Below are positions 1-64,000 of a stretch of DNA of 64,000 bases, piece by piece; the stretch's first letter is position 1; each line of letters starts with the position of its first letter. Under the pieces are notes generated by a model. It was not told where the DNA came from. It saw nothing but the letters and a program-made list of their open reading frames with translations, and made no database searches. The stretch covers positions 12,074,483-12,138,482 of the forward strand of contig NC_049981.1 of the NCBI RefSeq assembly GCF_000003815.2, in the 5' to 3' direction. This stretch comes from Branchiostoma floridae. Taxonomy: Eukaryota; Chordata; Leptocardii; Amphioxiformes; Branchiostomatidae. A program made the translations under genes and the position numbers.

Positions 1-180
1 ACACATTCAAAATACCCAATGGTTTTACCTTAGGTTTCAGTAAGTAAAATTCACATCAATTATAAGTTACCATCATCTTAAATCTCTAGCAATGGTTCTA
101 CCCTATTGTCAACCACTATTGAATTTTGCTGATTATTGAATCATCTGGGAGCCATGCATCCTCCATGTGAGCTGGTTTGC

Positions 181-2678
181 TCAGTAGTCAGGCAGAGGTA
201 GTGTGATCTGTTTCACAAACTCTGGGTACTTCACCACACCCTTGGGCTGGATGTTTGCCTCCCGTAACATGTGGTCAACTGCAAAACATCATGGATACAT
301 AATGTAAGAATAAAATAGATACTGTTCGGCAAACATCTACGTTGTACCTAGCACCTACTTATGTAGAATATAGAATAAATACTTTTTTACAGACATAAGC
401 CTGGAGCACAGTCATGTTACTAAGGAATACTGTCAGGATAAATACTTTTAAACAGACAAAAGCCTGGAAAATAGTCACATAGGACAGATACTTTTTAACA
501 GACATTAGCCTACAGGGCTCGAAATACTGGGTGCATGTGCACCCAGGTGCACCCAAAATTGGAACTGTGCACCCAATTTTTTTCAGTGGGTGCACAGGGT
601 GTACCCAAATATTTTCTTAGGTTTATGTATGGAAAGATATCAAGTATACTAGTATACATCATATTCTTGACATCTAAGTGTTAGAAAGATGATAAAAATG
701 TCTGTCATGTTACTTATTTAAGAATTTCATATCTTGTAAGTAAGTTTTGTTAGTAGGTTTTTTTGACAATCTACTTAAATCTAAGTGGTGCACCCAAAAA
801 TATTTTGGTGCACCCAATTTTTTAAGCTGGGTGCACCAGTGCACCTAATCCCAAAAATGAATTTCGAGCCCTGGCCTATCATCCAGTCACTTAGGACATA
901 TTTTGTTTACAAATATTTCAAGCTGGAAACAAAACTTTAGCCATTTTTACCTTCTCGATCTGTGAGTCTCTCCCCAGTTTTGGTCAGACAGTGCCTGAGT
1001 TCTGTTGCCATGACAAAGCCCCGCCCCTGTCTGTCCGTGTACTTCAGAGCATCGAGGATCTCCTTAGCAGGGTCCTCCTTCTCCAGCTGCTGGTGCATGA
1101 TGGACAGGAAGTCCGAGAAGTTGATGTAACCTTTCCTGCCTGGAAACACATCAAATAAGTTACTAATTAACACATATCCACGCATATCCATGGTTAGATT
1201 AACAAACCAACCAATCAAAAATGGTTTATATCTCAACTTTTCTCAAAGACTGCACCCATGGCTACTACTATTAGGTACTTGCTTTGGGACTTAAAGTGAG
1301 AGTAAAAGAGATGGCAGCACTAATTCCCCCTCAGTGATACCCCAGTAGGGGTGGTTTGATGGTATCAAAGAAGAAGAAGAATTCATAAGTCGCACCTATT
1401 GTTACATTGGTTGCAAAACTGTTGCACTAATCATAAGAATGTGAATTATTATGTTAAAAGATTGTTACATTTAACATATGAGACATACATGTGCAACAAT
1501 AAAACCTTGATTATGACAAAACAAAACAACTCGTTGGCAGTTTATTTTTTGTTTCAGTCAGTACCCTTAAGTGATGGTACTGGGCTGTTAGTGTTACTAA
1601 ATTTTATGGCATGAGTGATCAGTAGAGTAAGTGTTTTTCAGTACCTTAAGTTATTTCAATGTAAAGTTCAAGGGAAGTTATGGGCACAGTGTGCAGTCAC
1701 TTGAAGACAAATACACTTGTTGCTGTTATTGGGTGGGCCAACTACTCACTCTTTGCAGCCACACTTCATGTCTTAAACCGCAGTAAATATTTCAGGATTT
1801 ATACGGTACGAGTCAACACTACATGACCCCAAACTGAAGCACCTTTGTCAAACTCCTTAATGTAAGTCGTTACTTCCCCCTCGGTGACAGCCAGTCCGAG
1901 GGACCGCATCACAGTCTTCAGGTCCCGCGTATTGATACGGTTGTTGTGCTGTTTGTCGTACAAGGAGAAACATTCCTTGAACTCTGTACAGAGAAGGAAA
2001 GTAGTTGCATTTAATGACCACCAATGTCATGTAACTTTATTAGTTTATTCTGCTTTTGCTATTTTGTGATTAGATAATAATCTTGTTATTCTAGAATTAT
2101 TTTTCTACGTCTGTTGAACCAGGTGTTACTCAGCACCAAGAGACAACGTCTAGCGTAATAATAAACGTAAAACGAGAACAACAACAACAACAAATGAGAA
2201 CTTGATTACCACAGTTCATTTATCACACTTCATTGTTTGTTACATGCATATTCCCTATCTTGTTTCGTCCATGTACTTGCAATTAGCCTACGGGCATGAA
2301 CTTGCAAATAAACTTACTAATTATCTTTCAAAAGTTACTGATGGCGTACAATATTAACTTCGTTAGAACAAGGAGGTTAAAGAAAGGTTGGTTAGAAAGC
2401 CTACCTGGCCATTCGTTTGGGTGTGTCTCACTTAGTCATGCAAGAGCTGGGAGGGGCGATTTTTTTCAGCAAAGCAAAACACTGTACGTTTAGCAACATC
2501 GTTTAGCAACATTTTCTACACACATAAAAGCCTTAAAAAGCCTCACTTACCATTAATCTGTTCCTGCGATAGAAACTGCGCCTGAAGATGAAGAAAATAT
2601 GTGGTTAGTTATCTACAAACGTTGAGAAAATGGAATATTTTGAAGATAGGTGAAGAAAAATTCTTTCCAACCCACCAT
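181..2678 (-). CDS. CALML4: Calmodulin-like protein 4 (five coding exons)
   Basis: Exons on the minus strand are 2678-2676, 2581-2551, 1983-1843, 1139-951 and 278-181. All junctions keep phase and give 153 residues, the length of the human short isoform. The first coding exon holds only the ATG followed by a GT donor, the arrangement known from calmodulin genes. Four EF-hand segments are visible. Loops one and four are degenerate (loop 1 ends in D, loop 4 starts with N), loop three keeps D1, G6 and E12, and loop two is poorly formed, so weak calcium binding is expected. Signature stretches include ECFSLYDKQ, FSDFLSIMHQQ and the ending QITLPLPDY, close to CALML4 rather than calmodulin. In vertebrates CALML4 is a myosin-7b light chain in the brush-border intermicrovillar adhesion complex; that role here is inferred by orthology. 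5' UTR and polyadenylation site not identified. Confidence 0.93.
513..873. mobile_element. hAT-like MITE in the last CALML4 intron
   Basis: Perfect 13-bp terminal inverted repeats (CAGGGCTCGAAAT at 513-525 and its complement at 861-873) enclose 361 bp. The 5-bp sequence GCCTA occurs directly outside both ends (508-512 and 874-878), consistent with a target-site duplication. The interior is full of copies of GTGCACCCA in both orientations. No transposase frame is present, so the element is non-autonomous. A CAGGG terminus fits hAT elements; a 5-bp duplication would fit the hAT5 type, which is inference. Confidence 0.7.
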
Positions 2679-3363
2679 TTTGAAATCAAGCTGGAGGTCA
2701 AAGTTGAATTTACCAAAAACAAACAACAAGTTAATTGCTTCAATTGATATTTAAACTTCGCATTGATGTATCAAAATCCATTCAATAAAGCATCCATATG
2801 ATAACTGATGATGTCTCGGATGCTGGTGTCAAAAAAGAAGGATATTTTGTTGTAGCTGTCGCTGGACATATGAATTTATGCCTGTTTGTATATTCCCACT
2901 TTCGTTTAAAATGATCACTGCAATCAACAGTTTTTTTTAAATAAAGCCATAAAATTTTGGCATAAAATTAATCAACGAGGTACTAAATGGGTAAATTTGA
3001 TCTAATTTCCTTGTAACTTCATTAGGCATAATACAAAATGTCGAGAACAGCTATGGAAGTGGGCTATACCATTTACGTTGTAGGGAAATTTTCCAAAGGT
3101 CGTGACTTGCAGATGAGAGAGGGGGAGTTCCCGAATAGTTTGTCGTTGTGCCCTATGAGATGCCCCTCATACTGCGGATGTTCTGACATTATCTGATCTT
3201 TAGAGAAGGCTTGATGCGTTTGTGAACTAATCTCAGGATTTCGTTAACGTGAACGACTACTATTCGCTCAGGTAAGGATTTCATTTTGTGGAGTAACAAG
3301 TTAATCGCGGTCAGCTAAGGTCTCGAGGGGCAGCACTGACCTCGATAGCTCAAGCTCTTTTCC
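2679..3363. other. Upstream flank of CALML4; no gene seen
   Basis: AT-rich sequence with no convincing coding exon. It should contain the CALML4 promoter and 5' UTR, but no core element stands out. It runs directly into the first assembly gap. Confidence 0.4.
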
Positions 3364-4291
3364 NNNNNNNNNNNNNNNNNNNNNNNNNNNNNNNNNNNNN
3401 NNNNNNNNNNNNNNNNNNNNNNNNNNNNNNNNNNNNNNNNNNNNNNNNNNNNNNNNNNNNNNNNNNNNNNNNNNNNNNNNNNNNNNNNNNNNNNNNNNNN
3501 NNNNNNNNNNNNNNNNNNNNNNNNNNNNNNNNNNNNNNNNNNNNNNNNNNNNNNNNNNNNNNNNNNNNNNNNNNNNNNNNNNNNNNNNNNNNNNNNNNNN
3601 NNNNNNNNNNNNNNNNNNNNNNNNNNNNNNNNNNNNNNNNNNNNNNNNNNNNNNNNNNNNNNNNNNNNNNNNNNNNNNNNNNNNNNNNNNNNNNNNNNNN
3701 NNNNNNNNNNNNNNNNNNNNNNNNNNNNNNNNNNNNNNNNNNNNNNNNNNNNNNNNNNNNNNNNNNNNNNNNNNNNNNNNNNNNNNNNNNNNNNNNNNNN
3801 NNNNNNNNNNNNNNNNNNNNNNNNNNNNNNNNNNNNNNNNNNNNNNNNNNNNNNNNNNNNNNNNNNNNNNNNNNNNNNNNNNNNNNNNNNNNNNNNNNNN
3901 NNNNNNNNNNNNNNNNNNNNNNNNNNNNNNNNNNNNNNNNNNNNNNNNNNNNNNNNNNNNNNNNNNNNNNNNNNNNNNNNNNNNNNNNNNNNNNNNNNNN
4001 NNNNNNNNNNNNNNNNNNNNNNNNNNNNNNNNNNNNNNNNNNNNNNNNNNNNNNNNNNNNNNNNNNNNNNNNNNNNNNNNNNNNNNNNNNNNNNNNNNNN
4101 NNNNNNNNNNNNNNNNNNNNNNNNNNNNNNNNNNNNNNNNNNNNNNNNNNNNNNNNNNNNNNNNNNNNNNNNNNNNNNNNNNNNNNNNNNNNNNNNNNNN
4201 NNNNNNNNNNNNNNNNNNNNNNNNNNNNNNNNNNNNNNNNNNNNNNNNNNNNNNNNNNNNNNNNNNNNNNNNNNNNNNNNNNNNNNNNNNN
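3364..4291. other. Assembly gap (928 N)
   Basis: Run of undetermined bases. Nothing can be said about its content. Confidence 0.99.
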
Positions 4292-4709
4292 GGACATATT
4301 ACCTAGAATTCCGGTCGCTGCACATGCGCCCTAACTAATGTGAGAAGGCTTATTGTTTCTTTACCTTCACCAAGAAAGTTTTGAGTGTGCCTGTTACCAG
4401 CAGAACTCAATAAGCTATTTGTAGATGGGTATACGAGCCAGGAAAATTATAGTCAATATCGATAATGAGCCTCCTACTCCTAGTGGCTTTCTACGGTTCT
4501 GGAGCAAAAATTCTGGTTTTGATATCTTGTGTTTTTGACATGCTATGGTAATGATTATTGAGTGGTAGATAGCTTTTGTGGCAGGGATTAAGCAGTGTAG
4601 GTTTGGGACAGCTTTTTTTAAACTACAGGGCTGGTTTTGTTTGAGACATTTTAGTATGTAGACAGCTTAAGAGATGATGTTTTATCTTAAGTTGGTTGTC
4701 TCTGTCAAA

Positions 4710-5043
4710 CAGGGCTCTAGCCAGCGTCCGTTTTTCCGTCAATTGACGGAAATGTGCTGCGTCTGACGGAAAAATTTTAAAACCAATCCGTCAACCTTGA
4801 CAGACAAAAATCCTTGGTGGAAGGCGGCTTGGGGACGCTGTCCACGGCCGTAAAAGCCACACACTGTTTGTTTTGCTATTGTTACGGTTGTTGACAATGT
4901 GTGTCGGCGCCCTTTCGCATACGATAATCTCATTAAAACCCGTTTTTCAAGGTCTCAGTTCAGTCCTTCTAATAAATTTTCGCGGTTTTCGCGACGATTG
5001 TAATTGACTGATGGAAAAAAATGTCGAGCTGGCTAAAGCCCTG
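4710..5043. mobile_element. hAT-type MITE with perfect 8-bp target duplication
   Basis: The left end CAGGGCTCTAGCCAGC (4710-4725) and the complement of the right end (5028-5043) match at 15 of 16 bases. The 8-bp sequence CTGTCAAA lies directly outside both ends (4702-4709 and 5044-5051). Both the CAGGG terminus and an 8-bp duplication are hallmarks of hAT transposons. The element is 334 bp with no transposase, so it is a non-autonomous derivative. Its interior starts with a TCCGTCAATTGACGGA palindrome. Confidence 0.88.
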
Positions 5044-5754
5044 CTGTCAAAGTTAAATATTTCTTGATTTGTGCATGTGTACACTTATGTGTCATTCTTA
5101 TGTGTAATGTTAAACCAGTAGGCAGAGATTGTTGTCTATATTCTATTCATGAGAAATTCCTAGGGGCTTTCTGCAGATTTGATTTGTATACACTATACAC
5201 GTCTTTTTAGCATGTCAAAATTCATTATAGTATACCACGTAGCATTGTAAAATCCATAGAGAACAAGAGTTCGTAGACCTCAGGCCTGCATGAAATGTAT
5301 TGGGTTTCTGTAGACCTATTGTGTATTTTTGCCTTTTTGTCTGTGGTACGTGGTTGGAAAAATGAGCTTTTTACTGTGTTGGTTGTGCACCATGCAAAAG
5401 TCTGACTCTGAAATTCCATTTTCTGAATTTGTAAGTTTGGACAGGGATGAACATTACTTATTTTGGATTTCTTAAGTATGTAACCAACCACAGTACTTTG
5501 AAGTTGTTGAGACGCTACCTTTTTTTGTCTCAGATGGCCCATGCACATGTAGTTACTCTGTCACATGATATACTAATATCTTCCTATTTCAATGTACTGA
5601 CCTAATGCAGCTGCTAAGTCTCCTTGGTTTGTGTTCTTCCAATGATATTCATTAAAGATTTATTTCTGGGGTGTTATTCACTTGACATCGGAATGTTACT
5701 CGCATAATTTGACCAATGATACTTTTATCTGTAGTTCCATAGACATTAGACAAC

Positions 5755-6132
5755 ATGAATAGTGGTAGCCCCCATGCAGCAGCAACAGTTAGTCCCCAGG
5801 GTGGTATGATATTTTCATTCAATCCATCCAACCCAAACCTAAATCTCCTGTAGTATCTAAGCCAAATTTAACAGCATAATTTACTATGAAAAATGTCCTT
5901 GTCAATCCCATTTATAGATGGCAAGCTGCTGGCAATGGAAGCTTTGAAAAGTTCAGAAGCTGTTGTAGTCAAAGCAAACACCCAGCAAACATCCCCGCAA
6001 ACCAATGAGCAGTTGCTTAGAAGGGGAATTTCATCATATATTTGCCGCGACAAAATGCAACAAACGATACTGAATTTAAAACAGAACAAAGCTAAGCCTC
6101 CACCACTTAACCCTGCCTGTACCATAGATTAA
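5755..6132 (+). CDS. Hypothetical small two-exon protein, 86 aa
   Basis: Exon one, 5755-5800, reads from ATG through MNSGSPHAAATVSPQ and ends in phase 1 before a GT. Exon two, 5918-6132, follows a TTTATAG acceptor, continues in frame with DGKLLAMEALKSSEAVVV and stops with ...NPACTID. The joined frame has 86 residues. An upstream acceptor-like TATCTGTAG before the ATG suggests a further 5' UTR exon. I do not recognise the family. The second half is rich in K, Q and N, is probably helical, and has no signal peptide or membrane segment. An antisense frame is also open over exon two, so the coding case rests on the phase match, start context and composition. It lies between CALML4 and SLC25A42 on the plus strand. 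It could also be a chance open frame. Confidence 0.5.
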
Positions 6133-6593
6133 GCAGGCCCAAAAACCAAGCGAATATGACTAGCCCAAAACAACAAATTACATGTATACAGTATGGAAAT
6201 GGCATTACCAAAGAAACAAAAAGAAACACAGGACAAATCATACACATACCTTTCTCTTATGCCCACACTCTATACAGTTCTCCTCCACATTAGAAAATTG
6301 CATCTTCTTCTGTTTAAGTTCAAGTTCAACCATGATTGCCAACAGGGTAAAGGAACTTGTACCGGAACTTAAAACTCAGTACTATACAGCTCTAGAAACA
6401 CCACAAAGAGTAATAAGCAAACTTCAATTATACCTGACCAACAGATATATATTCTTGTACACTCCCGTCATCTGGCAAACTGTCAGTGCCACTAAGTAAC
6501 CTGATACATTGAAGGTGGCCCAGGCCAGAAGATGGTTCTACACCCAACCATAATCTGTTTTTAAAACCAAGCAGATATTGGGAGGATGCCCCA

Positions 6594-7447
6594 NNNNNNN
6601 NNNNNNNNNNNNNNNNNNNNNNNNNNNNNNNNNNNNNNNNNNNNNNNNNNNNNNNNNNNNNNNNNNNNNNNNNNNNNNNNNNNNNNNNNNNNNNNNNNNN
6701 NNNNNNNNNNNNNNNNNNNNNNNNNNNNNNNNNNNNNNNNNNNNNNNNNNNNNNNNNNNNNNNNNNNNNNNNNNNNNNNNNNNNNNNNNNNNNNNNNNNN
6801 NNNNNNNNNNNNNNNNNNNNNNNNNNNNNNNNNNNNNNNNNNNNNNNNNNNNNNNNNNNNNNNNNNNNNNNNNNNNNNNNNNNNNNNNNNNNNNNNNNNN
6901 NNNNNNNNNNNNNNNNNNNNNNNNNNNNNNNNNNNNNNNNNNNNNNNNNNNNNNNNNNNNNNNNNNNNNNNNNNNNNNNNNNNNNNNNNNNNNNNNNNNN
7001 NNNNNNNNNNNNNNNNNNNNNNNNNNNNNNNNNNNNNNNNNNNNNNNNNNNNNNNNNNNNNNNNNNNNNNNNNNNNNNNNNNNNNNNNNNNNNNNNNNNN
7101 NNNNNNNNNNNNNNNNNNNNNNNNNNNNNNNNNNNNNNNNNNNNNNNNNNNNNNNNNNNNNNNNNNNNNNNNNNNNNNNNNNNNNNNNNNNNNNNNNNNN
7201 NNNNNNNNNNNNNNNNNNNNNNNNNNNNNNNNNNNNNNNNNNNNNNNNNNNNNNNNNNNNNNNNNNNNNNNNNNNNNNNNNNNNNNNNNNNNNNNNNNNN
7301 NNNNNNNNNNNNNNNNNNNNNNNNNNNNNNNNNNNNNNNNNNNNNNNNNNNNNNNNNNNNNNNNNNNNNNNNNNNNNNNNNNNNNNNNNNNNNNNNNNNN
7401 NNNNNNNNNNNNNNNNNNNNNNNNNNNNNNNNNNNNNNNNNNNNNNN
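6594..7447. other. Assembly gap (854 N)
   Basis: Run of undetermined bases. Long frames that pass through it on both strands are artefacts. The right flank (7448-7720) is C- and A-rich and contains two copies of a phrase reading CAAAAATCGTCG, so the gap probably interrupts a repeat. Confidence 0.99.
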
Positions 7448-7851
7448 TACACCCCCCACCCATGCACCAAAAATCGTCGCAATCGCGCGTATCGTTCCGG
7501 ACACACAGCGCCAAAAGTGCCCCAAAAACACAAAAAATGCCACCTTCAATGTCAAGGTCAAGCGCCAGGAGGCCCAAAATCACACCTGAGTGTCAGGCTA
7601 CCATCCCCAACCCACGTACCAAAAATCGTCGTGCTCGCACCATCCGTTCACGAGATACAGCGCCCTACATCCCCGGCTACCGAAAAGTTCCCACCAGCAT
7701 CAAAACCATACCTGCATACATGCAGGTAATTATTGAACAAGTTAATCTTCAGTATATGGACTAGTCTAATACAAAGTATTAATCATTTAGAAGAAAATTC
7801 ATAATCATATAGCTAACTAGAAAGGCCGACATTTGCTTGAGAGCAAATACA

Positions 7852-8631
7852 GCATATTTCAGCCATCTCCCTCATGCAACAATAGGCCTTGAGGTCGTTG
7901 ACCCCTTTGGCCATTGGAAAATGACCCAAAAAATTCCCAAATATATCATTTTAAAGTGTTCCATGCCAAAAATTATACATGGGTCATTTGGATAAATATC
8001 TAGAGGACCCCTTTACCAAATTTCGGGTCATTTGGTTGTAAAACGAGGGAACAGGAGCCAAAAATGTCAAATTTTTGTCTAAAAATGGCCATAAAATTGC
8101 AATATTAAGCATTATGTTGTACTGTATGGAAAAACTGTTATTGAATTCATGCGCACAAAATTGAAGGGCACTTTTATACCAAATTTCAGGTCATTCGGTT
8201 GTAAAACGAGGGTACAGGAGGCAAAAATGTGCTTTTTTTGTCAAAAAATGGCCAAAAATCGCAAAATTAAGCATTTTGTTGTACCGTATACCAAAACTGT
8301 TATTAAATCTGGGTGGGCATATGATCAGGGCACCTCTGTACCAAATTTCATGTCATTCGGCTGTAATACCAGGGTACAGGAGCCCAAAATATACATAAAA
8401 ATTGACAAGAACCTCAATAAAATCATTTCAAAGGCAGATATGAAAAAATGAAAAAAAACACCTGAGGGTATTGGCTTATTCTACCTTTGTGCCAAATTTC
8501 AAGTCAATCGGTTAAAAAACGGCGGAGTTGATTCAATTTGAAGATTTGGCAGGAGAAAGAAAGAAAGAAAGAAGAAAGAAACATTACGAATACAATATAT
8601 TTCACCATACCTATGGTATGGCTGAAATATA
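7852..8631. repeat. Interspersed repeat with ~162-bp internal tandem units and inverted ends
   Basis: Four copies of a phrase starting ACCAAATTTC and continuing GGTCATTYGG..AAAACG begin at 8015, 8178, 8340 and 8492 (the last degenerate, with GCC), giving a period of about 152-163 bp. The outer ends carry inverted copies of TATTTCAGCCAT (7854-7865 and 8618-8629). The right end has a GAAA microsatellite followed by a hairpin, CCATACCTATGGTATGG. No protein is encoded. The class is not certain; it could be a non-autonomous DNA element or a satellite-like expansion. Confidence 0.6.
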
Positions 8632-9020
8632 ATAACGTACATGTGATCTATATTCAACCTCCCACATACCTACAGATTAAGGGCAGATGTCAATCATAAA
8701 GGCCACGCATCACATTTGATATGAAAGGAACCTGATTTAATAACAAAATATTAGGCAGGCCAGGCCATCAGAAAAGTGACATTGGTTCATAAGAAGAAGT
8801 TCATAATCTTCCCAATCAACCTCTGCTTGGAGAACACACACTACAATGAATACTGGTAACGTTAGAGTAGAATGGAGTCATTCCTCAGAATACATCAAAA
8901 GAAGGGGACAACACCTGGAAGAAGACTGTTTTCTTTATTCTCAATTGTGTAAACAGAACCTCTTGATTGATGTTACACATTGGTTCTTGTTTTCTTTAGA
9001 TGTAGCAGAAGTTATCTGCT

Positions 9021-12000
9021 ATGATTGAGTCGTCGCGGGAATCTGCGTCCGTCAAAGCGATCCAGGACAGGACGGCAACGTTAGAGGAAGAGGAAGAAAT
9101 CAGACGGGTCAGTTCACTGATTCAATATACATTTGTACTTTAGTTTGACGTAGAGAATCTATTACTGCTATTCATGATATAACGGCACAAACTGTATATT
9201 CGACACCCCTTTTATCCGACACTTTTCATCACCTATCTGTCAGTAAAAATCTACCGCTGGCATGCAAATTCTTTCTAGTGCTTTATAAAACCAGTAACAT
9301 GTATGAGATAAAACCTTGAAAATTTGAGCTCTCAAAGATCGTATGTTGGAGCAGCAAGTTAATCAATCTTCCGGTGTGTTTTCCTGCCGTTAATGAAGCC
9401 GTGGGACGGGGGCAGAGGTCATGATTTCGAGGGATCTTACATTACGTCTTTACATCACAAAACCATAATCACAGTGAATAAATAACAAATCAATGAACTG
9501 TCAATTGATGACAACCAACATGCCTTGGAATGTCTCTCCTTCAAGTACAACGCGGCTTTGTTATGCTTATCGGCAGCCTTCCGAACACAGGCGCCATTTT
9601 GAAAATGTGCATCAGCACCCCCAATCTGCAATGCTCACATCCCAATACACAGCAAGACGGATCTCACCGGCGATACCAACAGCCCCACATGGGGACGTAC
9701 TGTAAGGAGTTTGTAGTGTGTTGTGTGGGTATATTTTTTGGGAACCATTCACAAAACAACGTATTTACCGACATTTGCTTATCAAACAACGGATTAAAAG
9801 TTTCATAGAACGTCATAACCGTGTAGTGGAACAGCAGAAAGGATTTGCCACTGGTTGATGCATTTTCGGGCCATGTTTAGATCGCGATGCCGGCAGTTTA
9901 CCGACATGCCGATTTGCCGATGAAACCTTGAGTAAGTGCCTGCCGATTGATACAAATTTGACGTTGTAAATATGAAATTCGTTGATAATCAGCCTTGTCA
10001 TATTATTGTGACGGATTAAAGTTCCCCTGGGAATAGAATCCCAAGGGACTTGCTATCAGTTACACTCTCTTTGAAGTGTTAATTTCTGCTGATACCACGG
10101 AAAGTGGGAGACCAATGCACGTGTAGTGATGGCCGGGGAAACATAGTAAGCAGTGCACTAAATAGTTTCCGGAATGCCCAAAAGCCTGCTTGTTTATTCA
10201 TGGTTCAGTGTTGAAAATGCTGGAAAGTGTCGGATAAATGTTCTATGCCGTTATAGAACTTGGAAGCTGTGGTGAGAAGCTTTCAGACTGCATCGGATCT
10301 ACCATCTTTCTTCAGCTCTGAAGGGTAGACTAGTCAAAGGTTGCATAGTTCACAACTTCACATCACACAAAGCGTTGTACAGTTTGGAGGCAGTGACAGG
10401 ATTTTATAGTTATACTAGTAAAATCACCATTTAAAAAAATATGGACAAACTACAAGTACAAACCATCTGCTTTCTTTGTCCATTGTGGTATATAGGTTTT
10501 CATTGGTGACACTTTTTCTTCAAATGAAAATAAGAAAGGAATGTTGATGATGGTTGCAGCATTCATTACTCTTAAGCTGAGTTTTGTCTGTAGCTTCTCT
10601 GGCTTGCATTTATATTTTGTACATTGAGAATGATGCTTTTGAGTATGAAGAACACTGTGTTAGCAAAGATACTGTACAGACTTACGGTGACCTTAAATGA
10701 CATGTAAAGGTGATTGACCTGTAGCTCATTGGTGCAAAGTCCATTATAAAGTAATAGCCTTTATTGATACAAAGGGTAGTAATACAGTAGACATGGTTTC
10801 TAATACTAATCTAAAACATAGATTCTAAATCTAGTCTAATACATTTGTTCGACTTCTTCTCGTTTCTTAGTAATGTTAAATATGTAGCTAGAGATGTGTT
10901 GGTATAATATCGTCTGATCAAAACTCATAAGAAAAATGAATTTTTCAACACTAGACAAATATTCAAAGCGAGGGAACTTTCCTATAATATAGCTAAAAAG
11001 AATACTTCTATCGTTACTATATAAACTACAATCTAATAAAAAGTGGGTTTCATCTTCGACCTTGTTCAGGTTACAGAACTGACAAATTCTTTGCTCCAGA
11101 GGTGTGCGGTTGTGCCTTCCTGATTCAACACGGAGTTTGTGGCAGCTGAGTCGTAGTTTGGTGATAATAGATCTTTGACGTTCGTTCGGAATTTTAAGGT
11201 ACTCTTCTTCGTTGTAGGTGGATTTGAACAGTCTGTATGAGCGTAATTTGTTCCTTGCGAATTTGCCTTTGTTGTCATTATGGATTTCGCGTAGGAATGT
11301 CTGAAAGTAGATGTCCTTTAAACGTTGTTGAATAGCAGAGATGATTGAAGGCATTTTTGAAACAATTGAGTGTGGAGAATGCCAAACAAAGGCATAACCG
11401 CATTCTTCTAAAGTTTTCCGCACACCGGAAGCCCAGCATTTGCTACCTAAAGAGTCTAGTTCTAATTGCCATAAAAGTGCGTCTGCCTGGAGACTATCAG
11501 CCGGCACATTCAAGCAAACTCTAGTGAAAAACTTAACGGCGTTTAGGGAGGCCTCCAAGTGTAAGGGGTACCTCCCTAATTCCGCCCGTGCAGCAAGATT
11601 GCTAGCTGTTTTGGGGACATTGAGGGATTGTTTACAGAATTTTACATGTACGGATTCGATTGGACAAGATTTTGAACTTTTGAAGGAGCCCCAAATCTCC
11701 GACCCATAAAGTAAAATTGGTTTGACACAGGAGTCAAATAACTTGTTTTTAACAGACAACGGGGCATCAGCTTTGTCAAGGGATTGTCTGACTCCAAACA
11801 AAGCTCTTAGCCCCTTGTTGTATAGGTATTTGTGATTGGCTTTGAATGTGCCAGCTGAGTTGACAATTATTCCTAAATAACAATACGAAGATACAATTTC
11901 TACTACATTACTATTGAACAAGAAGGAACAGTCTTTTGGTATCCGACCACCCTTTGTGAAAACTACAATTTTTGTCTTTTTAAGGTTGACTTTCAACCTC

Positions 12001-15000
12001 CAGGATTTACAGTACTCTTCTAATCTAGACAAAGATGATTGTAAGCCACGTTGTGACTCTGAGAATATTACTAAATCATCAGCATATAATAGACAGGGTA
12101 CATTCATACAGTGTAGAACTGGAGGGTTACAACAGGAATGATCAAATTCTGATGCTATGTCACTAATGAATAAGTTGAACATTATACACTGTTACCCACT
12201 GGCACTGTTGGTTCCTTTATCATGTTTATGATGTCACCACCATTGTGATAGCATAGGCTGCATAGCATTGTGATAACTACCTTAGATGACACCACTGACT
12301 ATTATAAACTTTTCAGTGGCCACCTTTACTTAATTGAAAAATTTAGTTGTTCATAAATGATGATCCAGTTATTGTAACAAAACACTTAACCCTTCAAGTC
12401 ATATGATCTCAAAATCAGATAAAAGGTTTCAAGATATTGCTTTGAAGTCCTACTAAAATTGATCAGTAAAAAAATGATTACTAGGATGAAACTGATTTGA
12501 AAAAGTTCTATAGCTAGTTGTTCTAGAACATTGACATTCTTGCAACTTAGATTTTGTTATTACATGTATCTTATCTTCATTTATAAATCATATCTGCATA
12601 TGTCTTATGTATTTTTTTTGTCAGATTATACAGGCTTTTTATTGACGTCATGCTAATTATAATTTGAATCCTCTGATGACGATGTAGGCAGCTGGTTTAC
12701 AGTCATACACTGTAATCCAACATGGCACAGGTGACATCAAATGAAACATTGACCTGTAGTTATGTGTAAAGGGTTGTTTCTGTAACAATCAACAATTCAG
12801 TTGTACATACATTGTACTTTGTTGCTTCTGCTAGTTTATTCAACAATAATACATGTACCAGATTGAAATTGGATTGAACTGTATTTTCCTTCTCCATAGC
12901 AACATGAGCGGAGGAAAGTGGTGGCTAACCTGGCAGCTGGGGCCATCGCAGGCGCCATCGCCAAGACAACGGTCGCTCCGCTAGACAGAACCAAGATTAT
13001 GTTTCAAGGTAAGACAAAGTACTGTAACACCTTTTACTAAGGTTATCACCAGATAAAAGTTGATACCCCATACTAAAGACCTTTTGAGGCCATAGACTGA
13101 TAGAGACAATGGGTTGTTATGGTTCCGGTTCGGAATTTCAAATGACCAGATATCCAAATAGTCCCTAAGAATAAGTGCAAATCAGAGGTTTTCTCTATAG
13201 TTTTGGCTCTAGATTTTCCGGCTACCGCTTTAGCAATGTATAATCTTTTATACTTCTCCAAATACTTGTTGTTCGTAGCGTTTTATGGTGTCGGAGATTT
13301 GATCGTGCGGCAAACACTTCCTGGTATTAGTGCATGCGATAGCGGTAAAGCGTTTCATCGCCTGATTACCCAGATCGTGCGTTCTATGTGCGTTTTGGGT
13401 GTTTTAGCGCCATTGGAGCTCGCGGAAAACGTATCAGATAACTTTTCTTCCTTTTTACTCAGTATACAGAAGAAGTCTTGACCTTCATTGCCATGTTAGT
13501 CATTATCCCAGGAAAACTCATTTTTACCGTGTAGCGGCCTGTAAAAAGTGGCCCCAAATTAGCAATTTTTGGATGAAAAGCTTATATTTTTGATGGTTTT
13601 TACCAAAAATAACATTTCTACAGAAAATGTTTACTGAGTCTGTTGGTCAGCGACAAGGCACCCTTTTCTATCGGAAACATTGAATTGTCCGAAAAATGAT
13701 GTTTTGAGAAGCGCTAGTGTTTTTCTCAGAGACAGTCAAATCGGCCCCGAATGGTAAAAAAAACTTCAAACCGGAACCTTATCCACTGTGTTATCCACCT
13801 TTTGTTTCTGACAGTGAAATAAGTCTGTTGTAATATGTTCTTTGTTCTTTGTTTTTCAGTATCTCATAACAGATTTTCAGCAAAGGTAAGCCCAAACATC
13901 ACTACATCTTACCTACTTTCCACAATAGTTCAAGGCTGGTATTTTTGTCTTAGTTTTAAAGTTTTTCAACCCAATGCTCTCAATTTCCAGTGTTGTAATG
14001 ACCAGTCATGTTATAATTATGATCAAGTAGGTAGGAAATAGAGAATATGACGCAGATTATTAGGTACCAAGCTGACTGCAGGTGGGGTCAGCCAAAGACT
14101 GGTGGGCTTGGACCTAGGGCGATGCGAAATATACTGTGTTCTATCTACCTCAAGAATAAACATATTGATGCAAAATGCACCAGAAATTTGGTGTCAAACA
14201 GAAAATTGTAAGAACATCAATTCCAACTTCTTTGTGGCCACACGTAAAGCGTGGGGTACTGTAAAATACAGACCTATCCGAAACACTCAGATGATACATT
14301 ATCAAGGCCAAGGTATGACATAAAATACAGTATACACTGTTGTTTTTGTGTTATTCTCAGGAGTTAACAGTTGTTTCTGTATGCCTTCTAGGAAGCCTAC
14401 AAAGTCATCTTTAGGACGTACAAGAATGAAGGGTTCTTCAGTCTATGGCGGGGGAACTCAGCTACCATGGCCAGGGTCATACCATATGCTGCAATACAGT
14501 TTGCTTCCCATGAACAGTACAAGAAAATGTTCAGGACATCCTACAAAAAACTGTAAGTCACAGACTTCAGAAATTTATTACGCATGTTGTAGAACTGGGA
14601 TAGCCAGTCTAACTGCCTTTTGGTGTATCTTGCCAGCTTTGATCTTTGCAGGTTTGGAGTGCAGCAGCAGCTGGTTACTAGTATATTTCACTAAATGAAC
14701 TGTCACACCTGACTTTTGCACACCAAATGCAAGGATTGTTAAAGCTATATAATGAGGATACCCCAACTTTACTAAGTGGCAACGAGTACAATCTGTGATG
14801 GGTCTGGGAAAAAAGAAATCGTAACAGGGGTAACTGTTGAGGTTGTGTGTTGTTGTGCTGAATTTGTTGATATTGTTTCAGTAAGTCACCGCCGCCCTAC
14901 ACCAGGTTCCTGGCTGGCTCGATGGCCGGAGTGACAGCCTCCTGCTGTACGTACCCACTGGACATGGTCAGGGCGAGGATGGCTGTCACCAAGAAGGCTA

Positions 15001-16295
15001 AGTATGTAGCAATGTTTTCCTAGCAAAGTCCAGGACTTGGGTTATGTATGCTTGTATGTGTGTGTTTGTGTGTGTTTGTTTTTCTGTAGCAATAACTTAA
15101 GAACCTCTGGATGGATTTTGATCGTATTTTGAATGTGGGTAGGCATTGTGAACACAACAGTCAATGTTGACTTTGGGCCTACCGGTGGCTGACCTTAGCC
15201 CTTATAAGTGTGGACATGATTTTCTGGACCTGAATCAAGACCTGAACCTGAAAATTTGCAATACTATCCCATTTCATAGAGTATGTTGCACTATGGATTG
15301 AGTGTTGTTTTCTAAACCAGCTTGAACTACATGTATAAACTTCTAAGGCAATCAAAACATGATCCCTGTTTTCCACAGATACAGCAGTCTTCCTGACTGC
15401 TTCGCACACATTATCAAAGAAGAGGGCGGACTGACCCTGTACAGAGGTTTCACCCCTACCATACTTGGGGTTATTCCATACGCAGGCACCAGTTTCTTTA
15501 CCTACGAGACTCTGAAGATTCTACTGGCAGGTGAGTGCTCATTGGGTAGAAATGAACAAGAGCCATGTTCTGGTTTCATTAAGTGGAAATTAGCAAAAGC
15601 TATGGATACCTTGTTTCTTTTTGACTAGTTTGATGGCCAAAAAATTGAATAGAGTAGATGATTAGCTGTTTATTGAATTTTTGACCCGACGTCTATTAAA
15701 AAATGTTTTACGGGTATTTGAACAATTGCAATGCAACTGTAAAATATATTTTGAACTTAAGGTAACAAGTACCTATATACAAATGTATTAATCTTCTCAT
15801 ACATGTAGCATAACAGACAACTGCTTAATTGATTTTCACCATGGTGACAGCTGTTTGATATTAACCCATTTGGAACAAAGAAGAGGAAGAAACAGAGCAA
15901 AAAAAAAATGTTTTGAATAACTTTTCCCTTAGTGAAGGTAAACACAAACTGAAAGTGTGTTATTCTTCCCCCAAGATTTCACAGGTGGCAAGGAGCCCAA
16001 CCCCATCCACAGACTGATATTCGGGATGCTGGCGGGGTTGTTCGGCCAGTCTGCGTCCTACCCGCTGGACGTGATCCGGCGCCGTATGCAGACGGAGGGC
16101 GTGACAGGGAACCCGTGCAGTAGCATCCTGGGAACGGCGCGGATGATTATCAAGGAGGAGGGCGTGAGGAGAGGACTGTACAAGGGCCTGAGCATGAACT
16201 GGGTCAAAGGGCCAATTGCTGTAGGGATAAGCTTCACCACCTTTGACCTTACCCAGCGGACATTGCACAGACTTGCCATGTTTAAAGACACCTGA
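9021..16295 (+). CDS. SLC25A42: Mitochondrial coenzyme A transporter, SLC25A42 orthologue
   Basis: Seven coding exons: 9021-9107, 12900-13008, 13860-13885, 14392-14552, 14882-15001, 15379-15530 and 15976-16295. All phases agree and give 324 residues, against about 318 in human. The three mitochondrial carrier signatures are present: APLDRTK in repeat one, YPLDMVRAR in repeat two and YPLDVIRRR in repeat three. Strongly conserved blocks include [28 protein letters not shown] and [16 protein letters not shown]. The family exchanges CoA for adenine nucleotides across the inner mitochondrial membrane. The start ATG at 9021 lies in an exon that begins at 9000 after a TTTCTTTAG acceptor; an ATG-TAG pair at 9000-9005 is a minimal upstream frame. 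At least one 5' UTR exon therefore lies upstream. Introns carry repeats, the 3.8-kb first coding intron most heavily. Confidence 0.94.
9180..10253. mobile_element. Candidate inverted-repeat element in SLC25A42 intron
   Basis: TATAACGGCA at 9178-9187 is repeated in inverted orientation at 10246-10255, and similarity continues inward on both sides (TATNCGACAC blocks). A TA at each end could be the target duplication. It is about 1.07 kb with no transposase recognised. The short perfect ends make this less secure than the other elements. Confidence 0.45.
10749..12179 (-). mobile_element. 5'-truncated non-LTR retrotransposon (LINE), C-terminal half of ORF2
   Basis: An open frame of 448 residues (12182-10836, minus) encodes the end of a reverse transcriptase, including the catalytic YADD box in [11 protein letters not shown], a thumb region (KTKIVVF, YLGIIV) and a C-terminal CCHC knuckle in [20 protein letters not shown]. 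The endonuclease and N-terminal palm are missing, as expected for a 5'-truncated insertion. Beyond the stop the minus strand has an AATAAAG near the 3' end. CATTATA occurs next to both ends (10742-10748 and 12180-12186), a possible 7-bp target duplication; if so, the frame's ATG belongs to the host. The frame is uninterrupted, suggesting a fairly recent insertion. It lies antisense in the first coding intron of SLC25A42. Superfamily (CR1/L2/Jockey-like) not settled. Confidence 0.88.
13121..13778. mobile_element. MITE with GGTTCCGGTT ends in SLC25A42 intron
   Basis: The ends are GGTTCCGGTT at 13121-13130 and its complement at 13769-13778. TTAT is found directly outside both ends (13117-13120 and 13779-13782), compatible with a TTA-type target duplication as in PIF/Harbinger elements. 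It is 658 bp. The interior shows no transposase that I recognise. Confidence 0.65.
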
Positions 16296-17040
16296 TCCGA
16301 AAATGTATTTCCTTTTTTTTTTTAAAGAAACGATCCTCGGTAAAAGCCGTATGTTGTATAGATTTTTGGGAAGTACATGTAGTGATATTTTTGCATGATT
16401 GTATGATTCATACCTTGATTGCCTCAACACAAGTCATCAGCAAATTGTCTACAAAATGGTTGCTGTAAGGTGGTGCTTATCATGCATACAGTGGTGTGCA
16501 CATTCCTGTACCTTAGTATTTATCTAGTAGTCTAAAGGTATAGGGATGTATGTCAAGTGCAAAGACATTGTTTGTTATGTATCACCAATACATAACTATA
16601 CTTCATAGTCAGGGGAGTGGGGATTGTGGTGTTTCTACATATATCTGTTCAATTACCAAAGAAATGTGTTTGTGGTTTACACAATCCATTTTGATGAAAT
16701 GATTAAAAGTTATGCAATATATAGCAAATGTCCCCCTGGTAAACTTGGTACAACCCAGGCGTGTTCAAGATGCTAAACACTTTGGATAACAACATGTTTA
16801 AGTATAAGATGAATTTCTTAGCATAGGCATTGGAGATTTGAAATGTGTAACTTGAAAACCAGAGCCATTGTAAACAGTGACAATGTTGAGCAGTTACTTG
16901 CAGAATACCACACATGCAAAAAATGTACATCAATTGTATCGTTTTACTGGTGGATGTAAAGGTAAAATATATAGAAAACAATTCTGGAATGCTGTTGATG
17001 TATTGTCGCATGTTTATTAAAATAACAAGATTGAAAATGA
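16296..17040 (+). other. SLC25A42: Probable SLC25A42 3' UTR
   Basis: AT-rich sequence follows the stop codon without further exons. An ATTAAA at about 17016-17021 is a possible polyadenylation signal, and no canonical AATAAA was found in this stretch. The 3' end is a guess. Confidence 0.35.
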
Positions 17041-17736
17041 TAATGTCTTGATCAAGCTTTGGTCCCTGACATACAGCCTAATACGTGTGTTATACGAGGT
17101 CAGGTCAATTAGCTATTCTACAAGCAGACGGCTTGCTACACTGTTGCTAATAGTGTTATAATGATCAACTACCTGCACAAAAATGGAAACGCCTTTTAAA
17201 GAAATTGTTATTCCTGATGAAGGGTACAAAACACCTCATTCAACACTGCAAACATCATAATTACTTCAGTGAGGCTTTTGACCTATGGACTCCTGTTGTA
17301 ATTGTCCTTGTTTGATGTCTAATAGTTTTCAGGGCCTACACATGCCAACTCCTTTCCTTGGCTTGACTCTAAAAAAAGTCTAATATACCCACAAGGAAAT
17401 TTAGCAGAGTTGTCCCTTGTGTTAAGAGATATATTCAGAGATCGGGAGCTAACTTCAACTTTGGTAGGGGGCTTCCCGCTACAAAACCTATCCTGTGTTT
17501 GGCATCCGGGCAACTTTCTTTTCTACGTGCATTACTACAGTTGTCCGCTGGGTGGCCCTGGTGCTTACTGATGCATTCTTAGTTTCTTACGTTACCTGAG
17601 GGCTTCGACCTCACCTGTAACGTCACGTGACTTAACTTGCTTATACCCTGTTGAACACGTATGTACATTCTGTTGAGGAAACGTCACGTTAAGTTGATAT
17701 TTCTGTAAGACATCGAGTCTATAGTTTCTGGACACC

Positions 17737-18889
17737 ATGTCGGACCCGAGAAGTCACCTGTGGAACGCTATCCGTAAAGGCGACATAAAGCTGGTCCGGG
17801 TGCTTTTAGAAGGCGGGGAAGTTAACGTCAACGACTCGTACGTGCATGGGGAGGGGGGCGCAGAACCTCCCGGCAATATTTCCACTTTTCTCTGCCACGC
17901 CTGCGATGTTGGGAAACTTGACATTGTCGAACTTCTAGTGGAGAAAGGAGCTTCTCTAAATCTACAGGAGGCCAATTTGACTAAAGAATATCCTCTATGG
18001 TATGCTGCAAGATCCGGAAACGTAAGCTTAGCGAGCTTCCTTGCGGATAAAGGCGCAAATGTTAGACAAACGAACGCGAATGGGACAACTCCGATGCATA
18101 AGGCCATGGAAGTCGGAGACCGACAAGCGTCTGTAGAACTAACCGAGCTTTTCTTGGCTCACGGCGCGGAGGTGGATGCAAAGAACAGGTGGGGGAATAC
18201 ACCGGCCCACCTGGCGGCCAGGTGTAACAACGTGGACGCCCTGCGTGTGCTTATAGCGAGGGGAGCCGACATAACGTGTAAGAATAATGACGGCAACACC
18301 GTGTACGACCGCGCTCTGCACTACGGCTCCGAGGCTATAAGGGACTTCATCCTACGCCGAGCAGCGGGAAGAATCTCTCATAACAAGTGTACACCCGCCT
18401 TTGATGCCACTGACGGAGAAACAGCGCCCTCAATTCTCCAAGCACAGATAGAAGAACTGCAATACGAGAACAGTCGTCTACAGGACATCATTACCAATCA
18501 AGAAAAACGGTTGGACGAACTACAAGAAAACTATTCAGACCTCCGAGCTGAAATGGCAGAGATACGAAACAAGGTGTTCGGGAAAGGAACGCCGTCTAAA
18601 GATGGAGCTACAGCTACGCCTATGTCGGAAAGACATTCTGCGCTCACATCACACCCAGCTTATACAAGACATGCAGCCCACTGGCGTCATCGACTACTTG
18701 TACCAGGAAAACGTCTTAGACGACCATCTTCAGGCGGAAGCCAAGGCGCAGACCACCCGGCAAGACATCAACAAGAAACTCTTGGAAATCGTGCCGACCC
18801 GAGGAGACCGGGCGTTCTATGTCTTCCATCATGGCCTCATCAATACCAAACAACAACACTTAGCCGACATGTTGGTGGAACGGACTTAG
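17737..18889 (+). CDS. Intronless ankyrin-repeat / coiled-coil / CARD protein with a frame break before the CARD
   Basis: From ATG 17737 (good ACACC context) one frame encodes about five to six ankyrin repeats over residues 7-210 (for example NTPAHLAARCNNVDALRVLI) and a coiled coil over about 227-283 (heptads through QIEELQYENSRLQDII). The same frame stays open to 18897 but reads as nonsense after about residue 283. The next frame, open through the same junction and containing an ATG at 18602, encodes a CARD of about 95 residues ending at 18889. CARD-like stretches include HHTQLIQDMQPTGVIDYLY, TTRQDINKKLLEIVPTRGDR and TKQQHLADMLVERT. The two parts join if one base is skipped near 18575-18600, where GGGAAAGG runs lie. 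CARDs mediate homotypic assembly in apoptotic and inflammatory signalling. The break may be an assembly error, an allele or a real mutation. AATAAA at 19141 fits its 3' end. Confidence 0.85.
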
Positions 18890-19140
18890 ACTTATAGTAT
18901 AGTACGGGGTGCGGGTGTGCTACGAAACGCTATTTCTAGGCCTCTTCTGAGAATCTCCTCCTGGACTATTAGAGCAAACTCAGTAAAATAAGGACGCAAA
19001 ATATTAATGTTGAATTTGTTTTTATATCGGCGGGCCGCGGGTTGTGTTGATTCCGTTATACACGCCAATTTTACGCGCTGATGAACATTTCGGTCGTTTA
19101 CTAGTTATATATGACAGTAAATATATAGTACGTAGTATAT

Positions 19141-19146
19141 AATAAA
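19141..19146 (+). terminator. Polyadenylation signal of the ankyrin-CARD gene
   Basis: AATAAA lies 252 bases after the CARD stop codon. On the opposite strand a TTTATT at about 19254 would serve the convergent gene, so the two transcripts may end about 100 bases apart. Confidence 0.6.
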
Positions 19147-19597
19147 GCATAACTGTTTTGTGTTAGTATAGTAAGACATAACAGTATGATAACAACGTAA
19201 CACAAAATGTTCCTGAACGTTATTCATCAAGGTATGGAACGTTTGCCGTTATGACTTTATTGGGCTGTTGTTCAGAAATAAACAGAACTAGATAGGTGAA
19301 AACAAATATATAGATATTCTCTTCGTTGTAGGCTTGCTGCACATGCATGAAGCCTACACAACTTGTCAACTATGCAATATTTACTGCACATGTGACTAGC
19401 CTGAGGCTGGATCTACATGTAGTTCTTTTTCAGCTGTAATGAACCATTCCTTAATATTCTTTGACAAAAGAAGATATATTCCATTTGACCTATAGTCTCC
19501 TTTCTTTGTAATTCAGGCCGACTGGTTATATAGAACTAGTGCACACAAGATGAAGTACAATTGTTCCAGGCCATTAGTACTGTCATTGTTAGATATT

Positions 19598-22537
19598 CTA
19601 GAAATAATCCTTGTTGGTCTGTTTCGTCTGTTCTGTCTTACTGACAACATCCACTTCGTCCCCATCTTGTTCCACACCAGTAGGCTCTGTGGAAATAGAG
19701 ATTGAAAAACATCATCGTTTTAACGTTGCAGCAGTCCTACACGGTATTCTGCCTTGTGTGTCTTGAGCGTGTGTTCACACACAAAGTACCCACACTGTCT
19801 ACATTTCTAACAAAAACATGTCTACATGGTCAATAGAAATAGAATAGTTGCGTGTTGCTTTTGTACATTATTTGAACCCTTATCTATCATCCGGGTACCA
19901 TCCGGGTAGTAGGTCACGCTTCTGGAATAGCAGAGAAGCGACTGTATATTATCCAGGAGGTTAAAAAATTATAAAATCACTTTTTTAACCTCCTTGATAT
20001 CATGTATAATAAACGTCGGAGCGAACTACTTTCCCGATTGTACTCAGGCTGGCTACCCCTATCAACATAGTTCTATATTTCTTGAAGGTGGAAAAGCCAT
20101 AGCATGTTCAGAATATGCGATACCAACACCTGAAGTCCCAACAACGACTCATAGAAAGCCATCAGAGGGTGATGAGTATCGTATCTATAATCTCACCTCG
20201 CTAGTATGTGGGGAAGGANNNNNNNNNNNNNNNNNNNNNNNNNNNNNNNNNNNNNNNNNNNNNNNNNNNNNNNNNNNNNNNNNNNNNNNNNNNNNNNNNN
20301 NNNNNNNNNNNNNNNNNNCCTTCCCCACATACTATATAATCTCACCTCCTAATATCGGGTCAAAGACTTCGCTGGATAATCGTTCCCTGGGATCTTGTTT
20401 GACCAATGACGTCCTTGGTTTGACTGGGACTTTATGGATGAGAGTGGCTGCCTTCCTCGGAGGTTGAAATGAACCTGAGTTACAGAAAACCATTTGCAAC
20501 AAATCGTCGCTTGAACGTTTTTCTTTCTGTCATGTACATGGTACCAAAACTAACGCACTTGATACTAACAGAATGATACTGTATCACCGTATGATATATC
20601 GTTACTAAGTTTGAATCTACAGCCAGTATTCAAGACTTTGATAAACTGATGAGCTGCTGAAATAAACTAAAACCATCGACTAATATAGTAACTTCACCGA
20701 TTGTGGTAATTTCAAGATAAAATGTTATGAAGGCTTGAAGGAGAAGAATAAGTTGTGAGCTTACCGTGAGAGTTGAATTTTTGTAGTTGGGCGCGCTGCA
20801 CATCGTGTCGTCTCGTTTGGTAATCAGTTCCCGCCTTTTCCCTGTTCTGTTGTGAGATGCCATGTGATAGGCCACCTGCATTATTCCCGCCATTAGCGCC
20901 CTGGTTATACGAGTCACCTCTGTGGGGCTCAGTGTGCTTAGGGACGGTTTCAACAAAGTTGACGTCCTTGGAGTTGTCGAGAACAATCTTTTCATCAGAA
21001 CTGTCTTCAGAGAATGTGCTCACATGGCTTCTCCAATCGTCACCGTCGTTTGAGGTGCTCTCTTCCGTTTGTCCGCCAGAGGGCGTGATGTCATGGTTGT
21101 ATTCTGTGGAAGATTTTTCCTTCGGGAGGATTTGAGACGTCTGTTGAGCACCTGTGATAGGACCAGAAATATAACCCCCTGGCTTTCTTTCGTTCTGTAC
21201 ATTGCTTCCTACACCGTATGTTCCGAGATGAGCTTGTGGTGAACTTTGTGCGGCCACGTTGCCTAAATTGTCCCTTAGAAAGGCCGGCTGCCATTGACCT
21301 TGTCCTAAAGACGGCTTAATTATTATTCCCGGTCTGACTTGCTGTGGACCGGTATTTTGAACACCCCTCTCCGGTCCACTACCATAACGCCACCCAGTCC
21401 CCTGTTGCAATCCGCCATTCTTGTCTCCTCCAGACAAGGCCGAAGATCCCTGATATTGTTGGCTAGTCGTCGGTCTGCGACTTTGGTTTGGATTGAAAAC
21501 GTTTTCTGATCTTCCGCCAGTTATCCTGCCATAATTTTGGTTGTCGAATCTGGTTGGTTCGTTGCTACCACCAAACGCACTCGGCATGTAAGCTGATGTA
21601 TCATGCTTGAAACGTTTCGATGCTGTCTTAGCCTTGACGGCAGGCGTCGCGATGGTCTTCGTGACAGACGGACTGTTGGCAGGCTCTTGCTTCAGAGCGG
21701 CACGGCGGATAAGGTGTTTCTTCTGTAAACATTCATAATCAAATTGTCAGGACCTAAGTAACAACAATAGTTTACAGTAAGAATGTGCTCGCTCCATGAG
21801 AGCGTTACCAAAAGTACAACGTTTCAGCCATGTATTTGTACTGCTTATTCTTGTTACCATAAATGTATATAAAATGAAACTTTCCTAAGAAAAGGATAGC
21901 GATAGAAAGGAAAAAAATATAACTGTATCATTTTAAAGCGGCCGATAAATAGAAAAAAAAGGAAAGTTAACACAGCTTTAACATAACAATGCTGCCAAAC
22001 ACATGTGATACAACCCTGACGACCGAAAGATGCATAGACATAAAGTCTTGACGAATATCTTGAACAAAATTGGACGAAAACCTTCCGCAAGTCACTCATA
22101 CGGAGTCCTACCCCCAAACAGATCCCGGTCGGGCTGGCAGCATAGTCTGACCGGTCCCACACACACTCCTGGAACACCAGGCAATCTGCGTCTATCAGAC
22201 AGGGGGCGCTTCTCTAATAAAAAACAACAACAGGTAACAGGCATTTGTCCTGTACATTTTAGCGCAGATCAAAGTTGCAACATCTTCTTCAGGGTTCTTA
22301 ATTTTCAAATCATGTATAATATTATATGTGTCCATGTGTGTGTTCTGTTTATACGTGTAAATAAAAAAAGGACAAATGCACTTATCTAACACATGGCACC
22401 TTCCTGTTATCGGTAACATGTTTTCCATGTTATCAACCCGTCAATCAACCCACCGTTGGACGGTGTGTGGCCGCACATCCGGCGAACTGTTGTGAAAGGA
22501 AGGCAGTCAGCACCAAGGACAGGGGCCACTGACTCAT
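19598..22537 (-). CDS. Predicted secreted protein with a four-cysteine motif and a long disordered tail, 420 aa
   Basis: Exons on the minus strand are 22537-22454, 22213-22082, 21722-20765 and 19686-19598, all phase-consistent. Exon one starts at the ATG directly after a CCCTACAG acceptor and encodes a signal peptide (MSQWPLSLVLTAFLSQQFAG). Exon two carries cysteines at residues 33, 39, 45 and 60 around DADC, QECVW and GIC, a spacing like small secreted Cys domains. Exon three is basic at first (KKHLIRRAALK) and then low-complexity, rich in G, Q, N and S. The last exon gives a charged tail ending KDYF. No enzyme or membrane domain is seen and I do not recognise the family. A 5' UTR exon ending with GAAAG/GTATGT near 22917 is likely. 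The gene is convergent with the ankyrin-CARD gene and head-to-head with the NLR-like gene. The exon-two donor (AAG/GTTTTC) is weak. Confidence 0.75.
20219..20318. other. 100-N gap flanked by an inverted repeat
   Basis: A gap of exactly 100 N usually means unknown size. The left edge reads AGTATGTGGGGAAGG and the right edge is its reverse complement, CCTTCCCCACATACT. The gap sits in the last intron of the secreted-protein gene, and a hairpin or foldback element may have broken the assembly. Confidence 0.95.
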
Positions 22538-23591
22538 CTGTAGGGCAAGGGGGCACCTTGTTGTACACGGTCTTTGCTTTTAGCGACGATATCAGATCAA
22601 TAAGCATTGCGTATACGTATTATGTAAAGTCACAATTTCCAGACGTATCGCCGTTCTAAAACTTTTTACTATGCAGGAACATATAACACTCTTCGAAAGT
22701 CGAGTTACAAACAGTGATTTGAAGAACGATTACACACGGAAAATCATCCACAGAGTAGCAGCGAATCGTCTTCCACTATAACGCCTTCGTGGAGAAATAT
22801 CATGATCCCGAAGTCGGTTTAGAGAGTTCTCACAACACATAAAACTGCCAGATTATGAGAAGCACTATACAACGACACAAACTCAGTAGTTTTACAAATA
22901 AAAAATGACATACCTTTCAATCGGCTTCAAATAGGGTGCCGTTTTGTGGTCCCCTCAACCAAACAAAACAGGGAACAACAGCAGAACAAATCCGTTCCAA
23001 TGTGTTTCTGCCGTTGTGTCGACAGAACAGTTGTTCTCGAACTATGTCAAACGTAAACAATCACAACACAGCTCTTCATAAACAACCTTCTTTCGCATAT
23101 CCTTATAAACTTGCCCCTAAAGTTATTAAAGTTTCAAGATAATGAAGTTTTCTACTTTTTTGGTGTCATGATGACACAGTTCTGCAAGAACTAAAGCACA
23201 AATAGCTGTCATTTGATAGCTGCTAGGCAGCAAGTTACTTCATAAAAAGTAATCCTAAAGTCGTCTTGGCGTACGTTGCTATGACAACACAATGTGTTTA
23301 TGAATCACAATCCCATAATCACGATCAGAAGCAAAACAACACAGAAACAGTGGTGAAGCTCAAAACAGCGACAGTTGTTCCAAAAGCAAGCATTTGTGAG
23401 GAATATTTCGGTGATAGAGATCGTGGTGACCACTAGGAAGCACTGAAGAACGAGTCACCCACATGACAACAACACCAGGAGCACACGGAAATGGAGAAAA
23501 TAAGTCGAAAACGTCGAATAGGATAGTCGAAGGGCCTCTCACTTGAAGAAAAGCTCCTGGAAGATTTTGTGGACCCGTCTCCAAACTAAAG
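22538..23591. promoter_or_regulatory. Shared upstream region of two divergent genes
   Basis: Just over 1 kb separates the start codon of the secreted-protein gene (minus) from that of the NLR-like gene (plus). It probably holds both promoters and the non-coding first exon of the minus gene (donor at about 22916). No TATA box or other motif could be assigned with confidence. Confidence 0.4.
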
Positions 23592-26500
23592 ATGTCTAAA
23601 GACAGTGCGTATTTGTGCGATAGCTCAGTGAGCTTGCGCAGTTTAACAAGTGATGCACCTTTATACTCAAGACAAGAAGTGTCGTACCCCTACAGCACGT
23701 CTTACCTGAACTACTCCGGTCCGGACGAGAGGGAGATATGTGATCTTGTGGTGGATTCTGGGTTAACCCTGCCCAACAGATGGTGGCAGATCTGCAGGGC
23801 ATACCTGGACTGCAAGGCGGCAGCAGTGCACATTATGGGTAAGTACTTTATCTTGATTTGAATTAACAACTGTCCAAATGACGATTTCGAATTCTCGGCA
23901 ATGCTTACGTCAAAAGTATGTTACGAATGTGTTCATACGGGGTTATACGTACAGAACGAAATAATGTCAAGCAAAGGTTGGTCAACCCTTCTGTAGGAAA
24001 TTAACTAGATGTCCTTTAGGACAATTTCTGTAGAAGCAAAACATACGTTGTGCCCCAGAACCAACTTGAACCTTATGCTTGCGTATACAAAATGTGAAAT
24101 GTTCAAGTAAATGTACACTAACTTTTCCGACTTGAACCTGAAAATATTTTCTTTACCTTTTCCAAGGTAAGCCAATGCAACATCTTGTCTTAGACCGGGT
24201 TCTGACGTTGTTGGGGAAATTCGCCTACGACCACATCTTTAAGAAAAAGAAGATCCGGCAAGCAGAAGTCAGGAAGAAGTTCAAAGCCTACACAAAAGTC
24301 GCCTTTTCGGAGTACACCTTGGGTCTCCTGGACATGCCCTCATCACGTGACGATCACGTGGTCTTCAGGAATAAAATCGTGGAAAACTTCCTTGCTGCCT
24401 TGTGGCTTTGTCATCGGTTTCCACAAAAGATGGTCTCCAAGTATCACATACCAGATGAGGTAAAGAAATGTCTAAAGAAATTGCCGCACACAGAAGACGT
24501 CTGTATACTGTTGGCCGGTCTTCTTGGGGCGATGCACCCGGAAAAATGCAAGGTAAGTGAAATTGAGATTCTGTTAAGAAGGTTATACATGTCAATGAAT
24601 TACAATGATCAAGAAGGCGGTATTAATTATGAAAATCTATATTCCTAGTGTTTTCCGCTGTGGGACTTAAATGCGTGTAACACATAACGTTATAGCTTAT
24701 GGCGGATACTGGCCTGATTTGCATGATTATGCGAAGCTACCATAGTGGAGGGTAAAGAGAATTTTATATTTATGTACGAATTAGTTATAGGTGTTTAATA
24801 CCATACATGGACCATGCAAATATGGTAATCATTTACATAATTCAAACATCTGACGGAGGTATGAAGCCTCCTAAATGTTGTTTTAAACTATGCCTTTCTT
24901 TCACTTCAGGTATTCATGCATAAGCTTGTGAAAAGAGCGCGTGAGATGAAGATAGACCACAAAGAGGCCCACATCACCATGATTCTAGTCAGATGTTGTT
25001 TCGAAGCAGACCAAATGGTGGAAGTGGACCTGACCGAGGCTGCCATCCTTGCTGGCACCACAATGCCCTTCCTGCGACACGGGCTACACTCGATAGGGGT
25101 CGCTGTTCAGACGCACCGTTTTCTCCACAAGTTGGACTTGAGTGGACTTGGCCTGAACGACCTGAGCCTTGAGTTCTTGTTGCGGCCCATAGAGAGCCCC
25201 GTCGTGCTGAACTCGCTTGTCCTAGCTGTCAATCAAATCTCGGGGGCGGGGTTTGCCAGGCTGTGTGGAACTTTGGGGATGATGCCGAACTTGACCGAGC
25301 TGAACATGAGCACCAATGGCATTGGTACGAATGCGTTAGAATAGAAGGGTATCAGGAGAAAGGGGGTGGATGGCATTTCCTTTCAAAGGAGGTCTTGTTT
25401 TCGGGTACTCGTGTCTGTCTGTGAATAACTCGAACAGTTGTGCATGGATCTTTATGATATGTTGTCTTTTGGTAGGGGTTGGAAAAATGAAGAAATTAAG
25501 ATATCATGGGCCCCCTGGTAGGTTTCCATGGTAGTGTAGCATGACTTAAAATCTCAGGTTCTGGACATGCTATGCTCGTGATTTTTCAATTAAGTTTCTC
25601 ATTACATATGTTTGGTTGCTTACAGTACTGGTAATCAGTCAAACATTGTTGCTTCTTCTGTATCATTTTTAGAAATCACAGGTAAATGACTTTTCAAGGA
25701 ATCGATATTTTTTTACCAATTGTTATTATGATGCGATGTTAAAAGTTAAACCCTCTCTAGGAATTAAGATTGAGCTTAACATGACCAACACTTTGAAGAA
25801 TTTGGAACTTTCTAAGATTGCCGGCTGACTCTTGTTAACGGAATACTCGCGAGAAGTGACGTTAGGGACACGTGACTGCAGTAACGGGTTGTTGAAGTGC
25901 CAGATAACCTGTGTCGCCCCCCGTCTTTGTTCGGACTGTAAGCTCGAATGTAAATAGCTTCCTTCACAATCACTCGTTTTGCAAAGAAATCCGTCTCTGA
26001 TTCTTCAAATTTTTGGTCTTGTACAGTCTTTCATACTGTTATTTATACGAACAACTCGTATAAGCTTTCACGCTAACCCTGCTCTATGTTAAGGTAAGGG
26101 AGGACTCTCTGCTATCGGGCCTCATTTGGACCGTCTGCAGTTGAAAACCTTGAAACTGGCCAACAACTTCATACTGAACGATGACGTGCTGGCGTTGTCC
26201 CGGAAGCTGCCCTGCTGTAAAACCTTACAGGTGTTAGACCTGTCCGGAAACTGGCTAACGGACATCGGGGTCGGACACCTCGGTGAGTTAATTGGCATAA
26301 TCCTTTAGGCCTACGTCACATGTCCTACCCGGGACCCGGCCGGGCTGTTGTAGTGGTAGGACAGAGCTGGAGGGGCTAGTTACCGTATATAGCCCGTAAT
26401 GCGTTTGAGTAAGAATAAACGGAGTTTGCTAGGCTTGATCATGTGAAGGTAAACATTATTTACTTGCTCAAATGTTATATCTCTAGTTGTTTGTCTCTCT

Positions 26501-27813
26501 TGTTTGTGAAATGTCTTAAATGTTGTAATTTTTCCTGTTTGCGAAATCGAAGTCAAAAAGCAAAACCTCTTTGTCATCTTTCCGCCATTTCCCGATGCAC
26601 CCCCCCCCCAAAAAAAACGCAAATTTGAAATCTGACGGTTTCCTTTTCCACTTGACAAGAGAGATATTCAATCTTCTAGGAGAGGCGTTGGTACATAACC
26701 ACCAGTTGGCCACGTTAAACGTGGAGTCTAACGGCGTGACGGAGCCGAAGCTGAGGGAACTGGCGGAGAATCTAGGCATGACCCGGCCCATAGACAAACC
26801 GGGCCTCTTGGAGAGATCCGTGCCTCAACTCACCTCGGACACGGCACCGCCGGAACGGGAACACAGAAGTTAGTATGTTTCTTTCTTTACTTGTTACCTT
26901 CATGAAACCGGAGGTATTGTTTTCAATCTGTTTGTTTGTTTGTTTGTTTGTTTGTTTGTTTTGGTCCGTGTTCAAGTTTGTCCCCGCTGGGCCGGCTTCA
27001 AGGCTGTTCCCGGCTTGTAACTGGAGACTGGCAGGATGCGTAAGATTGTTCTCCAAGCAGAGGTTGGGGCAAGGAGATAGCAGTGGTAGTATCTCCGCGA
27101 CTCAACCATAGTGAGAAGTATGACTCATGACTCAACCTATGCTTGGAGAATAGCGTAAGCTGGCCTGTGTCCAAATTTATTCGACAGGCTGGCAGAAAGT
27201 GAGCGCTTGCACATGGTGTTAAGTTAGGAACCCAAGGATGGCATATGTGCGCAAGTGTGAAGCATGTTTTGTGTAAATTGGATATGATGTTTCACCCAGT
27301 AATTTTCAAAACTTTAAAAAAATTCAGAATTCGTAGAAAACAAGGAACTTTTAAAAGCTCCTTGGTACAAATCAGTTTTGCAATTTAATTCTAACTTATC
27401 TCAATCACTCGATAACGGAGAAACGTTGACGGTCAGCTGATATTCCATGTTTCCCTGTCTTTGTAGGACATCACCGAGGAAGACTGTCCATTTTCTCAAT
27501 ACCGATGAAATACAGACCGGACTGGACGAAGAGATTCAGTAGCTCTGACGTCACGTCTTTAGAATCGACATCCCAAACGTCTGTGCCGATCTCTACTCAA
27601 AGTGCCTTGAGGATCACTCTGGAGCCGAGCATACCCGAACTTGTGCCGACAACGGCCGAAGTGGCGAGGGGTCCTCGGGAGATTCGAATTCAGAGAGAGA
27701 ATGCGAGACCAGTTGATGACGCTCACGTGACGAGTCGTGCGCAAGCGTATACCATGCCTGCGCCTTTCAAGTTCTCGGTCACTCATTTTGACCAAGATAA
27801 AGTAAACCTGTGA
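23592..27813 (+). CDS. NLR-like leucine-rich-repeat protein lacking a visible NACHT P-loop
   Basis: Six exons (23592-23838, 24167-24552, 24910-25324, 26094-26282, 26680-26868, 27467-27813) join in phase to 590 residues. Residues 83-211 resemble the winged-helix and helical part that follows the NACHT NTPase in NLRs, including LGKFAYDHIF and FRNKIVENFLAALWL, the equivalent of the family's F-x-E-F-L-A-A box. About six ribonuclease-inhibitor-type LRRs follow (LHKLDLSGLGLNDLSL, LKTLKLANNFILNDDVL, LQVLDLSGNWLTDIGV). The tail of about 115 residues is basic, Ser/Thr-rich and unrelated to anything I know. No Walker A or B box, CARD, DEATH or Pyrin domain occurs before the helical part, so nucleotide-driven activation seems lost unless upstream exons were missed. 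Exons four and five are both 189 nt, typical of LRR exon modules. AATAAA at 28149 may end the transcript. Confidence 0.8.
27049..27150. mobile_element. Foldback element, CTCCAAGCAGAGGTTG family (copy 1)
   Basis: The left arm TTCTCCAAGCAGAGGTTGG and the right arm CAACCTATGCTTGGAGAA enclose 102 bp in the last NLR-gene intron. Related arms occur at 40217-40318 and 46884-47018, with a single arm near 8818-8834. The interior includes ATCTCCGCGACTCAACC, also found in the 40.2-kb copy. Confidence 0.75.
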
Positions 27814-28148
27814 AAGTCGTTAACAAAGATGATACGAAGAAAAGAAGAGGAACTTGCAATTGTCGAACTTTTCCTGCACATTTTTTTTAATTGTGCAAAT
27901 GTCAGAATTATAGCAATTTGACTATTCCAAGGAGACAATATGCAATTGCATAATGATAGATTGTACAAATAATTCTTAAGACATCGGAAATTCTGTCATT
28001 GCTATCAGGCATTCGACAATCATCTGACATTGTACTTTTTGCTGAATTTGATTGATATACTTTTCTACTTTGGTTCACTTCTTTATATATATTTTTCCTG
28101 TGGTGAACGAGTGGACAGTGCTTGTGCCTAGACACCGCCCGATTCAAA

Positions 28149-28154
28149 ATAAAA
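28149..28154 (+). terminator. Candidate polyadenylation signal of the NLR-like gene
   Basis: AATAAA about 340 bases after the stop codon in otherwise non-coding AT-rich sequence. Confidence 0.5.
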
Positions 28155-28997
28155 TATGTAACGTTATGTACATGTGCCTTAAAGCCTGTGCCGAAATGTT
28201 GACCGTGTTTTCACTCTTCAGTGACAGTAAACAACCAATTGAAACTTCGATCTCTTAAATGGGTGACTTGATGTTCCTCAAGTCTCTTCTGTCCTCTCCA
28301 AAAATATTTGCAAATACATATATTTGCGGAAGGATAGAGGAGACTCGGGAGCTATAAAACGTCTGGATACCAGGCTATCCATTCACCGTCTTCCTCTAGA
28401 TCTGTATACAAATGTATATGGCAGATCTCGTATCTCATGCAATGCCTTATCTAGCCTGCATATCTATGTTTCTATGTTCCTATCCTCTGCCTGTTATATA
28501 GATGGGCAGCTTAACGCTTTCCTTCGGCATGTAAAATCCTCCTCTAGCTTGCAATTCATTGGTTGCATGCTCAGCCGGATCAGACCAAGATAGAGGGATC
28601 ATACAATGACGGACTCGCGTACAAGTAGACATAAGAAGAAACATCAATGTCTTAAAACGAAAACTTGTCACATGTGAAAATTTGACATTCCTTGCTCGTA
28701 GAGTTTAGGAAAACTTAAAAACGAAAATACTTAACTCACATAATACAATTGATATCAGGAGGTTCATGATTATGTACGCATGAGCAGTGAAATGTACTGT
28801 GGGTATCAGGTCAAAGTTGAGGGCCCATGAGACGTAAACAAAACAAATCAATGCAAATCTCGACAATGGTCTTGGAAAGGCCAGTTTATACGTTAGGGGT
28901 CTTCACCTTCGTCATATTACCTACAGTACATTAAAATGCTTACTTTACAACCAAATATAGCGGGTTCACCACACTCATGTGTCCCAATAACCCATGT
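28155..28997. other. Intergenic; one imperfect palindrome
   Basis: No gene is seen. 28281-28299 and 28332-28345 form an imperfect inverted repeat (AGTCTC..CTCTCC against GGATAGAGGAGACT) with an AT-rich loop. The right part probably holds the 3' UTR of the SLC22 gene. Confidence 0.35.
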
Positions 28998-31900
28998 CTA
29001 CTCCTTAGCTTCCTCCTGCACGATGCCTTCCTTCCCGAAGTTCTCGCCCTCCTCGATGGTAGACGGCAGCTGTTTCTTGTTGGTTTCCGGCAGGAGCAGC
29101 GTCAGCAGCCCGGCGAGGATGGACGTCCCCCCGAAGATGACGTAAGGCAGCGGCGCCCAGTAGCTCTCGGTTAGGTTGACGAACGGGGCGACGATCCCGC
29201 CCACCCGGGAACTCATCGAAGCCATGCCGATACCGATTTGCCTGCAATGCACAAAAGATCACAAAGTGAACAAGCTCTAAGGGTGACCTGACACTAGTAG
29301 TACTGTGTGAATGTAGCCATTAGTGATCACTACACTACAACGCCTTTGGACCTGAGCCAAACCATATTTACAATTCTCCAAGTTTCCTATTACACCACTC
29401 TCGCCTTTCTTCAATATTCACATATCTGATGACGCATACCAAAACAAACAAAAACAGACTGACAAACACAACAACTGATCAAAATCAGTACCCCCATTTT
29501 CAAGGGGGTAATGAAGGAAGGAATGACAGTGAATGAATGAGTGAATGAATGATCAGTTTGATGGCTTTCAATAATTTGTCACGTGTCATCAAACTTCAAA
29601 TACAGCCTGCTGCATGGGAAATATGCACCATTACACAACAAAAACTAGAAATACAAACGGCTGGGACGTTATTTTCTACATGTTAGCTGAAGTCCCTGCA
29701 TTTCAACTGTATGAATTACTATAATTTCATTTCTGTAAAGTGTGTTATTCTCAATCAAAAGTTTTAAATAGCATACCTGACTACGGTAGGAAAGATCTCA
29801 GCTGAGAAGATGTAGACGATGCCGAAGGTGGCGGTGATGCAGAACTTCCCGGTCATGGCCAGGGTGGTGGTCAGCCATCCGAGGGCTATCACATACAGGA
29901 GATAAATCAAAGATTAGATAGATCATATCAAGAAATGTATCACTAATACGAGTAACATAACGGTACCTATTATTGCACACTACCAATCATCGTCCGCTTT
30001 GGGCCAGGCACACATATATTGACGTGTATTGTGCAATGTAACTATTAAGAAATAGCAACATTGGTATGGCCCCTTGTCATGACTTTTCTTTGTACAAAGC
30101 AACGAAATAGGTTTGCATCCAGTGGTACGACAGAATAGACTCCTGAAGCCGTAACAACAAGTTACTTGCAAGCGTCAAACCTGACGTATTTCATATGTAA
30201 TTTGACACAGTATATTCTATCTATTTTCTTTTCACCCCACACGGAAGCTTACGTAACCTAATGAGCTTCACCCTAGAACTGGATGGCAATTTCTTTGGTA
30301 TTTTCTATTCTAACGAGAGTAAACCTGATGACCACTGATGTACACTAATGGAAATCGCAATAAAACAAACAAACAAACAAACAAACAGATCAAGCCCTTG
30401 GTTACGTTGTAGTACAGAGATACGCACACTTTGGAATGAAGAAGGCCACTATACAGGAGATACCGCCGAAGACGAGAAGAATGCACAAAGGCAAGCGTCT
30501 TCCGAACCTGGGTCAGACAGAGAGAGATAACATCATAACGGCAGTATTTAAGCTACTATTTTGTCTCAATGCACTTAAGAATGCAGCACAATGCAGCACG
30601 GATGATCGATGATTGTCCAGTATTCTCATGTTGTACCAGACCCTGTAAAAGCATACAAACACAAACAAACAAACAAAACAAACAAATAAATAAAAAGAAA
30701 GTTGGAGCACAGCACTCACAAAAACCCAGGTAAACCGATACACTGATTACTCATGTTCTTTATGTTGGGAATCCTAAAAATTGTTATGTCAGCAGAACTA
30801 AAAACAAAGCTCGACAGCATCTCATCAATGTTAAACGTACATAATTTAAGGTTTTAACATGAACGAAGCCGGTCTGAAAAGTGTGATCCATGACACGTAC
30901 TTATCCAGGAGGTAGATGGAGATTAGGTAGGCCGGGATCTCCACAAAACCGGACAAGGCGAAGTTCAGGTACACGTTCCCGCTCAGGGCAGACGTGTTGA
31001 GGGATATTCCATAATACACCAGGGAGTTCACACACCTGTAGTAAAAAGTATAGTACAAGTGTGACAGATCATGAGACGGGGGGCGTTACAGGCTATCTGC
31101 AAATTATCACCGAGTCCGGCGTGGTCTACTGGCCTGCACATGTAAGTGATATCATAAAACGGTGGATTGCTTACTAAAGTATTTCCTGACAATGGCTAGA
31201 CAACTTTCTTGACTCGCCACAATGACGTTCGAACCGGAAGTCCGCCATGTTGGATGATAATCTGATTCGTTTTGATATTCGATCCAACATGGCGCCGCTG
31301 CGTGACGAAGCGGTTTTCCGAATGTTCATTAAAAGAAGGCAGGACAACTAGATATAACTGTTGAAATTCTTGGTCATAGTCTGAAATACCTAGCATGACG
31401 TCGTATACAAAGAGAAAGAGTGAAACAGGTACGACGTTCTACTGACCAGTTGTAGAAGAGGTTTAGAGACCACTTCCGCAGGTTCGGGGTCCTGATCAGG
31501 TCGATGAATGTGTAGGTCTCACTCTTCTTGGCCTGCTCTTGTTCCTTATAGCAAAAAAACAAAAAAACAAAAAACAAATGTGAAACCTTGTCAAAACACT
31601 TTAACCCAACCTGAAACGTCGAAGGTTACTTCAGAAAGCTAGAAAGTCTACTAAGCTTCTGATTACATCAAAACGTGTGGCAAAACTCAATAATCAACAA
31701 CTTTCGCCATTCTTCCTTTGCTGCAAGCAAGAACATAGAATACAGCTACAAGTAGTACTGATTGTTCCTGACAGCATCAAACATGAAATGACAAACGTGA
31801 TATGAAAACCAAAGGTTCCGCTGCAGTGCCGTAAAAAGCCGTTAGAAGGTACTTTATCGAAGTCAACTTTCGTTTTGCCAACCCCTACCCACCTACCAAA

Positions 31901-34900
31901 TATTACAAGCTCTGGAGACATCCACAGGCTCTGGAGTTTTGATCGAAAACGGCAGCGAAAGCCTAAACCTTTTGGCAAAAGGAATGATGTTACACAAGTT
32001 GTAATTCTGACACATCCTTAGAAACGATTATCGACTATCACCTGAGACAGAGGGATGGCGTCATGGAAGACCTCATCAGGTATGGTGACCTTGGCGACCT
32101 CCGCGGCTCTCCGCACGATTTCTGCCGCCTCCTCGTGCCGATTCCTGGAGATCAGCCAGCGGGGGGACTCGGGAATAATCCTGGATGTGGCAAGGGGTTT
32201 TAACGAAAGGTAAATGATCTGTTTTCCTTCGGCTCACTCAATGGTTTATTCGGTCGTGCACGTGGTTATAAGTCAATAGCTTGGTCACGGCTATAATATT
32301 TGGGTTATTTAAACGACTAACGACCTTATTTTGCTTTGCTCACTCGGTGGTTTATTCGGTCATTGTTATGTTAACTGATCAGGTGTCATGTCACCGTAAA
32401 CCCCGGAGAAAAAGTTGGTCATTAAAGTTATTATGATATAGCCAATTCAAACTGACGCTGCCATCGTTGAAATTGAAATCCTATCATTACTACAGGCTTA
32501 AGTGTGCTTACTTATTCCTCTCAAAGCATTGTTCATCAACAACCGTCAAAAACAAAAGAAACATACACAAATGCTTACACTGCATGAAATCTGGTCGTAA
32601 AGCATACTTTGACTACAAAGATTACAGAATCTCTACGCATGTTTTAAGGCGTACTTAAATACTGTATTTCGTGCAGTGTTAAAGGCTTGAAAGGACCTAC
32701 CACCAAAAGGAAATGCAGACGAGGTACGGAACGGTCATGGTGATCTGTAGCCACATCCACGGGCGGATGAGATAAGCGATGCCGGCTAGAAGCACGTAAG
32801 CAACGGCCCAGTAGATCCAAATCACCATCCCAACCAACCCTCGCTTATCGGCGGACACCAGCTCTGTGCCTATTGGACGATAGACATAATCTAATTAGAT
32901 ATCGCGGAAAACCATTGGTCAAAACTTACCCCCCAAACGCGAGACAGAGAAGGATAGGTGAGTTGATGAAGATCTGTAGCCACCTCCACGGGCGAATGAC
33001 GTAAGCGATGCCAGCCAGAAGCACGTAAGCAACGGACCAGTAAACAAAAATCACCACCCCCACCAAGACTCGCTTATCGGGGGACACCAGCTCCGAACCT
33101 AATCCAGGATATGAAGTTGCGTATTACATGTGAAAAAAAATGGTCAGAATGAATAGGCCGCGTTATATAAGTTTGGAATATGATTAGTATTATGTAGGTC
33201 ACAAGTTTGTGGAAACTATCTTGACCTTGAAGGAAACACAATGATGAAGTCCTGAAATCTTTGCCAAACGGACGCATACCGTAGTGTTAGGTTAGCCCCT
33301 GGGGCGTCACAAAAAACATTTAAGCTCATCATCAAACTTATAATTGGCGGACCGGGGAAAGAAACGTGGCGTTAAGCGTTAAAACTGTAAAGATGCATAA
33401 GGCACTCCAGCAAGACTTGCGAATAAATGATTAAATAAACTTGTATACTAACGGCTCTATAACGGTATGCCATGGCATACGTTGCACAGCTCACGGCACG
33501 GGCCCATTTGTCGTTGCACGACACATGCACGACCATGCCAAGAATGCATTCAGTTAGCTGCATAGCGACCATACGATGATCATGCGACAAACCTGACTGC
33601 TTTACGTACCTAACACAAACGGTACCAGTGTGGTAACCATGGTGAACGCGCCCATAAGGAACCGGTAGGCGGCGAAGGCGGCGTAGTTTGGGGAGAAGGC
33701 ACTCGCCGTGGAGAACACACAGTCTGCGGCAAGGGCTACCAGCAACACCGGCTTACGGCCCCATCTACAGAAGACAGAACAGCAATTTGGTCAGGATTCT
33801 TTTAAACTTTCATACGAACACAAGCGACGCTTCGACCTTCATCAGGAAAACTGCTTCACTCACTTCTGACACGTGACCACACGGAACGTGACGTCAGAGG
33901 TGGACACGTGTTCTGGAAGTCGGCATCGTCCCCCGTTTAAAATTGGATCATGAAACATACCAAACCCGTAGGTTTTTTTTGTTACGAAGGGACATGAGAG
34001 AGAACTGGTTTATTTATTTAAACACACAATGCCATGTACAAGATTATAGTCCGAGGACTAAATTGCCTCGTACATTGTACAGGAGAGGCTGTCGCTTAGG
34101 ACTAAACACAATGGAATGTCCTGCCTAAGTGCCTTAATCTAAATATACTTATCACAATTTTCACTAAACTTTACAATTTAAAATTGTGGGTCTACACACC
34201 ATCAAGTAAATATATATCTATGTCAATTATAAAATCGATCTCATTCTGAATGATTAAAATGTGACACTTCAAAGACTAGTGTGAGTTTAACAGATCGATA
34301 CAATAAGGCAGCGTGGTATTCCTGAAACGCGATGTTCGGCACTTAAACTGGCTGAAGTTGTCAGCATTTCTTAGGTCCCTGCCATGTACCTCAGAGCGGC
34401 GTGGTGGTAGCCAGCAGTTGAAAACCTCAGAATGAACAATAGATCTGGCATACTTCAGACAGAGAGCTTTACGCCTTACATGCAGAGGTTCTAATTTACA
34501 AATCAGTAGCGCTGAACTGTAGGAACTGAAAGAACGACCAAGAATGATCTTACAGGCCTCTGAGGGAGCACTATAATTGCATCAAATCAACTACATATGA
34601 AACAAACAAATTACACAAAGAAATACAGTGGTGGAGTATTGTATGCTGTTGTTCTGTTTTGGTTTATTCCTGATCGTACCTGTCGGCTGCATGCCCCCCA
34701 ACCACCGCCCCGACCATGAGACCTGCCATCCACAGAGACTCCGCTAGGTTCACCTTCCAACTGTCACCACAGACCAAATCCCACTGCAAACAAGATAACA
34801 GCATGTCGACCAGGACATAAGATTCAAAAGCCGAAAATTCTGCTGGAGTACCAAAGTCGGCCACATGGGGGCCCAAACTATACCTCCAATTTTACATAGT

Positions 34901-35885
34901 GGTAAACATGTCAGATAGAAAATGTTTTTACTTTATTGTTGTTTACTGGTCACTATCATGACAATATCTTAGATTATCCCTTCTCTAACATTACTTACCA
35001 AAATGTCAAGGTTTCATATTATTGATTTGAATTTTGAAAGCTTCAAAAGCAGACTACTTTCTATAAAGGAATGGTTCTGCAAATAATGATCTCATAGCCA
35101 CCTTACAGGGCAGTAAAAAGAAGTAACGTACGTCGGTAACGACCGTGCTCTTGTATTGGGACCTGTCGTGCTCGTACCCCTGGTCACACGGGATCTGGGT
35201 CCGGTTGGCCGCTGGATATGCCTGGACGAACTCTTCATATGTGGTGTTGAAGACCGTGTCGGATAGATTGTAGCTGTAGCTAATCATATGGGAAATCCAA
35301 CGCCATTATTGTGTTAATACATTGATTAGCACGTCGTAGCAGTACGAAACAAGTGTGAAATATTGCTACAGGCATGGATTTGAACATTTACTGTAAGATT
35401 ATATCATTCTAGACACTGACATTTTACTGGTTTTGAACTAACTCTGGGCGACTGTATTGTCAAATGAGCGTCAGTCATCGGCAACCATTCCGAGTTTACA
35501 GGAGTCCGAAGTTCACAAACCTCCGTGAATTAATACAGTAATATGATTTGTTTTACATATTGATGATTTGGTGTAAAGAGACTTTGCATGAAATGTTAAC
35601 TAACCGACTGCACTGACTCCGCTTCCATTCCTCGTCTTCCAGCTCCCATGGGATGGTGACGTTCAGCAGCTCGGCCGGAGTCGCGTTCAACGCCGAGAAG
35701 GTTTCCAGAGGGACCCGGCACTTAAAGTCGGGCTCGAACGCCAGGAAGACTATACCCATGACCTGTAATGCACTAATGGCGATAGGGATAGCGACGGGGA
35801 AGAACACCCTCTTCTGCCACGGCCCAAACCCGCCAAGGTACTCCAGAGCTTTGTCGTAGTTGACCACGATTGTTTCAGACGCGCT
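28998..35885 (-). CDS. SLC22-family organic cation/carnitine-type transporter
   Basis: Minus-strand exons: 35885-35605, 35279-35132, 34783-34680, 33764-33610, then 33098-32930 or 32869-32701, then 32180-32042, 31544-31447, 31035-30901, 30507-30428, 29885-29777 and 29241-28998. Phases agree throughout and give 553 residues from the first secure exon. Family signatures are GGFGPWQKRVF, five N-glycosylation sequons in the large first extracellular loop, STVVTDWDLVC, ADRWGRKPVLL, IIPESPRWL, SLNLFYNW, SALSGNVYLNF, EIPAYL and FGRRLPL. The family has 12 membrane helices and moves organic cations, carnitine or anions across the plasma membrane; the substrate cannot be read from sequence. The initiating exon is unsure: the first secure exon starts in phase 0 after CTTGCCCAG, and candidate upstream exons end at 38023 (M-G-I then GTAAGTG) or near 36510 (starting MADTMMAEV). 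Exon five exists in two versions. Confidence 0.92.
31795..31935. repeat. Dispersed repeat, copy 1
   Basis: Shares with 44450-44615 an ordered set of blocks: GCAGTRCCGTA, a TATCGAA-type block, CCCACCTACCAAATAT and ATCCACAG. It lies in an SLC22 intron; the second copy lies in a CARD-SH3-LRR intron, in the same orientation. Class unknown. Confidence 0.55.
32701..32869 (-). other. SLC22 alternative exon 5B (169 nt)
   Basis: Same length and phases as 5A, with acceptor CCAATAG and donor TG/GTAGGT. It encodes TELVSADKRGLVGMVIWIYW, then the identical VAYVLLAGIAY, and RPWMWLQI. By eye about 37 of 55 aligned residues match 5A. Only 60 bases separate the two exons. Including both would shift the frame. 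Confidence 0.88.
32930..33098 (-). other. SLC22 alternative exon 5A (169 nt)
   Basis: Acceptor GGATTAG and donor GG/GTAAGT. It enters in phase 1 and leaves in phase 2 and encodes transmembrane helices 5-6, starting GSELVSPDKRVLVGVV and containing VAYVLLAGIAY and RPWRWLQI. The frame is open and keeps the family's W-R-W-L-Q box, so it is not an obvious decayed copy. Confidence 0.85.
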
Positions 35886-38550
35886 CTGGGCAAGGGAAAA
35901 GATACCAACAACGTAACAGCACATTATTGACGATTCATTCTATACATGTACAATGAAAGTAGGACTATCATCAGACGGAATGATGGCCACGTCTGACAAT
36001 TTCTTTCAACTACGAAATAATACATGATATTATACAGTGATTGCCAACTCTACTTTGGATTCAAAGCGGCCTCTCATATCAATTTTAGCTTCTCGTGAAT
36101 AAATAAAGATGGCTAAAAATACTTCATCAATTTTGCTTTTAGAATTTCTTTATTCCCTCGCTTAAGAAACCGTGTTGCTAATGGAGAAACATACTAATTC
36201 TACGCCTATGAACAGCTACTGTAAATGGGGAAATGTTAGCAAGGGAGATATATATCTAAACCGCTAACTTGAAACCAACACAAATATGTTTGTTCCGTAA
36301 CTACCCCATTGTGTTAACCCCGAACGTATAACTCTGTGAACATTCCATTTTCTCCCTGTAATTCCAGCGAAAATGCCCCCTGTACATTATCAGAATGATG
36401 AGTTGTAGTTAAGACCTTGTGTCTTTCCTTGCCACTTTGTGTCTGGTTCGGAAACAGAACTATGGCGTCATGGTCCACTTCCGCCATCATGGTGTCAGCC
36501 ATCGTCACACAGGTCTGAACCAAGAGAGATTTGTGAAGAAAACTTGTAAGAGAAGGACACACCAAGAGAAAACTGTTATTCTTAAGCAAGGCCACATTGA
36601 CTTAATTGTATATCCATTCGTGCATAATTACCTAATACAAATTTCCCACCGTTTCCGATAAAAAGGTTTGCCACCATTCAGTCAATCGTAAACATGAGCA
36701 TACATATATATACTGTATTGCAAACAATATCGGAGAACAAATACTAGGAGAACCAATAGCTATGAATAAAGTCTTCCAAAGTCAAAGACGTGAAAGAATA
36801 CAGTGTTCTGTGTGTTCAGTCATTTGTTTAACTTTCCTGACCACTTAGATTTCATAATAAAATTTCTTTAACGATCGCATCATGTTCGGGGTGCGCCAGC
36901 CCAGAGGATGGCAAAAATATAATCAAATCAGAATGTGTTAGAAACGTCAGTCTTATACATCGATAAATCCCAAGTTTCAAGTCAATCCATTGATTTTAAG
37001 TGACAGGGAGCTTAAGTTGTAAAGGAAAATTTACAGTCGGCAGAAACGGCAACACTGCCAGGTTACGATCTCTATACCATATCAACTATCTAAGGAACCA
37101 CCTTGTACTCCTTAATATAATAATAAGAATATTCGTCCAACGCCTAATCTATTATTAATGGTTACACTTGCAGCTGACTTTATTAGGTGCCTATCAGCTG
37201 TACCTTATTTCATAATTGGCTTATTTGTATCAACAAATTGAATCAACAAATTGAGAGATGATGCTTGGTTGGAGGTGCGAGCCGTAACAAAGCACTACCA
37301 CTAGCTACTGGAAAAGCGTTGTACTTCCCTCTAGCTTGGAATGACTGCATTGCCTTTAAGTTTAGTTTAACGGACGTATTCCAGTATGCGTACAAATGGT
37401 AATTGCTGCAACTGTTCCAAAAAGAATTATTTCAACTAGGCATGTGGCGCCCCCGAAGACTGCATACCTATACTCGTATATGCATATTTTCAAGTTGTCA
37501 TAAATCCCAGGTGACTAGTACTGTTCAATAGTAAAGAGAACCACGGTGGACAATAAGGGTCTGTACTGGTCTACATAAACCTTCCAACAACATTTCATTC
37601 ACTGAGTTTCCACACTACAAAATCATCACCAAGAAACTCTGACTCCTGTTTTGAAGTGAATAAATATAGGAACGATTGCCCGAAGTTATAAGGGAGTACC
37701 GATTGTATAGTCGGTAACAATCGGCTCCGCCTTTCGGTGTAAGATATACATGGAATATACAAGGAAATTACGCCAGTCATTGAAACCCTCACAGTCACCT
37801 ACCTGCGAACGTCCTTGCAGGATATTCTCTTTGCGCTTATGACCAGTTGATGTTGACTGTAATGGTAGCGGAGACTGGGCGGGCTCGAGCACTGGAGCTA
37901 CCGAAGACCTAATTGGCGAGGACCCGGTGGTGTCGAAACGGTAAACACCACGGCGATATGATTCGTTCCAAACCCTAAATCCTTACAGAAAACGGGTTAT
38001 TACTGCAGTACATGACACTTACAATCCCCATATCGCGGACGGCTTCCTTAATGATCCTTAATCTAATAGAGGCTCCTTTCCGGTTTTGTGAGACTCGCGT
38101 GGCTCACATGATGCGATTAAACTGGTCTGTGCCAGCTAGTCGGAGACTTTTGTTTTAGACCTGGCAAATTATGTTATTCATAATCATTACATCACCTGTC
38201 AACGCGGTAGATTAATGACTCAAGAACAAATTATATGGTCAACACTATTTCTCCATACAATGAAATGTAGTGCATATCTATGCCCCATTGGAACTAAATG
38301 CTTTATGTTCCATAAATATATATAAAAAGCTAAGAACACTATGCTATGCTTATATATAGATATATACAATTTTCATGTTTCTCGTCTTAAAGCACTTGAA
38401 AGAAATTGGTAACATTTCCTCCTTTAATTCATCCATAAAATAACGTTTCAGTACATGTCAAGAACATACGTACGAACTTTGCCATATGATCAACAGGGGA
38501 TCGATGTTATAGTCAAGATTTTGTTATTGTTCTAATGGCTAATAATTTCC
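35886..38550. other. Upstream region of the SLC22 gene; candidate first exons only
   Basis: Two stretches could supply the start of the transporter. On the minus strand an exon ending at 38023 reads ATG-GGG-ATT before GTAAGTG, in the phase needed. Around 36537-36450 an open frame starting MADTMMAEV could end at AAG/GTCTTA. A third donor, CGCAG/GTAGGT, lies at about 37802. None can be preferred from sequence alone. Otherwise this is AT-rich and non-coding. Confidence 0.35.
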
Positions 38551-38599
38551 TTGCTGTTTCTGTTGCAGAATATATTTCTGGAGGGAGGTGTCGCTAACC

Positions 38600-38760
38600 C
38601 CTCCTCGAACACGGGTTCCCGGTTAACGTCCCTTCCAAAATACAGGTGCAGCCCCAACCCAGATGCATTCCCAGGATTTGAACCGGGGTCTCGCAGTTAC
38701 CAACTGATTGGAACCAGGAGCTCAACTGCGAGTCTGGTTTAGCTACAGGGACATCCCCAG
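38600..38760 (-). mobile_element. tRNA-derived SINE, copy 1
   Basis: Read on the minus strand, it has a tRNA-like head (CCCTGTAGCTAAACCAGAC) and a B box (CCGGTTCAAATCC). It shares TTCCAATCAGTTGGTAACT, GGTTGGGGCTGCACC, GGAAGGGA and GTGTTCGAG with the plus-strand copy at 40064-40210. Confidence 0.7.
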
Positions 38761-39457
38761 AGTCAAGATTTAACAATCATTTACTTTAATTCTAAGCTGA
38801 TTGATGTCACCATTAGCGACTCTTTTAACATTCCACCTGCCCGCAATACGCGACGTCGGCGCCTCGGCTCCGGCAGTTCCGCTATTACCGTGCGAATTAG
38901 TTTATAACTAGTTTTACTAGACCCCTGGGCAACTGTCAGCGCAGCCCGGTAGTCTGTTACTGTCAACAGCTGTATTTCAATTGATGTTTCAACGGCGTGG
39001 AATCATGAAACGAACTCTTGAACTACTAGTGGTATGTGTACTAGTATGTTTTTCAATTTGAATGTTTGGTCACGAGTTTTGAGTTGAGCCAAGGTTGGAC
39101 ATACCACACTATGTGTCACCGCTGAAAAGTTTGAATCTTTGAATTTGTAGGTTCTCATAATTTCTTCTGTCCTGACCTGGTTGAGTACGACACACCTAGA
39201 GCATGGTTACATTCGTCGTACGATCGCAAACTAAGAGCATTCTTGCGACAGCCATGCATCTTGTCGTACAAAATATAAATGTCTTGAGTGTTGGCTGCAC
39301 TAGATCCTTGTCGGTGCTTAGTTCCCTCACAGTCTGCTTGAAAACACTGGCAATAAAATCGTACGACGACCTACGACTAATGCATACCCGACGTTTCGGC
39401 ATTGTATTAAAACACGAAGTATGACGTTGTAGCCAGAGGAGCAACATTGGGTCCTTA
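38761..39457. other. Intergenic; nothing recognised
   Basis: No exon or clear repeat boundary. Several CGTACGA-rich stretches (39220-39390) may belong to a larger decayed element around the MITE at 39458. Confidence 0.3.
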
Positions 39458-39679
39458 TACCCGCCTCACATTATATACGATCTTCGGACGTACTTCGCGA
39501 TCGCAGGAAGGTCGGCTGATTTTATTTTCACCCAAAACCTGTTCCCCTCACATATAAGCGAGCCTCGTGCGATGATCGCAAGATGATCGTGACAAAACCG
39601 GACGTCTTACTCACGAAAATGTCATTTAGAGCTCGTAAACTAGTCTTCCGATCGAATCGCGCGTAATGTGAGGCGGGTA
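39458..39679. mobile_element. 222-bp MITE with TTA target duplication
   Basis: The ends are TACCCGCCTCACATTA (39458-39473) and its complement (39664-39679), a perfect 16-bp inverted repeat. TTA lies directly outside both ends (39455-39457 and 39680-39682), as in PIF/Harbinger insertions. No coding capacity. Confidence 0.8.
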
Positions 39680-40063
39680 TTAAGGGTCACCCGTCCACTC
39701 AAATCTACCTAATTGTATCAATTGCGTCAATTAATGTAAAAATCAGTTTGTCAATACCTCAAGCGTTCGCGTGGCTCCAGGAGTTAGAGAACCAGCTGCA
39801 GGTAGCTCATTCACCGTGAAAGTGAAGATATTCGAATAAAGGAAATGTTCTTGTTGTAACCTATAAATCTAGATCTAACAAGTACTGATTATCTCACAAT
39901 GACTAGAAGCTTGCCCGACTGTAAACATGCTCGCAGCACAAAACTGTTGCCTGGTCTCCAGAAGTATGTTACATACACAGTCTCTTTTTGCAGAGAGGAT
40001 GAAAGAGCTTGGCTCGTAATCCGCAGCTATGATATGATTGGATACCAGGCCATAACAGTGGAA

Positions 40064-40210
40064 TGACCCTGTAGTTCAGATGGTAGCAGCCTTGCAGTCC
40101 AGCTCTTTGTTCCAATTAGTTGAGAGACTCAATCAGTTGGTAACTAAAGGCTCGGTTGGGGCTGCACCGACCTTTCGGAAGGGATGAAAAATTGGGTCTC
40201 GTGTTCGAGA
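40064..40210 (+). mobile_element. tRNA-derived SINE, copy 2
   Basis: The head ACCCTGTAGTTCAGATGGTA resembles a tRNA A-box region. It shares AGTTGGTAACT, GGTTGGGGCTGCACC, GGAAGGGAT and GTGTTCGAGAAGG with the copy at 38600-38760. The 3' end abuts the foldback element at 40217. Confidence 0.7.
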
Positions 40211-40216
40211 AGGTGC

Positions 40217-40318
40217 CTCTCCAAGCAGAGGCTGAGATATAGCAGTAGTCGGGAAATTTACTGGCGCGCTCCTCCCGACTACTACTATATCTCCGCGACT
40301 CAACCTCTGCTTGGAGAG
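40217..40318. mobile_element. Foldback element, CTCCAAGCAGAGGTTG family (copy 2)
   Basis: The arms CTCTCCAAGCAGAGG (40217 on) and CCTCTGCTTGGAGAG (to 40318) extend inward through a GAGATATAGCAGTAGTCGGGA-like arm of which most can pair, making a 102-bp near-palindrome. It sits directly after a SINE. Confidence 0.8.
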
Positions 40319-41000
40319 TACTTCAAGCACGTTAAAAGGAAAAAGGCTACCAAACCTCGCAGTAAAAAGATACGTGTATACCCTGCTTGAGAGACAGCAA
40401 GGACACTTGCTACCCTATGTGTTACTAGGCACTTCATGGGTACGAATGAACTTGAATAAACCAAGCGATATTCACTGAGAAGTGTTCTCACCTGTTAAAG
40501 AAAACGGCACAGTCTTGGCCCGTCGTCAGGTCGTCACTGTAGTGTTCTGCCCGACTGATGGCGAGTCAACACCTAGGGTAAAGCCTGTTCACCTCATATC
40601 AGGCATGGCTGCTCAAATATCACACCGCGAGGGGAGTGGCAGACAGGAAGTCAATATTTTCTGCTGTCAAAGTCGTAAAAAGGACTTCAAACATAGCTAC
40701 TTGTCTGTACATAGGACAGTATAATACCATCTTATTTGATAATTTTTGTATAACATTGTTGGAATAGGCCCACTTTATAATCACAGGAATTGTCTTCATG
40801 GCAATGATATATGGTTGGGTCATGAACTTAGAGTACTTGTAACTATACTCCAAAATCACCTGTACCCGCGTAGCGTCAACATACAAAGGGCTGAGTGCCA
40901 TGGGCGGATCCTTTACTGCAGTGGCACAACCAACCAACCATGCAACCAATCATGCAATAATACAACCAACCAACCGTGTAACCAACCATGCAATAATACA

Positions 41001-41073
41001 ACCAACCAACCAACCAACCAACCAACCAACCAACCAACCAACCAACCAACCAACCAACCAACCAACCAACCAA
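41001..41073. repeat. (AACC)n microsatellite
   Basis: An almost perfect four-base array over about 73 bp, preceded by degenerate copies from 40920. Open frames crossing it (poly W-L-V-G or poly Q-P-T-N) are artefacts. Confidence 0.97.
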
Positions 41074-41956
41074 CAATCCGTGTGTTTCCTATGCCTCCGG
41101 CACTTTTAATATTAACGAATGTCAACTCATCTTTATAACCTTTTCACCTTGGCCGACACGTGTCAAGAGCGCGGAATCATTACATTTAATTCAATTGGAA
41201 GTTTGTGCAATATACGACAAGTTACCGACCATGCAAGGAAAAAAAGCACAGGTCACATAGACGAAAACCCACAATATTGCTCTTAAGGGGAGTGTTTGCA
41301 CAGATATGCATCAGTGACACATAGATGACCCTTTAGTTTACAGTAAACAGAACGCCTTCTGAATGAACGCAGTTGTACCAGAGTGAGTGTTTTAACGAGC
41401 CAGCGTTTTCAAAAACACTATTTGCAATTTTGCCAGTGTCGGGTTGCAGCAGGTGTCCCTGAATTGTTGACCTCTCTGAGTTGACTTACCCAAGGTACGG
41501 GTTATGCTAGCGGCCATAATTAAGGGCAGGAGGGTCTCAGAAAACTGACTTTATTGAATCCCTTCATCACTTGATGTTTATGTAACTTTGCTGACTGACA
41601 TTTGCTGTGAGTAAATACATGCTGTGCTTAAAGCCAGTAACTCACTGGGCTGCGACAAATGCACCAACTTTAAAACGCAATTTCAATACATCTGCTCAAA
41701 CATAATGCATAGAACCCGTACAAAAGATCTTCATAAATTGCGAAAATAGCTTTTATAGCTCCTTGCATTATTTACACATAATAACGTTCTTTTCATTACG
41801 CAAATGGGAACATTGTATAACTGTTCACTAGGTGATGTAGTTCAATAACGTGTCAAATCTAATGTGCACCCGGCCTGTCTAGTGCCTTAGAATCTACTAA
41901 CGCGGCCCAAAGTCTTCTGCACTTCACTCTTCCATCACCATCGGAACATTTTTGCA
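41074..41956. other. Intergenic; 3' flank of the CARD-SH3-LRR gene
   Basis: No exon recognised. The right part should contain the 3' UTR of the minus-strand gene. Confidence 0.4.
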
Positions 41957-44931
41957 CTACCCAGCCATCTCATTCAGTTCTCTGTCTTCCTTGATGAACT
42001 TCTTGATGGCGCCGAACCCCTTCTGACACACGGACATGGGCGGGTAGTGTAGCGGGTTCCCCTCCACTCGGAGGTCCTGCAAACTGACCAGCCGGTCCAT
42101 GGTCTTGGGAAGCTTGCGGATGGCGTTCCCGTGCAGCCAGAGGCTCTGCAGCTTGACCAGGCCGCAGATCTCGTCCGGAATGGCGGTCAGCTTGTTCCTG
42201 TGGGCGTGCAAGGTTTCCAGCTTCTCCAGCTGTCCGATACAGGCCGGAAGTGACGTCAGGACGTTGTTATCCACGGCCAGGACCGTGAGGTAGGTGAGGT
42301 TGGCGATGGCGTCTGGAATGACCTTGAGCTTGTTGCCGTGCAGTTGCCCCACGTACAGGCGCTGGAGAGTGGTCAGGGCGCAGATCTGTTTGGGGAAGCG
42401 GGTGAACTGGTTACTGCTGGCGTCCAGAGTCGTCAGATCGCCCAGGTTGACGATGGCGTCGTCCAGACCGTTCAGGCTGTTACCGTGGATGTTCAGCGTT
42501 CGGAGGTTCCTCAGGAAGCAAACCTGTGTGTACAAACAAAGAAACATACAGACAAACAGGCGTTAGAACAAGTTATCATCACATTATGCATCAGTATCGG
42601 AATTCTGTTAAACGGTAACATTTCTAATGAAGTGTCTGGATTGTCCGGCATTTTTCGGGTCAATGACTTTGTATGATAAATATGATGATATACTTTTTCA
42701 AAAATGAATATAGGATTTCGAGAATGGCACGGTCTTAAAGAGGCATTGAAAAAAAGGGTAATTTACATATATAGCAGTAACAACACAGAAATTTCTTTTA
42801 TGGCAACTGTGTTGTTACCTCCTAGAAGAAGGTTCACCACTGAGACGAGGTACTGTTTTTGGTTGTGTGTACGCAGCTATAACTCCAGATCCTTTAGATG
42901 GATTTGAACGGATTTGTATGTTGGTATGAGTGTAGCTATACCTAGAAGTATTGTCAGTACCGCAGCATTACAGACCATAGACGACTGGTCAGCCGGAACT
43001 GGCCGTAGAATGGGGATGACCAATGACAATGACCCCTTAGGGGAGGGATATGGCGAAGAAGGAAAGAGGATACTCACTATTATTATGAGGAAATTTACAA
43101 AAGCAAAGATATCTCTCGGAGGTATTAGACATTCGATATGCTGTTGGTAAAGTCCATTGAAACGTAATGGGTCGTTGGAATGTGCTCACCGCAATGGGCA
43201 GGGTGGTAAGGTTGAGATTCTTCAGCCACAGCTTCTTCAGTTTGATGAGTTTCCCGATGTCTGACGGAAGACTGTTGAAGTCGTTCTCTCCGAGGTTCAG
43301 GTCTTCCAGCTGCGACATCTTCAGCAGAACGTCCGGGAAGGTCCGCAGCTTGTTCCTGTTGGCGTCCAGTCGAGTCAGCTCCGTCAGCTTCAACAGGTCC
43401 TCCGGTAAGGCCGTCAGCAGGTTGTCTGCGATGTAGAGGTGCTGGATCTCTGGTAGCGTGAACAGCTCGGCGGGAAGAGAGTGGAGAGCCCTGCCCTGGA
43501 GGTTGAGCGCAACCACCGCCGGATTCCCTCCCCGGTAGACCTGGTCTCGTAGAGATAGCTCCTTCCCATCGTCTGTGATCTTCAGACATGCCGGGTCCAC
43601 CCTCCCCACCCTGTCTCCACACACAACCGTCCACACGCCTGTAAATAGCTGTTCTATCACCTGAACCTCCTCCCCTCCTTCTAAGCTGAGCTGGTAGGGC
43701 CCGCTGGCTTGATGTGGCTTGACTACCTGCGCGGCTAGAGTGCGAACCAGAGGGTTAGTAGAAGGAGGACGGACAGCGAAGTCCTGTAGTTCGTACTTGA
43801 CCCTCAGCGCAGCCGAGTCGACCTTTACCGCCCGTGTTCCATGGACGACCGTCCACTGGGACCCTTCCTGGCTGGTGACCAGTACCTCGTCTCCCGGCTG
43901 CAGAAGGAAGTGTTGATCGTAGCTTCTTACAGGATTCACAGCCACGGCCAAGAAGGTGCGGATCGCAGATTTACCGGTATCTGTGAAGAACAATAAGAAA
44001 ATTACCTTACATGCGTACTTCGTAAAAAACACACGAATACCTAGCATAAAACAAATAATTTATAAGTTTAATCTTTCGCTCCAAACACAATACGATATGC
44101 ACCTAATTTTCGGCTTCTTCAGAGTGGATGACCCACCACCGCGGGCACGTGACAATAAATAGGTCAATGATGCCTTTATGGACGCAAAGTGCATTTATAT
44201 AGCTGGATGGATTGCTGTACCTGGTGGTGGATCTTCGTCCGACTCCTGCCCGTTGGTTGGCTCTTGGTCCCCGTTACTGTCTGCTGCAGGATGAAGAAGT
44301 TCCGCTAGGTGTCCCTGGTCTGTCTCCATGAGCGCCTCCGAGAACTTGGTGAGTGTGTCACCTTCGCGTGTCATCAACATCTGGAGCAGCGATCTCACCT
44401 GGTCTTCCCGTGTCTGTAGTGCCTTGATAAACAAATATGAAATAGTAAGCCGGCTACAATGATAAAAAGTTCCAAAACAAAATCGACCCCTGCAGTACCG
44501 TAGAAGGAGTACCATAGAAGGAGTACCATAGAAGGAATCCCATTATCGAACGTAAACTTTATTTTCCAGACCCCTTCCCACCTACCAAATATCATAAGGA
44601 TCCATCCACAGCTTCTCGAATTATACTGTCCATATGCCATAGAATGACGAAAGAGCACTCAAAAAACACATACTATGATACATGCGGCACCAAAAACATT
44701 ACCTTCTTAGCAAAGGTAATGATAACTACGATAGCATCTAATTAACTATGCTCTACGAATGGTTACACATACAATATATGGTGTAACATGCAAGCATACC
44801 TTTATTTCTTTCAGAGCCTTGAAGTCGAAAACACCTTTGGATGCCAGTGCGATGAAAAGATCATCGACCTGCAGTTCGTCGACAAACCGTTGGGTGTGCT
44901 TCTTCAGGACTGAGCGGTCGGCGTCATCCAT
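41957..44931 (-). CDS. CARD - SH3-like - SH3-like - LRR protein, 563 aa
   Basis: Coding exons on the minus strand are 44931-44800, 44422-44221, 43980-43190 and 42523-41957, all in phase. Residues 1-90 form a CARD split over two exons (KKHTQRFVDELQVDDLFIAL, then LQTREDQVRSLLQMLMTREG and ETDQGHLAELLHP). An acidic linker (GQESDEDPPP) follows. Residues of about 119-173 and 190-247 each look like an SH3 fold (LLQPGDEVLVTSQEGSQWTV; SLEGGEEVQVIEQLFTGVWT). From about 268 to 540 there are some eleven LRRs of the SHOC2/ROCO type (LPEDLLKLTELTRLDANRN; IPDEICGLVKLQSLWLHGN), one with a three-residue insert (LYVGQLHGN). The end is IKKFIKEDRELNEMAG. The ATG follows a CCAATGTAG acceptor, so a 5' UTR exon exists, probably ending at 45884. 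CARD suggests a signalling adaptor and LRRs a sensing or scaffold surface; the function is inferred only. Confidence 0.88.
44450..44615. repeat. Dispersed repeat, copy 2, with a 14-bp tandem insert
   Basis: Shares ordered blocks with 31795-31935. Unlike that copy it contains AGTACCRTAGAAGG three times in a row (44494-44535). Confidence 0.55.
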
Positions 44932-45096
44932 AGCGAGGTCTACATTGGAAAAGTAATTACAGGTATTTAGAAGCATGCAATGGGATCCGTGAAAAGGTAC
45001 ATGGACTGTCATAACATTGGTCCCTGTCAGACATACCGCAAATGTTCGAGGGGGAGTCCATGTCGTGGCAGATAGAAAATGGAGTGGTCTTTAATA

Positions 45097-45198
45097 CTGT
45101 AAAAGGGGAAAACGTTCGCGGTAGTTTTAAGTTCGCGGTGTAAAGTACATCGCAAAACCGCGCACATAAAACCACCGCAAACATTTCCCATTTTACAG
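45097..45198. mobile_element. Foldback element with CTGTAAAA ends and TA duplication
   Basis: The arms CTGTAAAAGGGGAAAACG and the complement of CATTTCCCATTTTACAG pair over about 30 bases with CGCGGT blocks inside. TA lies at both ends. About 102 bp. It lies between the first coding exon of the CARD-SH3-LRR gene and its putative 5' UTR exon. Confidence 0.7.
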
Positions 45199-45883
45199 TA
45201 CGTGACTACATTGTTAACGCCCAAATAACGTAAGCTGTTCGGCCGGACCAACAACTCTACAGACATGGCGGGTTTCAACTGACTATGGCGACCCCTAGCA
45301 AGAACCAAGTTCAGTATTTGTTTATAAGACAAAAACATGTACGCGTTCCTTAAATAATATGATGCTAAATATAGAAACGTTAATTACTGGTAGTAGCGAA
45401 TTGCAGGTGAACACCCTTTCCAATTTTACTCCTGGACCATTGAAAGTGTGTTTTGTATGATACTTGACTTTATTTTTTGCATGGGACGTCTTTTCATGTT
45501 GATAGGTTAACGTTTCGTCTTTGCATTTAGTCATTCCTTTTGGTGGAATCTAAATTCCCCATAAGTTTGGTTGACGTATATTCAATGGTGTTGTAACATG
45601 ACAACAAACAACACTTCCAACCCAAAATACGTCTACGAATCATTTGAGTATCAACATGGATAACTACGTACGTTCGGGAGCATACAATGGCAACGTGGTG
45701 TGTTACGCCGAATGGCGGTTATACCGGCTATATAGATACAGACGTAACATCCACTCTGCACATAGACTACAAATGACGATGTAGGATACAAAGTCAGGAA
45801 ATGTTCATTCATTACAAAGGTTCAAATCTGAATCAGACAGTGAAGACATCCTAATAAAAGACATGAGTGTTTGTTCACCTTAC

Positions 45884-45940
45884 CTCGCAAATACGACTTC
45901 CTCTATAGACTTTCTCCAGGCGCTGTTTTAGAGTTGTATA
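45884..45940 (-). promoter_or_regulatory. Candidate 5' UTR exon of the CARD-SH3-LRR gene
   Basis: On the minus strand TTGCGAG/GTAAGG is a strong donor at 45884. The next downstream acceptor on that strand is the CCAATGTAG just before the start codon. The upstream limit is unknown. Confidence 0.35.
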
Positions 45941-46408
45941 GTAATAGTGGCTTGTCGTTTAATTATTTTTCAGGAACAAATGTGTCTGTACTTAGAAACA
46001 TGTCACTTCCCTTCAAGACTATTCCATTGTAGAGGTAGGTTGATAAAATATCGTTTGAATTTCTCTCTTCTGCGAATGTAAAAGTTACCTTAATTTCCAT
46101 TCCAGACATTTTTTTTGTAGATATTATTGTATCCTCTTCAGTAAGAAGTAGACAGTGCAGTCCCTGTAATTAAAACAGTGTGGCCCCTTTTCGTAACAAA
46201 GATAAACCCACCCCTTTCCTGAAGTTTTCAATGGTATATTCATTCTGCCTTTCCCTTTAATTTGACTCGAGGGTCAGAGCGCCCACGGCAAATTCCAAGT
46301 AGATTATACACAAAGGTTCCTAAATACAGGGTGCGTCCTCTAACTAAGCTCAAGCGCTGTGTGTACTATTATTAAAGCAATGACAGACGTAGTATAGTGC
46401 ATTGCATA

Positions 46409-46770
46409 CATGCCCGTAGCCAGGATTTTGGTTGGGGGGGTTCTTCTTAGTAATTGTGGGACCATCGCACTTTGTGTAAGTCTAAGAGGCCAACTCCCTC
46501 GACATATTTTCACCGTGTCCAACACCAAAGGTGCGAGGCGTCGCAATGGAGGTCCGGGGAAAGTTTGAAATCTGGACCCTCTGAAAAGCCATTTCCTGCA
46601 CTTTCTGGGGCAAATTTTGCTGATAGACTCACTACGATTGGCTGAAATGTCTATCAGGGAAAAATGCAAATCAGTCATGCCTTTGAAAAAAAATCTTGGA
46701 CATGAAAAAGTGGTCAAACCTTCGAGCCTGAAAAAGCGGACCTTCCGAACCCCCCCTGGCTACGGGCATG
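46409..46770. mobile_element. 362-bp MITE with CATGCCCGTAGCCAGG ends
   Basis: A perfect 16-bp inverted repeat (46409-46424 and 46755-46770) with GCATA directly outside both ends (46404-46408 and 46771-46775), a 5-bp target duplication. Length and duplication size resemble the element at 513-873, although the termini differ. No transposase. An open antisense frame inside is incidental. Confidence 0.8.
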
Positions 46771-46883
46771 GCATAGTTATAGTAGCAACACTACTGGAGG
46801 AAATATGACTAATCTCTGGACGATTCCATGTTAAAGTCGTGGGGGCGGGCAGTCTAGTGGGGGAGTGTTGTGTCTGTAGACTA

Positions 46884-47018
46884 CTCTCCAAGCAGAAGTT
46901 GGTGGGGAAAATCGTGACCTTTTCCTCACATGCTGTCTTTTACTGTCAGGTGGGGACAGAAAACGACGGCATATAAGGTAAAGGTCATGATTTTCCCCAC
47001 CAACCTGTGCTTGAAGAG
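46884..47018. mobile_element. Foldback element, CTCCAAGCAGAGGTTG family (copy 3)
   Basis: The arms CTCTCCAAGCAGAAGTTGG and the complement of CCAACCTGTGCTTGAAGAG extend through GTGGGGAAAATCRTGACCTT, about 40 paired bases in total. TA flanks both sides (46882-46883 and 47019-47020), as expected for a Tc1/mariner-type target. Confidence 0.82.
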
Positions 47019-47870
47019 TATCTTTAACCTGCTTTGCAATAGACAATTGTGTTTCTGCCACCACTATGTCTCAGTATTTAGCAATTCTTAAGTTGAATTG
47101 TTTGTGATATTCACACCTTGAAATAAGTATCAATGTTACTCAACAACCTAAATCTAACTGTAATATATGGGAAAACACAACAACTACAAACCTAATACTA
47201 GTAGTTTTCTCTACTATCAATGATGCTACTCTAGAGAGTCAAAGTGAATATCTTTTTTGCTTTTATTAATCATTGATAGATTGAAATGCAGAGTTGTTGA
47301 TGTCTAAAACTAAATTTTCTTCTTATTTTGGTCCTGTCCATCTGCAGAGGAATCTGCAATAACTTAGCCTGATTTAATCGCGTTACACAGACTAGCAATA
47401 ACTGACATGCGTTGGGGTCAAAATTCACCACTGCATGGTCAATAAAGTAAAATGTACATTTAGATTGAAAATTCTCATTTGAACATTTCAACTTCATGTC
47501 ATTTTGCCCAAGCTACCTAAAATCAAAGATACTGTATAGCTAATTTTTTTTGCAGCATAATACTATTAATAGCCATCTGAGCAAATCACACTTAGTAAGA
47601 ATTATCACAAGTTGCAACAAATTAAAAGAAAAAATCTTGATGAGGACCACAGTTAGTTAGCAACCATTATGAAAGAGTGTACTTGAGTGGTAGTCTGTGT
47701 ATTTGTTAAATACATTGGATAGCAGAAAAGATTTCCTCATAGTTAACTTTATCAATCAAATGTTTAAGGTGACACACATTATTTTAGGGCATTTGCACAC
47801 TACAACCATTGTGATTCTTTCCAAAAATGATGCAGCATGGAACCCACACTCTAGTTCTAACTCTTATTAT
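47019..47870. other. Intergenic; nothing recognised
   Basis: AT-rich sequence without a supportable exon, RNA or bounded repeat. Confidence 0.35.
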
Positions 47871-48007
47871 CCATTCAAATGATACCAACAGTGCTGCACA
47901 TGAACCAGCCTGGCACAGTACAGTGACAGCCATTCAAATGATACCAACAGTGCTGCACATGAACCAGCCTGGCACAGTACAGTGACAGCCATTCAAATGA
48001 TACCAAC
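47871..48007. repeat. 59-bp tandem repeat, about 2.3 copies
   Basis: The unit beginning CCATTCAAATGATACCAACA starts at 47871, 47930 and 47989. The first two copies are identical over the whole unit; the third breaks off after TACCAAC. Perfect identity suggests a recent duplication. Confidence 0.93.
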
Positions 48008-48551
48008 TGAGCTACAAGCATAGCCTTGATGTATAAGATGCATTACTAACATTTGTGCAAACTAAAGAAGATGCTAGCTCAGCCCTTCATACAAAGACGT
48101 ACAGCACGCACCAGCCAAGCTGTCTCGAGTGGCAGGACATTCATGCAGCAGTCAGTATCTGGAACAGGTGGTCAGAGACAAAAGTAAAAATGGCCTCCAA
48201 GCTTTGTGCTTATCACTATCTTTAGAAGCAAGAATACTTGGGAGCATTGATTAGTCAATGAACAGGAGAGAAGTAGTATGTACAGATCTGAAGCCTATTT
48301 CATACTCTGGGAAACCAGAATCCTTAGAGGCGACAGGGAAAGGGTTTGCTACTGATCCCCACTGTGCATGCTCCCAACTTACACCCACCTTGCAATCCAG
48401 CTGGTCTCAACTAGCACTAGCGTACCCTTTCCGCACCGCTTCTAAGGATGGTTACCTATGTGCATTCTTACGTTACTAATGTGCATTCCCAGCATGTTAC
48501 AGAAAAAAAAAAGAGAATTCTAAGCCAATAAGGCATCACTGTACTCTTGAC
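48008..48551. other. Probable 3' UTR of the TRIM gene
   Basis: No exon is seen between the tandem repeat and the TRIM stop codon. No clear polyadenylation signal on the minus strand could be assigned. Confidence 0.35.
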
Positions 48552-51500
48552 CTACATTCCTCTTGTCCAGTACTGGAAAACCTCACTGGTCACACTTGTA
48601 CCAGCCTGGTACAGTGCAGTGACTTTGATATCATAACGACTTCTACTGTGCAGACCATCTAATATATACTCCAGCCCCATGATGTTAGAGATCTCATCCC
48701 ACTCCTCATTGGTCTGGACATTGTAGGCAGACCTGACTGCCAGCCTATAGGAGAGCAGGTAGTAGATGATCTTCAGGTCACCCAGGTTGTAATCAAACCA
48801 CTTGATTTGTATGGAGTTGTTTGTGACATGGCCTAACTGCAGAACAAGGGGGAGGGGGGCTGGGAAGAAAACACATTGTGTTAGAAAAAATGTCCATTAT
48901 GTAGGAGTGACAGGAAGTGTAGTTCAGAGATGGTAGAACTGGTCCTTAATATATTAGTTTTATTGCAAATTCTTGCCTGAGGGCTAAATGCAAGTGACAA
49001 AATGACATACAAATAATGGTTAACAGTATAGTAAGACAGGACAGACCTTCTAGGTCATGGGGTCAATGGAACAGGCTATTAATTCAAAGGGCGGTATTGT
49101 CTTTGGTTTGTCTGTCTTTTCCCAGATATACTTTCAATATGGTAATAACATATGCTAGTAACATTCAGGAAGTGATCAATGAACACAAAGTTAATCAAAA
49201 CCTTACATGTATAATAGATGAAATACAATTGAAGACATGTGAGAAACTAAAAAAGATCTTTGACCTCTTCATGTGGCAATAGCAGTTTGAATCCCTCTTC
49301 GTAATGAAATCTACCACCCTTTACTCCATTATTAAGGTGTCTTGATACTTCCTTGCATCCCCTGACTTACGTTTGGTTAAGATTTCCACAGCCTCAGCAG
49401 GAGAAGGCCCACACTTGTTGTTAGCACAGATCTGGAAGATGTACTTTGTGCTGGGCCTGAGGTCGGTGAAGATCTGGTAAGGCTGTGGGCAGGTCACCTT
49501 TGCGATCTCCTCTGTCCAGGACAGCGATTTGATAAGGCAGGTGATTGTGTAGCTGTCTGTAGTAAGAGTGGAACATTTTATGGAAAAGAGAGTAACTATA
49601 AAGCAAATATTTTGCCAAAAAATGCAGCATATTTCCCTTTCCATCTATCATGTGTCTATTTCAAAGTGTTTGGAATTGTCAATGTCAAGAGGAAGGCTTG
49701 AAAAAGGATAATTGGCACTTTTCAGAACTTTTATAGAATTATGACTGCAAATTTTTTTGTGGTAGTTTAAAGTTTGCATTTTTTGGAGTAACCTCTTCAC
49801 TGCTACCTTAAAACCATGTGAAAATCACTGTGGCTTGTTCTGTCTTCTGCCTGCTCTTCCTTTTTTCAACTGCAAACTTGAAACAATTGCAAACACTTAG
49901 TCCACGTTTCTCTGTGCTGCAAAGTTCAATCCCTAGGAACTTGAGTTATGAGTGATGACAGTGTACTTACCAACAACACCTTTAGTCTTTGGCTGCCAGT
50001 GTAGGATAGCTTTACCACTGGTGGCATGGCAGGCTTCCCGCAGGATTTCTACTGGTCCAGGGGCTGGGAACAAGTTAGACAAACAGTTATTCTGCAGTAA
50101 AATAGGTGCGCAACTGTGTGGTCCAAAGGCTATAGACACAGACAGAGATGGGCACTGCCTTACATACTGAAAAATATGAGAAGGATTTAACACCTCAAAG
50201 TACTGGTCTTAGTCACAAACCTTTTGAGCCCTTTTGCACCTTCTAACAAGCATGGTTTCAAGCTTGGTAGCACTATGAATCTAATGCTGTTTTGCCTAAG
50301 GTAAAACGTTCATATGAAGGCATTTCAGCACTTTTGCCACCTGCCATGTTCACAAGTGCCACCTTTTGATTTTCTGTAGAACTGCACAGAAGGGACTAGT
50401 CTAGCACAATACATGCCTTATGTGAACCATGACTTTACAACCAAGATAAATAGTCCTAAAAATATAACAATGCCCTTTCAATCCCTTTTTTTGCCCCGTG
50501 GCTTAAGCAACATCCTATTATCACCCTCTAGCAGTTGCTCTCCAAACTGCAACCTTGTGTCCTGTACCTGCCAGGAAGCCCAGCTGTGTGACCTGTTGTT
50601 TGATTTCCTCCAGGTTCAGGAGGAAGGAGTCAAAAAGGATGGAGGCCTGCGTAGCTCACTCTGGTATTGCTGACAGGGACTGCCCAATTCTTCACAACAG
50701 TAAGAGGACATGTACTTAAGGTTTATTCTTAACCAAAGTATCAACTTCCTTTGGTTCACAGTGGCCCAAGATTTGTCACAGTTAAAGATTTTGAAAGACA
50801 TAAGTCATAAACATAAAACATTTCCTGAGGGTGTGAAGGGCTTAGAGACAATGTTAACAACCTGTTACTTTAATAGGGAGGTTTGTTTGAAGTCTTGTTA
50901 TTGAATGTGTTACAGAATTTGTATTAGGAAAAAAATGGAAGTGGACAATACATACCTCCCATCCACCTCTCTCACACTCTGTAAGAAAAGAGAATGCAGT
51001 GGTTTACTTTAAGTTAAAAGTTACTTTGTTTTGTGCTATTCATATTCATATCTGACAGAGTACCCCAGGTGTATTTGAAAAGCTTAGCTGGCAGCTATTT
51101 TTGGTATTGCAGCAAAACGTCCAGTTTTGTATCCTTAATCTTGGATATGCTATCTATGTTTTGTGTTCTAAAGATGTAATGACAGCTACTTAGCTACCTC
51201 GTGTCCACATTGTATTGTCCCCATTTCAAATCAAATAAAGTCAAACATCTATTTCGTCCTTCCTTCCTTCCTTGCATTAGCTGTGTACCTGTAGAAAGCT
51301 GGCATGGTCCTCCTCCTTCAGTGCCTCCTTAGCATACATCATCAGTGCATCCATCTTCTTCACCTGCTCCTCATGTGTGGCCAGCTCTACCTGCAGGAGC
51401 TGGGATAGGACAGGAGAAACATCATCATTATTGAACACCCACTGACATGAGGGCTGGGACTGAGGTTTATGTGGAATACACTGTATTGTATTTCATTTAA

Positions 51501-54500
51501 GACATTTCTACCCAAGAAAACATGTTTCAATGCCATTTGGTGTCATCAAACAAAATATGGTGATGTACCAACAGCAATGTCAATGACCGATTCTGGTATT
51601 CAAATGATTGACAACTGCATAGTCTAAGATAGTTTGAATGATTCTATGGATGCCCATGTGATAACAGTAGAAGCCCGTGTGATAACCCACCTTGTATGGA
51701 ACACCTGTATCAAACGTTATCATGGCCCAGGTAAGACATTATGACAGATACAAATTAAAGTTTCTCACCTCCAGCTGTACTTCTTTTTCCTGTTCCACTT
51801 CCTTCACCATAGCCTCTCTCCTGTTCTGTAAGTTTCCACACAGTTCTTCTATTGCCAACGACAGCTGAGACTTCAAGCTTTCACTGTTCATCTTTAAAAC
51901 ATAAAGAAAAGTTACATTATCTTTTCCTATCTTCTTCCTTTTAACAATCCCTAGTTTCCCCCATGGAATATCTCCATGTTTATTCCTAAGTAATACTAAC
52001 CTCCAGTTCAGTGATGGACTGTTTCACTTTGGTCACAAATGCTCCAAGTTCCTTTAACTCTTTCTCCAATCTGGACACACTGTCTGCCACCGATTCCTGT
52101 AGTGAAGTAAAATGTCTTTTTAGTAATAGTTTGGGCACTTTACTCTATTTTTTACAAGTTTTATATTAAGTAAGAAGATAGCAAGGGAAATATTAGGAAG
52201 CAGTGTTGACATTGGAATCAAGGTGACTTTCTGACCAAAAAATACTAACTCACAAAACATTTTAGCCTTCCTCATCAAATCAAGTTGACTGACCCACAAC
52301 TTTGGTCACGTGACCTTATGTAAATGTGACTCCTCTGGTATTGACTTTGAGTCCACCCTTTTTGTGTTGAAAAAAATGAAATACACTTAACTCAGAGCTA
52401 ATACTCAGAGCTAATACTCAGAGCTAGTCAAATAAGGTGTTCAATACGGAAAGAGCTTTCTGTAAATTCATTTTTTTTCTTGGGGACTTGATTATGCAGC
52501 GGAATGGAGGATTAAACCTTTAGGGTAGTTTGCAATTGAAATAATTCTTTAGAAACAAACCTTACAAATGCATATCTGTCTTGTAAATTAACAAGCAAAA
52601 AAATAAAACTACCGGTAGTTCAAGATTTACTGAATTACATTTACCTTTTTAGCCCTGTACATCTGTGCGAGTGCTGCCACCTTGTGTTCGCTGTGTTTCC
52701 CCACCAGTTTACACAGGGCACAGATGGGCATCTCATCCACACAGCAGAACATGTTCAACTTCTCATCCTCATGGTCAGGGCAGGTCAGCACCTACAAAAC
52801 ACACATATGAATCATACCATTGTCACAAAACAATAAACAATCAACCGTAGTCAAGTAAGCAAAAAAATACTACTAGTATATTGATTGTTTTCAAGAATCA
52901 GATGTAGAACCCTAGAAAACACACAAATGGATCATGAACATTTCACAAAACTATATAAACTGATTCAAGTAGATGTCAAGTATATTCTAGGCACAATTAT
53001 ATTATTGTTTCAACAAGTTCTACCGAAGGTCAAAACACACAAAAATTATAACTAACAGAAGACAGTCATGAGCCACAAGTATACCACATGTTTACAAAAT
53101 GTCATATCAAAGATCAAATCCTCGACGCATGCCCTTGTGGTCTAGAGAGGAAGTTGCCTGGCAGCCTGGCCATGAGACAGCTAGTGTTTTCCATAAACCC
53201 TGTCATACATATGATGAAACATCTTCAAGTTTGGTTACATGTTGGAGCAAAAAGTCTAATAACTTTACATTAAAAGTTCCTGTGTATAATTTGGTAAAAC
53301 TATAAAGACTCTGACTTATATTACAATTAAAGTACCTTTCGTTTTGCCTGCTGTGGCTCCACCAGTTTATGCCTGGCAAAAGCCTTCTTGTTGCTGGGGT
53401 GGGTGGTCCTCACACAGTTATCACAGTACGAGATCTGACACGTCAGGCATGTTTTGGTGGCTTTGGGAGGGGGGTCTGCGTCACACACGTCACACAGGAC
53501 GGGCGATCGTTTGGTTCCCTTTGCCAGCTCTCGATACCTGAACCAATATACAGTAAGGTATAAAAAACAACCTAAAGAACTGTGTGTCACAATCATGCAT
53601 GAATGCTATAGACACATTGCTGTAGATTTTTTTTCCAAAGAGTCATTTCAATATCATTGCAGCACATGTACATTTTGTAGTATAAGGAACAAAACATACT
53701 GGAATATACCTACAACAGTAGATCAAATTGCTGTATTGGCACAATAAATTATGACACAATACAAAATTGATGAAACAATTCTACTAGAGTATTAGAGGCT
53801 TCAATATAGATACATGTAACTGAAAACTCAACACTCTACTTTTGCAAACTTTGTTATACAAGATACCTTTCAATGATGTTCTCCAGTGTGATGTTTCTAC
53901 GCAGACTTTCCAGTCCCCTCCCCCTCTCAAACTCCACATTTTTCCTGCACGTTGGACAGGGGAAACTTGTCACATCATCATCTGATTCTTCCTCATCACT
54001 TCCTCCATCCTCTACATCAGCACCTTCCATAGCTCCTTCTTCAGGAATCCCTTCATCTTTGTCGTCTGCTTTCAAGGCAGTCGTATCTTGAGTTGTTTCT
54101 TCAACTGTAATTCCTTCATCTTCTTCATAAACTTTCAGTGCAGCTTTTAGGTATTTTTGAGATTCTGCGATATTTGTTTTGATCCCTTCAATGTCATCAC
54201 TGGTGGGGGTTTTGTTCCCACTTTCACCATCAGTGTGGGGCGAGCTCGCTGTACTGGCTCCCTCTGGCAAATTGCTTTCCTCTTCAGATGTGCCATCACA
54301 TTTTTCTTCAGATCCAGGGATGTTGGGTTTGCAGTCTTCAGGGTTGTCTTCCTCTGCCTTTGCTACACCTTCCTCCTCTTCAGGTGCCTTTGCTGTTTCA
54401 GGTGTACTTGCTGTTTCAGGTGTATTTGTTGTTTCAGGTGCATTTGTTAATTCAAAATCTGCAACATCATCTTCAATTTCATCTTCATCTGATACAACAA

Positions 54501-54627
54501 GGACCTCTTCCCCATCTGGCTCTAAGGAATCAGTGTCGACATCTTCCCCCAATACGTCAGTCTCTCCTTCTGTGTGAGTCTCTGTTGCTTGCAGAACTGT
54601 AGTCTCTGGCTCGGCACTCTTTTTGCC
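48552..54627 (-). CDS. TRIM protein with acidic RING insert, two B-boxes, coiled coil and two FN3 domains (5' end missing)
   Basis: Minus-strand exons: 54627-53867, 53537-53336, 52791-52645, 52096-52001, 51891-51769, 51399-51289, 50978-50956, about 50646-50568, 50063-49971, 49556-49371 and 48859-48552. The 96-nt and 23-nt exons match the classical TRIM gene plan. The first exon seen has about 210 very acidic residues, with [16 protein letters not shown]-like repeats, then the RING C-terminal half ([29 protein letters not shown]), closest to TRIM36/46. B-box 1 is [19 protein letters not shown] and onward; B-box 2 is [20 protein letters not shown] and onward. A coiled coil and two FN3 domains follow ([38 protein letters not shown]), then a stop with no SPRY. 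TRIMs are usually E3 ligases, some binding microtubules. The first RING half was not found. The join after the 23-nt exon does not keep frame as read. Confidence 0.85.
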
Positions 54628-55283
54628 CTGGAAAAAATGGCGGGTAGAAATGAAGTGTCTGTGAAAGTCGACTGTATTTAAGATCATCACAAACCCCACA
54701 CTTCCAAATGTCAGGCTGTATGATGCAGCTTTGTACAACACAGTGAGTACATAAATGGCTGAGTGTTTCAGCCAGTGGAAAAAGCACATAGGAGCACATA
54801 TTTTGGCACTGTGAGAATTGTTGTTGTATTCTGTGTCAGTACTAATGCAATGCCTCAGGGTGCAAGGTTAGAGGGTGTGGTCATGATTTTCCGCCAGACT
54901 GTCTTTCAAACAAAGCCTTTCAAAAATTAAGGACGCTTTAGCTGACCTTCTGAGGAAAAATTATCTTAAAATGCTAGACTAATGTGATGTAATCAAAAGC
55001 AGCAATCAGTATGACTCACTGTCAGTAACACTATAGATGTTTCTCCAGGACAGCCTTTTTTGAACTCAAAGCAGTTCTTTGTTCCTTTTTTTAACATACG
55101 CAACTTGTACAACCCAAACCGGTTCTTCCAAACAGCTAGGTCAGGTCTCTATTTGTACATTAAAGCAGCATCATAAATTATCTAGTAGAGGGTGTAAATG
55201 CTCTTGGCAAAGGACTACTGTTACAGACATTAATGTATCAGCTTGAAGAGATTATGATACAAGTATGTAACGTTACAGCTTTA
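54628..55283. other. Upstream of the visible TRIM exons; no RING exon found
   Basis: The missing RING exon should lie upstream on the minus strand with a phase-0 donor. The only tidy phase-0 donor here (about 55023, GTGAGT) follows a frame with no RING cysteine pattern, so it was not accepted. Confidence 0.4.
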
Positions 55284-55380
55284 AGTTGGCAAGGTGGCCT
55301 TGTGGTTAGGGTTGTTGACTCACAACCTGGAGGTACTGAGTTTGAATCCTGCCCAGCTCCCAATGTATTGGCCTAATGGG
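55284..55380 (+). mobile_element. tRNA-derived SINE cut by an assembly gap
   Basis: An A-box-like GTGGCCTTGTGGTTAGGG and a B-box-like GAGTTTGAATCCTGCCC lie about 35 bases apart, as in tRNA-derived SINE heads. The rest is lost in the gap at 55381-55480. It differs from the SINEs at 38.6 and 40.1 kb. Short length and mismatches in both boxes argue against a functional tRNA gene. Confidence 0.65.
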
Positions 55381-55480
55381 NNNNNNNNNNNNNNNNNNNN
55401 NNNNNNNNNNNNNNNNNNNNNNNNNNNNNNNNNNNNNNNNNNNNNNNNNNNNNNNNNNNNNNNNNNNNNNNNNNNNNNNN
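55381..55480. other. Assembly gap (100 N, size unknown)
   Basis: Directly follows a SINE head. It may hide the rest of the SINE and conceivably the first TRIM exon. Confidence 0.98.
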
Positions 55481-56823
55481 TCAGGATTTGAATGAGTAAG
55501 CAATGTTACAGAAGCTATAGAAAATAAACATGTACTCACATAGACTTAGATACCTCCGTCAGTGCATTCTCAGATGGTACAGACCGTGGTTTTGAGCTCT
55601 TTCATCTCTCAAAAACGTTGCATTTGTCTGGACGCAACAAACAGTCAACGGACAAATTGATGTTGTCTAACAAGACTGGCAACAAGTCAGGGGTCATAGT
55701 TTGTTTTCAAATACGCCCTGCACCATAATTGGTCGTCTGTGCAAAATTTGAAGGAAAAACCCTGAGGGTACACACGACCCGATTGTCTGAAGGGCAAGAA
55801 AAAGCATGAACCTTTTCCCAATGTTTTAGTTTATGTCAACAAATTTCAATATTATGTCTTTCTCTTAAGAATGAAAGGCAGTAAAACATGTTGTATAAAA
55901 GCTGAAAGTCATGGTTTTTCAAATGTCAGTCATTTTACTGTTGCTATGGCAACTACCAGTACCCCTGTAGGGATGCAGGTGGTCGTTTTGCACAGTTCAT
56001 TGTACTTCTGTTAATTATCTTGTCACATGCTAGAATACACTGTCGAAATTGAACTTTCACCCTCTATCCTGTTTCGAAATTACACAACTTGTTACTATAA
56101 AAGACTCTAAATGTATTTTTAAAAAGTGTATACGGCAAGTCTTTCAGATGCAATGCTAGTTTTAATAGGATATACCTGTTATCAAAAGTAACATACAATT
56201 ACTCTGAAGTCCATTATATTTTGCACACAGCTTTGTTAACACAAAAATCACATGTAAAAAGTAAAAACTGTAATTTTACACATTTTTTCGTTATTTTAGA
56301 AAATAACTAAATACGTCAACATTTTCAGAAATACTTCATATACATTATGTACAAATCAATACAAACTGCACTGTCCGGAGCTGTCACTGGCCCCTCCCAG
56401 CAAGAGGCTGACAGATATTGGAAGGGCTGCTATAAGTGCAATTTAGTCAGGCTATACAAATTCTATATAGACAATTCTTACATTTTCCATTTCAAAGTTT
56501 CATAACATTATATTCATGTCTAAAAAAACTTGTCCCACAAAACACTACAAGAACATGTATTGCTAAACATTCTTGTATATACAGTATGGTATCTGACTAA
56601 ACTTTGACCTTTGACTGTTATAACACATCACATAGCAAAACGTTGGCTACAACCATGGTTGCCATCTAAAAACTCCTATCTTATGCTGTTATCATAAGTA
56701 TCAAAACATTCATTCAACTCTCTGAACAACAAATTTCGAGGTACATTTACTTGTGTGTGAACAGTTGGGGTATACTTTGAAAGTACATACAGAACAAATA
56801 AGTGCTTTAGTTTTTCAGCACTG
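55481..56823. other. TMEM218: Intergenic / TMEM218 3' region; nothing recognised
   Basis: AT-rich non-coding sequence. The right-hand part is probably the TMEM218 3' UTR. No exon with RING cysteines was found on the minus strand. Confidence 0.35.
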
Positions 56824-58034
56824 TTATCTAGTCCTGATAGGCTTGGCATAGATGGGCTCCACGTAATCAAAGACAACAAGAAATGCCAGGGACAGGAGAG
56901 TGAAGATGACCATGAATGATAACAGCACTGTTCTTGGAATCACCATGTCATCTGTAAAACATGAGGACAAACATAACTTCATTGCAAGTAAACTTAATTG
57001 CACAACAATAGCATAAGATACAATGCATGACAGGTTTTATAATACTTAACAACAATAGATTTTCTAATGTGTTCAAGGAAACTAAACTACATGCAGTGTA
57101 CAAGAGACTGTAATATTTGGATGAGGCTATATCATAAACTTGTCTGAAACTTGTTGATCAATAGGCGAGGTAAAAATCATTCCTGCAACTCCAAGAACAC
57201 ACTGTAACTACAAAATAATCTACATGAAGCAGTGTATAACTATAAGTGATGTGATACAGAAACGTTGCATTCACTGAAAAAAAAACAAAGGATTGTAAAA
57301 ATGAGACGTTACAATACTTACTAATATCATGCAGGAAACCACCAATGATTAAGTAAGCTGGTTACCAGACTGGTATAAGCCAGGATACGGATTTTCTCTG
57401 CTAATAACATCATAGAAGCCAAAGAAACCTACATGCTGGCCCATGGAAGTCTGGTGCCCAGGTTTTAGATCTTACCTGTTATGACTGTTACTTGTTGGTC
57501 TGCTGCAGTTTCAGGCTGGCGCGGCAGGGCGACCAGAATTACTGTTGTAATTACAGCAAGTGCAACAACAGCAACTGCCACATTCTGAAAAGGACGAGAA
57601 TGATGCAAAGTTACAAAAAATATACCTTAACTCAATTTTAACACACAATTTAGAATGCAAATAGAAATTTCTTAAGAGTGTATCAACAGCACTAACGGCT
57701 GCAAAGTTTCGAATTTACACATTACATGTTACCCACAAAGTTAACAGACTCAAAATAATAAAATTCTGTGTTTCAAAGTTTCAAACAAAAACATGCCTGC
57801 AGTTCCAAGAAAATCTGCTAGGGAGCCCAAATCAATACATATTTCCAAGCCCATTACTTACTGGTGTTGCTGAATGTTTGGATTAATGGATGTATGGCGA
57901 AAATAGCTTGACTGACAACAATCTACCTTAAGAGCTCCACCAGCCTTTGTAAAGGCAATGCACAGGAACAGAGCCAGCACAATGATCACAGCTAGCAGGA
58001 AGAGTCCAGTTCCAACACCGAGTACCCTTGCCAT
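56824..58034 (-). CDS. TMEM218: Transmembrane protein 218
   Basis: Three exons, 58034-57927, 57584-57476 and 56951-56824, join in phase to 114 residues; the human protein has 115. The start MARVLGVGTGLFLLAV and the end DYVEPIYAKPIRTR match TMEM218 (LGVGAGVF and EPIYAKP in vertebrates). Three hydrophobic segments are visible: residues 9-29, about 37-55, and 80-100. TMEM218 acts at the ciliary transition zone with the MKS/TMEM67 module, and human variants cause Joubert- and Meckel-type disease. An in-frame upstream ATG at 58070 would add MSPFASSNLTVT; the second ATG is chosen because it matches the family start. The gene is divergent from the LIX1-like gene. Confidence 0.94.
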
Positions 58035-59234
58035 TGTTACCGTGAGATTCGAGGAGGCAAAAGGAGACACAATCCCAGGTTTGGTGCTCAGCTGTAGTCC
58101 GTATTAGTTGGTACTAGTGCAAACTAGTGGTTGCTTGTTTTGTCTATAATCAAATGGTTTGTGTTTTCTGAAAAGGCAAGTCTGTATGTTAGCAAAAAAA
58201 GGTACAACTATTCACGGCGTCATACAATGTAATTGATGTTGAATTTGCAGGGATGCACATAACTTTAGCATTATACGAGCTCTCCTGAATATATGCCTTC
58301 CTAAATTTACTTTGAAGTATTGTCGGCATCTTCCATACAGGCCTCAAGTCAATTTCATCACCCATCTTTTGGACTACAGACCAAGACATGCAACAGGGCA
58401 ACAATCAAAACAATGCGCAAGGAGGTTAAATTGATAAAACTGCCTTAATCAAAAGAAACACCTCAGATAATTTCTAGTCCCTTGGAGTTTAAAACGGTTA
58501 ATGCTACTTGCTTTGCATACAGTATACCAAATGTCATAGTATTGCAGCATTGAAAATGATTGAAAAACAGGAGATTTGACAAACAAATATCTTTGTGTGT
58601 GTGAATGAAATATGAACTGAATTTCCTGCCATCTCATCAGAAAATAACAATCTTCCAAACAAAATCCCTTCACGTACACTGAATCAAGCTTCAAAGTACA
58701 CCTCTAGAATAAGTCCCTGCAACGATTACGGCGATCAAAGGCCTTTCCTTTTGCAAACTCCCAAGTTCAAACCTAGCCCCCCTCCCCACCTCACTCTGTG
58801 TTTCTGTTTCCACCTCAGGCATCTCACCTGCCACCATCCCGACTCCTCACCGCTTGGCCGGCTCACTCCGCATCAAAAACATAACTCCCTTTAGAAACAA
58901 TTTTTCACCACAAAATTGCCTATTTCTCCCCCAATAAACCTGAAGTTTAAATTATGACTACAATGAAATCATTTTAGGTGAAAAACTGTGCGAAAAATAT
59001 TGAATATTTTGTGTTTTGTACGACAGTGCGGATGAATACAAAGTTGGCCTCTGACCTCTCAGTCGGGTTTGTCAACTTTTCTGCATTATCGGGTTACATG
59101 TTTGGTCTGGGGATTCGGGGCCGGAAGAAGTCGGCGACTTTTCTTCTTCAAAATCACCAAATTCTGGTGATTTGAAGACAGTTCGTCGTTCAGAATATTT
59201 AGAGGAGGTTCTAAGGGAGTTGTAGAAGTCGTGT
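58035..59234. promoter_or_regulatory. Divergent promoter region between TMEM218 and the LIX1-like gene
   Basis: 1.2 kb separates two start codons on opposite strands. No coding exon is seen. A C-rich patch (58770-58870) may be part of the promoter. No individual site can be named reliably. Confidence 0.4.
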
Positions 59235-59481
59235 ATGGCGTATCAAGGCAAGGGGATGCCTGGCCACGTCCACAACTACCGTCCCGTGCAAGGAGCGAGT
59301 ATCGGGCAGCCCTCCACTCAAGTGCCGAGGACTGTGCCGGGTCCGCCGCCTAGAACAGTCCCGGGACAACAGCCGCGATCTCACCCCACACAAGCAGATG
59401 TCCGAACGAAATCTGTACTGAAAGAAGCCGTCGATGCGGTGGTAAACAGCTTTGCAAAACACACGCACGGCTATGGAAGAG
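59235..59481 (+). CDS. LIX1L: First coding exon of a LIX1/LIX1L orthologue
   Basis: From ATG 59235 the exon gives 82 codons plus one base before GTGGGT. The N-terminus is Pro- and Gln-rich (TVPGPPPRTVPGQQPR), then VLKEAVDAVVNSFAKHTHGY, which matches the conserved LIX1 family block [20 protein letters not shown] of vertebrate LIX1L. The next family residues (VNVVEAL) require a phase-1 donor, as found. The rest of the gene, with the dsRBD-like domain, was not found before the right edge, so the first intron exceeds 4.5 kb. The fly homologue Lowfat modulates Fat/Dachsous signalling, and vertebrate LIX1 proteins act in mesenchyme and RNA binding. LIX1 and LIX1L cannot be told apart from this exon; the pre-duplication gene may be orthologous to both. 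Confidence 0.85.
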
Positions 59482-60760
59482 GTGGGTGGTTTTCTCTCTC
59501 TCTGTGTGTGTGTGTGTGTGGTAGGTTTGGGGAGGGGGGCAGGTAACTACTGAAAACACCAGTTGTTTTTTTGCACGAACATGCTATCTCGTTTCACAAC
59601 GGATCGTTATGTTTGCTCTCTTGTCCATTTGGTAAGGATTATCACAAACACTCCAGTTCCTTTAGAAAGTTTGAAGGAGTTTCCTTCACGAGAAAAGGTG
59701 TCGTTTGACAAAAATCCATCAAAGTTGTGAGATTGTACATAAATAATTATGTTTGTAAATAAGTAACAAGATAATTTGTGAAAAAATAATTTGTAATTTT
59801 TATATGTCCTTACCCCATCACTAACACATATTAAACTGCAAAATTAAAGGGAAAATGTTCACATGGCTTACAGCTACCTGTATGCTTTATTCATTCCCGA
59901 ATTTACATATCTAAAGGTATTTTTCTTCCCCCTCATTGACTTCGAGTGTGGCCGCTTTGATTGATCTGCATACCAGAGCCTGCTCTGTTATTACCAATGG
60001 TTTCTATTGTCCATCTGTTGTCTGTTGTTCCTGTCAATCAAGTTCATAAAGGTTAATTGTTCTGGGTAATTAAGATGAGTAACGAGTGCATCCAGAAATT
60101 GAAAATGTTCTGTATACCTTGCATGACCCGAAAGTAACATTGTACAAATTTTGTTGAGGAACAAAATGACTTATCAAGGTAATAGACTAGAGTACTTGAA
60201 CAATGCATGCACAAAGTGGCAAGAATTTACATGTTTTAACATCATTCCAGTCACTGAGTGGCAAATGTTAACTTTAGAAACTAGGTTTCACCAGCAATTT
60301 CTAACTACAACTGTTTTCCGTGATAGCTGCCTTGTTGAGATTATAGATGTTACCTGCATTTTTCTCACATAGGAACCTACCATAGTACATGTACAAACCC
60401 TTATTGTTCAAAGGAAAGGAAGCGACAAGCATCCTCTTAGCTCTTGGGGGCTGAAACTGTATCCAATCCCTGATGTTATGTATGATTGTCTGTGTTCAGT
60501 CATGTAGAGAGATCTCCATCTTGTTTTGGATGTTGTAGAGAAATGGTACTGATAATTTGAACCAACCTTGTTACAAGCAAGATAAAGATAAACCTATGCA
60601 GAAATGATAGAGACATTTTTGTTGGCAGAAATTGGTACAATAATTTTTTTTGTGGTCCATTTCTCTACTCAAAATCTGGATTGCCTTTAATTACTATTAC
60701 TGTACTAGTAGTAGTAACCTGAAAGGATTGTTAAAAATGACACTGAAACCTTGCTTCTTA

Positions 60761-61953
60761 GACCCTGTTCACATGAAAAAATTGCAAGTGAGTTAAACAA
60801 GGAATCCGATTGAAATTTTCTATCGGATTAAAAAAAATGTGTTCACATGAGTTTTATACAATCGGATTAAACTCAAATTTGCGACCGCGACCACACAATC
60901 GGATTAAACTCTTTACCGCGGCACGCGTCGTGTTTCCAACAACCACCGCGGGCACGCGTAGCATTTCCAAAATGTTGCCAGACTACCTCATAATTTTGAA
61001 GGATGTAGCGACATCGATATTGATTATAACTTGAGAAATCGGCCGGCTTTGGTCAGATTTTGACGCGTCGATGGTCCGCAACACACACTGACGAAAGTGG
61101 CGGCCTCTGGGTCATACGGGGTCATTGGGATAGTCTATTAGACTGGGGGTGGAAATGTTACGCGCGGTGTGATTATACTCTACATTTAACTATATAAAAT
61201 ATATCTGTTGCAGAAGTTGCATAAATAAGGCAAACTGCTACCAAAACATTTGACTTCATCACGTATTTATCTGAAATAAAAGTCTGTTTCGTTTAAAAAA
61301 ACCTGCTCCCCCATGCTTGCATGCAGTGAAGTGACCCAAGCTCGAAATTTCTGTTTAGACACGCTTCCGACTGTTTTTCTCGTAGAATATTTGCTTTTTT
61401 AGTGGTGTTGGGACATTGGCTCCAACAACAGGAGAGAAACGAAACCATACAATGTACATGTTATTTTCATGGGCAATATTGCCAAAATTAACCAGTTGGT
61501 CTTCTGCCACACTGCCGATTTTTGGAAAGAACCGGTGCACATGTTCCGGCGAATCTTGCGGCGTCCGGTTGTTAACCATAGCGGTAAGATGATTTTGCAA
61601 GCAAACTTGCCCATAAACTTCTTTTCTAATCCGTGTATCATACTTTGTTTGCCATGTTGTAGGTATGGTTGTATATCTAATGTCCACTGTACCCGTATGT
61701 ATGACGTAAAAACCATGAAACAAGCCCGAATCCAATCCAATTGTGTTCACATGGCCGATTTCGGTCAATCGGATTGCGCGCCAATCGGATTGCGCGCGCT
61801 GAATCCACCTCCCGAGGTGGATTGCAATCCTATCCAATCCAATCCAAAATGGGCAATCCAATCGGATTAGTTCTGTTCACATGGCTTTGGATTGGTCATT
61901 TTAATCGGATTCCTCGTTTAACTCACTTGCTTTTTTCCCATGTGAACGGGGTC
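60761..61953. mobile_element. 1.2-kb Harbinger-like element with ~60-bp inverted repeats
   Basis: The left end GACCCTGTTCACATG and onward (60761) and the right end ...CATGTGAACGGGGTC (to 61953) are complementary over about 60 bases, including CAAGTGAGTTAAAC and GGAATCCGATT. TTA lies outside both ends (60758-60760, 61954-61956). The interior has many AATCGGATT sub-repeats in both orientations and a CCACCTCCCGAGGTGG palindrome. The antisense frame at 61861-61355 is not recognisable as a transposase. It lies in the first intron of the LIX1-like gene. Confidence 0.8.
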
Positions 61954-63057
61954 TTAAAGTAACAGGACAAAAATAGTAGATCCGGGTTTTAAGAATTAAG
62001 GGTTCAGGCTGAGGGTACTTAAACTTGATGAAAAGTCACGGAAATCAGACAGCAGGCATGCCTTTATCTGAGGAAGTCCTGTCAGCATACCTGATTAGTT
62101 TGCACCCATGGGTGTCCATGTGTTTTTCTTCAAGATTTGGCTGGTCTATCAAATACTAGAGTAATTGTAGCAAAAAAGTGTTCTGGTACACTAGTACTTT
62201 GTATAAATGACGTCAAGATGAACTCTTTTGCTTCAAATGTCACTAACTTAACAAGACTTGACTACCTACATGTACAGGTAACCTGGTTGCAATACAATTA
62301 GTGAATTACAAGTAAAGCAAAGTAATGTCAGACAGCAACACCTTGTAACCTATAATTAAGGACCACTGTTACTTCTTTTCTCATGAATCACTGTGACGTG
62401 GACAGGTAATGTCCAGGTGCACCCTGAAAATCAGGCAAATCCTCATTGTTCGCCCTCAGCCTCCACTAATCTTGTCCACATCTTTGCAAGTACAGGTATA
62501 GTACAGTTATCTGGGGCCCCTAATTCTGCAAACTGTATTCACAACACGGAAACCCCTTTGATGCCTTTGTGGAACACTGTGACAGCTGGAAAAAAGAGAG
62601 TGTTTATTTTTGTGTAAATTTTAGTGGGTGAAACAGTCCCCTGCAAAGCAGGTCTCAAGTTTCTCCTTTTGCATTTTAACAAAGATTTGTGTATTGTAAG
62701 GTAATGCATGGCAGCTTGGATGAGCAACTCAATTATTTCAGTCTGTTTGAGTCTGTCAACCTGAGTCTTCACAGGTGTAGGTCTAGTTTATGGGCTAAGA
62801 GCTTACAATTATTGTCAGTGATACAATGAAAGGGTATGGTCAATTTATTTTGTTTCATCACGTTGAATAGGACAAACAGTATGACCCAAAATAGTTGAAA
62901 GAAAATCTACCCATATTTATCTGTACTAGGATTGTTCTGTACATACATAATCATAACTTTACAAGTGGTACCGTAGCTAAACAAATACAAACCAACCCTA
63001 AGCATAGCCTCCCTCATGGAGATGATTACTGTAGTCATTACAGTCAAACTCCTTTAA
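61954..63057 (+). other. LIX1L: LIX1-like gene intron; nothing recognised
   Basis: No exon of the LIX1 family (sought as VNVVEALQEFWQ-type coding sequence) and no bounded repeat was seen. Confidence 0.35.
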
Positions 63058-64000
63058 CCCTCAAACCACCGTACCTTTTTTGTGACGTAGATTACCGTAT
63101 GGGGTCAAAACTGACCCCATAACGTTTTGTACAAATACAGTTTTTTTGGTGACTCTTTTTGTGATTTGTATATATGTATAGCTTCATTAATCTATGTGAG
63201 ACAGTTTGACATGATTAGGTGAGAATAATTCTAGCTCATTATCATAAATTATGCAAAAGATCATGAGGACCACATTTTGCACTAACGTTATTCAGACAGG
63301 GTAAGGTTTTTTTCATGCCCGCACGAACTTCAAAGTCACATAGCCCCTGAATAGCATATGCTAGGGCCACCAAAGTTGGTACCTTTTGAGAAAATGTTGA
63401 TAGCAAGCAATTTAAGTGAATAAAAAAAAATCATCATTTTTCATGTTGCCATGGCAACGGAATTCTGACAGGCATATCTATTACGCAGTTTTCTAATTTT
63501 GGCTTAAACATTCAAGTTTTAAGGTTTTCTTGGCAAACCACACTTGTTCATGACATCTTATAAAATTCAACGTAAATTTCATGATTCAATATTCATAATT
63601 TAGGCTAATTAGATGACATCATCAGTCAAAGTCCAAGATGGCGGACAATTTAAGCTAAATGACGTCATGGCGTCGTCATATAACATGATAATGACACAAA
63701 AATTGTTACCATAAATTCGTTGCACAAGTACATCATTCTCTGTAAATTTCGTGATCATACGATAAGTAGTTTAGGCCTGGGTCTCAAAAGTTTGTTTAAA
63801 AAAATGCTGGGGTCAGTTTTGACCCCACTGGCCCATACATAAACATTCTATGATAACTTAATTAACAATGAGCCAATCTCGGTAAAAACGTATGAGAAGC
63901 TAGAAGACATATATACAAACAAACTCATGGAAGAAATTTTGTTTTCAACCAGAAATGTCATAATGGCACACATTAATATACGTCTGGGGTCAGTTTTGAC
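63058..64000. mobile_element. Possible left part of a piggyBac-like element, runs off the window
   Basis: TTAA at 63054-63057 is followed by CCCTCAAACC, the TTAA/CCC start typical of piggyBac insertions. An 18-bp palindrome-like box GGGGTCAAAACTGACCCC (about 63102-63119) occurs inside, in inverted orientation at 63809-63826, and again cut by the window end from 63986. No transposase is recognised. The right end lies outside the window, so the class is provisional. Confidence 0.45.

Follow-up and report, generated by a model that had tools for sequence, protein, structure and literature searches.

A tandem pair of TM5-TM6 exons in an SLC22-type transporter gene of a lancelet: a candidate for mutually exclusive splicing

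The DNA analyzed here (the window) is a stretch of 64,000 nucleotides from Branchiostoma floridae, located on contig C3 of the genome. On its minus strand lies a gene coding for a transporter of the SLC22 type (organic cation/carnitine/anion-type MFS), which was modelled from 36502 to 28998 and which contains, between two constant exons, two exons of 169 nt in tandem. We call them 5A and 5B, following the numbering of an earlier note on this DNA; the pair would occupy the place of the sixth coding exon, rather than the fifth, if the modelled upstream exon 36502-36416, the least certain part of the model, holds. The features, in the order of transcription, are as follows.

36502-36416, 35885-35605, 35279-35132 and 34783-34680 (span 34680..36502), minus strand: upstream coding exons of the model
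33610..33764, minus strand: upstream constant exon, with a phase 1 donor
33101..33215, minus strand: AG-free zone of 115 nt before the 5A acceptor, with CTAAT (-89), CTGAC (-49) and a T8 tract
32930..33098, minus strand: exon 5A, 169 nt, the derived copy by our analysis, TM5-TM6 region
32870..32929, minus strand: intron of 60 nt between 5A and 5B
32701..32869, minus strand: exon 5B, 169 nt, the ancestral-type copy by our analysis
32042..32180, minus strand: downstream constant exon, which begins inside IIPESPRW
31544-31447, 31035-30901, 30507-30428, 29885-29777 and 29241-28998 (span 28998..31544), minus strand: downstream coding exons, the last one with the stop codon

SLC22 proteins are polyspecific carriers of drugs and metabolites. 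The 582-aa product of the gene could be aligned over most of its length with the structures of OCT2, OCT1, OCT3, OCTN2, OAT1 and URAT1; among solved structures the best relatives of the B form were OCT2 (8et9, 1.8e-108), OCTN2 (9pdq, 1.4e-106), OCT3 (7zh0, 2e-104) and OCT1, and OAT1 was matched at 1.2e-80. Against the family model TIGR00898 the B form scored 494.7 bits and the A form 485.3, neither reaching the cut-off of 550.75, while Pfam PF00083 matched the B form with 129.5 bits, above the cut-off; a Pfam search using the 57-aa exon peptides alone returned no match. The PESPRW loop that follows TM6 is present, in the exon downstream of the pair. Counting along the alignment rows, OCT1 E386 corresponds to E in this product and OCT1 D474 to R, a combination that we find more in keeping with the transport of zwitterions or anions than with that of classical cation carriers. 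When both products were compared with the window by tblastn (E <=10), the exons of this gene and one weak chance match were recovered, with no second SLC22 gene and no extra exon copies in the window.

The equal length of 5A and 5B, their equal phases, their intact splice sites and their open frames, all described in the earlier note, were confirmed, with AG directly before each exon and a GT donor directly after it (GTAAGT and GTAGGT). The exons share 131 of their 169 nt, and their peptides 38 of 57 residues (67%), in agreement with the two-thirds that had been estimated by eye. Only two direct repeats of at least 40 nt were found in 28500-37000, the pair being the longer one (188 nt in register, 77%). 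The second repeat lies in the intron after 5B (32213-32255 and 32319-32361) and is 43 nt long, its copies being 74% alike and 106 nt apart. The block VAYVLLAGIAY, pointed out previously as fixed, indeed shows no amino-acid differences between 5A and 5B; as it carries three silent ones, its identity does not come from recent copying, and recent gene conversion is not supported.

Translation of the spliced models yielded a full-length product of 582 aa from 5A alone or from 5B alone. Inclusion of both exons leads to a stop at 322 aa, which bears out the frame shift anticipated for double inclusion, skipping of both to one of 267 aa, and retention of 5A, the intron and 5B together to one of 315 aa; thus, in the model, exactly one of the two exons is needed for a full product. 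By eye the donors and acceptors of both exons look like those of the U2-type GT-AG class, and a U2/U12 incompatibility is not supported as the cause of exclusion.

The whole genome (513,431,437 bases in 431 contigs) was searched with the 5B peptide, and at least 46 matches were obtained at no fewer than 45 loci (the best candidates), 44 of them outside this gene; L001, L002, L009 and L005 correspond to the window, and L003 and L004, which duplicate L007 and L008, were dropped. Among these at least 45 loci only the one under study has a second copy of the exon within about 1.5 kb. No pair was seen within about 1.5 kb at the 44 other loci, although runs of N in L006, L015 and L024 could hide one, the check for N being restricted to loci other than L035-L050. 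The same restriction applies to the splice-site comparison, the AG-zone comparison and the paralog profile used below. The limits of the exon were checked in 28 paralogs, where AG was found in 28 of 28 and GT in 27 of 28 (the exception being L007); since the same limits recur at these loci, chance does not account for the likeness of the two exons.

Two of the related loci deserve a separate description. The exon of L007 (G000:C3:10529145-10529312), a close SLC22 relative, ends in TTTTGGTG followed by GCCAGA, with no GT donor at that point, for which a decayed gene, a shifted donor or a sequence error are possible reasons. In the case of L008 (G000:C3:5033078-5033245), a related SLC22 exon, no neighbouring exons were detected within about 1.5 kb, and it possibly has long introns or is a lone or broken copy.

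To place the duplication in time, 5A and 5B were compared with their five closest paralogs, which are 63-77% identical to 5B and 55-58% to 5A. The divergence between 5A and 5B amounts to 0.45 for silent and 0.20 for amino-acid-changing sites; because the silent divergence between 5B and the paralogs is larger (0.73-1.57), the duplication is probably younger than the split from those five paralogs. Outgroup voting assigned 25 changes to 5A and 7 to 5B, leaving 4 open; by type, about 19 replacement and 8 silent changes fell on 5A, against 3 replacement and 6 silent on 5B. On these counts 5B is the ancestral-type exon and 5A the derived, fast-evolving one.

The rate of 5A was further analyzed with a codon model (55 codons and 7 sequences, the paralogs being the five closest only: L006, L007, L008, L010 and L011). 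When 5A was given its own rate, the model fitted better than with a single rate (P 0.0009), and omega was 0.68 versus 0.11 for the background, a value not distinguishable from 1 (P 0.54); the 5B branch had an omega near 0, not significantly different from its background of 0.12 (P 0.23). Moreover, 5A ends in GG, while W occupies the last position in 37 of the 44 other loci and the position before it in 4 more (41/44), this terminal residue being read with the donor G, as the last base of its codon comes from the next exon. Of the exceptions, L035 could not be judged and L026 and L027 have neither. The exon of L041 (G000:C10:13398300-13401600) seemingly ends in W-G instead of W-W, in part resembling the GG of 5A.

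A different picture emerged from the fit of 5A to the family profile, built from 28 paralog exons; it speaks for 5A having been retained as part of a transporter. Neutral copies simulated with 20, 24, 28 or 32 substitutions equalled 5A in 1.4%, 0.4%, 0.1% and 0/2000 of the cases (P 0.014, 0.004, 0.001 and <0.0005, respectively), all simulated copies being stop-free by selection, with a probability of carrying no stop of 0.44-0.33. The 28 to 32 simulated substitutions correspond to 16.8-18.5 amino-acid changes, and 5A and 5B differ by 18 in the same 55 codons. Hydropathy at the helix positions of 5A was weakly above the simulation (P 0.057-0.021), and the lack of charged residues in its helices was not significant against it (P 0.21-0.11). 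In addition, of 11 alignment columns that vary little or not at all, 5A conforms to 10, which is not significant alone (P 0.055); these columns were taken from a 15-row alignment of 5B and 14 paralog exon peptides chosen from the 45 loci. On the paralog profile 5A scored 77.6 bits, inside the range of 59.0-78.2 obtained for the 16 loci left out of the profile, a comparison in which 5A is closer kin to some profile members than those loci are. The history of 5A may be read as fast change under continuing constraint, a pattern indistinguishable from that of constraint that ended recently.

The intron between the exons was next considered as a possible barrier to their joint inclusion. While the other introns of this gene measure 325-915 nt, this one has 60 nt; the shortest of 66 flanking introns measured at other SLC22 loci has about 182 nt, these lengths being estimated from tblastn ends, with introns above about 1.5 kb beyond measurement and 22 of the 88 possible flanking introns having no neighbour exon detectable within the fetched stretch. 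The only yTnAy branch-site matches in the 60-nt intron are A11 and A35, counted from the donor, and A35, the later of the two, lies 34 nt from the donor. Both are under the steric threshold of ~50 nt given for human mutually exclusive exons (PMC5740500; PMC7969005). The claim that 60 nt is too short for splicing 5A to 5B is favored by an unusually short intron and by the 34 nt up to the later branch match, but it does not hold in absolute terms: as human introns of 43-65 nt do get spliced (PMC8363638), exclusivity by intron size is not certain, and the short donor-branch distance would be an argument against joint splicing and not a proof.

The acceptor of 5A is also peculiar. Its AG-free zone of 115 nt is the longest of 40 acceptors, the 38 others ranging from 15 to 98 nt and 5B having 19, and it contains the branch-site-like CTAAT at -89 and CTGAC at -49, the latter followed by eight T; TTCAC at -36 is a candidate ordinary branch site. 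The 285 other AG gaps within the introns of this gene all measure 90 nt or less, and gaps of at least 115 nt make up 5 of 3670 on the minus strand of the window; the test was picked after looking at the sequence and is supportive only. In human, zones of at least 100 nt are enriched in cassette and mutually exclusive exons (68/235 vs 47 expected), with about half of such zones attributed to chance and half to distant branch points (PMC1431707). The score of the 5A acceptor is below all but 1 of 38 acceptors. The comparison set for splice sites and AG zones comprised 28 paralog exons and 10 other acceptors of this gene (27 and 10 for donors); donor ranks were left unused, the donor profile being biased by the shared exon end.

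Regarding the protein, alignment to OCT1 places the paired exon at TM5-TM6, by the helix limits of OCT1. Residue 276 (W in 5B, F in 5A) aligned with OCT1 Q241, residue 279 (W in both) with F244, and residue 280 (A/S) with T245. Q241 and F244 of OCT1 contact metformin (PMC10567722); Q241 is on TM5, and the changes Q241A and F244A strongly reduce metformin transport and reduce that of MPP+ less (PMC10940649). Because the W/F difference at 276 matches the pocket position Q241, a change in substrate preference between the 5A and 5B products is plausible. The earlier suggestion that the gene could make two transporters with different substrate pathways rests on one or two pocket positions.

Considering all these observations, we favor, with some reserve, a tandem duplication of the SLC22 TM5-TM6 exon combined with mutually exclusive splicing as the best explanation for the pair. 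The proposal of mutually exclusive splicing made in the earlier note is supported in part, by the equal phases, the frame-breaking length, the short intron and the profile retention of 5A, but it has to accommodate a 5A that is derived, has an omega of 0.68 and lacks the terminal W. According to this explanation, the TM5-TM6 exon of an SLC22 gene would have been duplicated in tandem; once one of the copies is defined as an exon the other would not be readily joined to it, as within the 60-nt intron the donor and the branch site would be about 34 nt apart; and transcripts carrying both exons or neither would meet an early stop and be degraded. Exon 5B would be the default and 5A probably a regulated, rarer exon with a weak acceptor of the distant-branch type. 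The differences between the two products would lie in TM5-TM6, among them the residue aligned with OCT1 Q241, so that substrate preference or rate may differ as well.

The main competitor, unlikely in our view although to be taken seriously, is that 5B is constitutive and 5A a relaxed duplicate, used rarely or never, whose frame is open only as the duplication is not old enough. Such a decayed duplicate stays alive as a reading because 5A is derived, its omega, although above background, is not distinguishable from 1, and it is without the terminal W, its end having gone from WW to GG; the ratio of about 19 replacement to 8 silent changes on 5A against 3 to 6 on 5B, its weak acceptor and the probability of 0.33-0.44 of having no stop by chance all fit as well. 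Against this reading speak the family profile, kept by 5A better than in neutral simulations, the length equal to that of 5B with no net indel in 169 nt, the two intact splice sites and the AG-free zone of 115 nt. It is improbable that 5A serves an unproductive or dominant-negative product, its inclusion tuning the amount of active transporter, either through decay of double-inclusion transcripts or through a protein that would fold without transporting. The early stop at 322 aa upon double inclusion and the terminal tryptophans missing from 5A would agree with such a role, but coding constraint, some of which is seen by the profile test, is not required in a pure poison exon, and the 5A-only transcript is in frame and full length in the model. 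Very improbable is an artefact of assembly or prediction: nothing was found in its favor, the runs of N that do exist in the window lie far from the pair (3364-4291, 6594-7447, 20219-20318 and 55381-55480), the 38 differences in 169 nt between the copies are much for a haplotype collapse, and when the 5A sequence was searched against the genome at the DNA level, one full-length identical match was produced, its own locus.

Mutually exclusive exons with comparable features are known. In NKCC2 (SLC12A1), exons 4B, 4A and 4F are likewise homologous tandem exons coding for a TM helix of a solute carrier; they are used one at a time and set ion affinity, as shown at the RNA and functional level (PMC7818487). 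By analogy, the lancelet pair would work like exons 4A/4B/4F, with the difference that NKCC2 belongs to another family, has three exons and performs ion cotransport, whereas the lancelet pair has two exons, covers two helices and is a candidate recognized in DNA. Mutually exclusive exons are also documented in human for SLC25A3 and SLC39A14, solute carriers of other families (PMC5740500). Exons 4a/4b of OGDH owe their exclusivity to the short distance, 25-41 nt in human, that separates the donor from the branch point in the intron between them (PMC7969005), a trait that the lancelet pair would have in common with them. In OGDH, however, a long stretch separates this branch point from the acceptor of exon 4b (PMC7969005), while in the lancelet gene the intron itself is short and the AG-free zone precedes the first exon, 5A. 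Among the literature matches listed, none described mutually exclusive exons in a member of the SLC22 family; 'SLC22' is absent from the main text of the human survey of mutually exclusive exons (PMC5740500), and a human survey of tandem exons mentions SLC once, for SLC12A1 (PMC9741552). Neither was this pair present among the matches listed for amphioxus mutually exclusive exons, nor this gene among those listed for amphioxus short introns or Branchiostoma SLC22.

It is possible, though rather doubtful, that, through the exchange of TM5-TM6, a single SLC22 gene gives rise to two transporters that prefer different substrates, with 5A as a lineage-specific, new exon in fast adaptive change. If true, SLC22 would join the solute carrier families using swappable exons, and a natural pair of proteins identical outside TM5-TM6 would serve as a ready experiment on which residues determine substrate choice. 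The pair may also capture a duplicated exon early on, while its two copies are diverging unequally and neutral decay can be distinguished from new function.
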